Positions 1 to 64,000 of a stretch of DNA of 64,000 bases are shown one piece after another. The stretch spans positions 1,178,001 through 1,242,000 of the forward strand of contig NZ_PISP01000001.1 in the NCBI RefSeq assembly GCF_002834295.1, read 5' to 3'. The notes beneath the pieces are model-generated. The model was not told the DNA's origin. It saw nothing but the letters and a program-made list of their open reading frames with translations, and did not search any database. The DNA is from Rhodohalobacter barkolensis (GTDB taxonomy: Bacteria; Bacteroidota; Rhodothermia; Balneolales; Balneolaceae). How positions within the stretch are numbered: the stretch's first letter is position 1; each line of letters starts with the position of its first letter. The position numbers and the translations under genes were made by a program.

Positions 1-984
1 AATAACGATAAAAAAGTAGAGCTTATCTTTAAGAATTCTGCAGAAAATGCAGACACCACAGCAATGGCTGTTACTGAGCTTACCTGGGCTCATCATGCAG
101 ATGCCGTAATTGGCCCCCTCTTTTCTGAACCGGCCAAACAGATGGCCCGGCTGTCAGAAGAGTACCAAATTCCGATGTTAGCACCACTGGCAAATTCAGA
201 TGAACTCAGTCTGGATTATAACTATACCTTTCAAATCAATCCCACTTTTGAAGTTCACGGTATAAATATGGCCCGATATGCCGTTCAGGAGCTTGGACTT
301 GACACATTAGCCGTTATCACTGAAGCCGAGTCTTTAGGCCGTCAGTCAGCACTTGCATTCCGAAAGGAAGCCGAACGACTTGGAGCATATATCTCCTACT
401 TCTTTGAAGATGATTTTGCATCCATCGGCTACGATATGAGTGAGTACACCGAAGTATTTACTCCCGACGAGGCATTGATCGACTCATTAGGACTTGTGCC
501 TACAGAAGCAATTTTCGCCCCATTTACAGGACAAGCTTCATCAACTATGGCCAGTCTTTTAATGAATGACCTTGAAGCCATGGGGAGTCGACAAATAATT
601 CTGGGATCAGAAGAGTGGCAAGATGCTGACCTTTCCGCTTATCAGGAACGAACTTTTGAAATTTATCACACCCGTGCAAGTGGATCTGCAGCCGATTCAT
701 CAACAGTTGCCTACTTTGAAGAGGATTTTGAAACTCGGTTTGGCACAGCGCCGGACAGATTTGCAAGTATTGGATATGATACGGCAACTTTCCTTTTTCA
801 AAGCCTCGAAACAGCAGGTAATCCCAGCTATTTAGGTCGTGTATTAAGAAGTAAACAGCCCTACAACGGGTTGGCGCTTAAAATCCATTTTGATGGAAAC
901 CGTATAAATCAAATGCTATATATCCGACCTTTAACGCCACGTGCTGAAGAGAGATTCAATGGCAATGAAAATGCTGATAACTGA
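1..984 (+). CDS. Periplasmic ligand-binding protein, type 1 fold (5'-truncated by window)
   Basis: The reading frame is open from base 1 and runs through the first ATG at 64, so the gene begins upstream and about 327 C-terminal residues are visible. The segment beginning AVIGPLFSEPAK, followed by an 'IPMLAPLA' strand, is typical of the Leu/Ile/Val-binding (Peripla_BP_6) fold, in which two lobes close on a small ligand. The later 'DRFASIGYDTATFLFQSL' helix is also typical of that family. Such domains serve ABC transporters or act as lipoprotein activators of cell-wall enzymes. Without the N-terminus I cannot tell whether this one is a lipoprotein. It is convergent with mltG, and no transporter genes are visible. 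The ligand is unknown. Confidence 0.75.
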   Translation, partial: NNDKKVELIFKNSAENADTTAMAVTELTWAHHADAVIGPLFSEPAKQMARLSEEYQIPMLAPLANSDELSLDYNYTFQINPTFEVHGINMARYAVQELGLDTLAVITEAESLGRQSALAFRKEAERLGAYISYFFEDDFASIGYDMSEYTEVFTPDEALIDSLGLVPTEAIFAPFTGQASSTMASLLMNDLEAMGSRQIILGSEEWQDADLSAYQERTFEIYHTRASGSAADSSTVAYFEEDFETRFGTAPDRFASIGYDTATFLFQSLETAGNPSYLGRVLRSKQPYNGLALKIHFDGNRINQMLYIRPLTPRAEERFNGNENADN

Positions 985-1086
985 TTCGGATTAAAACCAC
1001 ACATTCTTAAAGAGTGACTATCGGGAATATTTACCACCTGGAATTAATTCAACTGATCTGCTTCTATCAAGAAAAGAGTATTAAAA

Positions 1087-2151
1087 CTATTCTCTGTTTT
1101 GAGACTCCAGCCGTTCGCGCTCATCACGTAATCGATACTGTTCTCTAATCCATCTCCTCCACTCTGCACTAGCCTGCTGATGCTCTTCAAATGTACGCGT
1201 AAAACGGTGTGAACCGTCCGGAGCAGCAACCATAAAGAGAAAATCATGTTCCTCCGGCTGAATAACGGATCTTATTGAAGCTTCATCAGGATTGGTAATG
1301 GGACCAGGCGGTAATCCCGCATTGATGTATGTATTGTACGGGTGATCAATCCGATAATCTTCAAATAACAAGCGCCTTCGTTCACCCAAGGCATAAATCA
1401 CAGTGGGATCGGCCTGAAGTCGCATATTTCTATTGAGTCGATTCAGATAGAGTCCTGCAATTCTGGGTTTCTCATCAGCGACCTTGGCCTCCATCTCTAC
1501 AATAGAAGCAAGAGTTACAATTTCACTGATCGAGTATCTGCTTTCCCCGATTTCATCCTGATATCTGTTTGATATCATACTTTCAAATTCACTATAAATC
1601 CTCCTAACCGCATTTTCAGGCGCTGCTGTCCAGTAAATCTGATAGGTATTCGGCAACATTCTAGAAAACAGCTCATCACCGGTTAATCCATATTCTTCTG
1701 CAATCTGTGAACTATCTGAAAACAGCTCCAAAAATTGTTCAGAATCTGCCTTTAACTGTACTCCAAGTGTTAAGGCTAATCTCTCGGGATCACTTCCGGA
1801 TAGTACGGTCACTGATGCCGGATCCTGAATACCTTTGGCCATATTCGACAAGAACTCTTCATATGAATGCGCTCCATCAACCCTGTAGAGACCGGTTCTA
1901 AAATTTCTCCAGCCTAATACCCTGCCGGCCCACTTCAGCTCATCACTATCTAAATTTACACCCAGATTATCCATCATCAAAGCCAGATCATCCAACCCGG
2001 TCCGGTCGTTCAGATAGATTTCTATAGGGATATCAGACTGTATTGCAGAAGGTTGGTACAACCGGTAGTTTCGCCATCCGGCTGTAATCAACAATACAAG
2101 GATAAATAGGATAAAAAGAGACAGAAGCTCTTTCTTACTAAAAGGATTCAT
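1087..2151 (-). CDS. mltG: Endolytic murein transglycosylase MltG (YceG-like)
   Basis: A 354-residue inner-membrane enzyme that cuts nascent peptidoglycan strands and so helps set glycan length. An N-terminal membrane anchor lies at about residues 8-25. The periplasmic part carries a LysM-like segment and then the YceG catalytic domain. The motif ASIVEME includes Glu219, which aligns with the catalytic Glu218 of E. coli MltG. The downstream signatures 'LQADPTVIYALG', 'YNTYINAGLPPGPI' and 'FTRTFEEH' are all present. Length and motif order are normal. It is transcribed alone, convergent with the binding-protein gene, and a repeat-rich gap lies upstream. Confidence 0.94.
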   Translation of the reverse strand: MNPFSKKELLSLFILFILVLLITAGWRNYRLYQPSAIQSDIPIEIYLNDRTGLDDLALMMDNLGVNLDSDELKWAGRVLGWRNFRTGLYRVDGAHSYEEFLSNMAKGIQDPASVTVLSGSDPERLALTLGVQLKADSEQFLELFSDSSQIAEEYGLTGDELFSRMLPNTYQIYWTAAPENAVRRIYSEFESMISNRYQDEIGESRYSISEIVTLASIVEMEAKVADEKPRIAGLYLNRLNRNMRLQADPTVIYALGERRRLLFEDYRIDHPYNTYINAGLPPGPITNPDEASIRSVIQPEEHDFLFMVAAPDGSHRFTRTFEEHQQASAEWRRWIREQYRLRDERERLESQNRE

Positions 2152-2280
2152 TATGATTTTCTTGTGATCAACTTTATCTGAAAACGAGATGAATATACGG
2201 TTTATTTAAAAGAATCCCTGTTTGGCGGATATGCTATTTATAGATCTCGATTAGGGAGAGGTTTCCTTTCATAATATGTA

Positions 2281-2510
2281 ATTCTGAGTGTAACGAAGAA
2301 TCTCTAGAATTTAACTTCATAGTGCAGGAGATCCTTCACTTTCGTTCAGGATGACCTAATCGTCATTCTGAGCCTGCGAAGAATCTCCCGGCTTTCATCT
2401 TCATAATGAAGAGATCCTTCACTACCGTTCAGGATGACCATACCCGTCATTCTGAGTACCTCGAAGAATCTTTTGAATTAAACTTTATAGTGAAGAATCT
2501 CTCGAATTCA
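2281..2510. repeat. Cluster of imperfect palindromic intergenic repeats
   Basis: Three adjacent units sit in the 552-bp gap 2152-2703. Each starts with (GTC)ATTCTGAG followed by GAAGAATCT. The first two end with the near-complement GAGATCCTTCAC plus TCAGGATGAC, so each can fold into a long hairpin. Unit 1 spans 2281-2355, unit 2 spans 2362-2438, and unit 3 starts at 2446 and decays by about 2510. The left and right arms differ at matching positions, as expected for old REP-like or MITE-like units. I see no coding potential here. Confidence 0.75.
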
Positions 2511-2610
2511 GCTTCATACAATGATCCGGATCAGAAAAATTTCACTGCTGTTTTAAATTAGTATGCCATTGGGTGGCAACATTTTCTCAAGATATTCGTA
2601 TACTTAATTA

Positions 2611-2690
2611 GTTATTTGGTTCCGCAAGGAATCAAATGCCCTAAAGAACAGCCTCAGGTTTTGGTCGACCTGAGGCTCTTTTTATTTATA
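2611..2690 (+). ncRNA. Candidate small RNA: GNRA-loop hairpin followed by an intrinsic terminator
   Basis: No plus-strand gene lies between base 984 and this point, yet a strong plus-strand terminator is present at 2650-2683. Just upstream, 2614-2637 forms a 10-bp stem (ATTTGGTTCC against GGAATCAAAT, one G-U pair) closed by a GCAA tetraloop. A TATACT sequence at 2599-2604 could be a -10 box giving a start near 2611 and an RNA of about 75-80 nt. The convergent gene begins at 2704 on the other strand. I do not recognise the RNA as a known family. The 5' end is inferred and no good -35 box was found. Confidence 0.4.
2650..2683 (+). terminator. Rho-independent terminator with no annotated upstream gene
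   Basis: AGCCTCAGGT at 2650-2659 pairs perfectly with ACCTGAGGCT at 2668-2677 and is followed by CTTTTTATTT. On the minus strand the stem is followed by GTTCTTTA, which is a poor U-tract, so the plus strand is the likely direction. The minus-strand gene ending at 2704 could still use the stem weakly. Confidence 0.75.
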
Positions 2691-2703
2691 CTCTTTTTGT
2701 TCT

Positions 2704-4110
2704 TTAAAAGGTTGGATTAAAACGGATCCAAAAGGCAGGCTTACCATCAAACTCTTTTAAAGGCCAGGCAATCTCCGCTCTGAATGCACCTGTACCCAGT
2801 CCAAATCCGGCATCGTGATGTAAATCTGAGAATTTAAAAGATGAGAATCCTGAAGTTGCGCTGGCTTCCGGACCGTCCGCCAAAACCGGGCCGTCTACAA
2901 ATTCGGTATCTTTCGTCCAACCGGAATCCAAAAATAGTAATATGTGCATGTTATAATCTCTCATCCAAACTCCGGGTTGAGAAGAAGATCTGCCAAACTG
3001 AACTTCTAAATTACTCAAAAGCATATTGTCACCCCGAAAATATTTATATGGAGATCCCCGCAGAGTGCCCACACCACCCAAATAGAACTGTTTAAAATCG
3101 GGTACATCTCCGGTAATTCCACCGGCTTTTAATCTCCATCTCAATACTGATCCGGGTTCAAAATTGTAGAATAGCTTCAGCTCCGACCAGTATTTGTTGT
3201 AGCGGTAATTTTCATCACTTTCACTATTATCGGCAAGCTCAGCGCCAACAGTTGCTGCAAACGTAAAACGATTGGCTAAAAGAACATTCCTTGGATTAAA
3301 TGATAACGCAAAACTATATCGATCCAGATCAATTTCATCAGAACCGACATCAATGGCTGGATTGATCCGATAGGGACTCGCTTTACCAAAGAGAGACCAG
3401 GTTGTGTTTCTTTCTAAAGATCGAAAGGTATCTCTGTTGTACGAAAACGAGGCTTCAATCCATCTCTGAGTTCTGTAGGCTGCATATAATCCAAAACCTT
3501 CCATCTGATGGTAATCCTGAAAATCGTAGGAGGCAAAGAATGATGTTATGGAGTTTTCAATCAAGCCGATACGATCATGGTCTTCTGTTGATGTGGCTTT
3601 GTGAAACTCACCACCGATCATGAGTCTTTTCTCTACGCCTATCAATTTTTCAAGACCCAAAGCATATTCCCAATCTTTTGAAGCCGTTCCATAGCCAATA
3701 AATCCGTGGGGATGAATCTGTTCAATATCTAAAAAGCTGCTGTATCGGTGCCACTGCATTCTCTCCTTTCTAATTCCTAAGAACAGACCATTTACTCTGT
3801 TAAAGTGAATCATCGGAAGATTTGGATACTGACTGTATAGCTCATTACTGTAGTATGGGCCAGCCTCAAACCCTCCACCCAGGTCGACTCCGGTGTAGGA
3901 TAATCGTCGTGCCACGCGCTCTGCATCACTTCTCTCATCAGATTCAACCCGTGCAGAATCGACACTTGTTTGCTCCATTCCAAATAATTCTTCAAGAGAT
4001 TTATTGAAAATCGGATCTCGTTTGAACGGGTCCTCTTCCGACTGCTGAGCAAAAGATACAGCAGGAACGAGTACAAATAGTGTGATTGTGAAAAGTATTA
4101 AGCGTTTCAT
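2704..4110 (-). CDS. Omp85-superfamily outer-membrane barrel protein without POTRA domains
   Basis: A 468-residue protein with a Sec signal peptide ending at about residue 22 (VSFAQQ). A short acidic linker follows, then a predicted beta-barrel. The C-terminal half contains 'GGVGTLRGSPYKYF', which matches the conserved (V/L)RG loop of the Bac_surface_Ag barrel (BamA/TamA family) that folds back into the pore, and the last strand ends in Phe. There is no room for POTRA repeats, so it is not BamA itself. It lies 32 bp downstream of the SpoIIE-phosphatase gene and is probably the last gene of that minus-strand run. Substrate and role are unknown. Confidence 0.72.
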   Translation of the reverse strand: MKRLILFTITLFVLVPAVSFAQQSEEDPFKRDPIFNKSLEELFGMEQTSVDSARVESDERSDAERVARRLSYTGVDLGGGFEAGPYYSNELYSQYPNLPMIHFNRVNGLFLGIRKERMQWHRYSSFLDIEQIHPHGFIGYGTASKDWEYALGLEKLIGVEKRLMIGGEFHKATSTEDHDRIGLIENSITSFFASYDFQDYHQMEGFGLYAAYRTQRWIEASFSYNRDTFRSLERNTTWSLFGKASPYRINPAIDVGSDEIDLDRYSFALSFNPRNVLLANRFTFAATVGAELADNSESDENYRYNKYWSELKLFYNFEPGSVLRWRLKAGGITGDVPDFKQFYLGGVGTLRGSPYKYFRGDNMLLSNLEVQFGRSSSQPGVWMRDYNMHILLFLDSGWTKDTEFVDGPVLADGPEASATSGFSSFKFSDLHHDAGFGLGTGAFRAEIAWPLKEFDGKPAFWIRFNPTF

Positions 4111-4142
4111 AATTGCAGGTACGATTAACCACTGTTAAAGTT

Positions 4143-6224
4143 TCAATTTTCCGGCACTTTTAAGACCATCATCGTGATATCATCATGAGGATCAACTCTT
4201 CCGGACCAGGTTTCAGCAAGCTGATTTAATTGTTGGATGATATCCGATGAACTAAAGTCTGCAGAGTTCATCAACACATTTTCAATTTTTTCCATACCTA
4301 ATATCTCTCTTTCCGGGTTGAAAAGTTCCGTTAATCCATCACTCATGATTAGTAATACATCTCCTTCATCCAGAGTCAACGATCTCTTTTGATATGGGTA
4401 ATTTACATTTCCGCCGAGTGGCAGCCCCCTCAAGAGAATCTGTTCTACTTCATTCTTTTTTTTGGAATAGTGAAGCACAGGTGGCATTCCGGCAATGGCC
4501 AGTTCAACTTTACGCTTGTTGCAGCGCAATAATATGAATCCCATATACATCAGGTGCATATTCAAATTCCGCAGACCTGATGAAATCCTTGTAAGCATAT
4601 TTAGAAGATCCACTTCGTGAACTAACGTGTGGAAATAACTTTTTGCTGCTGCTACCATAATACCGGCTTTTAATCCGTGTCCGGTAGCATCTCCCAATGC
4701 TAATACCAGTGAACCATCTTGTTCAACACTGTAATCGTAGTAGTCTCCACCCACTTCCGTTGCCGTATCCATATACACAGCCAGATCATATTCGGGCAGA
4801 GAGGGCATTTTTTTCGGTAGCATTGATAACTGTAATGCACGAGCTTCTTCAAGCTCTGCAGATTTTCTCTTATTCTCTGCTTCCAAAAGTCGTTTCTCAA
4901 TTTCACGCTCTTTATTGATTCGCTCCTGCTCAAGCGTACGTTCTGACAGATCCTGAACCTCAATCAGCTTTTGCTGTAAATTCTTTTGAGTTGAGGCGAA
5001 CTCCCTGGATAAGAAAATGGACATGGAGAGAATCAGTAGACCGGAACCGGCCATATTGATGATTTTAACATCACCGGCCACAAATTGAAAATTTATTAAA
5101 ATGCTGATAATCAATCCTACCACAAAGAAAAGCATCCCAACACCTATGATCCAGGCCCCCGCTTTTCTTTTTCGAAACATGATGTAAAGTGTACGCAGCA
5201 ATTCTGCCACAAAAACGAGGATAATTACCTCCCTGAACCATACCAAATCCGTTGGATAAAAATAGACGAATACAGCCGAAATCAACCCAAAAGCCAACAC
5301 TACATTAGAGTAGATTGACCTCTGTTTTTGATCAATACTGTGCATTAAACGAACTGCAAAAGCCAATACAATAATCTCAAAGAAGAGTGCAGATTTTAGA
5401 AAGAAAATTGAAGCAAATGTGTCGTTTGCCATTTCAATCCGATACAGGAAATAGGTAATAAAGAGTAATCCTCCCGCAAACAGTGAAAAATAGAGGTTAC
5501 GCTTTTCCTTGGGATAGAAAAGAAACAGCAAAAAATGAATCAAGGAAAAGGTGAGTAAAATACCGGCAAAGAACATGCTTATTCCCGTCCAATCGGAGAT
5601 AAATGACAACACCTGATTTTGATGAGACTTCCAGTCTGCCAGTAAAAACCGGAATCCATTATTCCCAAACATACGCTCCGTCTCTACGTTGTTGGGGTTA
5701 ATAAAACGAACAGCAAGAGTTTGAATGCCGTTATCCGGAAATACTATGACCGGGAGCTCATTTCCACTGTACGATTCGGCCCGTTCTGGGTTTGTTGAAA
5801 ACCGCCCCAGTTCATAAATTTTCTCTCCATTCAGATAAATCTCAGAAGCTCCCAAATGGCGGTCTACAACAAGTGCCAAAGGTTTACCTACCAGCCCCTC
5901 TCCCACTTTTATCCGCTTTCTGAACCAACCTATTCCATCCCACTCTACAAACGAAAGGTCTGCCGCTGTCAGATTTGTGCTAATCACATTCCATTCGCTG
6001 TCTTCAAATTCCGGATTTGCCCACTGCACATTATCGCCGGCTTTAAATTTCCAACGGTCGCTAATGTAGATAATCCGCTCACTGTCCGACATGCTTTCAG
6101 CTGATATCTCTTCAACTTCAAACTCATCAAATTGAAAGAAGGTATCTTGCGCCCCCGCCGATTGAGCAGTCAGACCGATCAAAATTATTCCAAATAGTAC
6201 CTGTATTAACCGTTCTGTTTTCAC
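4143..6224 (-). CDS. 7TM-DISM sensor with cytoplasmic SpoIIE/PP2C-type Ser/Thr phosphatase
   Basis: A 693-residue membrane receptor. Residues 1-25 are a signal peptide. Residues 50-195 form a periplasmic beta-sandwich of galactose-binding type. About seven membrane spans (205-405) match the 7TMR-DISM fold, and a coiled coil (410-465) leads into a PP2C phosphatase (465-690). Metal-binding motifs are complete: GGDYYD with Asp494 and Asp497, GDATGHG with Asp512, then SDGLTE and DDIT near the C-terminus. Such RsbU-like enzymes dephosphorylate anti-sigma antagonists (STAS proteins) in partner-switching systems, but no STAS or anti-sigma kinase gene is visible here. The start lies 7 bp after the DUF4097 gene, which implies co-transcription. 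Confidence 0.88.
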   Translation of the reverse strand: MKTERLIQVLFGIILIGLTAQSAGAQDTFFQFDEFEVEEISAESMSDSERIIYISDRWKFKAGDNVQWANPEFEDSEWNVISTNLTAADLSFVEWDGIGWFRKRIKVGEGLVGKPLALVVDRHLGASEIYLNGEKIYELGRFSTNPERAESYSGNELPVIVFPDNGIQTLAVRFINPNNVETERMFGNNGFRFLLADWKSHQNQVLSFISDWTGISMFFAGILLTFSLIHFLLFLFYPKEKRNLYFSLFAGGLLFITYFLYRIEMANDTFASIFFLKSALFFEIIVLAFAVRLMHSIDQKQRSIYSNVVLAFGLISAVFVYFYPTDLVWFREVIILVFVAELLRTLYIMFRKRKAGAWIIGVGMLFFVVGLIISILINFQFVAGDVKIINMAGSGLLILSMSIFLSREFASTQKNLQQKLIEVQDLSERTLEQERINKEREIEKRLLEAENKRKSAELEEARALQLSMLPKKMPSLPEYDLAVYMDTATEVGGDYYDYSVEQDGSLVLALGDATGHGLKAGIMVAAAKSYFHTLVHEVDLLNMLTRISSGLRNLNMHLMYMGFILLRCNKRKVELAIAGMPPVLHYSKKKNEVEQILLRGLPLGGNVNYPYQKRSLTLDEGDVLLIMSDGLTELFNPEREILGMEKIENVLMNSADFSSSDIIQQLNQLAETWSGRVDPHDDITMMVLKVPEN

Positions 6225-6231
6225 CCTTTAT

Positions 6232-7227
6232 CTACTGTTGAGATTCCCGAACTTTTATTGATCCGGCAACTGTCTTTAAGTTTACCGGTATACCGCCCTC
6301 TCTAATCTCCACTGAGGCATTTCCAAAACCAACACGCTTTGTAATTCCGGCATCTCCAAGTTCATCAAAATTGAAACTAAGTCCTCTCGCATCAATATCA
6401 TATCCGGCCATCTTAGGGAGTGTCAGATCAATATCACCGGTTGTAGTCTCCAGGTACACCCCAATCGACACTTCCTGGAAGTCAGACTGAATATCACCGC
6501 TGGTTGAAGCCGCAACCAATGTGCCTGAAATTCCCGAGGTTACGATATCTCCGGTAGTCGTTCTCAGTCTGATTTCACCGTAATCTCGGTCTGCAGTAAT
6601 ATCTCCGCTTACCGTTTTTGCGTAGATATTGCCCTTTAAATTATCAAGCATAATATCTCCCGCTGTGGAAATTGCCCGAATTTCACCGGTCATATTCCGA
6701 ATATTCAAATTTCCGGCAAGATTTTGAACATAGTGCTGCCCTTCTACATTATCTGCATCAATTTTACCGTTAATACTTCTCAGATTTAGAGAGGCTTCTT
6801 TGGGTACCTGTATAGAGAAATTAAACTTTACATCATCTGCAGACCGGTTTGATCTCCGATCTTCCACTGAGGCAATTATTGAATTCCCCTGTTTCTGGAT
6901 AATGATTCGGTAGTTATCCAGGTTTCGGGTGCCAGACCATAGCGAAAACTCACGTTTTACATAAAGGTCAATTTGAACTCCCTCTATAGCGGAATTTTGA
7001 ACAACCTCTATATCGCCGGAAAGAGTATTTATGTTGATCGTTGGGTTATGATCAACTCTGAAAAACTCCGATCGATAAGGATCTTCCTGATTAGATATTT
7101 CAGAATTGGCAGAATGTATTAAAGCCACGGTAGATTGTGCAGTGCTGCTTTCCGTTAGCGGCACCATCAGAATCAACAGGATGGGGAAAAACCGGCTGAA
7201 CTTGTAAAATCTGAGCTTGTTGATCAT
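6232..7227 (-). CDS. Exported DUF4097 beta-helix protein (putative adhesin family)
   Basis: A 331-residue protein with an N-terminal signal sequence (about residues 12-30). A long run of short beta-strand repeats follows, such as 'TTGDI', 'STSGDI', 'VSGDITAD' and 'LKGNIYA'. This ladder of G-D-I turns is the hallmark of DUF4097, a right-handed beta-helix-like fold found in exported or surface proteins. There is no catalytic motif. It lies 64 bp downstream of the HD-domain gene and 7 bp upstream of the 7TM phosphatase gene, so the two may act together. DUF4097 proteins often accompany anti-sigma or stress-sensing genes, but its role here is only inferred. Confidence 0.82.
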   Translation of the reverse strand: MINKLRFYKFSRFFPILLILMVPLTESSTAQSTVALIHSANSEISNQEDPYRSEFFRVDHNPTININTLSGDIEVVQNSAIEGVQIDLYVKREFSLWSGTRNLDNYRIIIQKQGNSIIASVEDRRSNRSADDVKFNFSIQVPKEASLNLRSINGKIDADNVEGQHYVQNLAGNLNIRNMTGEIRAISTAGDIMLDNLKGNIYAKTVSGDITADRDYGEIRLRTTTGDIVTSGISGTLVAASTSGDIQSDFQEVSIGVYLETTTGDIDLTLPKMAGYDIDARGLSFNFDELGDAGITKRVGFGNASVEIREGGIPVNLKTVAGSIKVRESQQ

Positions 7228-7291
7228 TTTTAGCTAATCTTAACTGTGAATGTCTGACCTACTCTACGCAACCATTCAGATAGGGTTTCAG

Positions 7292-7840
7292 CTAAAAGAG
7301 CTTTTTAAATGAATCGATCAAAAATTGTATATGCTCTGCCAGATCTTTCCCAATTAACTTCGCTCCTTTTTGAATGTCCTCTCTGGGCACATTTTCTGCA
7401 AAGCGTTTGTCTTTCAGCTTTTTTCGAACGGATTTCACCTTCATATCTGAAAACCCGTTGGGACGCATCAGTGAAACTGCATTCATAAATCCGGACAGCT
7501 CATCACAGGCAAAAAGATATCGTTCAATTTCTGTTTCCGGCTCTTTTCCGGTTCGATCGGGTGCGTGAGCTTCGATGGCAGATATAACATCCTCCGGGTA
7601 ACCCGCTTCCGGAAGGATTTCCTCTACAGCTTTTTTAGGATGTTCGTCAGGGTACTTCTCCCAATCCAAATCGTGCAGCAGACCGGCTGTCCACCATTTA
7701 TCAACTTCGACATCCGATTTATCCAAAGATTTCGCATACTCCTCCATGGCCTTTGCAACCATTTTAGAGTGATGCTGCAGATTTTCATTTTCAATAAATT
7801 TTGTCAATAGATTGAGCGATGTATCTCTTGAAGGCATCAT
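7292..7840 (-). CDS. HD-domain protein (predicted metal-dependent phosphohydrolase)
   Basis: A 182-residue cytoplasmic protein. An early His and the pair in 'LLHDLDW' form the HD signature, and a later 'EAHAPDRTG' segment offers a further ligand. 'LFACDELSGFM' with its Asp is typical of HDIG-like hydrolases that act on nucleotides or small phosphates. The start (two Met codons, the first at 7840) overlaps the stop of the TM2-domain gene by 4 bp (ATGA), so translation is probably coupled. The substrate cannot be told from sequence. Confidence 0.8.
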   Translation of the reverse strand: MMPSRDTSLNLLTKFIENENLQHHSKMVAKAMEEYAKSLDKSDVEVDKWWTAGLLHDLDWEKYPDEHPKKAVEEILPEAGYPEDVISAIEAHAPDRTGKEPETEIERYLFACDELSGFMNAVSLMRPNGFSDMKVKSVRKKLKDKRFAENVPREDIQKGAKLIGKDLAEHIQFLIDSFKKLF

Positions 7841-8181
7841 ACGTTTATCTCCTGCTTAATCTCAAGCGCAATTTTACGATTAAACTCAAAGGCAAAATTC
7901 TTGTAATTTATCATATCCACGATTGTACCAATAAAACAGAGACCTGCGGTTAAAAAGTAGAGGATTCCCATTCCAATATGGCCAACAAAAAACCGATGAA
8001 TTCCGGCAACGCCGAAAAATCCGATCAGGGCTAAAATCAACAGAAGCATCGGATCTTTTCTCCGAGCGCGGTATATTTTTATAAACAACTCAACTTTATC
8101 TTCCGGTAATTCATCTAGTAATCGATTGATATACTGCATTTCATCGCCTTCCAGTTCAGGCATGTATTCAAATACTTTCAT
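7837..8181 (-). CDS. TM2-domain membrane protein
   Basis: A 114-residue protein with a short acidic cytoplasmic N-terminus (ending 'FIKIYRARRKDP') and then two hydrophobic helices joined by 'GIHRFFVGHIGMG'. That helix-turn-helix with its HRFF signature is the TM2 fold. The function of TM2 proteins in bacteria is not established. It overlaps the genes on both sides by 4 bp, making a tight DUF2752-TM2-HD block. Confidence 0.85.
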   Translation of the reverse strand: MKVFEYMPELEGDEMQYINRLLDELPEDKVELFIKIYRARRKDPMLLLILALIGFFGVAGIHRFFVGHIGMGILYFLTAGLCFIGTIVDMINYKNFAFEFNRKIALEIKQEINV

Positions 8182-8495
8182 TGTTCTGAGTTGTTATGTT
8201 TAATATTTAAGTTTCGACGAAAAATAGAACCGATGCGGCCAATAATAATCAAAATTGCAAGAATTCCCGCCGGATGCATCGATATGGAGGCCAATAAGTC
8301 GCCCCGAAACGCATGTGATATGGAACGTCCGAGTCCTTCACCCGGGCAGAATTCAAAACCCAACCTTTCAACCGGACAGAGTGTAGCAGCTTCTGAAAAT
8401 GGGTCGAGCAATGCCATCAGTATCAGTCCGGCTGTTAAAGCCATCCATTCAAAATGCAAAAAAAATAGTTTTTTGAACGATCCTGAAATATTCAT
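8178..8495 (-). CDS. DUF2752 small membrane protein
   Basis: A 105-residue protein with two hydrophobic segments (about 16-30 and 72-88). The central 'LCPVERLGFEFCPGEGLGRSI' region matches the DUF2752 pattern of a Cys-Pro pair followed by a CPG(C/E)GL turn. The second Cys of the usual CPGCG motif is Glu here. DUF2752 proteins are commonly paired with TM2 proteins, as in this operon, but no biochemical role is known. It is the first gene of the minus-strand run and is divergent from the TonB receptor. Confidence 0.78.
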   Translation of the reverse strand: MNISGSFKKLFFLHFEWMALTAGLILMALLDPFSEAATLCPVERLGFEFCPGEGLGRSISHAFRGDLLASISMHPAGILAILIIIGRIGSIFRRNLNIKHNNSEQ

Positions 8496-8555
8496 ACTTA
8501 TCTATCTTACAGGTTCACTATCAACAGATTAAGCTTACATATTTTATCCCACTAT

Positions 8556-10598
8556 ATGAAAACCAATATTCGATACGCAAGAGCGGCTACTTTGTTACTG
8601 TTTATAACCTCATTTCTTTTTTTTGGTTCGGAATTACTCTACGCTCAGCAACAGCAAACAACCGATTCACTACGGGTTGATCTGGAAGAAATTGTGGTAG
8701 AATCATCCTATTCAAATATTACCATCGATCGCGCACCGCTTTCAGTAAGCTATAAGCTTAGAAATCCACATGAGTTAATTTCACGTCCGGCTGCCACCAT
8801 GGATGAGCTTACATTTGCCTTACCCGGTGTATTCATCAGCAACCGCGAGAACTACGCGTTGGGTGAACGGATGACAATTCGCGGACTCGGCTGGAGATCT
8901 CAGTTTGGAGTGCGGGGTGTTCAGGTCATAATGGATGATATTCCTTTAACTGTGGCTGATGGCCAAACAATTATGAATATGGTAGATCCGGCAATGGTAA
9001 GTCGTGTTGAACTGCTCAGAGGACCATCCGCTACATTTTGGGGGAATTCCAGTGGCGGTGTTTTACACTTATCAACAAGACCCCGGGCTGATGCCCCAAC
9101 TTTCCAATACCGTGGATATGCAGGGTCGCACAGTTCCGTTAAACAGGAACTGAAGCTGAATACCAATATTGGCAATGCCAGACTTTACGGGTACGGCACC
9201 TATTTTGAAACGGATGGATTTCGGGATCATAGTGCCGCCAGGATTTTTCGGGGAGGACTTAATTTTGAAAAACCTGTTGGCATTAGAAGCAGACTTTTGA
9301 TCAGAACTGCTTTTACATCTATGCCCAAAGCGCAACACCCCGGAGCCCTTACTGCAGAAGATGCTTCTTCAACCCCTACAGCTGCTACACCCAATTTTGT
9401 GAGCAGTTCGGCAGGTAAAGCTTTCGATCAGGGAATGCTCTCCGCTTCATTTATACAAGAACAAATGAGAGGTATCTGGGATGTAACCGCCCACGCTGCC
9501 TATCGGGATCTGGACAACCCGCTTCCATTCGGATATATCGGACTGGACCGATTAGCCGGCGGTACAAGAACTACGTACGAATTTACCACTCTGCCCTTTG
9601 ACCTTAATTTTGGAGCGGAAGTCAAATTCCAACAAGATGACCGCTTAGAAACGGATAATATCGATGGCGAAAGAGGGAACGACGTTGAAGTACAACAGAC
9701 TGAAACCGTTACAAACGGTGCTCTTTTCGGTAGAATCGCTATTCCTATTAGTGATAGATTGACGACTAGCTTCGGGTTACGCTCTGACTGGCTTCACTTC
9801 AATACGAATGATGAAATCGGGATAGCACAAGAAGGAGACAGAACTTTTTTCTCTCTTAACCCAAGTGCCGGACTCGCCTACCGCTTTAATCAGGCGCGAT
9901 GGTTTTTCAACTTTAGCACTAGTTTTGAATCACCGACCACCACCGAACTTGTAAACAGACCCGAAGGTGGAAACGGGTTTAATAAAAATGTAGAACCCGA
10001 AAAAACCATCGGTTTAGAAACCGGTGTTCAAGGAAATCAGGGACGCTTTTCCTACGATTTTACAGTCTTTGCCATGCAGGTAGAAGATCTATTGTTTCCT
10101 TATCAGACAGAAGAAAACGGACCCACCTTTTTCCGAAACGAGGGGAATACTCGCCATTACGGTGTAGAATCTACTGTAGGAGTTGCATTGCTACCCAATC
10201 TGCAAGCAGATCTTATGGTCACTTTTTTAAGTGCAACATTCAATAATGGAGAGTATGATGGAAATGATATACCCGGTGTAGCTCCTTTCAGATTTGGATC
10301 AATCATTACTTACACACCCGGCATACATAATTTCAGCCTGGACAACGAGTGGATTGGAAGTTACTTCGCTAATAACGTAAACAGTATTAAAAATGACTCC
10401 TATACACTGTTTAACTTCCGTTGGTCCGCTACTCTTGAGAATATATTCTCCGGCGTTACAGTGAATCCCTTCATCGCCATTCAAAATATTTTTGATACAC
10501 GATACAATACATCTGTAGCCATTAATGCCTTTGGCGGAAGATTTTTTGAACCCGGTAGTGACCGGAATTTCAGGGCAGGTTTACAGATCGGATTTTAA
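8556..10598 (+). CDS. TonB-dependent outer-membrane receptor
   Basis: A 680-residue protein with a signal peptide (1-31). The plug domain (about 50-180) shows 'LPGVFISNRENY', 'MTIRGLGWRSQF' and 'VELLRGPSATFWGNSSGGVL', followed by a 22-strand-type barrel that ends in Phe (LQIGF). These receptors import iron chelates, vitamins or oligomers using energy from TonB-ExbBD. No N-terminal carboxypeptidase-like domain (SusC type) is present, so a siderophore- or metal-type receptor is more likely than a glycan receptor. No transporter genes adjoin it. The ligand is unknown. Confidence 0.9.
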   Translation: MKTNIRYARAATLLLFITSFLFFGSELLYAQQQQTTDSLRVDLEEIVVESSYSNITIDRAPLSVSYKLRNPHELISRPAATMDELTFALPGVFISNRENYALGERMTIRGLGWRSQFGVRGVQVIMDDIPLTVADGQTIMNMVDPAMVSRVELLRGPSATFWGNSSGGVLHLSTRPRADAPTFQYRGYAGSHSSVKQELKLNTNIGNARLYGYGTYFETDGFRDHSAARIFRGGLNFEKPVGIRSRLLIRTAFTSMPKAQHPGALTAEDASSTPTAATPNFVSSSAGKAFDQGMLSASFIQEQMRGIWDVTAHAAYRDLDNPLPFGYIGLDRLAGGTRTTYEFTTLPFDLNFGAEVKFQQDDRLETDNIDGERGNDVEVQQTETVTNGALFGRIAIPISDRLTTSFGLRSDWLHFNTNDEIGIAQEGDRTFFSLNPSAGLAYRFNQARWFFNFSTSFESPTTTELVNRPEGGNGFNKNVEPEKTIGLETGVQGNQGRFSYDFTVFAMQVEDLLFPYQTEENGPTFFRNEGNTRHYGVESTVGVALLPNLQADLMVTFLSATFNNGEYDGNDIPGVAPFRFGSIITYTPGIHNFSLDNEWIGSYFANNVNSIKNDSYTLFNFRWSATLENIFSGVTVNPFIAIQNIFDTRYNTSVAINAFGGRFFEPGSDRNFRAGLQIGF

Positions 10599-10648
10599 AG
10601 AATCAGAATCTAATAAATCCCTTTACCACATCTCAAAATCGCGGGAAA

Positions 10649-10680
10649 CGAAAGCACTTAACGTTGTAAAAGTGCTTTCG
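10649..10680 (+). terminator. Perfect 10-bp hairpin downstream of the TonB receptor
   Basis: CGAAAGCACT pairs exactly with AGTGCTTTCG around a 12-nt loop. The bases that follow (GATGTCTGATTTTATCC) lack a clean U-run, so it may be a weak terminator or an mRNA 3'-end stabiliser. Confidence 0.4.
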
Positions 10681-10848
10681 GATGTCTGATTTTATCCGTT
10701 CTGCCGTTAGGAAAAATTTAGGAATGCATCAAACGGGCTTAAATCGATGTATTCCTATAGTATATTTTAATAATCAAGTTAATTTTTCCCAGATCAATTA
10801 TTTTTTTTTGTAACAAAAGGTTTAATCAGATCTCTTGATTACAGAAAG

Positions 10849-11457
10849 ATGAAATTTAATTTTACAACTATGTTAAAGCATCTATTTCTTGTCCTGGTCT
10901 TAGCCGGGTCTTATTATTTGTGGGACCAAAAGCCAATTAAACATGGGGTTGGAGTTACGGCCCCAGATGCTCCTGTGGTTGAAAGGGGATTTCAGTTAGC
11001 TGAACATAATTTCAAACACTATACCCTAGAGCCAAAGTATAGATTAAAAACGACAGCAAGGGTTGTATCCAATAAGAGATATTGGTTTGATGAAAAAGCT
11101 GAACTAGCACCTGTAGATTTTGTACTGGGTTGGGGTGAACTCTCAAATGAACGAATTTTAGATCAGGTAAAAACACCGATCAGCCGCAGAGATTACAAAA
11201 TAGATGTGATTCGTCCACCCATGACATTTAATGAAATTCGGAGCAATCTTCTCTATATGCATGCTATACCTGCCAATGAAACCATTGCAGATCAGCTAAA
11301 GTCGATCAAAACAGGGCATATCGTTTCAATTCGTGGTTTTATTGTGGATGTATACGACCGCGCAGACGTACTTTGGACATCGTCAAGACAAGGAAATTCT
11401 GCTAAACTCGACAACTCTCAATACGTTCTCATTGAATCACTTGATGTTCTTGAATAA
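10849..11457 (+). CDS. Conserved protein of unknown function with N-terminal membrane anchor
   Basis: A 202-residue protein with one hydrophobic segment at about residues 10-26 (signal anchor or uncleaved signal). The soluble part is probably periplasmic. It contains 'FVLGWGELS', 'NLLYMHAIPANE' and 'IVSIRGFIVDVYD', a set of conserved blocks I recall from uncharacterised proteins in several phyla. No catalytic motif is recognised. It stands alone between the TonB receptor and the cold-shock gene. I assign no function. Confidence 0.7.
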   Translation: MKFNFTTMLKHLFLVLVLAGSYYLWDQKPIKHGVGVTAPDAPVVERGFQLAEHNFKHYTLEPKYRLKTTARVVSNKRYWFDEKAELAPVDFVLGWGELSNERILDQVKTPISRRDYKIDVIRPPMTFNEIRSNLLYMHAIPANETIADQLKSIKTGHIVSIRGFIVDVYDRADVLWTSSRQGNSAKLDNSQYVLIESLDVLE

Positions 11458-11520
11458 CACTTTTATAAAGTTTATTGCTAAATAGGTTCTAACAAACTAT
11501 TTTAGCACTCGAACAGGTTC

Positions 11521-11538
11521 TTATCCTCCCCAGGATAA
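11521..11538 (+). promoter_or_regulatory. Small hairpin in the cold-shock gene leader
   Basis: TTATCCT and AGGATAA form a perfect 7-bp stem with a CCCC loop, 44 bp before the cold-shock start codon. The gap from the previous gene is 125 bp. Leaders of cold-shock mRNAs often fold and respond to temperature, so a regulatory role is possible. Only the hairpin itself is seen. Confidence 0.3.
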
Positions 11539-11582
11539 AAACTGAATTAAATATACAATGGGAACTAAGTTGGGATTCTATT

Positions 11583-11795
11583 ATGGAAAATCGTGAAGTT
11601 GGAACTGTTAAATGGTTTCATAATGGCAAAGGTTACGGGTTTATCACGAGAGAAGGTGGTGAAGACGTATTTGTACACTACTCAGAAATTCAGACAGACG
11701 GTTTTAAAAAGCTAACTGAAGGTCAAAAAGTTGAATTTACTATTGCTGAAGGTGATAAGGGTCTTCAGGCTAAAGAAGTGATTGAACTTGCTTAA
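11583..11795 (+). CDS. Cold-shock domain protein (CspA family)
   Basis: A 70-residue single-domain OB-fold protein that binds single-stranded RNA/DNA and melts mRNA structure in the cytoplasm. RNP1 (KGYGFI) and RNP2 (VFVHY) are intact, with the usual 'GTVKWF' start and 'GLQAKEV' end. It is monocistronic, with a terminator directly after the stop and a 125-bp leader that contains a hairpin. Confidence 0.97.
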
Positions 11796-11801
11796 ATTAT
11801 T

Positions 11802-11832
11802 AAAAAGGCACCCTCAAAACGGTGCCTTTTTT
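11802..11832 (+). terminator. Rho-independent terminator of the cold-shock gene
   Basis: AAAAAGGCACC pairs with GGTGCCTTTTTT around an 8-nt loop (CTCAAAAC), 7 bp after the stop codon. The flanking A-run makes it potentially bidirectional. Confidence 0.93.
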
Positions 11833-11855
11833 CATTTTATCCTCTCCTATCTTTA

Positions 11856-12179
11856 ATGCAGTGGCTTAAACACATTGTCGTAGATCTTATAACAACAATA
11901 GTTATTGCATTGGTTGTTTTCTTCGACGCCTCCCCTGTTTTAGAGTATGTGATCTATATCTATACCGGTTTAATGGTTGTGGCCAGGCTGTTTTCCTTAT
12001 TTAGCCAAAATTTCAGGGCAATTACCAAAAAACAGGTTTCTGAAGTTCCGGTCTGGATTTACCATCTGCTCTATTTTTTAAATACTCTTTTCTTATTATT
12101 GGGCACATTCTACATTACCGCTTCCGGATGGATATTTATCTGGTTTGTTGCCGCTTATGTATATAAACGGCAATCTTAA
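11856..12179 (+). CDS. Small integral membrane protein of unknown function
   Basis: A 107-residue protein made almost entirely of three to four hydrophobic helices (about 7-24, 28-46, 66-84 and 88-104) with a short polar loop 'SQNFRAITKKQVSEVP'. No family is recognised. Its stop lies 19 bp before the PagL-like start, so it probably heads that transcript. Confidence 0.65.
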   Translation: MQWLKHIVVDLITTIVIALVVFFDASPVLEYVIYIYTGLMVVARLFSLFSQNFRAITKKQVSEVPVWIYHLLYFLNTLFLLLGTFYITASGWIFIWFVAAYVYKRQS

Positions 12180-12198
12180 ATTTAATGTGTTCAGAATT

Positions 12199-12816
12199 AT
12201 GTCAGTTAAGAAGTTTACATTAACTATTTTGGTTATTGTTATTTGCAGTTTGTCCTCTCAGACTGTAAAAGCACAGTTGAGTGATGCTGAAAAAACCTCT
12301 TCCTTCACACCCTCTTATTCAATATCCGGTTCCTATGCACCCTACTCTTTCCGGGCATGGGGAAAAATGCTTAATACAAGACATCTCTTTCTGAAGTTAG
12401 GGTACTCACACTCTGAATTTGACCTTTTCTCTATACGCACACATCTCAGTTCTGAATTAATTTTAACCGGTTGGCTTCGTTATCCTCTCGACGGACGCAA
12501 CGGTCAACGGGAAACTCTGTATGGTTTTGGCATGATTCCGCTAATTGCAAATATGCCGCTGAGCCGCGGAAACCATTACCCTTTTATTACCAGCTCCCTG
12601 GGATTTATCATTACCCAAAACCACTTTCCTAATCTAAACGGAGCCCGGTTTAACTTTTTGCTGGGCACCGGTGCAGGATATCACATTAAAACCGGACCCG
12701 AATCAGCCGTTCAGTTTGGATACAAAATACACCATCTTTCAAACGGATATATGGCAAATGAAAATCCCGGTATTGATTCTGTTATGCTCTTTGTAAATAT
12801 ACTTTTTAATCCATAG
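12199..12816 (+). CDS. PagL-like outer-membrane lipid A deacylase / acyloxyacyl hydrolase
   Basis: From the ATG at 12199 the product is 205 residues. Upstream in-frame codons overlap the previous gene, and only from 12199 does the protein begin with a clean signal peptide (to about residue 25, VKAQ). The remainder is an eight-strand-sized barrel. Near the C-terminus 'HHLSNG' gives the His-x-Ser pair (His179, Ser181) of the PagL active site, and 'NENPGID' places Asp193 where Pseudomonas PagL has its catalytic Glu140 (aligned by eye). PagL removes the 3-position acyl chain of lipid A at the cell surface. Activity is uncertain given the Glu-to-Asp change. Confidence 0.7.
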   Translation: MSVKKFTLTILVIVICSLSSQTVKAQLSDAEKTSSFTPSYSISGSYAPYSFRAWGKMLNTRHLFLKLGYSHSEFDLFSIRTHLSSELILTGWLRYPLDGRNGQRETLYGFGMIPLIANMPLSRGNHYPFITSSLGFIITQNHFPNLNGARFNFLLGTGAGYHIKTGPESAVQFGYKIHHLSNGYMANENPGIDSVMLFVNILFNP

Positions 12817-12834
12817 AATTTGCTTCACCTTACT

Positions 12835-14019
12835 ATGGATGTACATTTTTATAAAAATCTTGACTGCACCGGTCATTTTCTAAATCTGGCTAAACCTGAA
12901 TTCTATACTCCCTTACCCGATAACTGGTGTATAGCCGTATCTGATGTCAGAAATTCAACTCGGGAGATCAAGAATGGTCGATTCAGGGATGTAAATCTAA
13001 ATGGTGCCTCATTAATTGCCGCAATCAGTAATGCCATACCCGAAACGGAACTCCCCTTCTCTTTTGGCGGTGATGGATCCGTAATTGCTTTCCCCGGATG
13101 CTATCGTAAAAAAGCTGAAGAGATTATCAAAAGATGCCGGACACATGCCAAAAAGCATTTCAACCTGGATTTAGCAGCCGGTATTGTCCCGATATCTGAC
13201 TTATACGAAGAGGGACACCCATTAATGGTTGCAAAATTCCAAACATCAGAACATGTAAACCAGGCCTCTTTCCTGGGTAATGGAATTATCGTTGCTGAAG
13301 AATGGGTAAAACAAAACTCAAACGAGGAAGAATATTCGAAAGCTGACACGAATGTTGACTTATCCGGATTGGAGTGCCGATGGAACCCATTTCCTGCAGA
13401 TGAACTAGCAATTTCATTAATTGTTGATGTTATCGAACCATCATTCAATTCCCAGTTTCAGATTTATCAGTCTGTACTATCAAAGATTTATCAAATATTT
13501 GATGACGTACATTCCAGCCCAATTAAAGAGAAGGATATGAAGCTGACCTTTCGATTTAAAAATATGTGGTCTGAGGCCAAAATGAGAAGTAAAAGTGAAT
13601 GGTATAATCGAATTCGATACTTCATAAAACTCATCTTTTTACAACTGACGGGGAAGTATTTTATGAAATATGATGTATCTACAAATAAGACCGACTGGGG
13701 CGATTATAAGCCGGATTTTGTCAAAAATTCTGATTACCGAAAATTCAGCCAAAGTCTGAAAATGGTCATAACCGGATCGCTTCAGATGAAGAATGAACTG
13801 GAGAAATTTTTGGATTCATTATACAAACAAGGATTGCTTGTTTACGGTATTCACGTCACCGATTCAACCGTAACAACCTGCTATGTAAAAGAGTATCAAA
13901 GCAATCATATTCATTTTATTGATGGTACCGGCGGCGGATATACTATGGCATCCATCGATTTTAAAAAGCGATTGAATAAACTTCAACATCAGAAAACTGA
14001 ACTGGTCAGCAATAACTAA
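12835..14019 (+). CDS. DUF3095 protein with nucleotide-cyclase-like motifs
   Basis: A 394-residue protein from the ATG at 12835 (a TTG at 12820 is a weaker alternative). Residues near the N-terminus read 'FYTPLPDNWCIAVSDVRNST', then 'VNLNGASLIAA' and 'FSFGGDGSVIAFP', all diagnostic of DUF3095. The Asp of 'SDV' followed by a GGDG hairpin recalls the palm fold of class III cyclases and GGDEF enzymes, which is my inference. A C-terminal Cys/Gly-rich stretch ('HFIDGTGGGYTMA') is also family-typical. It lies between the PagL-like and MsrB genes with 18- and 51-bp gaps. Function unknown. Confidence 0.75.
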   Translation: MDVHFYKNLDCTGHFLNLAKPEFYTPLPDNWCIAVSDVRNSTREIKNGRFRDVNLNGASLIAAISNAIPETELPFSFGGDGSVIAFPGCYRKKAEEIIKRCRTHAKKHFNLDLAAGIVPISDLYEEGHPLMVAKFQTSEHVNQASFLGNGIIVAEEWVKQNSNEEEYSKADTNVDLSGLECRWNPFPADELAISLIVDVIEPSFNSQFQIYQSVLSKIYQIFDDVHSSPIKEKDMKLTFRFKNMWSEAKMRSKSEWYNRIRYFIKLIFLQLTGKYFMKYDVSTNKTDWGDYKPDFVKNSDYRKFSQSLKMVITGSLQMKNELEKFLDSLYKQGLLVYGIHVTDSTVTTCYVKEYQSNHIHFIDGTGGGYTMASIDFKKRLNKLQHQKTELVSNN

Positions 14020-14070
14020 TTTCGTTTATTTTATAAGAACGAATCATTGATTTCATACGTTGAACAACAC

Positions 14071-14631
14071 ATGAAATTACTATTTTTTATTCTTCATCTG
14101 GTTTTACTTACTGCAACTGTGGCCTGTTCGCAAAACGAACAACAGCAATCTCAGGAGAATAATGAACCCTTGAGTTTACACAGTCACATCGAAGATTTGA
14201 CCTATTCTATTGCCATGTCAGACACTTCAAATAATGATAAAGTTGTTCGTACCGAAGAAGAGTGGAAAGAACTTCTTGATTCCGGCGAATTTCGTGTTCT
14301 GCGTAAACAAGGAACAGAAATGCCCTGGGTGAATGAGTATAACAGTCTTTATGATGAGGGGGTTTATATTTGCAAAGGGTGTGGACAACCTCTTTTCAGC
14401 TCCGAAACCAAGTATAACAGCCGGAGCGGCTGGCCAAGCTATTGGGCTCCAATTCGAGAGGATGCCGTGGAAGAACGCGAAGATAACAGCATGTTTATGA
14501 CACGCACGGAAATTGTCTGCAGCAGATGTGAATCTCATATCGGTCACGTATTTGAAGACGGTCCGGAACCTACCGGCCTCAGATACTGTATGAATTCTGC
14601 CGCAATGAAATTTCTTCCCAAAGACGAGTAA
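14071..14631 (+). CDS. msrB: Exported peptide-methionine (R)-S-oxide reductase MsrB
   Basis: A 186-residue enzyme that reduces the R-epimer of methionine sulfoxide in proteins. The ATG at 14071 gives a hydrophobic leader ending in a lipobox-like 'TVAC' (Cys19), so the enzyme is probably exported, perhaps as a lipoprotein. Upstream TTG at 14047 is less likely. The MsrB domain follows a linker: zinc ligands CKGC and CSRC, 'SGWPSYW', 'GHVFEDG' and the catalytic Cys in 'RYCMNSAAMKF' are all intact. It is last in the cluster after the DUF3095 gene. An envelope location fits repair of oxidised outer-membrane or periplasmic proteins. Confidence 0.93.
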   Translation: MKLLFFILHLVLLTATVACSQNEQQQSQENNEPLSLHSHIEDLTYSIAMSDTSNNDKVVRTEEEWKELLDSGEFRVLRKQGTEMPWVNEYNSLYDEGVYICKGCGQPLFSSETKYNSRSGWPSYWAPIREDAVEEREDNSMFMTRTEIVCSRCESHIGHVFEDGPEPTGLRYCMNSAAMKFLPKDE

Positions 14632-14730
14632 GCGCCGTTTTCATAGGATTTCCATCTTATTTGTAACTAAAAATGGAGTTTCCCGTATATTTTTAGGTAT
14701 GTTCTCAACACATTAACCTAACCTCATCTC

Positions 14731-15297
14731 ATGTCAAATACGGGAAAATCACGAAAGGCAACATCCATACACAAGGCTGAATTTGATCCAATTCTTAAAA
14801 AGTATGTCTACATTGGTACATCACTATTCCTGGCTATTACCATTGTAGGACTGATTCTTCTTCCTTTTTGGCTCATTCTGGGCAAAATTTATATCGACCG
14901 GTATTTTGAGAGTCTTTACTGTGAATTAACGACCAGAGCACTTCATTTTAAAAAAGGACTTTGGTTCGTAACCGAACGATCCATCCCACTTGACAAAATA
15001 CAGGATCTTACATTTCACGAAGGACCTGTTCTGCGCTGGATGGGTTTAAGTAAATTGATGATAGAAACAGCGGGAAACAGTGCTCAGGGGATGTCGGATA
15101 TGTCTTTAACAGGGATTATAAACGCACGCGAATTCAGGGAAATGGTAATGGATCAACGGGATAATATTACAGATCGGGCCCATTACGCCGAAAGTTCTTC
15201 TACGATAGATAGCTCATCCGGAAATGATTTAGCTCCAATTTTAACGGAGATTCATAAAACTCTTCAGAGTATCGAACAGAAACTGGATCGAAACTGA
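14731..15297 (+). CDS. Bacterial PH (bPH2/DUF304) domain membrane protein
   Basis: A 188-residue protein. Two hydrophobic helices (about 25-52) precede a bPH2 domain with 'LTTRALHFKKGLWF' and 'SIPLDKIQDLTFHEGPVLRWMGL', the YdbS/YdbT-type signature. The C-terminal 40 residues are polar and may form a coil ('IHKTLQSIEQKLDRN'). The role of bPH2 proteins is not well established. It is convergent with the NSS transporter. Confidence 0.85.
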   Translation: MSNTGKSRKATSIHKAEFDPILKKYVYIGTSLFLAITIVGLILLPFWLILGKIYIDRYFESLYCELTTRALHFKKGLWFVTERSIPLDKIQDLTFHEGPVLRWMGLSKLMIETAGNSAQGMSDMSLTGIINAREFREMVMDQRDNITDRAHYAESSSTIDSSSGNDLAPILTEIHKTLQSIEQKLDRN

Positions 15298-15365
15298 TGA
15301 AATTTCTCATCCAGTCAATGCATAAAAACGGATAAGAAATATCGTCAGACCAAAAAAACAGTGCG

Positions 15366-16862
15366 TTAATTGAGCATGGTTTTTTTGGCAATCTTCCTGT
15401 TATAGATCTTAAACAGTACGATGGCTACACCCCACTGGAGCAGTACAGTTGCAACAGAAAATGGACTCAACGGATTGTACCAGGTGTCCGGTGCAAAACT
15501 TGTAGCGCTCAGGTAGATCCACCATGTAAGTAGGCTAATTACTTCTATCGGAATGACATAGCGAATAATAAATGACCACCATTTGCCCAGCTTAAACCTG
15601 CTGTGCTCATTATTAACCAGTGTTGTTCTGAAATTCTCAGTCCCAAATTTCATCACTGCAAATGATATCAGGCCTCCGGAAACCATCAGGCCAATTCCCC
15701 AAACAAAATCCTGATTTGCAAATACATCCAGCGAAATTGCTGATGGCAAGCCAAACAGAAATCCGGCACTACATACTGCAATCGTTGCCTTGGTACGCGT
15801 AACTCCCATATCCACGAAGACCTTTGTAGCCAATTCAATCATTGATATAAGAGAACTAAATGCTGCAAACGTTAAACCCAGGAAAAAGATGATAGCAAAG
15901 AACTTACCACCCGCCATGACTTCAAAAAGCTGAGGCATCCACATAAAAGTTAATCCGGTTGATGCCGGTCCTGAGTCGCGCATAATATCCAACACCTGGC
16001 TATCCGTCATATCACCACCCAGTGTTCCAAAAACAGTAGAAAATATGATTACTGCAGCCGTTAACGAAACCAGGTTGTTCCCAATACCGGTTTGAAATGC
16101 ACTAATGGTAATGTCATCCTTGGTACGCATGTAGGCTCCATACGTCAAAATCAATCCCCATGCGGCACCGGTATCCCAGGCATTTTGGGTGAGTGCCTCC
16201 AGCCAGATACGCGGTTCTTTCAAAGTAGCCCAATCCGGAGTGAACAGATAGGTGATACCTGCCCCGCTTCCTTCAAGAGTAAGGGCCCGGAAAAGGGATA
16301 TAACTAAAACCAGAAGCAGTGACGGAATCAGAATTTTATTCATTCGTTCAATGCTCTTCACCCCTTTCAAAATAACCAAACCACCCAGGGTTATCATTAT
16401 GGCATGAAAGACGGAAGGCATGATTGAGGATTGAAATCCATTCCAAACCATGTTGGCCTCCTCAACATTTTGAGGTAGAGGAGCAATGATCGATTCTACG
16501 AAATAGTAAAGAGACCATCCGGCAACCACACTGTAGTAAAACATAATGGCAGTAGCTACAAAACCGACAAATGCTCCAAGCCAGGCAAATTTCTCACCGG
16601 CCATTTTCATATACGATCCAATAACTCCTTTACGGCCGTTTCGTCCTATACCATACTCCGCAATAATTAATGGTATAGACCACATAAATAGAAATATGGC
16701 CCAGGCAACTAAAAAAGCTCCGGCACCTGTTTCTCCGCCATTTTCAGCAGCTATGCGGGGAAATCGCCAGATATTACCCGTTCCAACTGCAATTCCCAAT
16801 ACACTTAAAATAAGTCCCCATTTAGTCGCAAACCGTTCTTTACCGGTACCTTTATCTGCCAT
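15366..16862 (-). CDS. Neurotransmitter:sodium symporter (NSS/SNF) family transporter
   Basis: A 498-residue, roughly 12-helix inner-membrane protein of the LeuT fold. TM1 contains 'SVLGIAVGTGNIWRFPRIAAENGG', whose broken helix with the G-x-G-N-I-W-R-F-P core binds Na+ and substrate. 'PLIIAEYGIGR' follows in TM2. The family imports amino acids or related amines with sodium, but the substrate cannot be predicted. It is divergent from the DUF2723 gene across a 260-bp gap in which I see no clear sites. Confidence 0.93.
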   Translation of the reverse strand: MADKGTGKERFATKWGLILSVLGIAVGTGNIWRFPRIAAENGGETGAGAFLVAWAIFLFMWSIPLIIAEYGIGRNGRKGVIGSYMKMAGEKFAWLGAFVGFVATAIMFYYSVVAGWSLYYFVESIIAPLPQNVEEANMVWNGFQSSIMPSVFHAIMITLGGLVILKGVKSIERMNKILIPSLLLVLVISLFRALTLEGSGAGITYLFTPDWATLKEPRIWLEALTQNAWDTGAAWGLILTYGAYMRTKDDITISAFQTGIGNNLVSLTAAVIIFSTVFGTLGGDMTDSQVLDIMRDSGPASTGLTFMWMPQLFEVMAGGKFFAIIFFLGLTFAAFSSLISMIELATKVFVDMGVTRTKATIAVCSAGFLFGLPSAISLDVFANQDFVWGIGLMVSGGLISFAVMKFGTENFRTTLVNNEHSRFKLGKWWSFIIRYVIPIEVISLLTWWIYLSATSFAPDTWYNPLSPFSVATVLLQWGVAIVLFKIYNRKIAKKTMLN

Positions 16863-17122
16863 TCTGATAGATTTTCTTATTACTTTTTACTTTTACACGT
16901 CAGTTGATAAACATTTTTACTGTATATGGCAAGCAGATTTTAAATCATATTCGATCTTCTCGTTTTTCATTGTGCATTCAAATAGCGATTCGGTATATTT
17001 TTGACTTTCGTTAGTTATCGAAATTCGGATCTGATCATTCTAGACATTCGTTTAGATAACTTTCATAAAAAATCATCGGATTTTCCGATCATCGGCAACC
17101 AATTGTAACAGTCATCAACCAC

Positions 17123-20100
17123 ATGAATTTTACGTCCATTTTTGCTGAACACCGTACACGCAACAGGTTTTTTGCTTTTATCAGCTTCCTGTATGCATTT
17201 ATCATCTATACCCTAACCGTCGCTCCCACAACTTCTTTTTGGGACCCCGCCGAATATATTGCCATCTCCCATACGCTTCAGATTGCTCACCCGCCGGGAT
17301 CTCCATTTTTTGCAATCGTTGGGCGCATTGTTTCGATGTTTGTACCGGCAGAGTTTGTTGCACTGAGCATAAATATGATTAGTGTTACAGCCTCTGCATT
17401 CACCATCATGCTGCTCTATTTGATTGTGGTACGCCTGATTGAAGAGTGGCGCGGAAATGCAGATGATATGGACGCAATAGATAAAATCGGTCTATATGGG
17501 GGCGGACTCTTTGCAGCACTTACATTTACCGTAACTCATACACAGTGGTTTAATGCAGTTGAAGCAGAGATGTACGCTTCATCGATGTTCTTTACTGCCC
17601 TTGTGGTTTGGATGGCTTTACGATGGTCTGCTCATCATGATCAACCCTATTCTGAGCGATGGCTTATTCTCATTGCCTATATGTTTGGGATCGGTATTGG
17701 AGTTCACCTGCTTAATCTGCTTGCGCTCTTCTTTGTTGCCATGATTGTTTATTTCAAAAAACGTGAGTTTACGATACTCTCCTTTTTAGCTATGGCCGGA
17801 ATTTCAGTGGTTGGCTTTTTATCCGTCTATCCGTTGACAATTATTCACCTGCCTAACTTCGCGGGTAGAATTGGTGGAATGACCTACGGCCTGATCGGTC
17901 CAATGACGTTTGTCATTTTCATTTTTGCTGCAATAGCATTTGGCCTGTACTATACACACAAGAAAGGCATGCGTATTGCAAATATGGTACTGCTGGCCTA
18001 CACGATGATTATTATCGGGTACTCCAGTTATGCACTGATCATGATCCGCTCTCAGGCAGAACCTCCGATAGACCAAAATGATCCTTCAGAAGTTCAGGCT
18101 TTTGTAAACTACCTGAATCGTGATCAGTATGGATCGGCACCTCTTTTAAAAGGAAATACATATGACAACCGTACACAGAACATAGACCGATCTGAAGAGA
18201 CGCTTTTCCCCAGAAGACATTCAAGTCAGCCACGACATCTTGAATACTACAGGAACTTTGATTCTGATTTAGGCTATTTCTGGGAGTATCAGGTAAATCA
18301 TATGTACCTCCGCTATTTAAACTGGAATTATATTGGCCGGGAAGCCGATATTCAGGATACCGGTTGGTACTCAGGATTCTCGGATACTCGGCATGCAGAT
18401 AACCCTGCAAATACCCCCTACTTTTATCTGCCGTTTCTGTTCGGCTTGTTTGGGATTCTATATCACTTTAAAAATGATTGGAAAAGAGCTTTTGCAGTAA
18501 CTGCGCTATTTTTCCTTACCGGACTTGCGATCATTTTCTATCTCAATCAAACGCCGTTCGAACCCCGTGAACGGGATTACGCTTACGTGGGCTCATTCTT
18601 TGCCTACGCTATATGGGTTGGGATTGGTCTCACCGGAATTATGGAACTGGTCAAACAGTTTGCAGGCAATAATAAAGCCGTCACCTACAGTGTGATTGGC
18701 CTATCGTTTATTGCGGTTCCCTTTTGGATGCTCACTGAAAACTGGCACACCCACGACCGAAGTGAAAACTACGTTCCACGGGATTACGCCTACAACCTTC
18801 TCAATTCTGTAGAAGAAAATGCAATTCTATTTACCAACGGAGACAACGACACCTTTCCATTATGGTACCTTCAGGAAGTGGAAGGAATTCGTACAGACGT
18901 TCGAGTTGTTAATCTCAGCCTGTTAAATACAGAGTGGTATATCAAACAGCTGCGCGATAGACAAACTCACGAAGCTCTGCCCTTACCGATAAGGCTTACA
19001 GATGAAGAGGTGGACCAGATGACATCTCAGCTGGAACTGCATGATCCGCAGGAAATTGTGATCCCTGTGAACAAAGAACTTCTTACATCAGTTTTTGAAG
19101 CAAATCCTGATCAAATTGAGAACAACCCGGAAGGGTTTAGTGAGATCGTATCGGCCGGAGGTGCGGATAATCAAATGTTGATTAATCAAATGCTAATGGC
19201 CACGCCTTATTCACTTCCTGTTGAAGAGCTGGATAATGAAGTACGGTTTTATCTGGAGGGACGTCCGGCAGGCAGGGATAACCAAGGCAACACGAGATAC
19301 TACCTGCAAACTCAGGACCGGATGATCCTGGAAATTCTTCGGCAAAACCAGTGGTTACGGCCTGTCTATTTTGCAAATACCGTATCCAGATCCGGACTCA
19401 TGAATCTTGAACCTTACTTCCAGTTTGAAGGAAAAGCCTTCCGTATAATGCCAATCAAGCGACAAGTGGGTTCTTTTGGACATGTTGAACCTGAAGTACA
19501 TGCAGACAGACTTGAGAAGTTTGAGTTTAATGAGTGGAACTCCCCAGACGTCTATTTTGATGAAAATGTCCGCAGAATGCTCGGTAATTATCGATATGGA
19601 TTCACACAATTAGCTGACGCTTATCTGCAACAAGGTGATGTAGAACAGGCGGCATACTGGCTGAAGTACGGCGAAGATATGATTCCATTTCGGGATATTG
19701 AGAACGATTGGACCATTGCCGCTCTCTACGCCTTCAGATACATGCGTGTGGACGAAAATGAACGAGCTGTTGATTTAGCCGAATTTATACAGGAACGCCT
19801 GATGCACGATCTCAGATTTGACATGCGCGATCTGGACCGATACGAAATCCGAATGGAAAATCTGGATGAAGAAATTAGTCAGGCTCGTGCGCAAGCCAAT
19901 ACCGGCAAAGCTCAAAGTCTGCAGCGTGAACAGCAACGATATTCTCAACAGCGCGATAATGTTATTGAAGATGTCAGCTTTACGGTAAGCCGGTTAACAA
20001 TCCTTCAAAACATCTATTTTGAAACAGACCGAACTGAAAAGGCTGAAGAACTGGCCATTGAAGTTAATATTATGACCGATGGCCGTCTACCTCTTCCTGA

Positions 20101-20152
20101 GGATATTGAGGGAAGCCGTCAACAGATTGAACAATTTGGGTTGGGAGTCTGA
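17123..20152 (+). CDS. DUF2723 GT-C-fold protein (putative protein O-mannosyltransferase-like)
   Basis: A 1009-residue membrane protein. The first loop carries the DUF2723 signature 'TSFWDPAEYIAIS' and 'LQIAHPPGSPFFAIVGR', whose Asp and Glu are candidate catalytic residues in GT-C glycosyltransferases. About 12 membrane helices fill residues 15-520. The periplasmic C-terminal half includes 'NGDNDTFPLWYLQ' and ends in helical repeats ('LADAYLQQGDVEQAAYWLKYG'). Bacteroidota use such proteins in protein or surface glycosylation, which is an inference here because no sugar-nucleotide genes adjoin. It is probably monocistronic. Confidence 0.88.
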   Translation: MNFTSIFAEHRTRNRFFAFISFLYAFIIYTLTVAPTTSFWDPAEYIAISHTLQIAHPPGSPFFAIVGRIVSMFVPAEFVALSINMISVTASAFTIMLLYLIVVRLIEEWRGNADDMDAIDKIGLYGGGLFAALTFTVTHTQWFNAVEAEMYASSMFFTALVVWMALRWSAHHDQPYSERWLILIAYMFGIGIGVHLLNLLALFFVAMIVYFKKREFTILSFLAMAGISVVGFLSVYPLTIIHLPNFAGRIGGMTYGLIGPMTFVIFIFAAIAFGLYYTHKKGMRIANMVLLAYTMIIIGYSSYALIMIRSQAEPPIDQNDPSEVQAFVNYLNRDQYGSAPLLKGNTYDNRTQNIDRSEETLFPRRHSSQPRHLEYYRNFDSDLGYFWEYQVNHMYLRYLNWNYIGREADIQDTGWYSGFSDTRHADNPANTPYFYLPFLFGLFGILYHFKNDWKRAFAVTALFFLTGLAIIFYLNQTPFEPRERDYAYVGSFFAYAIWVGIGLTGIMELVKQFAGNNKAVTYSVIGLSFIAVPFWMLTENWHTHDRSENYVPRDYAYNLLNSVEENAILFTNGDNDTFPLWYLQEVEGIRTDVRVVNLSLLNTEWYIKQLRDRQTHEALPLPIRLTDEEVDQMTSQLELHDPQEIVIPVNKELLTSVFEANPDQIENNPEGFSEIVSAGGADNQMLINQMLMATPYSLPVEELDNEVRFYLEGRPAGRDNQGNTRYYLQTQDRMILEILRQNQWLRPVYFANTVSRSGLMNLEPYFQFEGKAFRIMPIKRQVGSFGHVEPEVHADRLEKFEFNEWNSPDVYFDENVRRMLGNYRYGFTQLADAYLQQGDVEQAAYWLKYGEDMIPFRDIENDWTIAALYAFRYMRVDENERAVDLAEFIQERLMHDLRFDMRDLDRYEIRMENLDEEISQARAQANTGKAQSLQREQQRYSQQRDNVIEDVSFTVSRLTILQNIYFETDRTEKAEELAIEVNIMTDGRLPLPEDIEGSRQQIEQFGLGV

Positions 20153-20235
20153 TGCTTCCTTTAAAACCGATTATTTAATCTTAGGTAACCAGATTGTATA
20201 TTGAACAATATTCAACTAAGACAGACAATTGAATT

Positions 20236-20703
20236 ATGATTCATGAATTCACAAAAGAGAACATCACCACCATTGGTGACATTCTGAATACCAAACCCAA
20301 ACCGTTGGGTGATGATGTTTTTAGATTCGAGGTTACCAATGAGGAAGCAGGCAGTAAACTTGCTTTGGAGATCCATCTCGGCCTTGAAGTGGACGATGAG
20401 CGGATGAATATGGTTACAGTCTACTCAGGAAGTACTTTTCTTCAGCTCCACAACTGCACGGCTTTCATTGCCAGTGATATCCTGAAGCAGGTTACCTTTT
20501 TTGGGAAAAACGGAACCAATACAACCGGTTTAATTGTGGAGCAGAGTGCCGGATGCAGTATGTATGCAAACGTAAACGATGCCGTTTTGAAAGGTGACTT
20601 TACTAAATTGCCCGAAGACCTGATGATGTGCGGAGTAGCCATGTCTCTGACCGATACCGCCGATCTGGATAACTTCTCCTTTGATGATGACGAACTTTCC
20701 TGA
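20236..20703 (+). CDS. Unknown protein co-transcribed with ybeY
   Basis: A 155-residue soluble protein, acidic at both ends (C-terminal 'FSFDDDELS'). The core is a mixed alpha/beta pattern with 'GSTFLQLHNCTAFIASD' and 'LIVEQSAGCSMYANV'. There is no signal peptide or membrane segment. I do not recognise the family. Its 3' end overlaps the ybeY start by about 20 bp, so translation is probably coupled and a role near ribosome maturation is possible but unproven. Confidence 0.7.
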   Translation: MIHEFTKENITTIGDILNTKPKPLGDDVFRFEVTNEEAGSKLALEIHLGLEVDDERMNMVTVYSGSTFLQLHNCTAFIASDILKQVTFFGKNGTNTTGLIVEQSAGCSMYANVNDAVLKGDFTKLPEDLMMCGVAMSLTDTADLDNFSFDDDELS

Positions 20704-21154
20704 CATCCCGACTGAGCCGGATGATAAACTGATTATCAATAATGAGTCGGGAGAAGCTGTGCCTGTTGAGGAGCAGGTACTGCTGAAACTGATAAATATT
20801 ACTGAAGAGAAAGAGACGATCCGTTATAAAGAGATTGAATTGGTCTATGTTGATGAAAAAGAGATTGTCCGAATTAACAAAGAGTTTCTGGACCGCGATT
20901 ACATAACCGATATCATTACCTTTCGGTATGACGAAAATAATCCTGATGCCATTGAGGGAACTCTCTACTGTTGTGCACCCCGAATTGCAGAACAGAGTGC
21001 CGAATTTGATAACGACCTGAAAACAGAATATTTGAGAGTGTTTGTTCACGGCCTGATTCATCTTGCCGGATATGACGATCAAACAGCTAAAGAGAAAGAG
21101 CGGATGACAGAAAAAGAGGATCAGTACCTGGAAGCACTTAACTCATTGTCGTGA
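20684..21154 (+). CDS. ybeY: Endoribonuclease YbeY (rRNA maturation / ribosome quality control)
   Basis: A 156-residue metal-dependent RNase that processes 16S rRNA 3' ends. The start is the ATG at 20684 or 20687; an in-frame TTG precedes them at 20681. 'TDIITF' and the zinc motif 'VHGLIHLAGYDDQT' are present, giving His122 and His126. The third position of the usual H-G-x-x-H-x(5)-H motif is Asp132, a change I recall as common in Bacteroidota YbeY proteins, so the enzyme is probably active. It overlaps the upstream unknown gene and the downstream topoisomerase-like gene. Confidence 0.92.
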   Translation: MMTNFPDIPTEPDDKLIINNESGEAVPVEEQVLLKLINITEEKETIRYKEIELVYVDEKEIVRINKEFLDRDYITDIITFRYDENNPDAIEGTLYCCAPRIAEQSAEFDNDLKTEYLRVFVHGLIHLAGYDDQTAKEKERMTEKEDQYLEALNSLS

Positions 21155-22515
21155 GTGCCGCGGCCAGCTATACCCTTCTAATTGTTGAATCTCCGGTGAT
21201 TGCCCGCATCATTCAACGGGTTGCTCCCTCTTCTGTTTATGTTTTATCTACGAATGGATATGCGTGGAAACCGGTATATGACGCCGAAAGAAATCAACTC
21301 AAAGCAAAAGCGGATCCGGATCAACTTGGTTTTCGTAAAGAACTGAAGCAGCAGGCAAGCTGGGCCGGAAATATCATCATTGCAACGGACCCTGATCCCT
21401 CTGGAGATTTTATAGCGTGGTCTATTTGTAAATTTTTAAAGAATCCATCCATTAAGCGATCACACATTCAGCATTTAGGTCGAAAAGGGATTGAACGCTT
21501 AATCAGCAGTGCTGAAGTCATTCAAACCGATCTGCTGGAACTTAGACTCAAAAACCGGTCACTCATCCGTCATCAATGGAATAAAACGGGACGTCGACCA
21601 TCGATGGAAATTGCCGCACTCTCTTCAACCTTTTCATCATACTTTGCCTATCAGCACTTCGCAGATCAAAAAGGTCAAATCTGGTATTCGAACCGATCAA
21701 TTCAATGCGCCTCGGATGAATGGATTCAGGTTCAAAATTCCATGTCAGACTCAGAGTATCACTCTGCAAATCCACTCTCTACATTTGATCTGCTTCAGCT
21801 TGCTTACGAAAAGGACATATTCAGATCCTTTGCCAATGCTCAGGAAACACTCCAACAGTTATTTACTCACACGCTTGATTACAGTGAAGAGTCCTTGATC
21901 AGCTATCCTCGTACGTCGGCAAACTCATACTTCAGTGAAACCTGGGCATCCTTACAACAGCAATTTTTTCAGCTTAATCATACGGGTGAGTTCAAGCCGA
22001 TGTTCATTCGAAATATTGCAGGACAGGAGGTGTCCCATGAGAGCCTTTACCCTATTAGCCTGACCAACACTCCGGATAAAGTGGGTGGTGAGCTCCTGAG
22101 TACTTTGAGAGACCTCTACGATCTGATTTACCATCAAACCCTGAGGGCAATCACGGTTCCAACCGAAAAGCATATGGCTTACCAAACTGCATTTCATCAG
22201 GATGTTCAATTCTACAGCACCACGAATAAATCTGAAATTTCGAACACAGAACTGCTGCCCATTCGCACAATTTCTGAAATCGGTTCCCTGTTATCTTCTC
22301 ATCGTGTTTTATCACCCTCTTCATTCGGAGAAAAACTGGATCGATGGATATCACAGAAATATCTTGAAATGGACGGAGCTTTTCTGAAACCCGGTAAATA
22401 TCTGGCTCCATATGTAAACGATGGGCCACAATATGCAGATCAGATTGAACAGCTCTTTAATTTGATAGATGAACAGAATCTGAAAGCTGAAACTATTGCG
22501 TCAATACTTTCGTGA
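21151..22515 (+). CDS. Compact, highly divergent type IA DNA topoisomerase-like protein
   Basis: A 454-residue protein starting at GTG 21151, which overlaps the ybeY stop by 4 bp. The N-terminal TOPRIM region reads 'LLIVESPVIARII' (Glu13) and 'IIIATDPDPSGDFIAW', so Asp80 and Asp82 are kept but the usual third acidic residue is Ser84. Domain III/IV landmarks follow: 'TGRRPSMEIAAL' (compare AGRVQS), 'LSTFDLLQLAY', and 'LISYPRTSANSY' with the probable catalytic Tyr252 and Arg254. 'SHESLYPI' matches the family HEAIRPT box. Zinc-finger domains are absent. It is shorter than a normal TopA core of about 600 residues. It may be a specialised or regulatory paralogue. Activity is uncertain. Confidence 0.75.
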   Translation: MSAAASYTLLIVESPVIARIIQRVAPSSVYVLSTNGYAWKPVYDAERNQLKAKADPDQLGFRKELKQQASWAGNIIIATDPDPSGDFIAWSICKFLKNPSIKRSHIQHLGRKGIERLISSAEVIQTDLLELRLKNRSLIRHQWNKTGRRPSMEIAALSSTFSSYFAYQHFADQKGQIWYSNRSIQCASDEWIQVQNSMSDSEYHSANPLSTFDLLQLAYEKDIFRSFANAQETLQQLFTHTLDYSEESLISYPRTSANSYFSETWASLQQQFFQLNHTGEFKPMFIRNIAGQEVSHESLYPISLTNTPDKVGGELLSTLRDLYDLIYHQTLRAITVPTEKHMAYQTAFHQDVQFYSTTNKSEISNTELLPIRTISEIGSLLSSHRVLSPSSFGEKLDRWISQKYLEMDGAFLKPGKYLAPYVNDGPQYADQIEQLFNLIDEQNLKAETIASILS

Positions 22516-22566
22516 AAGCAATTAGCGCGCTTTGAATAAACTCCCATTTTGCCTTTAGAGTGACCT

Positions 22567-23685
22567 ATGAACATTTCTGAACCCAATGACCGTTTAAAAG
22601 AAGAACAGTCTTCAGACAGAAAAGATCTCAGATCAATTCTTACTCGCCACATAAACTTAGACCTTCCCCAATCTTCAGCCCCTCCCTCTGAAGAACCGCC
22701 TAAATTTCGACAAACTACCGGGTTGCTTACGTTTTTGAAACCGATACCCTTTCTGCTTGGCTTAGTCTTTCTGTTCTCCTTTTACTGGGATTTTCCCGAA
22801 TTAACTTTCTCATTTATGAGCTTTGAATTCCCTTTGAATGGAATTCTACGGATAATCAGCGTGAGTGGCATGATTGGTTTCCTAACCAATTGGATTGCCA
22901 TAACCATGCTTTTTCGCCCCCTAAACAAACGTCCCCTGCTTGGACAAGGTCTGATTCCGGCTCAAAAAGATCGCATAGCCTGGCGACTCTCTACAGCTGT
23001 TGCTGAGGATTTAATCAACCCGGACCTCATCAAATCGAAAATTGAAGACTCCAATGTGATTCAAAACTACCGGAGTCAACTTCAAAACAGCCTACTCTCA
23101 TCCGTCGAAAGTGAAACATTCCGGGATGAGTTTAAAGATTGGGTTGTAGATTACGTTCACAGTGTAGTCCATGATAATTCTTTCCGCGAACGGGTAAGTT
23201 TCTACGTATCAAAAGAGATTGAAACCGGGTTAATAGATAAGCCTGTTGAGCGAACCGCACTGAAAACTTATACGATTCTAAAGGGACAATCACTGCAGGA
23301 AATGATCGAAAATTCGATTGCAGATTTACCGATTACCGTAGAGCGAAACTTCGGATTTATTGATGAATTTTTTGATGAACTTCCGGCCAAGGCAGAGGAG
23401 GTATCAGAGGAGTTTGACCGGTTAATTACAGAGTTAATTTATAAACTGATTAACCGTCTCGACATCCGGAAATTTGTAGAAGAAAATCTTCAACAGTATG
23501 ATGAGAAACGGCTGGAACTGATGATCAAAAATGCAACGAACGAACAACTCAAAACCATTCAGTATTTAGGTGCCATTTTAGGGGTGATTGGGGGCTTTGT
23601 AATATGGGAACCGGTGCTTAGCCTAACTTTTTTAACCCTTTTAGGTGCCACTGTCTTTCTGACAGATCGTGCACTTTACCAATAG
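22567..23685 (+). CDS. DUF445 family membrane protein (YheB-like)
   Basis: A 372-residue protein. A polar N-terminus (1-60) precedes a hydrophobic pair of helices (58-115). The conserved 'LFRPLNKRPLLGQGLIPAQKDRIAWRL' block then identifies DUF445. A long helical, charged central region follows, and the protein ends in two hydrophobic helices (about 333-368). DUF445 proteins are membrane-associated and of unclear function. It starts 51 bp after the topoisomerase-like gene and probably shares its transcript. Confidence 0.85.
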   Translation: MNISEPNDRLKEEQSSDRKDLRSILTRHINLDLPQSSAPPSEEPPKFRQTTGLLTFLKPIPFLLGLVFLFSFYWDFPELTFSFMSFEFPLNGILRIISVSGMIGFLTNWIAITMLFRPLNKRPLLGQGLIPAQKDRIAWRLSTAVAEDLINPDLIKSKIEDSNVIQNYRSQLQNSLLSSVESETFRDEFKDWVVDYVHSVVHDNSFRERVSFYVSKEIETGLIDKPVERTALKTYTILKGQSLQEMIENSIADLPITVERNFGFIDEFFDELPAKAEEVSEEFDRLITELIYKLINRLDIRKFVEENLQQYDEKRLELMIKNATNEQLKTIQYLGAILGVIGGFVIWEPVLSLTFLTLLGATVFLTDRALYQ

Positions 23686-24016
23686 ATTGCTGTATTCTAA
23701 AACTTCTATAAATAGATAATCAATCTATTGACATACAATGATTTAAATAATTTTATTTAAAATATTTTTAACCACTGTAGTTTCATTATTCAGAACCTTC
23801 ATAATAGAATGTAACCTCCAACCATAAATTGAAGCCTTATTTTTTTAGGTCACACTCAACATTAGTGGTTTCCATCAAAATTCAGGACAGATTTCAAAGT
23901 AATTTTGACCACCCTTATCCTTCCAGAACCAATAAAAAAAGGGAGCCGGTTAAACTAATTCCCTTTCATTTATTCCGAGTAAAATTTGACTCAGATATGC
24001 ATCTAATTTTTCAGAT
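23686..24016. other. 331-bp convergent intergenic region
   Basis: This AT-rich gap separates the convergent DUF445 and speE genes. Apart from the speE terminator at its right side I see no gene, RNA or repeat. A short open frame starting at 23829 has no recognisable product and overlaps the terminator. Confidence 0.6.
23934..23967 (-). terminator. Rho-independent terminator of speE
   Basis: Read on the minus strand, AAAGGGA pairs with TCCCTTT around a 15-nt loop and is followed by an uninterrupted T-run, about 50 bp after the speE stop. Confidence 0.8.
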
Positions 24017-24865
24017 TTATTCTATAATTTTCTTCACAAAATTGGGCAGTGCAAACGACCCGAAGTGTACCTCTTCATTGTAGTAGTTGAGCGACTTCAG
24101 GAGCTCGGGATTAGACCGAATTCGTTTCGTCACTTCGGAGCTCAGCGGGTCCTCCCCTTTGGTGGCGCAAGCCATCGACCACATGCCCGCCGGGTAGAGC
24201 GGAATATAGCTGAGATACATCTTTGAAATTTCGAACAGTTCATCCAAAGCAGTGAACACTTTCTTCATACTCGGGTAGTACGACTCCACCCACGGGCTTT
24301 CTGTCTGAGCGGTCAGAACTCCATCATCGGTCAGGGCGTCCAAGCAGAACTGATAGAAATCTTTTTCAAACAGACCTTCCGCCGGACCAACCGGGTCCGA
24401 ACCGTCAATAATAATTACGTCGTAAGGATCTTTCACATTTTTGACGAACGCGATACCATCTTCATAGAGAACGTTCAGCTTGGGATTGTCAAAATCACCC
24501 ACACCCGGGAAATGGAGCTTAGAGGCCTCAACTACGGTTTGGTCGATCTCTACCATGTCAACATGCTCAACGGAGCTGTGCTTCAAAACCTCACGTGCTG
24601 TACCGCCATCTCCCCCGCCAATGATCAAGACTCTTTTGGGATTTGGATGGGTAAACATAGCCACATGTGAGATCATCTCGTGATAGACAAATTCGTCGCG
24701 CTCACTCAGCATCACCATCCCGTCGATAGTCATCAGGTTGCCCCAGGTGTCGGTTTCATAAACCTCCACCAGCTGGTAATCAGACTGTTTTGCAAATAGT
24801 AGCTTCTTCAGACCAATCGTCAGCCCGGTCTGTTCGTTGTAGTATTCGTTGTATTGTAAAGGCAT
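24017..24865 (-). CDS. speE: Spermidine synthase-family aminopropyltransferase SpeE
   Basis: A 282-residue enzyme from the ATG at 24865. A TTG at 24874 lies within the adjoining repeat and is unlikely. It transfers an aminopropyl group from decarboxylated S-adenosylmethionine to putrescine or agmatine. Key motifs are 'YHEMISH', the nucleotide loop 'LIIGGGDGGTAREVL', and 'IIIDGSDPVGPAEGLF', which contains the catalytic Asp. It is the last gene of a polyamine cluster with speD and the pyruvoyl arginine decarboxylase. Its 5' leader is made of 14-bp and 7-bp tandem repeats that reach the start codon. Agmatine may be a substrate, since the adjacent decarboxylase makes it. Confidence 0.95.
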   Translation of the reverse strand: MPLQYNEYYNEQTGLTIGLKKLLFAKQSDYQLVEVYETDTWGNLMTIDGMVMLSERDEFVYHEMISHVAMFTHPNPKRVLIIGGGDGGTAREVLKHSSVEHVDMVEIDQTVVEASKLHFPGVGDFDNPKLNVLYEDGIAFVKNVKDPYDVIIIDGSDPVGPAEGLFEKDFYQFCLDALTDDGVLTAQTESPWVESYYPSMKKVFTALDELFEISKMYLSYIPLYPAGMWSMACATKGEDPLSSEVTKRIRSNPELLKSLNYYNEEVHFGSFALPNFVKKIIE

Positions 24866-24869
24866 TTTT

Positions 24870-24961
24870 TTCAAGCTTCAGGTTTCAAGTTGCAGGTTTC
24901 AAGTTGCAGGCTTCAAGTTGCAGGCTTCAAGCAGCAGGTAGCAGGTAGCAGGTAGCAGGTA
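24870..24961. repeat. 14-bp and 7-bp tandem repeats abutting the speE start
   Basis: Four units of about 14 bp (TTCAAGTTGCAGGT/C and variants) run from 24870, followed by a TTCAAGC joint and four perfect AGCAGGT heptamers ending at 24960. The 14-bp unit is twice the heptamer length. The array begins 5 bp from the speE ATG and therefore forms its ribosome-binding region. Beyond it, to about 25048, there are degenerate GATACT-type repeats. Confidence 0.9.
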
Positions 24962-25053
24962 AACTGATTTATTTTTACAGACTAAATCAAACATACCTTT
25001 TACTGCCCGATACTTATACCTACTACTTGATACTCGATACACACTACTCAAGT

Positions 25054-25530
25054 CTATTTATACCACAGAACGGCTGCAGCAAATACAGACCCGCATCGCT
25101 CTACTTTGTGCTCAATCCCGAGAGACTTGATCTCTTTCAGCTTGCGATTTCTGTACTCAAAACCATCCACAACCATCTGTCGCACGATCTCTTCCACGTT
25201 TGTCAGAGGCGCATGATCTTCAAACTCCATAATCACTCCCGGCTCCCGGTCATCTTCCGGAATTCCGACTGCAATGGATGCAGAGATTAGCTGTCCCGGA
25301 GTTGTGCTGTCGATTGTTGCGTATGCTAACGGAATCAATCCACCTTTGGGTAGTGTGATCTCACTCACATCAACCTGCTCGGCAGCCGGAGGTAAAATAC
25401 TGCTCATGCGCATCAGGTTTGTATCACCAACATTGGCGTTCAGCAGAGCTTTATCAAATGCATTGAGTCGTGTATGGCCTTCGCTGGCTCCTTTAACGAG
25501 AGTGTAAATATTTGGAGTTTTAACCATCAT
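25054..25530 (-). CDS. Pyruvoyl-dependent arginine decarboxylase
   Basis: A 158-residue proenzyme that converts arginine to agmatine and CO2. The self-cleavage site lies in 'RMSSILPPAAEQ': cleavage between Ser43 and Ser44 would turn Ser44 into the pyruvoyl cofactor, as in the Methanocaldococcus enzyme. 'GGLIPLAYATIDS' and 'PGVIMEFEDH' are further family blocks. Length is normal. It lies between speD and speE. No agmatinase or agmatine deiminase gene is in the window, so the next step must be encoded elsewhere. Confidence 0.94.
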   Translation of the reverse strand: MMVKTPNIYTLVKGASEGHTRLNAFDKALLNANVGDTNLMRMSSILPPAAEQVDVSEITLPKGGLIPLAYATIDSTTPGQLISASIAVGIPEDDREPGVIMEFEDHAPLTNVEEIVRQMVVDGFEYRNRKLKEIKSLGIEHKVERCGSVFAAAVLWYK

Positions 25531-25741
25531 AATAGTAAAGGGTAATTTTTTAAATGATTGATATTATATTATTTACAAAATAATTGATCGAAATAAATTT
25601 CAACTATTTAACCTAATCAGACGAGGTCAACAGAAAATGCCGATGAAAGTATATTGGACTGAAATTTTATTCCGAAGATGCCAATTTGTGGTCAAGTAAA
25701 ATGACCAACCGGTATTTCACCTCTCCTAACTCGTAAATAAA

Positions 25742-26146
25742 TTAATTCGGCTGTAAATTCTGATCCGGCTTGAACAGTAATTTCTGCCCTTCAGGTACAC
25801 GGAACATTCCTCTCTTCATCTCCATACTGGAGACATTTTTCGAATCAAAATAATCTTTGAGGTGCTCTTGAATCACCCAGGGATCAATGGTATCCCCGCA
25901 GGTAAAGATATCAACGGCCGCGTAATTATACTCGGGCCAGGTATGGATTGCCACATGAGATTCGGCAATCACAACCACCCCGCTTACGCCGTATGGACTG
26001 AACTTGTGAAAATTGTGGGAGATTATTGTCGCTTTTGATGCTTTAGTCGCTTGAATGAGGGAGTTTTCGATATATGAGACATCATTGATTTTGGATTCGT
26101 CACAATCGTAAAACTCAACCAGAATTTGTCTTCCAAGTGCTTCCAT
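25742..26146 (-). CDS. speD: S-adenosylmethionine decarboxylase proenzyme (SpeD, bacterial class 1B)
   Basis: A 134-residue pyruvoyl enzyme that makes the aminopropyl donor for SpeE. The cleavage site is in 'VVVIAESHVAIHTWPE', between Glu62 and Ser63, with Ser63 becoming the pyruvoyl group. The catalytic His68 follows, and the catalytic Cys lies in 'DIFTCG'. It is first in the minus-strand polyamine cluster, 211 bp upstream of the arginine decarboxylase, and is divergent from the E1 dehydrogenase gene. Confidence 0.96.
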   Translation of the reverse strand: MEALGRQILVEFYDCDESKINDVSYIENSLIQATKASKATIISHNFHKFSPYGVSGVVVIAESHVAIHTWPEYNYAAVDIFTCGDTIDPWVIQEHLKDYFDSKNVSSMEMKRGMFRVPEGQKLLFKPDQNLQPN

Positions 26147-26305
26147 TTCACCGTGTTTGTTAAATTGTTAAAAGCTATGTTTTAGATAAATAGTGTTTGA
26201 CAAAGTGTCGTTTTTTCCTGTCCATAAGGGTCAGTAGTTTTTATTCTTTCAGGTTCAATGTTCGACCATCAGTAAACAAATAAATTACACATAAATTTCT
26301 TATTA

Positions 26306-28291
26306 ATGATAGCCCCCGCAAAAAAAATTAATCAAAAAAAAGCGGTCCAAAACTATAAGGATCTACTGCTTCCCCGCCTCATTGAGGAGCGAATGCTCAC
26401 GCTTCTTCGGCAAAACAAAATCAGTAAGTGGTTTTCGGGTATGGGGCAGGAAGCAATTTCCGTCGGCTCAACGCTCAGCCTGAAACAAGAAGATTACATT
26501 TTACCCATGCACCGAAATCTCGGCGTGTTCACTACACGCAAGGTACCGTTGTATTCCCTGTTTACACAACTATTTGGAAAGCGAGATGGTTTCACGGGCG
26601 GACGAGACCGCTCTTTTCACTTTGGCACGACCGAACATCGAATCTTCGGGATGATCTCTCATCTGGCTGCAACCATGCCTGTGGCTGACGGAATTGCACT
26701 GGCGGCTAAACTCAGAGAAAAGGATCAGGTGGCACTCAGTTTCTGCGGAGATGGAGCTACAAGTGAAGGAGATTTTCATGAAGCTTTGAATCTCGCTGCC
26801 GTATGGAAACTGCCTGTGATATTTATGATCGAAAATAACGGGTACGGACTCTCAACCCCCTCATCTGAACAGTTTGCCTGCGAAAATATTGCGGATCGTG
26901 CTGTGGGATACGGAATGGAAAGTATGATCATTGATGGAAATGACTTTTTTGAAGTTCAGGAAGCGGTTACAAAAGCCCGAAAACTGGCTTTGTCAGGCAA
27001 ACCGGTTTTGATTGAGGCCAAGACATTCAGAATGCGCGGACACGAAGAGGCATCCGGTACGTTTTATGTGCCTGATGAACTGTTTGAGCAGTGGAGTGAA
27101 AAAGATCCCATTAAGCGGTACGAAGAGTGGCTGCTCAATGAAGAAATTCTTTCAGAGTCTGAGATGGAATCGATCAGAGTTGAAATTAAATCTCAGTTCA
27201 ACGATGATTTGGAAAGAGCTCTCGATGCAGAGGAACCTTCGTTTGATGAAAAGGAAGAGCTGAATCGTGCCGGATTCAAATCTCAGCCAAAGGCATCGAG
27301 CAATGGTAAAAAGCATGACTCATCAGAAAAAAGAATTATCGACGCTGTTCACCTCGCACAAAAGCAGGCTTTTACCGAAGACGACACTTTTGTGATGTTG
27401 GGACAGGATATAGCCGAATATGGAGGTGTATTTAAAGCTTCTGAAGGTTTTGTGGATCTGTTTGGAAAAGATCGGATTCGAAATACTCCGATTATTGAGT
27501 CGGGTGCCATTGGTGCGGCTATTGGTCTGGCAATTGAAGGATTTAAACCGGTTGTAGAGATGCAGTTTGCAGACTTTATATCATGCGGGTACAATCAGAT
27601 TGTGAATAATCTTTCCAAAGGCCGCTACCGCTGGATGCCCGATATGAACATTACCATCCGCGCACCCCACGGTGGCGGAGTGGGTGCCGGACCGTTTCAC
27701 TCTCAGTGTCCTGAAAACTGGTTTATGCAGCTGCCCGGTCTGCGAGTTCTGGTCCCGTCAAATGTTCAGGATGCACAAAATATGCTCTACACGGCTTTAT
27801 ATGATGAAAATCCGGTTCTCTTCTTTGAGCACAAAAAACTCTATCGAAGCATAAAAGAGATCACCCCGGATCACTGTGAATTCACCGATCTGGAAAAAGC
27901 CTCTGTAATTCGTGATGGAAAAAATGCAACCATCGTCACGTTTGGGTACGGTGTAGTATGGGCGAAAGAAATCGCGGAGGATTATGAAAAACAGGGCGTC
28001 AGTATTGAGATTATTGATCTGCGTTCTCTTGCACCCATCGATTGGGATACGGTTGTTGAGTCGATCCGGAAAACCGGACGTGTATTGTTATTGCAGGAAA
28101 ATTCGGAGATTCTCGGGCCAATGAGTGAACTTTCGGCCGGAATTACCGAACGAGCATTTAAACTATTGGATGCGCCGATAATACGTTGTTCATCCCTTCA
28201 CACCCCTGTTCCCTTCAACAAAGAGCTGGAAAAGGGATATATGGCAAATCACAGATTGAAGGAACAACTGGAAAAGCTGCTTAATTTTTGA
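26306..28291 (+). CDS. 2-oxoacid dehydrogenase E1, fused alpha and beta subunits
   Basis: A 661-residue thiamine-diphosphate enzyme. Residues about 15-310 are the E1-alpha domain with the ThDP motif 'CGDGATSEGDFHEALNLAAVW' and 'ENNGYGLSTP'. A Lys/Ser-rich linker near 325-345 leads to the E1-beta transketolase-like domain ('PIIESGAIGAAIGLA', 'RAPHGGGVGAGPFHSQ'). The enzyme decarboxylates branched-chain 2-oxoacids or pyruvate and passes the acyl group to E2 lipoyl. Bacteroidota-type fused forms are well known. No E2 or E3 gene adjoins. Which oxoacid it uses is not decided by sequence alone. Confidence 0.92.
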   Translation: MIAPAKKINQKKAVQNYKDLLLPRLIEERMLTLLRQNKISKWFSGMGQEAISVGSTLSLKQEDYILPMHRNLGVFTTRKVPLYSLFTQLFGKRDGFTGGRDRSFHFGTTEHRIFGMISHLAATMPVADGIALAAKLREKDQVALSFCGDGATSEGDFHEALNLAAVWKLPVIFMIENNGYGLSTPSSEQFACENIADRAVGYGMESMIIDGNDFFEVQEAVTKARKLALSGKPVLIEAKTFRMRGHEEASGTFYVPDELFEQWSEKDPIKRYEEWLLNEEILSESEMESIRVEIKSQFNDDLERALDAEEPSFDEKEELNRAGFKSQPKASSNGKKHDSSEKRIIDAVHLAQKQAFTEDDTFVMLGQDIAEYGGVFKASEGFVDLFGKDRIRNTPIIESGAIGAAIGLAIEGFKPVVEMQFADFISCGYNQIVNNLSKGRYRWMPDMNITIRAPHGGGVGAGPFHSQCPENWFMQLPGLRVLVPSNVQDAQNMLYTALYDENPVLFFEHKKLYRSIKEITPDHCEFTDLEKASVIRDGKNATIVTFGYGVVWAKEIAEDYEKQGVSIEIIDLRSLAPIDWDTVVESIRKTGRVLLLQENSEILGPMSELSAGITERAFKLLDAPIIRCSSLHTPVPFNKELEKGYMANHRLKEQLEKLLNF

Positions 28292-28307
28292 GTCCATTAA
28301 CCCTCGG

Positions 28308-28462
28308 CTGTCGAGTTTTCCCGATGCGAAGAGTGCTAATTTATTTAGTATGCACTTAGCCATGAAACTCGTCGGACGACTGAAGGTTTGGAGTTCATAG
28401 GTCAGTCTTTCCCAAAGTCGTCAGACGATGTCTTCTCATCAACAGTCGAGTTTGATCGAAGC
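28308..28462. repeat. Small cluster of palindromic and direct repeats
   Basis: The gap between the E1 and LD-carboxypeptidase genes holds two near-identical palindromes, TCGTCGGACGA (28369-28379) and TCGTCAGACGA (28418-28428). They are flanked by a direct repeat built on GTCGAGTTT followed by GAT and GCGAAG/CGAAGC (starting at about 28310 and 28445). The arrangement suggests a REP-like element or paired mRNA 3' hairpins for the two convergent genes. Confidence 0.55.
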
Positions 28463-28483
28463 AAAAAGCGTTCTGACTGTAAA

Positions 28484-29485
28484 CTAGCTTTGTACGGCTG
28501 ATTCCAGGAGTTTCAAGTATTTCTGATCGGCATCGAAGCGGGCCATGACTCCCTGCGGAATCGTGAAATTATCGGGGTCGTGGCTGATATCCATTCCCAT
28601 TACGGCCGGAATACCCAATGGGCGGATATGCTGCTGTAAAATCTCCTTCAGGGTAAAATGAGAATCTGACGGGTCGGGGCAGATGGCGCATCTTCCAAAA
28701 ATAAAACCGTTTAGATTGTCCAATACCCCAGCCTGTTTAAGGTGAACCAGCATACGATCAATTTTGTAGACCGGTTCGCCAATGTCTTCCACAAAGAGTA
28801 TTGCTTCTTTGGTATCGGGTTGAATATCCGTACCCAGTGTAGTTGTTAAAATGCTCAGGTTTCCGCCCATTAATCTTCCTTCAACAATCCCGGGAAAAAC
28901 AATCTCAACTTCACTTTCTGAATGAAATTCTGCCTTATCACCATCCATTAAAACGCTTTTGAAACTCTGCTTGGTCAAGTCAGTCCAGTCAGAAGTGCCG
29001 TTCGGTCCGTGAAATGAGATTAGGTTTGAGCGATGCAAAAATGCCATGTGCAGCGTCGTATTATCGCTGAAACCACAGTAGATTTTGGGATTCTCTTTAA
29101 TCATCTCAAAATCAAGATAAGGTAAAATCCTTGCGCATCCCCAGCCGCCGCGAACAGCCACAATTCCGTCGATTTCGGGATCAGCAAAAAAACGATTCAG
29201 ATCACGCGCCCGCTCCCGATCTGTTCCGGCAAGATATCCAAATCTCTCCTTTACAAACTCACCGAAAACCACATTTAACCCAAAAGACTCTAACACTCGT
29301 TTCATCCGGTCAAACTCCGACTCATCGTAGACAATACCGGCAGGAGCAGTCAGTGCTACGGTATCTCCCTTGTTCAACTTCTTCGGTCGAATCAGTTTGT
29401 CGTAATCCCGTTTCCCGGACTTTTGGATGAGTGAAAACCCGGCGACGCCAAGCCCGGCAGTTCTAAGAAAATCTTTTCGTCTCAT
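28484..29485 (-). CDS. LD-carboxypeptidase (peptidase S66, murein tetrapeptidase)
   Basis: A 333-residue enzyme that trims the terminal D-Ala from murein tetrapeptides. The start 'MRRKDFLRTAGLGVAGFSL' resembles a twin-arginine signal, so the protein may be exported rather than cytoplasmic like E. coli LdcA. The S66 motifs are present: 'CGFSDNTTLH' with the nucleophile Ser, 'LFVEDIGEPVYKIDRML' with the catalytic Glu, and 'MDISHDPDN' with the His. The gene starts 2 bp after nadD and completes the run prenyl synthase-bamD-nadD-this gene. Confidence 0.9.
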   Translation of the reverse strand: MRRKDFLRTAGLGVAGFSLIQKSGKRDYDKLIRPKKLNKGDTVALTAPAGIVYDESEFDRMKRVLESFGLNVVFGEFVKERFGYLAGTDRERARDLNRFFADPEIDGIVAVRGGWGCARILPYLDFEMIKENPKIYCGFSDNTTLHMAFLHRSNLISFHGPNGTSDWTDLTKQSFKSVLMDGDKAEFHSESEVEIVFPGIVEGRLMGGNLSILTTTLGTDIQPDTKEAILFVEDIGEPVYKIDRMLVHLKQAGVLDNLNGFIFGRCAICPDPSDSHFTLKEILQQHIRPLGIPAVMGMDISHDPDNFTIPQGVMARFDADQKYLKLLESAVQS

Positions 29486-29487
29486 TG

Positions 29488-30063
29488 TTAATCAGTTTGA
29501 TAGAGATTGTGATCTTGAATATAACTCCGTACCGCATCCGGAATTGAATAGTTTTTACATTCTCCTTCACGAATTTGAGTAGAAGATATATCAAGTGGCT
29601 GATGATCTACAAAAATCGTGTTCTCTAAAATTTTTGAATCCACCCGGCTATGGTCAAATCCGGGACGATTTACAACCAATAAAGTACATTCGTCCAGAAT
29701 CTCATTGTACTTGTACCATTTATGAAATGATTCCAGGCTGTCTTCTCCAATACAGAGAAAAAATAGATTTTCCGGATATTCTTCCTTGAGGTGACGAATC
29801 GTTTGCAAGGTGTAGGAAGGTGTTGGCAGATCTTTCTCCAAATCACTGATTTGCAAATTATCGTGATCTGAAAAGACCAGCTGCAACATCTTAAGGCGAT
29901 GTGAAAAACCGGCCTGTTTTTGGTCGGTTTTATGAGGAGGAGTGGGAGTCAGTAAAATCCAAACTTCATCAATCAGACCACTATCAAGAAATGAATTGAC
30001 CGCTTCTACGTGGCCTGTGTGAACCGGATCAAATGATCCCCCAAAGATTCCGACACGTTTCAC
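29488..30063 (-). CDS. nadD: Nicotinate-nucleotide adenylyltransferase NadD
   Basis: A 191-residue cytoplasmic enzyme that joins ATP and nicotinate mononucleotide to make deamido-NAD. The nucleotidyltransferase motif 'GIFGGSFDPVHTGH' is at the N-terminus, 'LTPTPPHK' follows, and 'ISSTQIRE' (the SxTxxR motif) is near the C-terminus. The start codon is GTG, because no ATG fits upstream of the motif. It is 9 bp downstream of bamD and is translated as part of that cluster. Confidence 0.95.
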   Translation of the reverse strand: MKRVGIFGGSFDPVHTGHVEAVNSFLDSGLIDEVWILLTPTPPHKTDQKQAGFSHRLKMLQLVFSDHDNLQISDLEKDLPTPSYTLQTIRHLKEEYPENLFFLCIGEDSLESFHKWYKYNEILDECTLLVVNRPGFDHSRVDSKILENTIFVDHQPLDISSTQIREGECKNYSIPDAVRSYIQDHNLYQTD

Positions 30064-30072
30064 AACAGTAGA

Positions 30073-30891
30073 TTAACTGGATTGAGCAACAGAGTCACTG
30101 TCTTCTGCTTGTCTCAACCCTTGCTGTGCACGATCGTAAAGATCTTCTACTCGGCTACGGTTATCACCTCTTGGAAAGAGCTGAAGATAAGTTTCATAAC
30201 TTTCCAGTGCTTTTTCAAATCGTTCTGCCTGACGATCAGGAACGCTATTTTCGGCATAGAGAATATATGACTCCATCTGATCTACAAGAGACCGTTCAGC
30301 CCAGGTTGTCTCCGGGTAGTCATCAATGACTATATCAAAATAGACAGCTGCCGCCTGATATCTGCTGGTTCGCTTGTAAAATTCACCGGCTGTGTACGAT
30401 TTTCGCGCAAGTTTTGACCGAAGCTCTGAAATATATTCTCCCGCTTCATCCGCATACTCAGAGTTTGGAAACCGCGATAGCAGCAGTCTGAAATTTTCGA
30501 TCGCCTGATACGTGTAGGTTTGATCAAGCCTGTATCTCGGACTCATATTGTAGTAGCTGAGAGCTTTTTTAAAATCAACCTCTTCTCTACGGGGTGAATT
30601 GGGGTGAAACTGAGCATATCGTTCATACTCTGAAGCTGCCAAAAGATAACGTCTGTTGTTAAAATAGCTTTCCGCTAAGTAATATTGAGCATCTTGCCCG
30701 ATATCCGTTCCACGTCCGATAGAAATTACTGTTTCGAACGCACTGGCCGCTTCCGAATAATTCTCCTCTTCAAATTGATTGAGGGCTTTTTCGTATGCAA
30801 CTTCAAGTGAGTCGCCGGGCCGAATAAGTTCGTTGCTTCGACATGAAACAAATAGGAGTGCTGCAGAAAATAAAAAAAGTAGGGTTCGCAT
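30073..30891 (-). CDS. bamD: Outer-membrane assembly lipoprotein BamD
   Basis: A 272-residue lipoprotein from the ATG at 30891 (a GTG at 30906 would overlap the preceding gene). The signal peptide ends at the lipobox 'FVSC' (Cys17). Five TPR-like helical repeats follow, including 'DAQYYLAESYFNNRRYLLAASEYERYAQFHPNS', 'AIENFRLLLSRFPNSEYADEA' and 'AAVYFDIVIDDYPET', the classic BamD/YfiO order. BamD docks substrate barrels to BamA. The start is 4 bp after the prenyl synthase stop. Confidence 0.93.
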   Translation of the reverse strand: MRTLLFLFSAALLFVSCRSNELIRPGDSLEVAYEKALNQFEEENYSEAASAFETVISIGRGTDIGQDAQYYLAESYFNNRRYLLAASEYERYAQFHPNSPRREEVDFKKALSYYNMSPRYRLDQTYTYQAIENFRLLLSRFPNSEYADEAGEYISELRSKLARKSYTAGEFYKRTSRYQAAAVYFDIVIDDYPETTWAERSLVDQMESYILYAENSVPDRQAERFEKALESYETYLQLFPRGDNRSRVEDLYDRAQQGLRQAEDSDSVAQSS

Positions 30892-30895
30892 GAAT

Positions 30896-31867
30896 TTAAC
30901 TTTCACGATTTTTCAAATATTTTATCAAGTGTTGAAGATCTTGTTTATAGTTGGAATCACCAAATTGTTGAAGAGCTTTTTCTGCCCTGCTGTAATATTC
31001 CAGATAATGTTCTTTCGTATCGGCGATCACATTGTACATTTCTAAGATGTCGATCACTTCCTCAACTTCAGAATCAGAAAGCGGAGTATCGGCCATTAAT
31101 CCTAAAATTTTCTTTTGTTCCGGCTCGCTGCATCGTTCTAACGCACTGAGCAGTAAAAATGTTTTCTTTCCTTCGTAGATATCGCCGGCTTTGCGTTTTC
31201 CAAATTTATCAGGGTCAGCCACAACGTCCAGCCAATCGTCCTGAATCTGAAAGGCCAAACCCAGAGAGTGCCCAATGAGCGACAGCTGACCAAGTTGCTC
31301 CTGATCCGCATTTCCGCACATTCCCCCCATCTGCATAGCCGAACTGATCAGTGCTCCGGTCTTACCCTCGATCATTCGGTGATATTCATCAAGGGTAACA
31401 TCTGTTCGGTTCTCAAACTCCATATCCATCGCCTGTCCTTCACAAACGGTATTGATCGAATTGAGAAAAATTTTGCTGACCTTTTTGTGATCTACCTGTG
31501 CCGGGAGGTTTTGAAGCTGGAGAAGTGAGTAGACAAACATGCTGTCGCCGGCCAGAATTGCTGTCGGTTCATCCCATTTTTTATGAACTGCAAGCTCGCC
31601 CCTCCTGCTGTCTGCCTGATCCATGATGTCGTCATGCATCAGTGTAAAATTATGAAGAAGCTCCACGGCAAGAGCAACAGGAATGGCTTCTTTAGGGCCT
31701 GAGCCGCACAACCCACAACTGATAAGTGCAAGAACCGGTCGTATCCTCTTTCCGCCATTACGTAATATATAGCGCTGAGGCTGATAAAGCGTCTCCGGTT
31801 TTTGAGGGAAGTTTATATTTTGCAGCTCTTCTTCGAAAAGAACAGCATACGACTTTAAAAAATCCAA
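30896..31867 (-). CDS. Polyprenyl (geranylgeranyl/farnesyl-type) diphosphate synthase
   Basis: A 323-residue trans-prenyltransferase. The first Asp-rich motif is 'LMHDDIMDQADSRRG' (two residues between Asp pairs, DDxxD) and the second is 'QIQDDWLDV'. 'GGKRIRPVLAL' near the N-terminus binds IPP. The only plausible start is TTG at 31867, because a stop codon lies 9 bp further upstream. Product chain length cannot be set with confidence. It leads the run with bamD, nadD and the LD-carboxypeptidase. Confidence 0.9.
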   Translation of the reverse strand: MDFLKSYAVLFEEELQNINFPQKPETLYQPQRYILRNGGKRIRPVLALISCGLCGSGPKEAIPVALAVELLHNFTLMHDDIMDQADSRRGELAVHKKWDEPTAILAGDSMFVYSLLQLQNLPAQVDHKKVSKIFLNSINTVCEGQAMDMEFENRTDVTLDEYHRMIEGKTGALISSAMQMGGMCGNADQEQLGQLSLIGHSLGLAFQIQDDWLDVVADPDKFGKRKAGDIYEGKKTFLLLSALERCSEPEQKKILGLMADTPLSDSEVEEVIDILEMYNVIADTKEHYLEYYSRAEKALQQFGDSNYKQDLQHLIKYLKNRES

Positions 31868-31979
31868 ATGCGTAGATTAATTCCTGATTAAACGGTTGCA
31901 AATATACAAAAAGCACAACTCAATATTTCAGATATCTAAACTGCATTTGGTTTAGAAGTAAAATTATGAAAATAGCTGT

Positions 31980-32561
31980 TTAAATATCTTTTACAGCTTC
32001 TTTCATTTTAAATAGCGAGTGAAGCTGGTGCGTAATTCTATACTTTTTAGTACGCACATTAGCTTCAGATAAACTAAAATAGTCACTTGCTTCTTTCGTC
32101 GTACAGTCGGGGTGATTGATGAAATAGAGAATAAACATTTGCGACTCGTCATCCAGTTCTCCAATGCATTCGAATAGCAGCTCTTTTCTCTCCTGTTCTA
32201 CCAGTCTGTCAATCTGTTCGGCCGGTTCTGAAATTGAGCTTGTAACAAACTCATCACTAATCAATCGGCCATTTTTCCGGTATTGATTAAAATATTCATT
32301 CCGGGCCGTCATCATCATATACGACAACAATGATTTTGGATCATTTAGTTTACCTCCTAAAATCCTCTCATAAACATTTAGAAAAGCTTGCTGAACACAC
32401 TCCTTTGCCGACTCTTCTGTTGCGGCAACGGTAACTTGTAAATATTCTACCAGTTTCGGAATCATCTCTTCGAGCAGATGATTGGTTTTTCTGATATTCT
32501 CTTCTTGTATATAATCGACCAGAGCAGAATAATCTACTCGTCGTTTCGCACTAATGCTCAT
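31980..32561 (-). CDS. ECF-type RNA polymerase sigma factor
   Basis: A 193-residue protein (ATG 32561; a GTG two codons earlier is possible). The region 2 helices include 'ECVQQAFLNVYERI' and 'LLSYMMMTARNEYFNQYRK'. Region 4 shows 'DCTTKEASDYFSLSEANVRTKKYRITHQL', a helix-turn-helix for the -35 element. No anti-sigma gene is adjacent, so its control is unknown. The nearest SpoIIE-type phosphatase is 26 kb away. Confidence 0.87.
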   Translation of the reverse strand: MSISAKRRVDYSALVDYIQEENIRKTNHLLEEMIPKLVEYLQVTVAATEESAKECVQQAFLNVYERILGGKLNDPKSLLSYMMMTARNEYFNQYRKNGRLISDEFVTSSISEPAEQIDRLVEQERKELLFECIGELDDESQMFILYFINHPDCTTKEASDYFSLSEANVRTKKYRITHQLHSLFKMKEAVKDI

Positions 32562-32796
32562 ATCCACCCTGATTCAATGCAAAAGTTAATCCTTTGTATT
32601 TATTGAAGTTTTGAGAACAGTTGTTTACTGTTTTACTTAATTCAGTAAGTAATATAATCAAATTCAGTTTATTAGAAAATTTTAATATTTAAAATTAATG
32701 TTTCTCTAATCACTCCTTACAGTTGCACTTCTTCTCAGCAAAATTATATGTACACTTCTCCTGTCCTTTTGAATCAATCTTATGTAATGATCCATC

Positions 32797-34104
32797 ATGA
32801 TTTTTGAAAAAGAGAACGCTGTAAACCTATTTAAAGAAACACTCAGGCAAGCCCACCCATCCAGGCTTATTCCATCCATACTCAGGATTGATTCGAAGCA
32901 AGGATTAATAACGATTATGAATCAAAAGGTTAAAATCCCATTGAGTCGCCCAATTTATATGATAGGGTCAGGTAAGGCTTCGGTGGAAATGGCTGAAGCG
33001 GTCTCGTCAGTTCTGAAAGAACGGCTAACAAAGGGAGTGATCATTACAAGTAAAAATCCTAACAAGCAGATTGAAAGGGTTGAAATATTAACCGGATCCC
33101 ACCCTCTGCCCGATAAAAAGTCTGTTGAAGCCACCGAAAGGTTGATTGATTTTGCGACTTCAATACCTGAAGGAGCCTTGGTATTCAATTTAATCTCGGG
33201 AGGTACATCGTCACTGCTATGCAAGCCGGCAAAGGGAATTACAATTGATGACATCCAATCACTCTACAAACTTCTTCTGAATTCCGGAGCTACTATAGAT
33301 GAAATCAACCTGGTCAGGAAATCGGTCTCCGAAGTTAAAGCCGGGCGTTTGTTGAACTGCTTTCAACAGAATGAACTTATAGATCTCATTATCTCTGATG
33401 TACCCGATGACAATATTGAGGATATTGGAAGCGGCCCAACCATTTCTCAAAAATTTTCCTTTCGGGAAGTTTCCTCGGTGTTAGAAAAGAGAAAACTATG
33501 GAACCGTATTCCAGACTCTGTTAAAACCCATTTGTCGGAAAAGCGTGACCTTGAGCCATTCAAATCAAAAAATATTCCAAATCATCACAGTTACACTATT
33601 CTATCTTCCTCTAAAGTAGCCGAACTGGCAAAAGGGATTATTGAAAATTCAGGTTTTAATGTTTACATGGATAGTCAACCATGGTCCGGCTCCATCAATG
33701 AATTTGAGAAGCACATTCTTTCCAAGGCAAAGACTTATATGGAGGATCAGACAAAGCCCACTGCTCTGATTTTTTACGGTGAATGCAGTGTAAAAGTAAC
33801 CGGTGATGGCCTGGGTGGACGAAACCAGGAACTGGCTTTGAGAATGATCAAATCCTTGGATCAGTTCGATCGTAACGTTGTTTTTTTGAGTGCCGGAACG
33901 GACGGCATTGACGGGCCAACCGACGCGGCCGGTGCCGTAATTGATCAAATCAGTTTTAGTAAAGCTTCAGAAAAAGAGATAGACACTAACGACTACCTTA
34001 AACGTAACGACAGCTACCATTTTTTTGAAAAATTGGGTGGCCACATCAAAACAGGACCGACCGGAAACAATGTGATGGATTTACAGTTCCTGTTCATCCC
34101 ATGA
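32797..34104 (+). CDS. Glycerate 2-kinase (GckA/TtuD type, DUF4147-MOFRL)
   Basis: A 435-residue cytoplasmic kinase that phosphorylates glycerate to 2-phosphoglycerate. The N-terminal DUF4147 domain shows 'MIGSGKASVEMA', 'NLISGGTSSLLCKPAKGI' and 'EINLVRKSVSEVKAGRL'. The C-terminal MOFRL domain shows 'GDGLGGRNQELALRM' and 'SAGTDGIDGPTDAAGA'. Length and order are normal. It is flanked by unrelated genes and links glyoxylate or serine breakdown to glycolysis. Confidence 0.93.
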   Translation: MIFEKENAVNLFKETLRQAHPSRLIPSILRIDSKQGLITIMNQKVKIPLSRPIYMIGSGKASVEMAEAVSSVLKERLTKGVIITSKNPNKQIERVEILTGSHPLPDKKSVEATERLIDFATSIPEGALVFNLISGGTSSLLCKPAKGITIDDIQSLYKLLLNSGATIDEINLVRKSVSEVKAGRLLNCFQQNELIDLIISDVPDDNIEDIGSGPTISQKFSFREVSSVLEKRKLWNRIPDSVKTHLSEKRDLEPFKSKNIPNHHSYTILSSSKVAELAKGIIENSGFNVYMDSQPWSGSINEFEKHILSKAKTYMEDQTKPTALIFYGECSVKVTGDGLGGRNQELALRMIKSLDQFDRNVVFLSAGTDGIDGPTDAAGAVIDQISFSKASEKEIDTNDYLKRNDSYHFFEKLGGHIKTGPTGNNVMDLQFLFIP

Positions 34105-34198
34105 GTGAGAATTTATTTCAAATTTTTCCCCATACCCTTTCTCAATTATTTGTAGTTTTACAGATTCGAAGTGATTCAAACCCTGAAAGAGTTTTTTA

Positions 34199-36487
34199 AT
34201 GAAGCAGTTTACCCTTCAGCCCGATTCAAACCCTCAAAAACCAACAAATTTTTTAAATCAACTGAATGAACAGCAGAAGAAAGCTGCATCACATGTAAAC
34301 GGTCCACTTTTGATTATTGCAGGAGCAGGAAGCGGTAAAACAAGAGTGCTCACATATCGAATTGCGCACCTTCTTCAAAAACAGTACGCACTGCCTCAAA
34401 ACATTCTTGCCCTTACTTTTACAAATAAGGCTGCGAGAGAAATGCAGGAGCGAATTCAGGATTTGATTGGTGAAAAGGCGGGTGGGCTGTGGATGGGGAC
34501 GTTTCACTCCATCTTTTCAAAAATTCTCAGGTTCGAAGCAGACAAAATTGGCTACAACAGTCAGTACTCCATCTACGATACTACGGATGCCGAAAATGCC
34601 ATTAAACTGATTTTAAAAGAGCTGAATTACGACCCGCGAGAAATTCGACCCCGCACAATTCAACACAAAATCAGTGACGCGAAGAATCAGCTGATCTCAC
34701 CGGAGCAATACCAGCACAGGTTTGTACAAAGCACTCTGGATGATATCACCGCAAGAGTTTTTCAGATATATGCCAAGCGCCTGAAGCAGGCAAACGCTAT
34801 GGATTTTGACGACCTGCTCATCAAACCGATTGAGTTGCTCGAGGAGCATCCGGATGTTTTGGAGAAGTATCAGGATCGGTTCCGGTATATTATGATTGAT
34901 GAGTATCAGGATACGAACCATGCCCAGTATAAGGTAACCCGGCTGCTGGCAGACAAGTATCAGAATATCTGTGTGGTGGGTGATGATGCTCAAAGTATTT
35001 ACTCGTTCCGAGGGGCAGACATCAGCAATATTCTGAATTTTAAAAACGACTATGATGACGCCCTGGAAGTTCCTCTTGAGCAGAATTACCGCTCCACGAA
35101 ATTCATTCTTCAGTGTGCCGATTCCATCATCAAAAAAAATGAGAAGCAGCTCGATAAAACACTCTGGACTGATAATGAGGATGGAGATACGGTTACACTG
35201 CTTGAAAATTTTGATGAACGCGATGAAGCGAACCGCATTGTCAATTACATAAACGACCTGAAGCTTCGCCACGGTTATCAGAACAACGACTTTGCCATTC
35301 TCTACCGAACCAACTACCAAAGTAGAATTTTTGAAGAATCCCTTCGGCGCAGAGGCATTACCTATCAATTGGTAGGCGGTCTCTCCTTTTACCAGCGCAA
35401 GGAGATTAAAGATGTGCTGGCATATTTAACGCTGCTTGTCAATCCCGAAGACGAACAAGCACTGCTCAGAATCATTAATGAACCGAGCCGCGGAATTGGA
35501 AACAAGACTCTAAACCAGTTACTGAAAAAAGCTCGGGCTACCGGACAAAGCGTGTGGACGATCCTTCACGATGTGGAATCGGCTGATATATACAAACCTG
35601 CAAAGGCTAAAATTGCAGATTTCATTCATATGATCGAGAGTCTTAAAGAGATGCTTGAAACGGGCACTCCCGTATTGGATGTGACTAAAAAGATGCTTGA
35701 AAAAAGCGGATATCTGAAAGCTCTGGTTGAAGAGAATGACGCCAAAGCACTGACCCGCCGTGACAACGTTCTGGAACTTCAAAACGCGATAGCGTACTAC
35801 CAGCAGAATACCAAAAACCCGAAGCTTTCCAACTTTCTGCAGGAAATTAACCTGATTACCGACAGTGACAAATATGATGAAGACAAACCTGCCGTTACAC
35901 TCATGACGGTACACGCATCGAAAGGACTGGAGTTTCCGGTAATTTTCATTGTGGGATTGGAAGAAAATCTATTCCCGATGGGGCCGCGAGAAGGTGAAGA
36001 GGCCAATATTGAGGAAGAACGACGACTCTTTTATGTGGCCATTACCCGGGCTGAAAAGCAGCTCTTTTTCAGTTTTAGTAAACTGCGTTATAAGTATGGC
36101 GAAGAGCAGCGACAGGCTCGATCCAGGTTTTTGGATGAGGTAGATTCAGGTGTGGTTCGAACCGAAACCGGAGCTACAATTCAACAAAAAAATAATCACT
36201 TTGAAGAGTCCGGCGGAAATGACGGCAGTACTACCATCGAATATGAACACAACTGGAAGTCGCCCATTCATTCCAAAAAACCATCTGAAACATCATCAAC
36301 CTATGAATATGAGTACGATGACGATCCATTCAGAACAGGCGCACAGGTGATGCATCCTAAATTTGGCGCCGGAAAAATTATTCAGCGTTCGGGATCGGGC
36401 AAAGATACCAGAGTTGTTGTATTTTTTAAGAATCGCGGACAAAAAACATTAATGCTTCGGGCCGCTAAGTTAAAAGTTCTCAGTTAA
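34199..36487 (+). CDS. pcrA: UvrD/PcrA-type SF1A DNA helicase
   Basis: A 762-residue 3'-5' helicase used in nucleotide-excision repair and clearing of replication blocks. Motif I is 'AGAGSGKTRVL', Ia is 'LTFTNKAAREM', II is 'DEYQDTNHAQ', III is 'GDDAQSIYSFRGAD', V is 'LMTVHASKGLEFPVIF' and VI is 'EERRLFYVAITRAEK'. A polar linker (about 640-700) leads to a C-terminal Tudor-like domain, 'GAQVMHPKFGAGKII', that contacts RNA polymerase in PcrA. The next gene starts 15 bp downstream with a good ribosome-binding site. Confidence 0.94.
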   Translation: MKQFTLQPDSNPQKPTNFLNQLNEQQKKAASHVNGPLLIIAGAGSGKTRVLTYRIAHLLQKQYALPQNILALTFTNKAAREMQERIQDLIGEKAGGLWMGTFHSIFSKILRFEADKIGYNSQYSIYDTTDAENAIKLILKELNYDPREIRPRTIQHKISDAKNQLISPEQYQHRFVQSTLDDITARVFQIYAKRLKQANAMDFDDLLIKPIELLEEHPDVLEKYQDRFRYIMIDEYQDTNHAQYKVTRLLADKYQNICVVGDDAQSIYSFRGADISNILNFKNDYDDALEVPLEQNYRSTKFILQCADSIIKKNEKQLDKTLWTDNEDGDTVTLLENFDERDEANRIVNYINDLKLRHGYQNNDFAILYRTNYQSRIFEESLRRRGITYQLVGGLSFYQRKEIKDVLAYLTLLVNPEDEQALLRIINEPSRGIGNKTLNQLLKKARATGQSVWTILHDVESADIYKPAKAKIADFIHMIESLKEMLETGTPVLDVTKKMLEKSGYLKALVEENDAKALTRRDNVLELQNAIAYYQQNTKNPKLSNFLQEINLITDSDKYDEDKPAVTLMTVHASKGLEFPVIFIVGLEENLFPMGPREGEEANIEEERRLFYVAITRAEKQLFFSFSKLRYKYGEEQRQARSRFLDEVDSGVVRTETGATIQQKNNHFEESGGNDGSTTIEYEHNWKSPIHSKKPSETSSTYEYEYDDDPFRTGAQVMHPKFGAGKIIQRSGSGKDTRVVVFFKNRGQKTLMLRAAKLKVLS

Positions 36488-36502
36488 TCAGAGGAGAATC
36501 TC

Positions 36503-38026
36503 TTGTTTAATGCTTTACGTTTTGCCGCTCTGGGAGTGGTATTTCAATTGTTTGCATTCGGAATTGTTACGGCTCAGATATCCCTTTCTGCTGAAAGTAT
36601 GGGGCTGGGAGGCGGCGGTACGGCATATCTGACCGGTTACGAATCTCTGTTCGTTAATCCCGCTAATTTGCACATACAGGAGGAGAATTACTCAATGCAG
36701 ATATCTGTGATGCAGAGTGGTATTTACAATGAATATTTGCTCCCCGAAACAGATTTCAGCCAAAGGTCCCGTCAATTCAGATCCGCATTCTTACCTTTCA
36801 AAACTTCGTCGCCCAACCTTGAACTGACTGAGGCAGACCGGAGCATTATACAGGACAGAAACTATCCCGGAAGCAGGCGGGTTGCGGCATTTCAATCAAT
36901 GTCCGACATCCATTGGCTTGGATTGAAATGGAAAGGTGATCAAAAAACCTACGCCCTGGCGTTTCGCAGCAGAGTTTACAGCAAATTTGAACTGGGGCAA
37001 AGTTTCTTCTCATCCTCTGCGGTTGAACGCGGCAATAATCTTTATGGCGACCGCTCCTTTCGACATCAGTATCAATCTTTTCATGAACTTTCATTTGGTT
37101 ATGCAGAATCGTTTGATTTTCTGAATGGCCTAACTCCTCAGCTGACAGAATTTATTGTCGGTATTGCACCTAAATTGGTCATCGCCGGCTCCTACCTTGA
37201 TGCGCAGTACGATAACGTTTATGAATATCAGGATGACATCGACCGCTGGAACCGAAGTTCAGTCTACAGCCAGCGTTCAACCGGTGCCTTTTCAGGAAAT
37301 CAAACCTATTTTGGGCAGAGTCAGGTTCCCGGATTTGTTGATGGTTCCTTTACTGATTTGATGAAACCTTCTGGATTCGGTTTTGGGCTGGATGTCGGGA
37401 TCACCTACATGATTACTTTTGGCGGTGATTTATCCCTTATACAGCGGGATCAAACTCCAACGGAAAAATCGATGCGTCTCAGTTTATCCATTACTGATTT
37501 AGGCGCCGTTTATCAGTTTGACAACGCAGAAGAGATCCAAACCGACAGAGTTGAAGAAGAGTTGGAAGAGTTACCTGCCATTGCGCCCAAACGTTTTACA
37601 GGGGCTCCAAATGAACACCTATTTTTTCTGAATGATCAGGAGGATTCACCGTATGACTTGAACCCTGAATTTTCCTACGATTCATTTCTTTCCATGCTGC
37701 CAACATCTATTCAGGCAGGTGCCCTTTTTCAGATCAATCGCATGAAACTCATGGGTGATGTTCGGTTTCCTGTTGTAAATCACGAATTTGCATCCAAAGC
37801 GCCCATTGTCTACCTGGGAACGGAATTAAAACCTCTACCCTTTTTACCGGTTCGCCTGGGTACACGCATTGCGCCACATCTGCCGGGTTACTACAGTATC
37901 GGGTTTGGCATTGAGAGTAAATATTTTGAAATCAATACGGCCCTGAAAGTGAAGAGCAGCCAAATTGGTCCGACAAACGAGGTCGTTGGAGCCTCTATGG
38001 CGGGAATAAAAATCTTCCTGCCCTAA
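36503..38026 (+). CDS. Predicted outer-membrane beta-barrel protein (DUF5723-like)
   Basis: A 507-residue protein with a signal peptide ending at about residue 25 (VTAQ). The start is TTG at 36503, supported by a strong GAGGAG ribosome-binding site 7 bp upstream. The opening 'AESMGLGGGGTAYLTGYESLFVNPANL' is the G-G-x-A followed by NPAN pattern of FadL- and PorV-like barrels of Bacteroidota. Alternating strands continue to a hydrophobic end 'KIFLP'. The ligand and any link to type IX secretion are unknown. It follows pcrA by 15 bp. Confidence 0.68.
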   Translation: MFNALRFAALGVVFQLFAFGIVTAQISLSAESMGLGGGGTAYLTGYESLFVNPANLHIQEENYSMQISVMQSGIYNEYLLPETDFSQRSRQFRSAFLPFKTSSPNLELTEADRSIIQDRNYPGSRRVAAFQSMSDIHWLGLKWKGDQKTYALAFRSRVYSKFELGQSFFSSSAVERGNNLYGDRSFRHQYQSFHELSFGYAESFDFLNGLTPQLTEFIVGIAPKLVIAGSYLDAQYDNVYEYQDDIDRWNRSSVYSQRSTGAFSGNQTYFGQSQVPGFVDGSFTDLMKPSGFGFGLDVGITYMITFGGDLSLIQRDQTPTEKSMRLSLSITDLGAVYQFDNAEEIQTDRVEEELEELPAIAPKRFTGAPNEHLFFLNDQEDSPYDLNPEFSYDSFLSMLPTSIQAGALFQINRMKLMGDVRFPVVNHEFASKAPIVYLGTELKPLPFLPVRLGTRIAPHLPGYYSIGFGIESKYFEINTALKVKSSQIGPTNEVVGASMAGIKIFLP

Positions 38027-38238
38027 ACCATTCACAATTCGATACTTAGAATCCATCAATATTTACCTTTTATTAAGTCAATGGATCAAAACTGACCAAG
38101 TGTCATAAAAATAGTGTCTCCACTCAATTTGGCAGAACAGAAAAAGAAGATATGACGTTATGGTACCAACACTCTTTTTGGCTCTGATTTTGCCACTTAT
38201 AGAAGAAAGAGCAAAAAAATTTAATCTAAGTCTAATAC

Positions 38239-40779
38239 ATGTTTGACCAACGGTTTAAAATACAGACGGCATTTGACGATCAAGGCGATAATTTTGATGA
38301 TTTCGAGCAGGCAATTCCCTTGATGAGTGAGGAAGAAGAGAAGAAACTCACCGAGTCTGAAGTACCGGAAAACCTCCCCATTCTTCCTTTAAAAAACACA
38401 GTCTTGTTTCCGGGCGTAGTTGTCCCGATCACAGTAGGGCGTGATCGGTCATTGGCGTTGGTAAAGGAAGCCTACGAAAGTGATAAAACGATCGGGGTTG
38501 TTACCCAAAAAGATGAGTCGATCGAAGACCCCGAACCTGCCGATATGTACAAATACGGTACTGTTGCCCAGATTTTGAAATTGATCAAAATGCCGGATGG
38601 CAGTAAGAGCGTAGTGATTCAGGGTAAAAGTGTTATCGAAATTGAAGAGTTTACCCAAAAGGATCCATTCTTCCGGGCGGATGTACAATCTGTTCAACAG
38701 GAGATGGATATCAGTGGTGTAGAACTGGATGCTTCAATGAGGTCTATAAAAGAGACCGCGAGTAAAATCGTGAATCTTTCGCCAAATATACCTTCTGAAG
38801 CATCCATTGCCATCAACAATATTTCAAGTCCGGCATTTTTGCTGAACTTCATCTCCTCCAACCTGCAAGTTTCCATAGCAGAAAAACAGGGCATTCTGGA
38901 GATTAAAAAATTCTCGGAGCGACTTGAAAAGGTCATGGAATTTCTGAACAAGGAGCTTCAGGTTCTCAATTTGAGCGAAGAAATCCGATCGAAAGTTAAA
39001 ACCGACATTGACGATCAACAGCGTGATTTCTATTTGCGACAGCAGATGAAGGCGATACAGGAAGCGCTGGGTGAAGACAGTGAACAACAGGATATTGAAA
39101 AACTGAAGCAGCGTCTTGCCGAGAAGCAAGGACTCAGTGACGACGCAAAGGATACCATAGATAAAGAGCTTCAGCGGCTTGAGATGACGCCAAATTCATC
39201 ACCTAACTATGGAATCATCCATAGCTACGTGGAGTGGATTCTTGATCTGCCGTGGGGTGAATTCTCGGACGATAAACTGGATCTGAAACGAGCCCGGAAA
39301 ATCCTCGATGAGGATCACTACGGCCTTGAGAAAGTGAAAAAACGGATTGTAGAGTATCTTGCGGTTCTGAAACTCAAAAAGGACATGAAAGCTCCTATCC
39401 TCTGCTTTTACGGACCTCCGGGAGTTGGTAAAACATCTCTGGGTAAGTCTATCGCCAGAGCGTTGAATCGAGAATTTGAGCGATTCAGTCTGGGTGGAAT
39501 TCATGATGAAGCGGAGATTCGCGGTCACAGGCGAACGTACATTGGCGCACTGCCCGGCCGAATCCTTAGATCTATGAAGAAAGCCGGCAAAGGAAATCCG
39601 GTTATGATGCTGGATGAGATTGACAAAGTGGGTTCCGATTTCAGAGGTGATCCCACCTCCGCCCTGCTTGAAGTACTTGACCCTGAGCAGAATGATACCT
39701 TTATGGACAACTACCTGGAGCTGGAATATGACCTCTCCAAAGTCATGTTTATCGCTACGGCTAACTCGCTGGATACCATTCCAGCACCGCTGCGCGATCG
39801 AATGGAGATCATCAACATCAGCGGTTACACACAGGAAGAGAAGATTGAAATCGCTAAAAAATATCTTATTCCAAAACAGATTGAAGAGAATGGACTTTCC
39901 AAAAAACAGTTCAAAATCTCAAACAAAGCTATTGAGAAAATTATTGATGAGTACACTCGCGAATCCGGTGTTCGCGGACTTGAGCGCCAGATCGGTGCGG
40001 TTTGCCGTAACGTAGCAGCTCAAATTGCAAGCGGTGATATCGAGAAGATGAGTGTAGGTGTAAAGGACATCCAAGATATTCTTGGTAAGCGCAAATTCTT
40101 CTCCGATGTTGCCGAACGAACAACTGTTCCCGGCGTGGCTACCGGCCTGGCTTGGACACCATATGGCGGAGACATCCTCTTTATTGAAGCGAGTGTTTCC
40201 CGCGGATCAGGAAAATTGCATATCACCGGACAGTTAGGTGATGTGATGAAAGAGTCGGCCATGCTGGCTATCAGCTACCTGCGAGCACGATATGAAGAGC
40301 TGAACATACCGGAAGAAGCATTTAAATACTGGGATCTTCACATACACGTGCCTCAAGGCGCGGTTCCGAAAGACGGACCGTCGGCCGGCGTGGCACTGCT
40401 CAGTGCGGTAGCTTCCATCTTTACGCAGCGTAAAGTGAAAGGCACATTGGCTATGACCGGAGAGATTACACTTCGAGGATTGGTCTTGCCTGTGGGCGGT
40501 ATCAAAGAGAAAGTACTGGCCGCTAAACGCGCCGGAATTGAGAAAGTATTTCTACCTCAAAAGAATGAAAAAGATGTGGAAGAGATTGAAAAAGATGTCA
40601 TCGGAAATCTTCAGGTGGAATATCTTGACCGAATGGAACCGATATTGGATCTGATTCTTGAGGATAAGCCGGTTCAGGATCCTAAAGAGTTCTTTAAGGT
40701 TCCTGATTCCCATAAGAATCAGGTTTCTGGAAACAATGCAAAAAGTGATTCCACTCAAGAAGTAACAGTAATGGATTAA
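38239..40779 (+). CDS. lon: ATP-dependent protease Lon (LonA)
   Basis: An 846-residue cytoplasmic protease. The N-terminal substrate-binding domain starts at about residue 45 ('LPILPLKNTVLFPGVVVPI'). A coiled segment, then AAA+ motifs 'GPPGVGKTSLGKS' and 'MMLDEIDKVG', then the protease domain with the catalytic Ser in 'PKDGPSAGVAL' and Lys in 'GGIKEKVLAAKRAG' follow. A 35-residue acidic N-terminal extension and a short polar tail are family variants. It degrades misfolded and regulatory proteins. The 212-bp leader shows no recognisable heat-shock operator. A terminator follows. Confidence 0.97.
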   Translation: MFDQRFKIQTAFDDQGDNFDDFEQAIPLMSEEEEKKLTESEVPENLPILPLKNTVLFPGVVVPITVGRDRSLALVKEAYESDKTIGVVTQKDESIEDPEPADMYKYGTVAQILKLIKMPDGSKSVVIQGKSVIEIEEFTQKDPFFRADVQSVQQEMDISGVELDASMRSIKETASKIVNLSPNIPSEASIAINNISSPAFLLNFISSNLQVSIAEKQGILEIKKFSERLEKVMEFLNKELQVLNLSEEIRSKVKTDIDDQQRDFYLRQQMKAIQEALGEDSEQQDIEKLKQRLAEKQGLSDDAKDTIDKELQRLEMTPNSSPNYGIIHSYVEWILDLPWGEFSDDKLDLKRARKILDEDHYGLEKVKKRIVEYLAVLKLKKDMKAPILCFYGPPGVGKTSLGKSIARALNREFERFSLGGIHDEAEIRGHRRTYIGALPGRILRSMKKAGKGNPVMMLDEIDKVGSDFRGDPTSALLEVLDPEQNDTFMDNYLELEYDLSKVMFIATANSLDTIPAPLRDRMEIINISGYTQEEKIEIAKKYLIPKQIEENGLSKKQFKISNKAIEKIIDEYTRESGVRGLERQIGAVCRNVAAQIASGDIEKMSVGVKDIQDILGKRKFFSDVAERTTVPGVATGLAWTPYGGDILFIEASVSRGSGKLHITGQLGDVMKESAMLAISYLRARYEELNIPEEAFKYWDLHIHVPQGAVPKDGPSAGVALLSAVASIFTQRKVKGTLAMTGEITLRGLVLPVGGIKEKVLAAKRAGIEKVFLPQKNEKDVEEIEKDVIGNLQVEYLDRMEPILDLILEDKPVQDPKEFFKVPDSHKNQVSGNNAKSDSTQEVTVMD

Positions 40780-40809
40780 CTTTTTGCTGATAAACGAATG
40801 AAAACAATT

Positions 40810-40845
40810 AAAAGCCGGGCAGAGAGTTTCTGTCTGGCTTTTTTT
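40810..40845 (+). terminator. Rho-independent terminator of lon
   Basis: AAAGCCGGGCAG pairs with CTGTCTGGCTTT (one G-U pair), followed by a T-run of at least seven, about 30 bp after the lon stop. Confidence 0.9.
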
Positions 40846-41004
40846 GTTTACCGCTGATGCGCAGTGGACATAATAAGTATGCATTCAGTTACGAGGCATT
40901 TTAGAAAATCATTTAAACAATGATTTATGAATTTTCTCTTTGCACTCCGATTAATTCTAAATCATTTTTCGATTTAAAAGTCAAAAGGGTGTATTTTCTC
41001 ACTC

Positions 41005-41913
41005 ATGAAAAAAGGCCGAGTCATACAATCCACGGGTAAATGGTATAAAGTAAGCTGTGACGGTGACATCATCGACAGCCGGCTTCCGGGAAAATTCCGT
41101 CTTGATAAAAAAGAGGTAACCAATCCTGTGGCCGTAGGTGATTACGTAGATATTGAGATTGGTGATGACGGTACCGGATCGATTCAGAAAATTCATGACA
41201 GAGAAAACTACATCCCCCGTCAAGCCACGCACGGCCGCAGAGGTGAACAAATACTGGTTTCAAATGTAGATCGTGCCTGGGTGGTACAATCGGTAAAGCA
41301 ACCCAAATTGAATACCGGCTTTATCGATCGATTTCTTGTAACCTGCGAAGCGTATGAGGTTTCGGGAGGAGTGATTTTCAATAAGATGGATTTGGCCAAA
41401 TCCGGCGGAAGAGCTCATGTTCAGGAACTATCCGAGTTGTATCGATCGCTGGGTTACGAAACTGCTATTACCTCCGCTGAAACCGGAGATACCGATGATC
41501 TGAAATCAAAGATTGCCGGTAAAACATCCGTTTTCATTGGCCCGTCGGGTGTTGGAAAAACATCTCTTTTAAATCAGATTGAACCGGACCTGAAATTAAG
41601 GGTTGGTGAGATCTCTTCTTATTCTCAAAAAGGGAAACATACCACAACATTCGCTCAGCTTATCCCGCTAAGCGACGGTGGATTTGTGGTAGACACTCCC
41701 GGAATCCGTGAATTCGGGTTGGTGCACATAGACAAACCTGAGCTCTCCCTCTACTTCCCTGAAATGATAGAACCCCGTCAGCACTGTAAATTTTACAACT
41801 GTACCCACTATCATGAACCGAAGTGCGGAGTTATTGAAGCTTTTGAGGACGGTAAGATTGCGGCCAGCCGGTACAACTCTTACCTGAACATTCTTGAATC
41901 GCTTGATCGGTAA
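41005..41913 (+). CDS. rsgA: Ribosome small-subunit-dependent GTPase A (RsgA)
   Basis: A 302-residue late 30S assembly GTPase. An N-terminal OB domain precedes a circularly permuted GTPase, so G4 ('IFNKMDL') comes before G1 ('GPSGVGKTSL') and G3 ('DTPGIREFG'). The C-terminal zinc site is 'CKFYNCTHYHEPKCGV'. All motifs are intact. It is monocistronic, with no clear regulatory site in the 225-bp gap after lon apart from lon's terminator. Confidence 0.96.
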   Translation: MKKGRVIQSTGKWYKVSCDGDIIDSRLPGKFRLDKKEVTNPVAVGDYVDIEIGDDGTGSIQKIHDRENYIPRQATHGRRGEQILVSNVDRAWVVQSVKQPKLNTGFIDRFLVTCEAYEVSGGVIFNKMDLAKSGGRAHVQELSELYRSLGYETAITSAETGDTDDLKSKIAGKTSVFIGPSGVGKTSLLNQIEPDLKLRVGEISSYSQKGKHTTTFAQLIPLSDGGFVVDTPGIREFGLVHIDKPELSLYFPEMIEPRQHCKFYNCTHYHEPKCGVIEAFEDGKIAASRYNSYLNILESLDR

Positions 41914-42111
41914 TCTATTGAATAGAAAATGAATCCACTCAAATTCTGTAACAATTGGGTCTGTTATCACTCATTTTAATATAATAGCAAGGAATGGATT
42001 GACTGTCTGCTACAAGATCAAAAATCTTACATTTACAATTTTGATCATTAATTTGATCTTATGCCATTATTTACAAACTTCTCAAATCGCACAAACCAAT
42101 AAATATTATTT

Positions 42112-43239
42112 ATGAAAACAGTTTTACAATTAAAAAAAGTTACCCTATTTGTTAGTACTCTTCTACTCATCTCGCTTGCAGGAGTTCAAAATGCAGCTGC
42201 CCAGTTCGATGATGCCGGTGAAATACTACGGTCCGGTACAAACGATGCAAACCTGCTATTGCAGGAATATCTCAAACCGTTTGCGAATGGGTTTGGAGCA
42301 GATTTGAATTCCGGATGGATAAACTCTGCACGTCCTTACCGCAAACTTGGATTCGACCTCCGAATCAGTGCAGGAGTTGCTATTGTACCCACGGGTGATC
42401 GCAGCTTTAATGTTGATGAACTCGACTTTGAAAATCTGGATCGTGTAGGCGGACCTGCAGAGGCTCAAACTGCTTTTGGCGAAGACGTGGCGGGCCCTGA
42501 AATGGGGATTTTTGGAACAAATCCGGTAACCGGATTGCGACAGGAAATTACCCGCTTCACCATGCCAGAAGGAACCGGATATCCGTTTGTACCGGCCCCA
42601 ATGATTCAGGGAACGGTTGGCATCGTAAAAGACACAGATGTTTCTCTCAGATATATGCCAACTGTAACAGTCGAAGACATCAATACAAGCTTATTTGGTT
42701 TTGGCGTTAAACACGGCTTAAACCAGTGGCTGCCTGGCGGTTCTGTTTTACCGGTGGATCTCTCCGTTCAACTGGGTTACACCAAATTGACGTCCGATTT
42801 CGGTTTCGAAGTCAATCCTGAAGAAGGTCAGGATATTTACAACCCTTATGCGGGTAACCCAAGCCTGTGGGAAGGTCAGTCTATCGATATGGAAGCAACC
42901 GGATTTACCGGTAATATTCTGGTTGGGAAAAATCTGCCAATCATTTCCGTATACGGAGGCATCGGTTTCCAATCTTCAGAAATGACTCTTAACTCTCCGG
43001 GTTCCTATCCTGTTACAGTATTTAATGAAGATTATGATCCATTGGACGGCTCTGAGGAAACAAGAGAAAAGATCATCGAACGATTAGATGAGCCGATTAA
43101 TCTGAGTTTTGACGGATCAAACAGCATTCATGCGTTGGCCGGTTTCAGATTGAGATTATCACTTCTCACTATTTCAGGTTCTTATACGCTGTCCAATTAT
43201 CCGGTTGCCAATATCGGTGTTGGGTTGAGTTTCAGATAA
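42112..43239 (+). CDS. Exported barrel-like protein, DUF6588 type
   Basis: A 375-residue protein with a signal peptide ending at about residue 30 (NAAAQ). An alternating beta-strand pattern continues through to 'NIGVGLSFR', a typical outer-membrane barrel end. 'LLLQEYLKPFANGFGADLNSGW' and 'PAPMIQGTVGIVKDTDVSLRYMP' are the blocks I associate with DUF6588 of Bacteroidota. The function is unknown. A strong terminator follows. Confidence 0.7.
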   Translation: MKTVLQLKKVTLFVSTLLLISLAGVQNAAAQFDDAGEILRSGTNDANLLLQEYLKPFANGFGADLNSGWINSARPYRKLGFDLRISAGVAIVPTGDRSFNVDELDFENLDRVGGPAEAQTAFGEDVAGPEMGIFGTNPVTGLRQEITRFTMPEGTGYPFVPAPMIQGTVGIVKDTDVSLRYMPTVTVEDINTSLFGFGVKHGLNQWLPGGSVLPVDLSVQLGYTKLTSDFGFEVNPEEGQDIYNPYAGNPSLWEGQSIDMEATGFTGNILVGKNLPIISVYGGIGFQSSEMTLNSPGSYPVTVFNEDYDPLDGSEETREKIIERLDEPINLSFDGSNSIHALAGFRLRLSLLTISGSYTLSNYPVANIGVGLSFR

Positions 43240-43266
43240 ACAAATCCATTATAAATTTTACTTGAT

Positions 43267-43300
43267 AGCACGGTTTAGGCAACTAAACCGTGCTTTTTTT
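43267..43300 (+). terminator. Strong rho-independent terminator
   Basis: AGCACGGTTTAG and CTAAACCGTGCT form a perfect 12-bp stem with a GCAA loop (43267-43294), followed by a run of T. It ends the DUF6588-like transcript. Confidence 0.96.
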
Positions 43301-43362
43301 TGTTAAATAATAGAATTCTGTTGTAGGTTATAAATATATAGGTACAAATCAATCCTACCGTT

Positions 43363-44013
43363 ATGAAATTACTCAAGCCATTCATTATTCTATCCTCCCT
43401 TTTCATTTTTTTGAGCTGTGCCAGCAGTGAACCGCGTACCGAAAGTTCAAAGTTTGAATTTGAATATGAAGATCAATCTTACGAAATCGTAGGTTTGATT
43501 ACTCAGGACGGAGAGTCATTAAATGACCTGGTTCTTCGCGATGGTCGTGAAATTGTATTTTGGGCCAGAGACAACAATCAGGATGGGATGATGGACAAAA
43601 TTATGAGAGGTGATATATCCCTCGAGAGAGCCAACGAGATTTACAGAGCGGGTATCCGTTTGGCGGATGAAGCCGGGAAATATGAGATGAAACCACATCC
43701 AAGAACATTTGAATTTGCTGATGAAAATTACGTTTTCAGTGTTGTTACCGTTCTTGGTGAATCAGGCAATAATTATAACTTGTTTGTAGCTCTAAATATT
43801 GAAACTGAGGTAGAAACCGAGATGACCGATTCCAATATGGATGGAACTCTTGATGAAGATCAGTTTGAACAGGAAGAGTTCGTTCAGTGGCAGGATCTCT
43901 ATTCGAAAGCACTTGAAAGAGGTATGGAGGAAAGAAAAATTCAGCAGACTGATGATGGGTCATACATAGTTCGTGTAAACCCAAGCCTTACCACGGGCTA
44001 TGTGAGGCAATAA
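43363..44013 (+). CDS. Lipoprotein with two DxNxDG calcium-loop-like motifs
   Basis: A 216-residue protein whose signal peptide ends at lipobox 'FLSC' (Cys19), so it is predicted to be an outer- or inner-membrane lipoprotein. Two short loops, 'DNNQDGMMD' and 'DSNMDGTLD', match the DxNxDGxxD calcium-binding pattern of EF-hand or thrombospondin type 3 loops. No other domain is recognised. Calcium binding is inferred only from the loops. Confidence 0.65.
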   Translation: MKLLKPFIILSSLFIFLSCASSEPRTESSKFEFEYEDQSYEIVGLITQDGESLNDLVLRDGREIVFWARDNNQDGMMDKIMRGDISLERANEIYRAGIRLADEAGKYEMKPHPRTFEFADENYVFSVVTVLGESGNNYNLFVALNIETEVETEMTDSNMDGTLDEDQFEQEEFVQWQDLYSKALERGMEERKIQQTDDGSYIVRVNPSLTTGYVRQ

Positions 44014-44151
44014 GCTTCATACACAGCTATAAATTCGTTTATAGTAGAACTTCGTTCTTAAATCAACTTGCCATACTGTACTGCGGTAAGTTCCCAGTTA
44101 CCTCTTTTAGACCAGAAATTTAAATTGGGGACTTAGTTTTGCAGTCACCCG

Positions 44152-46890
44152 TTAGTGTGCTTCAAGCCAGTTTTCTGCCAGACCCATCTCTACATCAAGC
44201 GGTACATCCAGCTGATAAGCTTTCTCCATCAGCGTTTTGATTTTTTCGGGTACATGGTCCCTCTCATCTTCATGAATTTCAAAAATCAATTCATCATGAA
44301 CCTGGAGAAGCATTCTGGATTTCAGGTTTTCATCCAGCAAATAGTCATGAATATGAATCATTGCCAGCTTGATAATATCTGCAGCTGTACCCTGTATCGG
44401 CATATTGATGGCCGTACGTTCAGCGAATCCACGGACATTCCAGTTTTTCGAATTGATATCCGGAATATAGCGTCTGCGCCCCATTAACGTGGAGACATAC
44501 CCATGCTCCTTCGCATACTCAATCGTATCGTCTATGTATGTTTTAATTCCCGGAAAACGCTCAAAATATTGATCGATCATCTCCTTTCCTTCCGAATTGC
44601 TGATCCCCAGGCGGGAAGCAAGTCCGTAGGCGCTTACGCCATAAGGAATTCCAAAATTTACTTCTTTCGCTTTTCGGCGCTGATTTGGCGTTACCTCATC
44701 CAGGGAATCCAGGTTAAAAATCTCCTTGGCCGTTCTGGCATGAATATCCTCACCGTTTTTAAAAGCTTCGGTCATGTTTTGATCGCCCGAAATAGAAGCG
44801 ATCACACGCAGTTCAACCTGAGAATAGTCGGCAGCCAGTAATTTAAATCCATCTTCGGGTACAAATGCTTTTCGGATTTCACGTCCTCTTTCAGTTCGGA
44901 TCGGAATGTTTTGTAGGTTGGGATTGGAAGAGGATAATCGGCCGGTAGCAGCAACGGTTTGGTTAAAATCGGTATGAATCCGTCCGGTATTTGGATTGAC
45001 CAATTTTGGAAGAGCGTCTACATAAGTTGATTTCAGTTTCGACAAACTGCGATAATCCAGAACCATAGCCGGAACCTCATACTCATTCGACAACTCAGAC
45101 AAAACAGCTTCTGATGTTGAGTATTGACCGGTTTTTGTCTTCTTACCTGCCGGTATTTCCATCTTTTCGAACAAGACTTCACCAAGCTGCTTGGGAGAAT
45201 TCAAATTGAACTCTTCGCCCGTTTTCTCAAATATTTCCTTTTCAAGTTTCTCAATATCACTGTTCAGTTCTTCCGAAAACATCTCCAGCATTTCAACATC
45301 GATCTTCACCCCTTTCTCTTCCATATCGCCCAACACTTCAATGAGAGGAAATTCCAGGTTATCAGCGATGCTCAACAGCTCATCCTCTTTCAATTCATCC
45401 GCAAAAAGTACATACAGCCGATAGGTGATATCGGCATCTTCACAGGCATAACTTGAGATCTCCTTATAGGGAATATCAGCCATAGACTTCTGATTTTTCC
45501 CCTTTCCGATCAGCGATTCGATAGGAACCGGTTCATACTTAAGATATTTTTTCGCTAACGAATCCATTTTCAGGCGCTGATTGGCATCCAGCAGATAAGC
45601 AGCCACCATCGTATCAAAAATATCTCCTTTGATTTTAAAACCCGCCCGCTTCAAAATCAGATAGTCAAATTTATAGTTATGAGCGATTTTTGTACTCTCA
45701 ATGTTTTCAAAAATCGGTTTGAGCAGCTCTTTTACTTTTTCTTGCGGTAATGCATCCTCCACATTCACGGGAATGTACCAGGCCACTTCGGGTTTAGCGC
45801 TCAACGATATTCCAACCAGGTTTGCGTTGATGGGATCGGGACTGTCGGTCTCGGTATCAAAACAGATTGCTTTTGCATTCTCCAGCTGCTTTACAACTGC
45901 CAGGATATCTTCTTCCGTTACTGCTAAACTGTATAAAACAGCCTCTTCATTTAGAGATCCATTCTCGTTTTCTTCTTCACCGCCTGAACCAAAAAGTGTT
46001 CCTTGCCCGCCGGGTTCTTCTCCAAGATATTTTCTTGTCAGCGTCCGAAACTCCATTCGTTTGAAAAAGAGTCCCAGCTCTTTCTTATCCGGTCCTTCCC
46101 AAACCAGATCCTCCCACGGCTGTACATCCGGCACATCAATTTTTATACTCACCATCTCTTTGGCGTGCATCGCCTGCTCGGCATATTCAGTCAAACCTGT
46201 TCGATGCCTTTTAGATTTCATATTTGGGGCCTGTTCAATCGCCTTCTCCAGCGAACCGTATTTGTTAATCAGCTTTGGGGCTCCCTTTTTACCGATCCCT
46301 TTCACGCCGGGAATGTTGTCGGAAGTGTCGCCAATAATCGCCAGAACGTCGATTACCTTTTCCGGTCCCACACCAAAATAATCCTGTACCCCATCTCGGT
46401 CGATTACGATAAATCCGCCGTTTTTATTATCCGGCTTGATCATGGTGATATGATCATCCACCAACTGCATAAAATCTTTATCGGGTGTAACAAGGTATAC
46501 ATCCACGTGTTCGGCCTGAGCATTGTACGCAATGGTTCCTATAATGTCGTCCGCTTCGTAACCATCTTGTTCAATATTATCGATGCCGAATTTTTCGACC
46601 ATCTCTTTGATCAGTGGGATTCCCACCTTAAGTTCTTCTGGCTGCGGTGGACGATTGGCCTTGTAGGTTTCATCAAGATCGTGGCGAAAAGTGGGTGCAT
46701 GTGTATCCCAGGCAACAGCAATATGTGTGGGCTTCTCCTCTTCCAGAAGTTTCGCAAGGGTATTGGCGAAACCGAGAATGGGTCCGGTTGCGATTCCTTC
46801 AGAATTTTTAAGTCGGCTGTTGATAAATGCAAAATGAGCACGATAAGCCAATGCCATTCCGTCGAGTAGATATAACTTCTTTTTCGCCAT
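44152..46890 (-). CDS. polA: DNA polymerase I
   Basis: A 912-residue polymerase that fills gaps and removes RNA primers. The 5'-3' exonuclease domain (1-290) contains 'DGMALAYRAHFAF' and 'GIKGIGKKGAPKLI'-type helix-hairpin motifs. The 3'-5' proofreading domain keeps its acidic residues ('CFDTETD', 'HNYKFD', 'YACEDADIT'), so it is predicted active. Polymerase motifs are A 'DYSQVELRVIA', B 'RRKAKEVNFGIPYG' and C 'LQVHDELIFE'. Length is normal. It is divergent from the Usp gene. Confidence 0.97.
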   Translation of the reverse strand: MAKKKLYLLDGMALAYRAHFAFINSRLKNSEGIATGPILGFANTLAKLLEEEKPTHIAVAWDTHAPTFRHDLDETYKANRPPQPEELKVGIPLIKEMVEKFGIDNIEQDGYEADDIIGTIAYNAQAEHVDVYLVTPDKDFMQLVDDHITMIKPDNKNGGFIVIDRDGVQDYFGVGPEKVIDVLAIIGDTSDNIPGVKGIGKKGAPKLINKYGSLEKAIEQAPNMKSKRHRTGLTEYAEQAMHAKEMVSIKIDVPDVQPWEDLVWEGPDKKELGLFFKRMEFRTLTRKYLGEEPGGQGTLFGSGGEEENENGSLNEEAVLYSLAVTEEDILAVVKQLENAKAICFDTETDSPDPINANLVGISLSAKPEVAWYIPVNVEDALPQEKVKELLKPIFENIESTKIAHNYKFDYLILKRAGFKIKGDIFDTMVAAYLLDANQRLKMDSLAKKYLKYEPVPIESLIGKGKNQKSMADIPYKEISSYACEDADITYRLYVLFADELKEDELLSIADNLEFPLIEVLGDMEEKGVKIDVEMLEMFSEELNSDIEKLEKEIFEKTGEEFNLNSPKQLGEVLFEKMEIPAGKKTKTGQYSTSEAVLSELSNEYEVPAMVLDYRSLSKLKSTYVDALPKLVNPNTGRIHTDFNQTVAATGRLSSSNPNLQNIPIRTERGREIRKAFVPEDGFKLLAADYSQVELRVIASISGDQNMTEAFKNGEDIHARTAKEIFNLDSLDEVTPNQRRKAKEVNFGIPYGVSAYGLASRLGISNSEGKEMIDQYFERFPGIKTYIDDTIEYAKEHGYVSTLMGRRRYIPDINSKNWNVRGFAERTAINMPIQGTAADIIKLAMIHIHDYLLDENLKSRMLLQVHDELIFEIHEDERDHVPEKIKTLMEKAYQLDVPLDVEMGLAENWLEAH

Positions 46891-46987
46891 TTTTTAAGCT
46901 TACTTATTTACTATTTTTACCTGAAGATATGATTTACGATGATCAACACAGAATATAGATTCCGATCATTCCAATAAGCGTACAGAT

Positions 46988-47821
46988 ATGTCAAAAATCA
47001 ACTCACTGCTGGTTCCAACTGATTTTTCAAGCAAATCGGATATCGCGATTCGATATGCCTGCGAAATTGCTTCTTACACCGATGCACAGATTCTATTTAT
47101 GCATGTGATTGAACAACCCTACGATTTTCCATCACGAGTGGAAGAAGTGTTGGAAAGTAAGAAGAAAGAGAGTGCCGATAAATTGGCAAAACTGATCGAC
47201 GGCCTCCACTCCACTGATGAGTTCCGCCATATCCAGATGAAAGGAACCGTGGAAGTAGGAAATCCGTCCACCATGTTTGTCAATGCCGCAAAAACCGGAA
47301 AGTTTGATATGATTATTGTGGGTCTTGGCGGAGAGCACGATCTGAAAAAAGCTCTGTATGGCAGTATCACCAACAACATTCTGCTCGAAAGCCCGATCCC
47401 TGTTTTCGCCATCTCCAAGCGGATCGACTACCGGCAGCCGAAACAACTATTTTTTGCCACGGCACTTCGCGAACAGGATATCAAACCGATCAAGCAGATG
47501 AAAAAACTTTCCATTGAGCTCGGTGTAAAATTAAGACTGATACATATTGTTGAAAACAAAGGAAAGCGGGAAGAGAAAGGGAAAAAATTTCTGAAAAAAC
47601 TGCAGAAAGAGCTGAATGATTCGCAGCTAAAAATAGAGTTCTACGAAGACAAGTCCTTTTTTGAGGGAATCACCCGTCTGATCGGCGGTGATCAGCATAC
47701 CATTCTTGTAACTACGCGCTACAAAAAACGATTTATGGAGTGGCTCATTACCCGCAGTAATGCCCGAGTTTTAGCGCAAATTGTAGCTGTGCCTTTGATT
47801 ATGATTCCCAATGATGAGTAA
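46988..47821 (+). CDS. Tandem universal stress protein (two UspA domains)
   Basis: A 277-residue cytoplasmic protein. Domain 1 (about 4-145) starts 'SLLVPTDFSSKSDIAI' and has the ATP-binding loop 'GLGGEHDLKKALYGSITNNIL'. Domain 2 (about 150-277) is more divergent, and its glycine loop is replaced by 'TTRYKKRFMEWLITRSN', so only the first is likely to bind nucleotide. It is probably a stress-induced protein of unclear biochemical role. A terminator shared with the convergent gene follows. Confidence 0.88.
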   Translation: MSKINSLLVPTDFSSKSDIAIRYACEIASYTDAQILFMHVIEQPYDFPSRVEEVLESKKKESADKLAKLIDGLHSTDEFRHIQMKGTVEVGNPSTMFVNAAKTGKFDMIIVGLGGEHDLKKALYGSITNNILLESPIPVFAISKRIDYRQPKQLFFATALREQDIKPIKQMKKLSIELGVKLRLIHIVENKGKREEKGKKFLKKLQKELNDSQLKIEFYEDKSFFEGITRLIGGDQHTILVTTRYKKRFMEWLITRSNARVLAQIVAVPLIMIPNDE

Positions 47822-47828
47822 TTAGCAT

Positions 47829-47858
47829 TAAAAAACCGCTGCTCTTATGAACAGCGGT
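47829..47858 (-). terminator. Bidirectional terminator, strongest on the minus strand
   Basis: ACCGCTG pairs with CAGCGGT across a 10-nt loop. On the minus strand it is followed by TTTTTTAAT, ending the BspA-type gene. On the plus strand CTCGTTTCTTT follows, which could end the Usp transcript. Confidence 0.85.
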
Positions 47859-47908
47859 CTCGTTTCTTTCCTGATATTTAAATTCAGAAGGCTATACGAA
47901 TTTGATCT

Positions 47909-49915
47909 TTATTCCCCAGGGCAGGTTCCCCATACAGGTTTATAGCTTTCCTGCAAAATCGCATCCCCTGCTGCAAAATCTACCGGTTCTGTATTAATCA
48001 GTTCAACACACCAGTCGGTCAGATTTTGATTGAAGGAGGAGGCATCAAAAAACATACGGTACATATCGGTCACGTTGCTTACGTCCCAGCTGCCTATATC
48101 TTGATTGAATGCCCCATTACCATTAAACATACGACTCATATTCGTCACGTTGCTAACATCCCAGCTGCCTATATCCTGATTGAATACATACGCGGCTTCA
48201 AACATCTCGCTCATATCGGTCACATTACTTACATCCCAATTTCCAATACTATGGTTAAATTCTTTTGCCACACTAAACATTTGGTGCATATTAGTCACGC
48301 TGCTTACTTCCCAGCTGCCAATATCTTGGTTAAAACTTTCTGCCCATAAAAACATTGTACCCATATCAGTAACGTTGCTTACATCCCAATCACTGATATC
48401 TTGATTGAAAGAAAGTGCCCCCCTAAACATCTCATTCATATCGGTCACACTACTCACATCCCAATGGCTGATATCCTCGTTAAAATCGGATTCATTCATA
48501 AACATATCATTCATTTCGGTTATGCTACTAGTACAGGTTTTTGAAGCATTATCCGGGGTAATCATTTCACGGGTTCGTTTTGTATAAAGTTCATCATTTA
48601 TATAGCCTATATCACCCACTTCAGCCTCCTTACACATGATTGTAATTCCATTTTCTGCAAGGGAAAAAGCATCAGATGGACAGTTTCCCCATACAGGTTT
48701 GTAGTTTTCCTGCAGAGCTGAGCCTGAGGCGAAATCACTTGGTTCAGAGTCTATATTTTCTACACACCATCGCCGAAGATCTTGGTTAAAAGACGATGCT
48801 TCATGAAATAAAAACCTCATCTCTGTCACACTACTTACATCCCATTCGCCAAGATCATGGTCAAATGATTCTGCAAGGTAAAACATAGAGTGCATGTCTG
48901 TAACACTGCTCACATCCCAGGATCCAATATCCTGATTAAAGGTGGGCATTTCACCAAACATCGACTTCATCGAGGTTACACTGCTCACGTCCCAGTTACC
49001 GACATCTTGATTAAAAGTTTCAGCTCCATAAAACATGAACTCCATTTGATTCACATTTTTAACATCCCAATTGCCAATTTTCCCGTTGAATGAAGTAGCA
49101 TACATGAACATCTCATTCATATTTCGAACATTTTCAACATTCCAGGTTCCAATATCTTGATTGAAAAGAGAAGCGCCTTTGAACATAGAAAGCATATCAG
49201 TAGCAGCGCTGACATTCCATACGCTTATATCCTGATCAAAAGAGGATGCATCCATAAACATCGCTCTCATATTTGTAACATTACTTACATCCCATGAACT
49301 AATATCCTGATTGAAAGAAGTCGCATCCCGGAACATAGTCCACATCGTTTCGACACTGCTCACATCCCAATGGCTGATATCTTCATTAAAATCAGTCTCA
49401 TTCCTAAACATTTCATCCATATCAACTATGCCGCTTGTACACGTTGTGGATGCATTTTCGGGGGTAATCATGTCCTGGCTGCGCTTGGTGTACTCTACCC
49501 CGTTTACTGTACCTGTATCTCCAATTTCAGCATCCTGACACGTAATCGTGACTTCATTATCAGCCAAAAAGAATGGATCCATCTCTTCAAAATTGGCCGT
49601 CAGTGAGTAGTTCTTGTCTGCGGTAAAGGTCAGAGGATTCTCCGAACTCTCCAGGTCGCCCGTCCAGCCAGTAAAGTTATATCCGTCTTCAGCTTGTGCC
49701 TGCAGCTCCACTGTGTCTCCCTCTTCGTAGGTTTCACTGTCTGACGGGGTAATTGTACCGGCACCTGATGGGTTAACATCGACCGATACGTTAAAGATTT
49801 CAGGTTCCGGCTCCTGCTCTCCGTTTTCCGGTCCGGCCGGTCCCGAATCTCCGCAGGAGATTAGATAAAGTGTAGCTATGAATAATATGATGAATAGTTT
49901 TAGTGATCGTTTCAT
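47909..49915 (-). CDS. BspA/DUF285-repeat surface lipoprotein with InlB-type B-repeat
   Basis: A 668-residue predicted lipoprotein (lipobox 'LISC', Cys21). Residues about 40-112 form a divergent InlB B-repeat ('[20 protein letters not shown]', '[10 protein letters not shown]'). Two homologous modules follow. Each opens with an Asn/Thr/Cys cap ending in 'ITP(E/D)NAS(T/K)TCTS'. Each then runs through 25-residue DUF285 repeats of the form FNQDIxxWDVSxVTxMxxMF (8 in the first, 6 in the second) and closes with a 'KPVWGxCP' cap. Such ladders occur in surface and adhesion proteins. The binding partner is unknown. Module duplication and near-identical DNA repeats suggest recent expansion. Confidence 0.9.
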
Positions 49916-50253
49916 AAATGAAGTAATTTCCCATTTGATTTTAATTTACACATAATTATATGCGTAATGTCTTGGGAAAAATTGTCATTAAATGATTAGC
50001 GATCACTTCATATTCACACTTTACGTGCAAATTTTGAGCATTTACTTACTATATTTCAACCGGAATCACTTTCAGTAAATCCGGTAATTAATTACAATTG
50101 AACCACAGGTTTAATCACGTATACTTTCTGATAAATACCGTTGATAAAGCAAAAAAGCCTATTACCAAAGTACAATGTGATCAGGTATACCAGATTTTCA
50201 ATCTATGCTATTTTCTACAAATTGATCCACGGTCAGGTTTAAGAGAGATTTAT
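49916..50253. other. 338-bp gap with no recognised feature
   Basis: This AT-rich region lies between the divergently spaced BspA-type and nfo genes. A short open frame at 50098 has no recognisable product. I see no hairpin, repeat or RNA. It probably holds the promoter of the BspA-type gene, but no clear boxes were found. Confidence 0.55.
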
Positions 50254-51099
50254 TTACCTGCCTGCAAGCTCTTTAAGCTTCGCGATCTCTTCTGACCAGC
50301 GCTCCGTATTTGGAGTTTCCAGAATCATTGGAATGCCGTTAAATCGTTCATCCTTCATGATCAACTCAAATGGAGTCCAGCCTATGAATCCATCTCCCAG
50401 ACTGTCGTGCCGATCCACTTGAGTACCCAGCTCTTTTTTTGAATCATTCAGATGCATCGCCATCAGTTTGTCGAATCCAATGATCTTCTCAAACTGTTCA
50501 AAAGTATCATAGAAACCCTCTTCTGTTGAGATATCGTATCCGCCGGCAAAAGCGTGCGCCGTATCAATACAGACGCCCACCCGTTCCCGGTTATCTACCT
50601 GTTCCATGATTTCAGCAAGATGCTCGAATCGGAAACCCATGTTGGTTCCCTGACCTGCTGTATTTTCAATGACCGCTTTGGTAAACCCGGTTTGATCTAG
50701 CGCTATGTTGATCGACTCTGCAATTCTGGACAAACACTCCTTTTCAGATATCTTTTTGAGGTGGCTGCCCGGATGAAAATTCAACAGCTTTATGCCAAGC
50801 TGTTCACACCGCTGAAGCTCAATTAAAAAGGCATCTCTCGACTTTTGAAGCTTCGCTTTTTCCGGGTGACCAAGATTAATCAAATAGCTGTCGTGAGGAA
50901 TAACTGCATCCATAGAATAGCCAAACTTCTCACATTCGCTCTTAAATCCTTCAATATTTTCCTCTGTCAACGGTTTAGCCTTCCATTGGCGCTGATTTTT
51001 GGTAAAGAGTGCAAAACCGGTAGCTCCAATCTCGTGAGCTCTTTGAGGTACATTTTCAACACCGCCTGCCGCACTTACATGTGCTCCAATAAACTTCAT
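50254..51099 (-). CDS. nfo: Deoxyribonuclease IV (AP endonuclease Nfo)
   Basis: A 281-residue zinc enzyme that nicks DNA 5' of abasic sites. The ATG at 51099 is preferred because the family always starts at '[14 protein letters not shown]'; a TTG at 51126 would add nine unrelated residues. Metal-binding motifs 'NFHPGSH', '[13 protein letters not shown]', '[15 protein letters not shown]', '[20 protein letters not shown]' and 'MILETPN' are all present. It is monocistronic and divergent from the YfcC-type transporter. Confidence 0.96.
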
Positions 51100-51276
51100 T
51101 TTCTTTGATTCTTTTTGATATTTCAATTTCCGACCAAGATAATGATGTAAGAAGTGAGAATACAGGAGATTGAATGGTGATTTAAAATCACACCATCAAC
51201 TTTAAAACGGTTACAAAATTCTTTTCCCTGCTTTTTGTATACTATTTCGAAATTCAAACTAACAAATGTTCTGCAG

Positions 51277-52653
51277 ATGAAATTTAAAGTCCCGCATACG
51301 CTTGTCCTTCTTTTCTTTTTGATGATCTTTGCCCTGGTGCTCACCTGGACGATCCCATCCGGAGAGTTTCAAACGGAATTGACAGAGCAAAGTCGTGAAA
51401 TGGTTGTTCCGGGCACGTTCACAGAAGTGGACCAGAAAGAGAGGCTCTCTCCACTCTCGCTATTCACAGTTGTGCCTCGTGCTTTAGCTGATGCCCAGGG
51501 AATTATTTTCTTTGTACTGATTATCGGAGGAGCCTTAGCAGTGGTTCGGGAGACCGGTGCTATCGATGCACTTCTCGGTAAATTGATCAATCGCTACGGG
51601 GACCGTCCCTTTCTGCTGCTGTTTTTTGCCATGTTTGCCTTTGCTGCGGCATCGGCCACGCTGGGTATGGCAGAGGAATACATCCCCTTTGCCGTTATTT
51701 TGATATCGGTCTGTGTAGCACTCAGGCTGGATGCCATTACTGCAATTGGAACAATGGTGATCGGGTATGGAATCGGATATGGAATTGCCCTGATGAATCC
51801 TTTTACCCTTCTTGTAGCGCAGGAAGTTGCCGAACTTCAACCGGCATCCGGAATTGAGTACCGGGCCATTCTTTCAGTTCCCTTTTTAGCCGTTGGTTTT
51901 CACCATGTGTGGAGTTACGCCCGGAAAGTTCAGAGAGATCCTGCAAACAGCCTGATGGTTGGTGCAGTTGCCACACCGGCTTCCAAAGGACAGACAACCT
52001 ACCCCGAAATGACACGTCGGCATATGGGAGTACTTATCTCAACTTTTGCGGCCCTGGTGCTCCTGGTTTTTGGAATCTACCAATATGCATGGTACCTGGT
52101 TGAACTGGGTGCAATGTTCTTTGCACTCGCTATTGTGGTGGGAATCATTTCCAAACTAAGCATGAATGAAACAGCAAAAGTATTTGGGAAAGGTGCTTCC
52201 GAATTGACAGCAACAGCTCTGTTGATCGGTTTTGCCCGTTCCATCGCCCTGCTTCTTGAAGACGGAGAAGTGCTGCACACAGTAGTTAATGCTTTAGCCA
52301 CTCCCCTCTCATCCGTCGGGGCAGAATTCTCAGCAGTGGGCATGCTTTTCATCCAGAGCATTTTGAACTTTTTTATCCCCTCCGGAAGTGGTCAGGCTTT
52401 TGTGACCATGCCGTTAATGGCCCCGATTGGTGATCTGGTGGGAGTATCCCGCCAAATCTCCGTTCTCGCCTTTCAGTTTGGCGATGGTCTGATGAACATG
52501 ATAGTCCCCACCAATCCCGTGTTAATGGGAATCCTCGGTCTGGCCGGAATTTCCTACGACCGGTGGTTCAAATTCATCGCCCCACTGATTGTAAAACTCC
52601 TTATTCTTGCTTCGATCGCCCTCGTCGTGGCAGTTTGGATTGGATACTCGTGA
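51277..52653 (+). CDS. YfcC/DcuC-family membrane transporter
   Basis: A 458-residue, roughly 11-12-helix inner-membrane protein from the ATG at 51277 (an upstream ATG at 51235 adds a polar tail). It begins 'KFKVPHTLVLLFFLMIFALVLTW', a YfcC start. Then come 'GIIFFVLIIGGALAVVRETGAIDA', 'MAEEYIPFAVILI' and 'IPSGSGQAFVTMPLMAPIGDL', the duplicated hairpin signatures of the AbgT/DcuC superfamily. The family is proposed to move carboxylates or basic amino acids. The substrate is unknown. Confidence 0.85.
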   Translation: MKFKVPHTLVLLFFLMIFALVLTWTIPSGEFQTELTEQSREMVVPGTFTEVDQKERLSPLSLFTVVPRALADAQGIIFFVLIIGGALAVVRETGAIDALLGKLINRYGDRPFLLLFFAMFAFAAASATLGMAEEYIPFAVILISVCVALRLDAITAIGTMVIGYGIGYGIALMNPFTLLVAQEVAELQPASGIEYRAILSVPFLAVGFHHVWSYARKVQRDPANSLMVGAVATPASKGQTTYPEMTRRHMGVLISTFAALVLLVFGIYQYAWYLVELGAMFFALAIVVGIISKLSMNETAKVFGKGASELTATALLIGFARSIALLLEDGEVLHTVVNALATPLSSVGAEFSAVGMLFIQSILNFFIPSGSGQAFVTMPLMAPIGDLVGVSRQISVLAFQFGDGLMNMIVPTNPVLMGILGLAGISYDRWFKFIAPLIVKLLILASIALVVAVWIGYS

Positions 52654-52683
52654 GAACGGTATACGGCTTACGGTTTACGGTCT

Positions 52684-52712
52684 CCGTCAGACCGCTCCAC
52701 GCGGTCAGACGG
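52684..52712 (+). terminator. GC-rich hairpin downstream of the YfcC-type gene
   Basis: CCGTC-A-GACCGC pairs with GCGGTC-A-GACGG around a TCCAC loop, one A-A mismatch in an 11-pair stem. No T-run follows, so it may be a weak terminator, an mRNA-stabilising hairpin, or part of the adjoining repeat element. Confidence 0.4.
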
Positions 52713-52728
52713 TTGATGAAATGGAATT

Positions 52729-52846
52729 CAGGCTTCAGGCTACGGGCTACGGGCTACGGGCTACGGGCTACGGGCTACGGGCTACGGGCTACGGGCTACG
52801 GGCTACGATGGCAAGATTGTAATTCATATCCATTATAACCAATTGT
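52729..52846. repeat. Dispersed intergenic element, copy A (with heptamer expansion)
   Basis: The flanks of the heptamer array match a second site 2 kb away. Shared blocks, in order, are CAGGCTTCAGGCT, GGCAAGATTGTA(A/G)TTCA and ATTATAACCAATTGT. In this copy the first two blocks are separated by the heptamers. Confidence 0.8.
52738..52807. repeat. Ten perfect GGCTACG heptamers (VNTR)
   Basis: The unit GGCTACG is repeated ten times without error. Three degenerate TACGG-type heptamers occur upstream near 52663-52683. The perfect copies suggest slippage-prone DNA. The spurious open frames that cross the array are artefacts of the 7-bp period. Confidence 0.97.
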
Positions 52847-52996
52847 AATTGTTTGTTATAACCACACTAAATGTCTCAAAATCCTAACCGATTAAAGAGA
52901 AAGTTCAACCTCTTCTTTTCAAAGAATGAATTAGAAATTTTCCGAATGGAGAAATTCATATCGATGAAAGATCAATCTACTGTTACATAATTTTCT

Positions 52997-53026
52997 TTGA
53001 CTTCATGCTTAATATTTGATTAAATA
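52997..53026 (+). promoter_or_regulatory. Sigma-70-like promoter candidate for the AraC-family gene
   Basis: TTGACT at 52997-53002 is separated by 17-18 bp from TTAAAT/TAAATA. The AraC-family start codon is 33 bp further on. No operator is recognised. Confidence 0.35.
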
Positions 53027-53058
53027 GAATCATACTTACGCTGCACAAAGAGGTTAAA

Positions 53059-53892
53059 ATGAATACCAGCCAACGATTTGATCCTCACCCTTTATTACAG
53101 CCATTGATTCAAATGGTTTTGGTTAAAGGAGTCATGCCCTGGAATGAAAACTCCAAAAAGATCTATTCTTATCCTCCCACTCCCGTTCACTGTATCATCT
53201 TCTATCTAAACAGCCCGATCAGAGCCAGGAAAGTGGGTCAACATTCATTTGATAGACAACCTGCCTGCGTAGTGGTAGGTCCGCAGCTCACACCGGTTGA
53301 CATCGAACTATCAAAGGATCACCGCGCAGTGATGATTGGATTTCAACCCGGGGGACTCTTTCGTTTTCTGGGGATACCGATGACGGAGATGTTTGATGAT
53401 GGTGTTGACGGTTTTAATATCCTTGACAAAGATATCCGCAGTTTGATTGATGAATTGAGGGAAACCGTTCAACCCGAACAGATCAATGCCAAAGTGCAGA
53501 TGTACCTTTTGAAGAAGATGCAAGAGGCTCACGAAATTATTCCATTTGACCGGGCTCTTCAGAAATTGCAAAAAACCGGTGACAGTTACTCTATGGATGA
53601 TGTGGCCGGCGATGCTTGTCTAAGTTTGAGACAGTTTCAACGAAAATGCCATGAACGGCTTGGAATGAATCCAAAACTGTATGCACGCATTGCACGCTTT
53701 TCTAAAGCCTACAGCATGTTCGAGGCAGATCAGCAACTTACATGGGCTCATATTTCTCATCAATGCGGTTATTTTGACCAAATGCATTTTATCAGGGATT
53801 TCAAAGAATTTGCTGGAGTTACACCCGGCATGATGAGTAAGAAACTGGAAAACAGCAGCCTTACATTTCAGGCTCCAATGGGTATAGGTTAA
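53059..53892 (+). CDS. AraC-family transcriptional regulator
   Basis: A 277-residue regulator. A DUF6597-like N-terminal domain (1-160, with 'VVVGPQLTPVDIEL' and 'MIGFQPGGLFRFLG') probably senses a ligand. The C-terminal pair of helix-turn-helix units includes 'ACLSLRQFQRKCHERLGMNP' and 'ISHQCGYFDQMHFIRDFKEFAGVTP', the AraC signature. A GAGG ribosome-binding site lies 8 bp upstream. The target genes and ligand are unknown; the YfcC-type transporter or the lipoprotein gene downstream could be targets. Confidence 0.9.
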   Translation: MNTSQRFDPHPLLQPLIQMVLVKGVMPWNENSKKIYSYPPTPVHCIIFYLNSPIRARKVGQHSFDRQPACVVVGPQLTPVDIELSKDHRAVMIGFQPGGLFRFLGIPMTEMFDDGVDGFNILDKDIRSLIDELRETVQPEQINAKVQMYLLKKMQEAHEIIPFDRALQKLQKTGDSYSMDDVAGDACLSLRQFQRKCHERLGMNPKLYARIARFSKAYSMFEADQQLTWAHISHQCGYFDQMHFIRDFKEFAGVTPGMMSKKLENSSLTFQAPMGIG

Positions 53893-54083
53893 AATCATTG
53901 GTTGGTTAACATCGTTTGCAAAAAATACATAGCCACAAAAAACCCTCGTGTTATTTTTTTCTCTTCTTGCCATTGTGGCAAAATAAAATCACTTATAAGA
54001 TGTCGCTTTTTTACTATCGGGTGACGGGGTACTCATCTTAACTTTTCATAGTCTTCTTTTAACATTCACCAATATTTAAGACT

Positions 54084-54806
54084 ATGAAACACTTAAACCT
54101 ATTATTCAGCCCAATAACTGATCACACCAAGGCAAACTATTCAAAAGTAGCAATGGCCCTACTCGGTTTTATGCTTTTTGCATCCATATCATGCGGAGTT
54201 ACCGACAGTCAGGATGACGTTTCAGATTTAGAGCAGGCAAAAATCTTGTTTGAACAGCTGACGCAAGATCCGGACAATGTAATCATTAACTTTCCGGACG
54301 ATGACCCCGGAATTCCTATCTACGCGCGTGTAGGACCTATTCTAAATCAATTCTTTGTATCTGAAGGACAACTGGTAATTCCTTTTTACAGAGCTCCTGA
54401 ATGTATTTCGGATAGCTTCAATTTCTTATCCTATTACGACCCTCCTGCAGCGTTTGGTTGTGAGTTAACTGTAGAGGGTGAATTTGTAATCGAAGCAGAT
54501 GCAGAGCAGGGAAGTTTCCCCATCATGGCCCATACCGTGGGTTCGCAAGTACCCATTTGGATTGTTGACTGGTCTGAATTTCAGAATTTATTAGAAAGTG
54601 AATCCGTTACACTTCCCGATATTGAGGCATTAAACCCGATAAAAGGAATTGCGCAGCAATATGAAGAGTATCTATCTCCCCGCATGGATAAGCATGAAGT
54701 AATCATTGAAGCCGCCGGAATCATTCCGGAAACAGACCAACAGTTTACATTTAACCTTACCCATCGGTCGGACCAAATCGAACAGATATCTCTGGTGATT
54801 GAATAG
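54084..54806 (+). CDS. Predicted lipoprotein of unknown function
   Basis: A 240-residue protein. A hydrophobic helix ends at 'ASISC' (Cys37, lipobox), preceded by a long polar N-terminus; an internal ATG at 54153 would give a more usual signal length. The mature part is acidic and probably all-beta, with Cys residues at 'PECIS' and 'GCEL' that may form a disulfide. No domain is recognised. A stem-loop follows the stop. Confidence 0.7.
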   Translation: MKHLNLLFSPITDHTKANYSKVAMALLGFMLFASISCGVTDSQDDVSDLEQAKILFEQLTQDPDNVIINFPDDDPGIPIYARVGPILNQFFVSEGQLVIPFYRAPECISDSFNFLSYYDPPAAFGCELTVEGEFVIEADAEQGSFPIMAHTVGSQVPIWIVDWSEFQNLLESESVTLPDIEALNPIKGIAQQYEEYLSPRMDKHEVIIEAAGIIPETDQQFTFNLTHRSDQIEQISLVIE

Positions 54807-54814
54807 AATTAAAT

Positions 54815-54847
54815 CCGGTCAGATTCATATTGTTGAATCATGACCGG
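54815..54847 (+). terminator. Stem-loop after the lipoprotein gene
   Basis: CCGGTCA and TGACCGG, together with inner ATTCA and TGAAT, form a hairpin 9 bp after the stop. There is no following T-run, so it is an uncertain terminator or 3'-end protector. Confidence 0.45.
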
Positions 54848-54886
54848 GCGTGCCTGATGAAGCGAATTGGATTTAGCTATGTATAA

Positions 54887-54942
54887 CAGGCTTCAGGCTT
54901 CAACGGCAAGATTGTAGTTCAAACAATATTATAACCAATTGT
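54887..54942. repeat. Dispersed intergenic element, copy B (no heptamer array)
   Basis: It carries the same three blocks as 52729-52846 in the same order and orientation: CAGGCTTCAGGCT, GGCAAGATTGTAGTTCA and ATTATAACCAATTGT. A short CTTCAAC joint replaces the heptamer array. Confidence 0.8.
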
Positions 54943-54974
54943 TTTTCTAATGAAGTTTAAGTTTAAACTTCAAA

Positions 54975-55988
54975 TCAGTAATTCCTTACTACATCCAGTA
55001 CCTTCTTCAGGTCTTGATCATCTACCTGAAAGTGAAAAGTAGCGCGAATGGTTTTGGGTCCGAAGGGAATCATCACAACTCCTTTCTCTTCAAACTCTTT
55101 CAACACATCCACAGCCGCTTCATCGACTGTGTCAAAAATCACAATGTTACTTTCTACAGTATTCAGGTCGATCCTAAATTTTGGATTCTCTGAAACGGCT
55201 TCTGCCAATTGTTTCGCCCGCTGATGATCTTTTGTCATCAGAGGAAAATGATTTTCAACCGCGTAGTCGGCGGCCGCGGCGAGTAGTCCGACCTGACGCA
55301 TTCCTCCTCCCCACATTTTTCTCAATCTACGCGCTTTCTTAATATGATCTTTCGACGCCAGCATCATCGATCCGACCGGAGCTCCCAACCCTTTACTGAA
55401 GCAGATTGATATGGTATCGGCAACAGAACCGAAAAATTCGGGATCAATTCCGGTAGCCGTCATTGCATTCCAGATGCGAGCACCGTCTAAGTGGAAATAG
55501 AGACCGTGCTCATCAGCCAGGTTGCTCAGTTCAATCAGCTCCTCTTTGGTATAGCAGGCTCCTCCCCCTTTGTTTGTGGTATTTTCCACGGCAATCACCC
55601 GTGTATGCGGGTCCCAGTCGTTGTACGTTCTGATTGCAGATTCTGCCTGCTCCCGATTGATTTTCCCACGTTCGCCTTTTATCGGCCGAATCTGTACGGA
55701 TGACAAATGAGCGGCAGCTCCTGATTCGTAGTTAAAAATATGCCCCAGATCATCTATAATAATCTCATCCCCGGGCTGAGTAAGCACAGCCACACAGAGC
55801 TGGTTGCTCATTGTTCCGCTGGGCACGAATAGTCCCGCCTCCATGCCAAACATCTCCGCCATCTTTTTCTCAAAGGCGTTTACAGTAGGATCGGATGCAA
55901 AGACATCGTCTCCCACCTCTGCCTCGGTCATAAATTTCAACATTTCGGGAGTCGGTTTGGTGACGGTATCACTGCGGAGATCGATCAT
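54975..55988 (-). CDS. Low-specificity L-threonine aldolase family enzyme (PLP-dependent)
   Basis: A 337-residue fold-type I PLP enzyme that splits threonine or related beta-hydroxy amino acids into glycine and an aldehyde. The start 'MIDLRSDTVTKPTPEM' and 'AEVGDDVFASDPTVNAFE' are family signatures. 'HLDGARIWNA' holds the PLP-binding Asp, and 'CFSKGLGAPVGSMM' the Schiff-base Lys. Length is normal. It is monocistronic. Confidence 0.93.
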   Translation of the reverse strand: MIDLRSDTVTKPTPEMLKFMTEAEVGDDVFASDPTVNAFEKKMAEMFGMEAGLFVPSGTMSNQLCVAVLTQPGDEIIIDDLGHIFNYESGAAAHLSSVQIRPIKGERGKINREQAESAIRTYNDWDPHTRVIAVENTTNKGGGACYTKEELIELSNLADEHGLYFHLDGARIWNAMTATGIDPEFFGSVADTISICFSKGLGAPVGSMMLASKDHIKKARRLRKMWGGGMRQVGLLAAAADYAVENHFPLMTKDHQRAKQLAEAVSENPKFRIDLNTVESNIVIFDTVDEAAVDVLKEFEEKGVVMIPFGPKTIRATFHFQVDDQDLKKVLDVVRNY

Positions 55989-56132
55989 GTATTTAGATAA
56001 ATTTTTTAAAATTGAAAATTGACCTGACAGCGTACCGACGCAAGGAGGTTCCTGTCAGCGTCTAATAATTTATGTTATCGGTCTAGTCAGGGTCTGAAAC
56101 AAATTATCATTAAATAGAAATAAAACATTTTT

Positions 56133-56273
56133 GGTAACACACCCCTCGAATGGTGAACCGCGTTTTGCGCTTTCACCAGTTCATTTCCCCTCTCCAGAGG
56201 GGACTATTTACATCTCCTCTTGAGAGGAGACAGAAGATAATGCGTTTAGCATTAGCTTCAGAGGTGTGTTCCT
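56133..56273. repeat. Structured repeat element, copy 1 (about 141 bp)
   Basis: The ends are imperfect inverted repeats: GGTAACACACCCCT at the left and AGAGGTGTGTTCCT at the right. Inside are four hairpins in a row: GGTGAA/TTCACC, CCCCTCT/AGAGGGG, CTCCTCT/AGAGGAG and TAATGC/GCATTA. The whole can fold as a multi-branched cruciform or RNA. No coding sequence is present. Confidence 0.85.
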
Positions 56274-56330
56274 ACAATACCTGATTCAACTTCATTGTAA
56301 AAGAAATTTTATCATGAGTTTCATTATCAA

Positions 56331-56470
56331 GTAACACACCCCTTGTTCAACAGAGACGGCTTCGCCACTCTGTTTTCACTTACCCCTCTCAAGAGGGGAG
56401 TTTACTACCTCTCCTCTACAGAGGAGACAGAATCCGCATTGTTCAACGGAGCATTCAGAGGTGTGTTCCT
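56331..56470. repeat. Structured repeat element, copy 2 (about 140 bp)
   Basis: It has the same ends as copy 1 (GTAACACACCCCT and AGAGGTGTGTTCCT) and the same order of four hairpins. The first is AACAGAG/CTCTGTT with an inner GGC/GCC, the second CCCCTC/GAGGGG, the third TCTCCTCT/AGAGGAGA, the fourth TCCG/CGGA. Stem sequences of hairpins 1 and 4 differ from copy 1 but still pair, which is covariation. Confidence 0.85.
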
Positions 56471-56518
56471 GCCAAATTCAGAATGACTGCGTCACCAAAA
56501 TTTAGCTATGAATCAGTA

Positions 56519-56565
56519 TACCCCTCGACGGCTTCCGCAGCCACTCCCCTCAAGGGGAGATTTTC
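56519..56565. repeat. Structured repeat element, partial third copy
   Basis: TACCCCTCGAC leads into GGCT/AGCC and CCCCT/AGGGG hairpins, matching the left half of the two elements upstream. The terminal ACACACC and the right half are missing. Confidence 0.6.
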
Positions 56566-56572
56566 AAAATTT

Positions 56573-56605
56573 AAACCTCCAAGATTTCGAAAACCTTGGA
56601 GGTTT
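56573..56605 (-). terminator. Terminator hairpin after the 3-hydroxyacyl-CoA dehydrogenase gene
   Basis: AAACCTCCAAG pairs perfectly with CTTGGAGGTTT around an 11-nt loop, 10 bp beyond the stop codon. The U-tract on the minus strand (AAATTTTGAAA) is mediocre. Confidence 0.75.
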
Positions 56606-56614
56606 ATTAATTAT

Positions 56615-57472
56615 CTAATCATACTTAAAAAATCCTTCGCCGGTTTTGTCGCCAAGTTTTCCGGCATCCACCATTTTTACCAGCAGCGGAGCAGGACGAT
56701 ATTTCGGATCTTTGAATCCATCATATAGAACATTCAAAATATCGAGACAGACATCCAGACCGATGAAATCGGCTAGTCGAAGGGGGCCCATCGGGTGCGC
56801 CATTCCAAGTTTCATCACCTCATCCACGTGCTCGGGTTTAGCCACGCCTTCGTGAACGCAGAAGATCGCCTCATTAATCATTGGCATCAGTACACGGTTC
56901 GATACAAATCCCGGGAAATCGTTAGCCGGAACAGGATACTTACCCAGCTTTTTGGAGGTTTCCATAATCTTGTCGGTCACTTCGTCGGCAGTCTCCAAAC
57001 CGTTGATCACCTCAACCAGTTTCATCACAGGTACCGGATTGAAAAAGTGCATCCCTATAAATTTCTCAGGCCGTTTGGTCACAGCCGCCAGTTTTGTAAT
57101 AGAAATGGATGATGTGTTACTTGCCAGAATTGCGTGATCCGGTGCATTGGCGTCAATCTCAGTAAAAATCTTCTTTTTCAGCTCAAACACTTCTGGTACA
57201 GCTTCAACAACCAGATCCACATCTTTTACACCAACTGCAATATCCAGGTGCGTCTGAATTCGCTCAAGAGTTGCTGTTTTATCAGCTTCCGAAATTTTCT
57301 CTTTCGTCACCATCCGGGTCAGGTTCTTGTCGATGGTATTCAGTGCTCGTTCTGCAAACTCTTTTTTTGTCTCTACAAGGTTCACATCGTAGCCGTTCAT
57401 GGCAAAAACATGAACAATACCGTTACCCATGGTTCCACCACCGATAACTGCAACTTTTTTAATCTCACTCAT
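56615..57472 (-). CDS. 3-hydroxybutyryl-CoA (3-hydroxyacyl-CoA) dehydrogenase
   Basis: A 285-residue NAD-dependent enzyme that interconverts 3-hydroxyacyl- and 3-ketoacyl-CoA. The Rossmann motif is 'VIGGGTMGNGIVHVFA'. The family block 'GMHFFNPVPVMKLVEVI' contains the catalytic His, and 'PGFVSNRVLMPMINEAIF' and 'GMAHPMGPLRLADFIGLD' follow. It is a stand-alone short-chain type (Hbd/PaaH-like), used in fatty-acid or butyrate metabolism. It is divergent from the penicillin acylase-family gene. Confidence 0.95.
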   Translation of the reverse strand: MSEIKKVAVIGGGTMGNGIVHVFAMNGYDVNLVETKKEFAERALNTIDKNLTRMVTKEKISEADKTATLERIQTHLDIAVGVKDVDLVVEAVPEVFELKKKIFTEIDANAPDHAILASNTSSISITKLAAVTKRPEKFIGMHFFNPVPVMKLVEVINGLETADEVTDKIMETSKKLGKYPVPANDFPGFVSNRVLMPMINEAIFCVHEGVAKPEHVDEVMKLGMAHPMGPLRLADFIGLDVCLDILNVLYDGFKDPKYRPAPLLVKMVDAGKLGDKTGEGFFKYD

Positions 57473-57693
57473 GGTATAGCTCCTTTTTCAATTATTTGAT
57501 TTTAAAATGAATCGATATTCTCCAATAAAGATAAGAAAAGAAGAAACCTCTGTTTAGAGATGAAAGACTTTTCTTACTCAAGACGTATATCCGTCCCACT
57601 TTAAATAGCATTTCATATGGCTTTGAGAGTATGTATTTTGAACGGAATTTTCAATCTATACCGGCAAAACTTTCCAATTCTTTACAGACAACT

Positions 57694-60138
57694 ATGAGAA
57701 CATTTCTAAAAATCTTGCTCTTACTGCTCTTTCTGATTGCCGGTTTTGCCATTATAGGTACCTACTGGACGTTTTATAAACCCCTGCCCGACTACTCCGC
57801 AACTCTTTCTCTGAATGGATTAAACAATCCGGTTGATGTACACTGGGATCCATATGGAGTACCCTATATCTACGCCGAATCGGAAGAAGACTTGTACTAC
57901 ACCGCCGGATATATCCATGCACAGGAGAGGCTCTGGCAGATGACTCTTCAGCAACTAGCTGCTGAGGGCCGTTTTGCTGAATTTTTGGGTGAAGATTTAG
58001 TGGAGCTGGATAAATATCAAAGAGCCCTCGGATTCTGGGAAACGGCGCAGCGAATTGAAGATGAGGCGTCACCGGAAATGGTTCGCCTGATTCAAAAATA
58101 TACAGATGGAGTGAATGACTACGCGAGGGAGAACGCCCGTGATCTTCCCATAGAATTCACCCTGCTCGATATGGAACCGATAGAGTGGACATCGACCCAT
58201 ACATTTGCTGTAACCCGCTTGATGGCGTGGGATCAGAATATCTATTGGTGGAGCGAACTGGCCTACGCCTCCCTGGAAGAGAAACTAGAGCCGAATCGGT
58301 TGCAGGAGCTGTTTCCTGAGTATAGCGACCTTTATCCCACCACACTGGATGATAACCAAAGCCGAACCATTGCGTCTTCCATCATGCCTGTTCTCTCAAT
58401 CGAACAGAAACGACGCTCACTTCTATCTATGGAGGGCTCTCAGTGGGGAAGTAACGCCTGGGCCGTAAGCGGAGAAAAATCGGAAGGTGAAATGCCCATC
58501 CTTGCAGGAGATCCGCATATGGGGTTGAGTATTCCCGGTTTTTGGTTCGAAATGCACTACAATACACCCAATCAGTCTATTACCGGTGCATCCATTCCCG
58601 GAGCTCCGTTCATCATTCTGGGGAATAACGATCACATGGCGTGGTCAATTACCAATATGATGGCTGATGTACTTGATTTTTTTGTAGAGCAACCCGATCA
58701 GGATAACCCCGGCCGATACATAGTAGACAGTAACAGTGAAAACCCTGAAACTGAACCATTCCGGTATCGAAATGAATTAATCAAGGTAAAAGATGGGGAT
58801 GATGTTCTGTTTCGTGTTCGACATACCCAAAATGGACCGGTCATAAGTGACCTCTACGATAGCGACGAACTTTTAGGTGATCAACTGGTTTCTGTGGCAT
58901 GGACGGGGCATGAAGTGAGTCAGGAAGGAGAAGCTGTTTATGATATGAATCGTGCTACAAACATCGACCAGTTTGAGGAGGCCGTGCAAAAATTCAAATC
59001 TCCTGCAATGAACTTTACATATGCTGATAGAGATGGAAATATAGCCCTTTTCAGTGCCGGGAATATTCCGATTCGCGATTACAATCCACTGCTCTTCAGG
59101 CGCGGTGATGATCCCTCCTACCGGTGGAACGGCCAAATACCATTCAACGAACTTCCTCAGCTCAAAAATCCGCCATCCGGGTTTGTGGCTCACGCAAACA
59201 ATAAGCTTCATACAGATAGCTACAGGCACTATATTGGATCGTTCTGGGCACCACCATCACGCATTTCACGAATCAGCCGCTTTTTGGAGGGAGCTGATTC
59301 ATTGTCAGTTCTGGATATGCAACAACTCCAATTTGATGCTTTTTCTGACCACGCCCGCGAAATTACTGAAGAGATTCTCCCCATACTTCGATCAGATTCG
59401 GAGAACGATTTTTCAACAGTACTGACTTATCTCGAAAACTGGGATTACAACTACCATCCAAACTCTACGGCAGCCTCCATTTTTGATCTCTTTTTTCTGA
59501 ACGTAAGCCAAAATACGCTCACGGATGATATTGGTGAAGAGGCGTATGAAGCTCTAATCTCCCTGAATTATCTACCCATTCAGATAATGAGTCGTCTGTT
59601 AACGTACGACAGCAGGTTTTTCGATGATATCCAAACAGAGGAAACCGAAAGCCGCGAAGATCTGGTCAGGCAAAGCATGCTGGAAACCATCTCTCAGCTG
59701 GAGGAGGAGTTTGGTGATGAAGCCATAAACTGGCGATGGGAAAATGTAAATCAAATCAGTTTGAAACCACCACTTTTTACCGAAGCTGCCGAAGCACCCG
59801 ATGCTCCGGGAATTCTTCGTGTGATTGTGAGTAATCTGATGAGTAAAGGCCCATATCCGGTTCGAGGAAATGCGATGACCGTAAATAAAGCGCAATATAG
59901 CTGGGACAACCCGTTCCAGGTGAACCTGGGTCCCTCCATTCGAAGAATCATCGACTTTTCTTCACCTGGAAGATCTCTTTCCGTACTTCCAACAGGACAA
60001 TCCGGAAATCCTTTGTCCACGCACTATGGCGATCAAACGGATATGTGGCTGGAGGGAAGATATCGCTATATTTATCGCGACAGTACATTTTTCCAACAAA
60101 CAAGCTATCAGACAATGCACTTGCTGCCATTGCGTTAA
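57694..60138 (+). CDS. Penicillin acylase-family Ntn hydrolase
   Basis: An 814-residue exported proenzyme from the ATG at 57694, which places the hydrophobic leader at the N-terminus (ATG 57631 adds 21 residues). An alpha segment, a spacer and a beta subunit are expected. The autocleavage site is 'SQWGSNAWAVSG', whose Ser (residue 253) becomes the N-terminal nucleophile. 'GDPHMGLSIPGFWFEMHY' and 'GNNDHMAWSITNM' provide the oxyanion and metal regions. Family members split acyl amides, including beta-lactams and acyl-homoserine lactones. The real substrate is unknown. It lies 50 bp upstream of the GH3 fusion gene. Confidence 0.9.
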   Translation: MRTFLKILLLLLFLIAGFAIIGTYWTFYKPLPDYSATLSLNGLNNPVDVHWDPYGVPYIYAESEEDLYYTAGYIHAQERLWQMTLQQLAAEGRFAEFLGEDLVELDKYQRALGFWETAQRIEDEASPEMVRLIQKYTDGVNDYARENARDLPIEFTLLDMEPIEWTSTHTFAVTRLMAWDQNIYWWSELAYASLEEKLEPNRLQELFPEYSDLYPTTLDDNQSRTIASSIMPVLSIEQKRRSLLSMEGSQWGSNAWAVSGEKSEGEMPILAGDPHMGLSIPGFWFEMHYNTPNQSITGASIPGAPFIILGNNDHMAWSITNMMADVLDFFVEQPDQDNPGRYIVDSNSENPETEPFRYRNELIKVKDGDDVLFRVRHTQNGPVISDLYDSDELLGDQLVSVAWTGHEVSQEGEAVYDMNRATNIDQFEEAVQKFKSPAMNFTYADRDGNIALFSAGNIPIRDYNPLLFRRGDDPSYRWNGQIPFNELPQLKNPPSGFVAHANNKLHTDSYRHYIGSFWAPPSRISRISRFLEGADSLSVLDMQQLQFDAFSDHAREITEEILPILRSDSENDFSTVLTYLENWDYNYHPNSTAASIFDLFFLNVSQNTLTDDIGEEAYEALISLNYLPIQIMSRLLTYDSRFFDDIQTEETESREDLVRQSMLETISQLEEEFGDEAINWRWENVNQISLKPPLFTEAAEAPDAPGILRVIVSNLMSKGPYPVRGNAMTVNKAQYSWDNPFQVNLGPSIRRIIDFSSPGRSLSVLPTGQSGNPLSTHYGDQTDMWLEGRYRYIYRDSTFFQQTSYQTMHLLPLR

Positions 60139-60188
60139 GCAAACTACAAACCATCTATTTTCCGTACCCTATTTGCTAATTTAAACTT

Positions 60189-63125
60189 ATGATGTTTACA
60201 ACAAATACAGGTTCTCTTTATCATCGCTCAACACCATTCTTACTGCTTCTCACTCTGGCACTTATATTTTCATCCTGTAAAACATCAGAACCGGAATCAT
60301 ATCGAAGCGCAGCTGAAATACCGCCCCTTCCTGAACCTGAAGAAGAGATAGTTGCTGAAGATCAACCCGTTGCCGAGCCAACGGATATCGATTCACTTCT
60401 TCAAGAGATGACACTCGAAGAGAAAATCGGACAACTGTTCGTTTCACCTGCTTATGGACGATTTACAAACAATAAGGATCCACAATACATCCGCCTGAAA
60501 CGGTTAATTGAAAACTACCATCTGGGCGGAATCATATTCATGCAGGGTGATGTCTATGGACAAGCGATGCTGACGAACAGATTGCAGGATTACTCCAAAA
60601 TTCCACTTTGGATTGCACAGGATATGGAGTTTGGCGCAGCTATGAGAGTCAGCGGTTCCACACGGATCACTCCAGCCATGGGGGTTGCAGCAACGGGTGA
60701 CCCGGCTAATGCATATCTGAAGGGAAAAATTACGGCCAGGGAAGCTCGTACGCTGGGGGTAAATCAGATTTTTGCACCGGTGCTGGATGTAAACAACAAC
60801 CCCGAAAATCCGGTCATCAATGTTCGCTCCTTCTCTGCCGATCCGGCAATGGTTTCGCTTTACGGACAGTACATGATTGACGGTATTGAAAGCGAAGGCG
60901 TAATGGCTACCGCAAAACATTTTCCCGGTCATGGTGACACGGATGTCGACTCCCATCTCGCGCTGCCGGTAATACATCACGACTTTTCCCGGATTGATTC
61001 ACTGGAATTGCGACCTTTTCGGGAGACCATCAACAACGGGTTGCGTAGCGTGATGAGCGCTCATATTGCCTATCCAAACATCAGTAGAAATGGAGATATG
61101 CCCGGTACGATGGATGAATCCATCCTAAACGATATTTTAATCGACTCACTTGGATTTGAAGGACTGATTGTAACTGACGGACTCGAAATGAAAGGGATTG
61201 CCGATCATTATTCTCCGGGCGAAGCGGTAATCTATGCACTAAAAGCCGGAGTGGATATGATGCTCATCAGTCCGGATGAAATGTCGGCAATTAATGAGTT
61301 GAAAATAGCCGTGGAACAAGGTGAGGTAGCTGAAGAACGAATTGACCGTTCCGTCCGAAAAATTTTACAGCTAAAGAAAGAGCAGGACGCTTTTTCAAAT
61401 CCAAGAGTAGATCTGCAGAATCTAAGCAGTTCCATCAACACCCCGGTCTATCAAAGTATTGCAGATCGAATTGCGAGAAATTCAGTAACGATTCTCAAAG
61501 ATTCAGAAAATATTCTGCCTATCCGGGAAGTGGATCATCTGAATATTTTAGCGGTCGCTTTAGCTGATGACGAGTCCGGTTCAACGGGAAGTTCTTTTGC
61601 CCGCGAACTTCGGAAATATCACGGAAACGTGAACTTCCACGTTCTCGACCGCAGAACAAGCCTGGAAGAGAAAACTGAAATACTTGAAGCGGCAGACGAT
61701 GCAGACCTCATTCTGATCGGCTCATTTATTATTGTGCGATCTCACCAGCCGATTCAGGTTCAGCCCGAACAGCTTCAATTTTTACGGCAACTGATCAGCC
61801 GGCCTATACCCTCCGCATTGGTCGCCTTTGGCAACCCCTATGTATTAAGAGATCTGCCCAATACTGATGCACACGTGATGGCCTGGTCATCCAATGCCAA
61901 TCAGGTTCGACAAACCGTACCGGCTCTATTTGGAGCCTCTGAGGTTGCTGGTAAACTTCCTATCAATATTCCCGGAATGTATGAGATTGGCGATGGATTA
62001 GAGTTCAATCAATCCAATATTCGATTCGACTCACCCGAATCTGCCGGAATGAGTACAGAAAAGCTGCTTGAACTGGATATGGTTATGCAGGAAGCGATTA
62101 ATGACTCTGTTTTCCCCGGTGGCGTTGTAGGTGTGATGAGAAAAGGCGTGATGGTTTGGCAGCAGGGATACGGCTATCACGATTATGATAAAACCCGAAA
62201 AGTAGCAAACGACGATGTTTACGATCTCGCATCTCTGACCAAAGTGATTGCGACCACTACGTCGATGATGAAACTGGTAGATGATGGGCGATTAGACGTA
62301 CAGGACCGAGTCGCAAAATATATCCCCGAATTTGATACCGACGATAAACGGGAAATTACCATCGACCAGCTTTTAACTCACACATCCGGATTGCCGGCAT
62401 TCCAGGTCTATGTGGATGAATTAAAAACTCGCGAAGAGATTGTTCGTGCCGTTCGCAACGAGCCTCTGGTCAATAATCCCGGTGAGGAATATGTGTACAG
62501 TGACCTGGGTTTTATCCTGCTTGCCGAAATCGTTGAAGAAGTTTCCGGGCTCCGGATTGATCGGTATGTGCGAAATAACTTTTTCTACCCTATGGGAATG
62601 AAATCCAGCTTCTTCAATCCCCAAAAAACCGGACGGTGGATTAGCAATCGAATACCTCCAACTGAAATTGACACCACCTACCGAGACGGTTTGGTTCAGG
62701 CTGAAGTGCATGATGAACGCGCCTGGTTTATGGACGGAGTGGCGGGTCATGCAGGACTTTTTTCTTCTGCTGACGATCTCTCCAGACTTGCATACTTGCT
62801 GTTGAATAACGGACAGTTTGGAGGCAGAGAATATCTAAAGCCGGAAACCATTAAAACATTTACAGAGCGCCGATCTCCCATCAATCAAAGAGCCTATGGA
62901 TATGATCGGAAAAGTGATGGTTTTAGCACCGCAGGTGAGCTGACAGGCCCTAACTCATTTGGTCACACCGGTTTTACCGGAACAAGTTTCTGGATCGATC
63001 CTGACGAAGAAATTGCTATCATTATACTGACGAATCGCGTACATCCTTCTCGTACATACGGGAGTACAATCAGCAGAGTTCGTGCAAAAATTGCTGATGC
63101 CGTGATGGAGGCAATCGAGCATTAA
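60189..63125 (+). CDS. GH3 beta-N-acetylglucosaminidase fused to a serine hydrolase (class C beta-lactamase fold), lipoprotein
   Basis: A 978-residue protein with a lipoprotein signal ('FSSC', Cys30). The NagZ-like GH3 domain (65-400) has 'KHFPGHGDTDVDSH' with the Asp254/His256 dyad and nucleophile Asp330 in 'VTDGLEM'. A GH3 C-terminal domain (430-600) follows. The beta-lactamase/PBP domain (615-975) has SLTK with Ser682 and Lys685, YSD at 770-772 and HTG at 926-928. Both enzyme sites look intact. It probably cuts GlcNAc-anhydroMurNAc and a peptide or ester bond in cell-wall fragments at the envelope. It lies between the acylase and cdd genes with short gaps. Confidence 0.93.
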   Translation: MMFTTNTGSLYHRSTPFLLLLTLALIFSSCKTSEPESYRSAAEIPPLPEPEEEIVAEDQPVAEPTDIDSLLQEMTLEEKIGQLFVSPAYGRFTNNKDPQYIRLKRLIENYHLGGIIFMQGDVYGQAMLTNRLQDYSKIPLWIAQDMEFGAAMRVSGSTRITPAMGVAATGDPANAYLKGKITAREARTLGVNQIFAPVLDVNNNPENPVINVRSFSADPAMVSLYGQYMIDGIESEGVMATAKHFPGHGDTDVDSHLALPVIHHDFSRIDSLELRPFRETINNGLRSVMSAHIAYPNISRNGDMPGTMDESILNDILIDSLGFEGLIVTDGLEMKGIADHYSPGEAVIYALKAGVDMMLISPDEMSAINELKIAVEQGEVAEERIDRSVRKILQLKKEQDAFSNPRVDLQNLSSSINTPVYQSIADRIARNSVTILKDSENILPIREVDHLNILAVALADDESGSTGSSFARELRKYHGNVNFHVLDRRTSLEEKTEILEAADDADLILIGSFIIVRSHQPIQVQPEQLQFLRQLISRPIPSALVAFGNPYVLRDLPNTDAHVMAWSSNANQVRQTVPALFGASEVAGKLPINIPGMYEIGDGLEFNQSNIRFDSPESAGMSTEKLLELDMVMQEAINDSVFPGGVVGVMRKGVMVWQQGYGYHDYDKTRKVANDDVYDLASLTKVIATTTSMMKLVDDGRLDVQDRVAKYIPEFDTDDKREITIDQLLTHTSGLPAFQVYVDELKTREEIVRAVRNEPLVNNPGEEYVYSDLGFILLAEIVEEVSGLRIDRYVRNNFFYPMGMKSSFFNPQKTGRWISNRIPPTEIDTTYRDGLVQAEVHDERAWFMDGVAGHAGLFSSADDLSRLAYLLLNNGQFGGREYLKPETIKTFTERRSPINQRAYGYDRKSDGFSTAGELTGPNSFGHTGFTGTSFWIDPDEEIAIIILTNRVHPSRTYGSTISRVRAKIADAVMEAIEH

Positions 63126-63140
63126 ACGTGTTAAACTAGT

Positions 63141-63824
63141 ATGAGTAACTACGCACCCTATTCACACAGCGAAGAGTACTGCCTTGTAGAAGGAAAATCG
63201 GGTCTGTTTTATCCCGGAGTCAGAGTAGAAAATATCTCCTTTCCGCTTACAATTTCAGCAGTACACGGTGCAATTTGCAGCTGTTTAGCCAATGGGGATC
63301 AGCCGGTGTCAATTTATCAGGATGAACCGCATTCAGAACTTCTTGAATTTTGGATTGGAGAGTTTAATACCAAACGACTTAAATCTTTACAGGACTCGCC
63401 AACTCTGTTCGACCCTTTGCTGCCGCGTGGTTCAGATATAAATAATACCCTTAAAGAGTTAGCCAAAAATTGCGTCATTCCCCATTCGAATTTCCCTGTG
63501 ACCGCTCTGCTGGAAACTCCTGACGGATACATCCCCGGAGTGAACGTAGAAGTAAGCGCATGGAGCCTCGGACTCTGTGCAGAGCGCACAGCCATTCACC
63601 GGGCCATTACTGCAGGATATGGAGACAATCTGGGACGTCTGCATATCTACGCGCCCAAAGGAGACTTCAGCAGCCCATGCGGTGCCTGCCGTCAGGTAAT
63701 GGCAGAGTTTATGCCAAGAGAAAAGGTTGTGCTCCATCATGGAAACCAAACATCATCCTCACATTTTGTAAAAGATCTCCTGCCGTACGGATTTACCGGC
63801 AGTACATTAAAAAAGATAAAATGA
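63141..63824 (+). CDS. cdd: Cytidine deaminase with tandem domains (N-terminal domain degenerate)
   Basis: A 227-residue cytoplasmic enzyme that converts cytidine to uridine. Domain 1 (about 1-95) keeps the fold signature 'GVRVENISFPLTIS' but has 'AVHG' where the zinc/Glu motif CAE should be. Domain 2 (about 100-227) is complete: Cys146-Ala-Glu148 in 'LCAERTAIH', and Cys180 and Cys183 in 'SPCGACRQV'. E. coli Cdd also has one active and one degenerate domain, but with the active one first. Its stop overlaps the next start by 4 bp (ATGA). Confidence 0.9.
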   Translation: MSNYAPYSHSEEYCLVEGKSGLFYPGVRVENISFPLTISAVHGAICSCLANGDQPVSIYQDEPHSELLEFWIGEFNTKRLKSLQDSPTLFDPLLPRGSDINNTLKELAKNCVIPHSNFPVTALLETPDGYIPGVNVEVSAWSLGLCAERTAIHRAITAGYGDNLGRLHIYAPKGDFSSPCGACRQVMAEFMPREKVVLHHGNQTSSSHFVKDLLPYGFTGSTLKKIK

Positions 63825-64000
63825 ATTTTTTAGCAGTACTTGATTACGAACATTTAGACAATGGAATGTTTCTCACCGCTTTTGCAAGGTCACTGGCCCA
63901 AAAAAAGGAAAGCGGCATCATCATTCATAGCGACAGTGAATATACCGATCGGTTGATTCAAACCGGCATGATGCGCGAAGATGCCCGCCTGAGAGCCATT
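63821..64000 (+). CDS. Start of an unrecognised gene coupled to cdd (3'-truncated by window)
   Basis: The ATG at 63821 overlaps the cdd stop (ATGA), and the frame stays open for 60 residues to the window edge. It begins 'MNFLAVLDYEHLD' and continues with 'GIIIHSDSEYTDRLIQTG'. A hydrophobic strand followed by a polar loop and helix resembles the start of some amino-acid kinases, but this is a weak guess. No signal peptide is present. Too little is visible for a call. Confidence 0.6.
   Translation, partial: MNFLAVLDYEHLDNGMFLTAFARSLAQKKESGIIIHSDSEYTDRLIQTGMMREDARLRAI

Follow-up and report, generated by a model that had tools for sequence, protein, structure and literature searches.

The residues on which bacterial type IA topoisomerases depend have been described in both E. 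coli TopA (EcTopA) and mycobacterial enzymes. In crystals of MtbTopI, Mg2+ is bound by E24, D111 and D113, which correspond to E9, D111 and D113 of EcTopA (PMC6101483), and the third acidic residue of the Toprim domain is not among the three catalytic residues assigned to this domain in recent reviews (PMC10969213, PMC7587558). The K13A/R substitutions in E. coli TopA greatly reduce cleavage and relaxation (PMC5983628), while 1750 of 1750 TopA sequences have R168 and the R168A substitution costs more than 80-fold in activity (PMC6954433). In MtbTopI, K28 (equivalent to K13) is separated from the scissile phosphate by more than 6.8 A and R194 touches the phosphate backbone (PMC6101483); we take R194 to be the Arg of the GRVQ motif. 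RNA cleavage by M. smegmatis TopI survives mutation of the Toprim glutamate, and a part in rRNA processing has been proposed for this enzyme (PMC7587558, PMC10969213). In Neisseria, the genes dprA, smg and topA are co-transcribed, the function of smg being described as unknown (PMC5817196). Here we analyse a compact relative of these enzymes, referred to as topo', found in a 64,000-nucleotide stretch of the Rhodohalobacter barkolensis genome (the window; all coordinates given as ranges without a locus prefix are positions within it, and all these features lie on its forward strand). No earlier description of the topo' family was found in a literature search.

Results

The topo' gene (21151..22515) has a GTG start and encodes a compact type IA topoisomerase-like protein of 454 residues, recognised from its open reading frame, Pfam, hhalign and dN/dS. 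The original prediction, drawn from this stretch of DNA alone, had this frame starting within ybeY, and indeed the topo' start and the ybeY stop share 4 nt (GTGA), an overlap seen again in most same-genus relatives. A Toprim domain (Pfam, 9.9e-9) and a Topoisom_bac core (5.8e-9; 35.9 bits for a cut-off of 35.1) are combined within the single chain. The NCBIfam TopA equivalog profile (TIGR01051) yields 51.6 bits, below its curated cut-off of 456.4, and the TopB profile (TIGR01056) 17.4 bits, below its cut-off of 515.75. The Pfam scan found no RNA-binding domain. The protein has two cysteines only and no CxxC, confirming the predicted absence of zinc fingers, and its pI is 6.1, versus 8.0 for TopA. 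Structure prediction gave a pLDDT of 36 from the single sequence and of 38 from three sequences, both too low for a usable model.

As judged from its sequence, topo' is a real, divergent homologue across the whole type IA topoisomerase core. The profile of its family matches solved TopA structures at 6.7e-23, and hhalign aligns the profile of its relatives with 30 TopA over 401 columns (probability 99.8, E=3.5e-28), spanning residues 5-415 of topo' and 16-550 of TopA, which is nearly the entire core; the corresponding score is 69 with five TopB, versus 230 with TopA. In the phylogenetic tree, topo' forms a type IA-like clade of its own (support 100) with a stem of 2.07 substitutions per site. 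This clade attaches near TopB on long branches, which may be a case of long-branch attraction, because profile similarity favours TopA. A canonical topA is present elsewhere in the genome (G000:C3:290612-291928; 408 bits; open frame of 874 residues), so that the anticipated separate clade beside a canonical enzyme is borne out. Judged by eye, this topA adjoins a peroxiredoxin-like gene, and no link between it and smg was seen in the source genome. The topo' gene tree is broadly in step with the families. Two other origins were considered and rejected. A recent duplication of the local topA conflicts with the tree, where the topo' clade falls apart from Balneolales TopA. For a mobile-element origin, we found no phage match, no relative in viral contigs and no notable PHROG or PADLOC family, and the plasmid matches are other type IA enzymes with about 21-35% identity.

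Conservation was examined in an alignment of 35 topo' relatives, compared with 30 TopA and 5 TopB. Six residues, E13, D80, D82, Y252, R254 and H296, equivalent to E9, D111, D113, Y319, R321 and H365 of EcTopA, are invariant (35/35). The codon of Glu13, the Toprim glutamate, is at 21187..21189; codons 80-84 (21388..21402) specify Asp80-Pro-Asp82-Pro-Ser84, aligned to D111, D113 and E115, with both Asp invariant and Ser or Ala at the third position; codons 252-254 (21904..21912) specify Tyr-Pro-Arg, aligned to Y319-x-R321; and the codon of His296 is at 22036..22038. D80, D82, S84 and Y252-P-R254 had thus been read correctly from the start, Tyr252 being the presumed nucleophile and Arg254 the presumed transition-state arginine. 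Of the positions that every TopA and TopB of the alignment share, the topo' family keeps E9, D111, G116, Y319, R321 and H365 in 35/35 sequences. D113, which does not vary in TopA, is likewise present in 35/35; its alignment column contains Gly in 3/5 TopB, probably through misalignment. Equivalents of all three Mg-binding residues (E9, D111, D113) are therefore among those retained. Ser14, directly after the Toprim glutamate, is found in 35/35 sequences, a position where TopB has Lys. Pairwise identity among the 35 sequences averages 36% with a minimum of 21%, and invariant columns number 21 out of 454; the chance that all six catalytic residues fall among these 21 is about 5e-9, assuming exchangeable columns. 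Invariance of E13, D80, D82, Y252, R254 and H296 at identities down to 21% does not support the suggestion that topo' is a non-catalytic relative.

The altered Toprim triad, which had been noted in the window's protein, extends to the whole family: the E115 position, Glu in 30/30 TopA and 5/5 TopB, is Ser in 33/35 and Ala in 2/35 topo' sequences. Since the third acidic residue lies outside the Toprim catalytic set of the reviews, Ser84 alone is no sign of inactivity, and the main oddity of topo' is not this triad but the loss of strand-gripping residues. K13, constant in TopA, is replaced by Ile, Leu, Met or Val in 34/35 sequences and by Thr in one; the H33 position is Tyr/Phe; the R168 position is Asn in 25, Arg in 8 and another residue in 2 of the 35; and D172, the S192-x-G-R-V-Q197 stretch and R207 are lost as well. 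E115, K13, H33, R168, D172 and S-x-GRVQ are invariable across the TopA set and largely so in TopB, and R168, D172 and S-x-GRVQ, lost or replaced in the topo' family, are constant in all 30 TopA and 5 TopB. In the window's gene, codons 135-156 (21553..21618) align to R168...S192-x-GRVQ197, with Asn in place of R168 and the GRVQ loop deleted, the lost positions within the weakly conserved region 135-170 being aligned only approximately. The original prediction that all core landmarks appear in order consequently holds for domain 1 (Toprim) and domain 3 (Tyr), and fails for K13, H33, E115, R168, D172 and the S192-x-G194-R-V-Q197 loop (EcTopA numbering), which are missing.

The same division is visible at the level of domains. 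All segments of the four-domain type IA core align; the catalytic domains are full-size (D1, 102 residues in topo' versus 110 in EcTopA; D3, 134 versus 127), whereas D2 (55 versus 90) and D4 (142 versus 260) are reduced to about half, given what we take to be the E. coli domain borders. The C-terminal DNA-binding part is absent. A type IA protein of 544 residues encoded by a plasmid of Bosea sp. RAC05 provides a control for compaction: it keeps K13, H33, D-D-E, R168, D172, S-x-G-R-V, Y-P-R and the His, and differs at Q197 and D323 and also at the less constant S10, M320 and E366. The losses in topo' are thus not due to small size alone, because this Bosea protein keeps nearly all of these residues.

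Other observations concern plasmid-borne genes. The Bosea gene (L118:2995-4629) is annotated only as 'toprim domain-containing'. On a Hymenobacter plasmid, a type IA topoisomerase is apparently split into two overlapping ORFs (L151:2495-3568 and 3565-4587), both annotated as DNA topoisomerase. A Limosilactobacillus fermentum plasmid (L152) carries an unannotated topA-like frame of 382 residues after dprA and before an annotated integrase, which suggests a truncated topA.

Despite its divergence, topo' shows the marks of selection. In the topo' pairs with the lowest dS, dN/dS (NG86) is about 0.16, 0.07, 0.11, 0.09 and 0.10, only the first two pairs having a dS below 1. Rapid decay by stop codons or frameshifts was looked for in close relatives, and the frame is open in 24/24 same-genus relatives of the first search, contig ends apart. 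Given the invariant catalytic residues and a dN/dS of 0.07-0.16, topo' is not a dead copy. It evolves fast: for canonical TopA, comparison of the same genomes gives identities of 81-84% within the window's family and 66-69% across families, versus 34-42% and 26-32% for topo'. The protein is thus constrained at its active site and free elsewhere.

The gene occupies a fixed slot, which begins with a TMEM260-like membrane protein gene (17123..20152; Pfam 5.7e-59), the upstream end of the conserved block. Next come a gene for a 155-residue protein without any Pfam or NCBIfam match (20236..20703), syntenic across the order and a fixed member of the locus, and ybeY (20681..21154; Pfam 1.2e-27; NCBIfam TIGR00043 above cut-off), which encodes an rRNA maturation RNase. 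By blastp, copies of the 155-residue protein across Balneolales share about 48-78% identity with that of the window. Topo' then follows, either directly or, in two families (f3 and f4), after a DUF494 (smg) gene (4e-12 to 9e-10; L066:6012-6458, L073:2829-3299 and L071:10131-10580). Downstream, a DUF445 membrane protein gene (22567..23685 in the window; Pfam 1.2e-35) flanks the slot in most genomes, whether or not these have topo'. It follows topo' in families f1 and f4; in genus g34 of family f3, its place is taken by a gene encoding solute-binding and ion-channel domains. Where topo' is absent, DUF445 comes directly after ybeY in seven Balneolaceae genera and directly after smg in family f5.

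Within the genus, topo' was found in all 24 relatives of the first search, among them Rhodohalobacter halophilus (L034; Balneolaceae); a later search gave no match in two genomes of very low completeness (57 and 64%). It also occurs in three other genera of the same family (g21, g24, g193), three genera of f4 (g4, g29, g31) and one of f3 (g34), and is absent from many genera of Balneolales. Outside this order, no topo' was found among 245 class and 395 phylum genomes (overlapping samples), where the other matches were longer frames of 637-931 residues, which we interpret as ordinary type IA enzymes. The most parsimonious scenario is a single gain predating the divergence of the families, with several subsequent losses, a later transfer into the same slot being possible. 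Within the class, DUF494 is likewise found only in Balneolales, and it is absent from the source genome and nearly all its family. Topo' without Smg and Smg without topo' both occur, and therefore each can stand alone. Genome G461 (71% complete, contamination 4%) has two ybeY loci (L177 and L182), with smg but no topo' after one and topo' but no smg after the other; the assembly is possibly mixed.

Discussion

We consider it reasonably probable that topo' is still active and represents a lineage-specific offshoot of the type IA topoisomerases with an altered substrate. By analogy with EcTopA and MtbTopI, Tyr252 would attack a single-strand phosphodiester with the aid of Arg254 to form a 5'-phosphotyrosyl bond, while Mg2+ binding and the proton shuttling required for cleavage and religation would fall to Glu13, Asp80, Asp82 and His296. 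According to the alignment, the elements that hold the strand and build the arch have been stripped or remodelled, and for this reason topo' would be expected to relax supercoiled DNA poorly, a task presumably performed by the normal TopA of the cell. Its substrate may be another single-stranded nucleic acid, or a partner may restore the missing grip; the fixed place after ybeY or smg faintly suggests a partner in RNA or single-stranded DNA metabolism. Two considerations speak against an active enzyme with an altered substrate: the combined loss of K13 and R168 could be enough to prevent cleavage, and fast evolution and repeated loss fit a dispensable protein. A more specific proposal, which we regard as rather unlikely, is that the type IA centre has been reused with YbeY and/or Smg to cut RNA or a particular single-stranded DNA structure, either reversibly or in one direction only, without supercoil relaxation. 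If true, such a reuse for another job would add a new functional class to the type IA superfamily.

The position of the gene also raises the question of a role on RNA, as an RNA topoisomerase or through cleavage at the same site, with YbeY as a partner in the maturation of rRNA or the repair of RNA. Activity on RNA is known for type IA enzymes, the topo' start overlaps the ybeY stop across most of the genus, and the loss of DNA-gripping residues and a pI below that of TopA fit a changed substrate. However, YbeY function does not need topo', since many relatives have ybeY without it; moreover, the Toprim glutamate is strictly kept in topo' though dispensable for the M. smegmatis RNA reaction, and the protein has no recognisable RNA-binding domain. 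The link with ybeY is positional and not exclusive, as smg sits between the two genes in two families and smg-topA is itself a known pair (PMC5817196). We therefore view an RNA-acting partner of YbeY as a reasonable but rather unlikely hypothesis.

Topo' could also be a catalytically dead structural relative that binds single-stranded DNA or RNA or regulates TopA, and ordinary activity should be lowered by each of the losses of K13, E115, R168 and the GRVQ loop. In a dead enzyme there would be no obvious reason for keeping Tyr252, Arg254, His296, Glu13, Asp80 and Asp82 strictly conserved in 35 divergent sequences, which makes a dead relative improbable. An ordinary decaying topA duplicate would agree with the fast evolution of topo' and with its absence from many genera of the order, but it is very hard to reconcile with the open frames in the genus, a dN/dS far below 1, a slot fixed over three families and a tree in which topo' is no recent copy of Balneolales TopA. 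Hence an active enzyme with an altered substrate is the explanation that we retain.

Because type IA enzymes occur universally and show hardly any variation in their active-site residues, a natural family with the reaction centre but without the otherwise constant gripping residues shows which parts are separable. Topo' is thus a test object for the roles of K13, E115, R168 and the GRVQ loop, and possibly shows how type IA enzymes move to another substrate. In addition, the neighbouring smg gene provides a way to approach Smg (DUF494), a protein whose function in bacteria is given as unknown in PMC5817196.

Among described systems, TopA (TIGR01051, PF01131 and PF01751) shares with topo' the order of the core and the equivalents of E9, S10, D111, D113, Y319, R321 and H365. 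It differs by its length (about 850 residues versus 454) and its C-terminal domain, and by the presence of E115, K13, H33, R168, D172 and S-x-GRVQ. TopB (DNA topoisomerase III, TIGR01056) resembles topo' in having Y-P-R at the nucleophile and no long C-terminal domain, but it possesses the Lys beside the Toprim Glu and the GRVQ motif, and its profile similarity is much weaker than that of TopA. M. smegmatis TopI offers a precedent for a type IA enzyme tied to rRNA maturation (Rani et al. 2020, as cited in PMC7587558 and PMC10969213); this enzyme is, however, the canonical TopA of its cell, whereas topo' is a second, stripped protein known from sequence. The dprA-smg-topA operon of Neisseria and others (PMC5817196) is reminiscent of families f3 and f4, where smg directly precedes topo'. 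The differences are that no dprA was recognised near topo', whose upstream partner is ybeY, that topo' is divergent as a topoisomerase and that the source genome lacks DUF494. Finally, the Bosea sp. RAC05 plasmid protein (WP_069052547.1) is, like topo', compact, with Y-P-R and homology over most of the core; unlike topo', it keeps K13, H33, D-D-E, R168, D172 and S-x-GRV.
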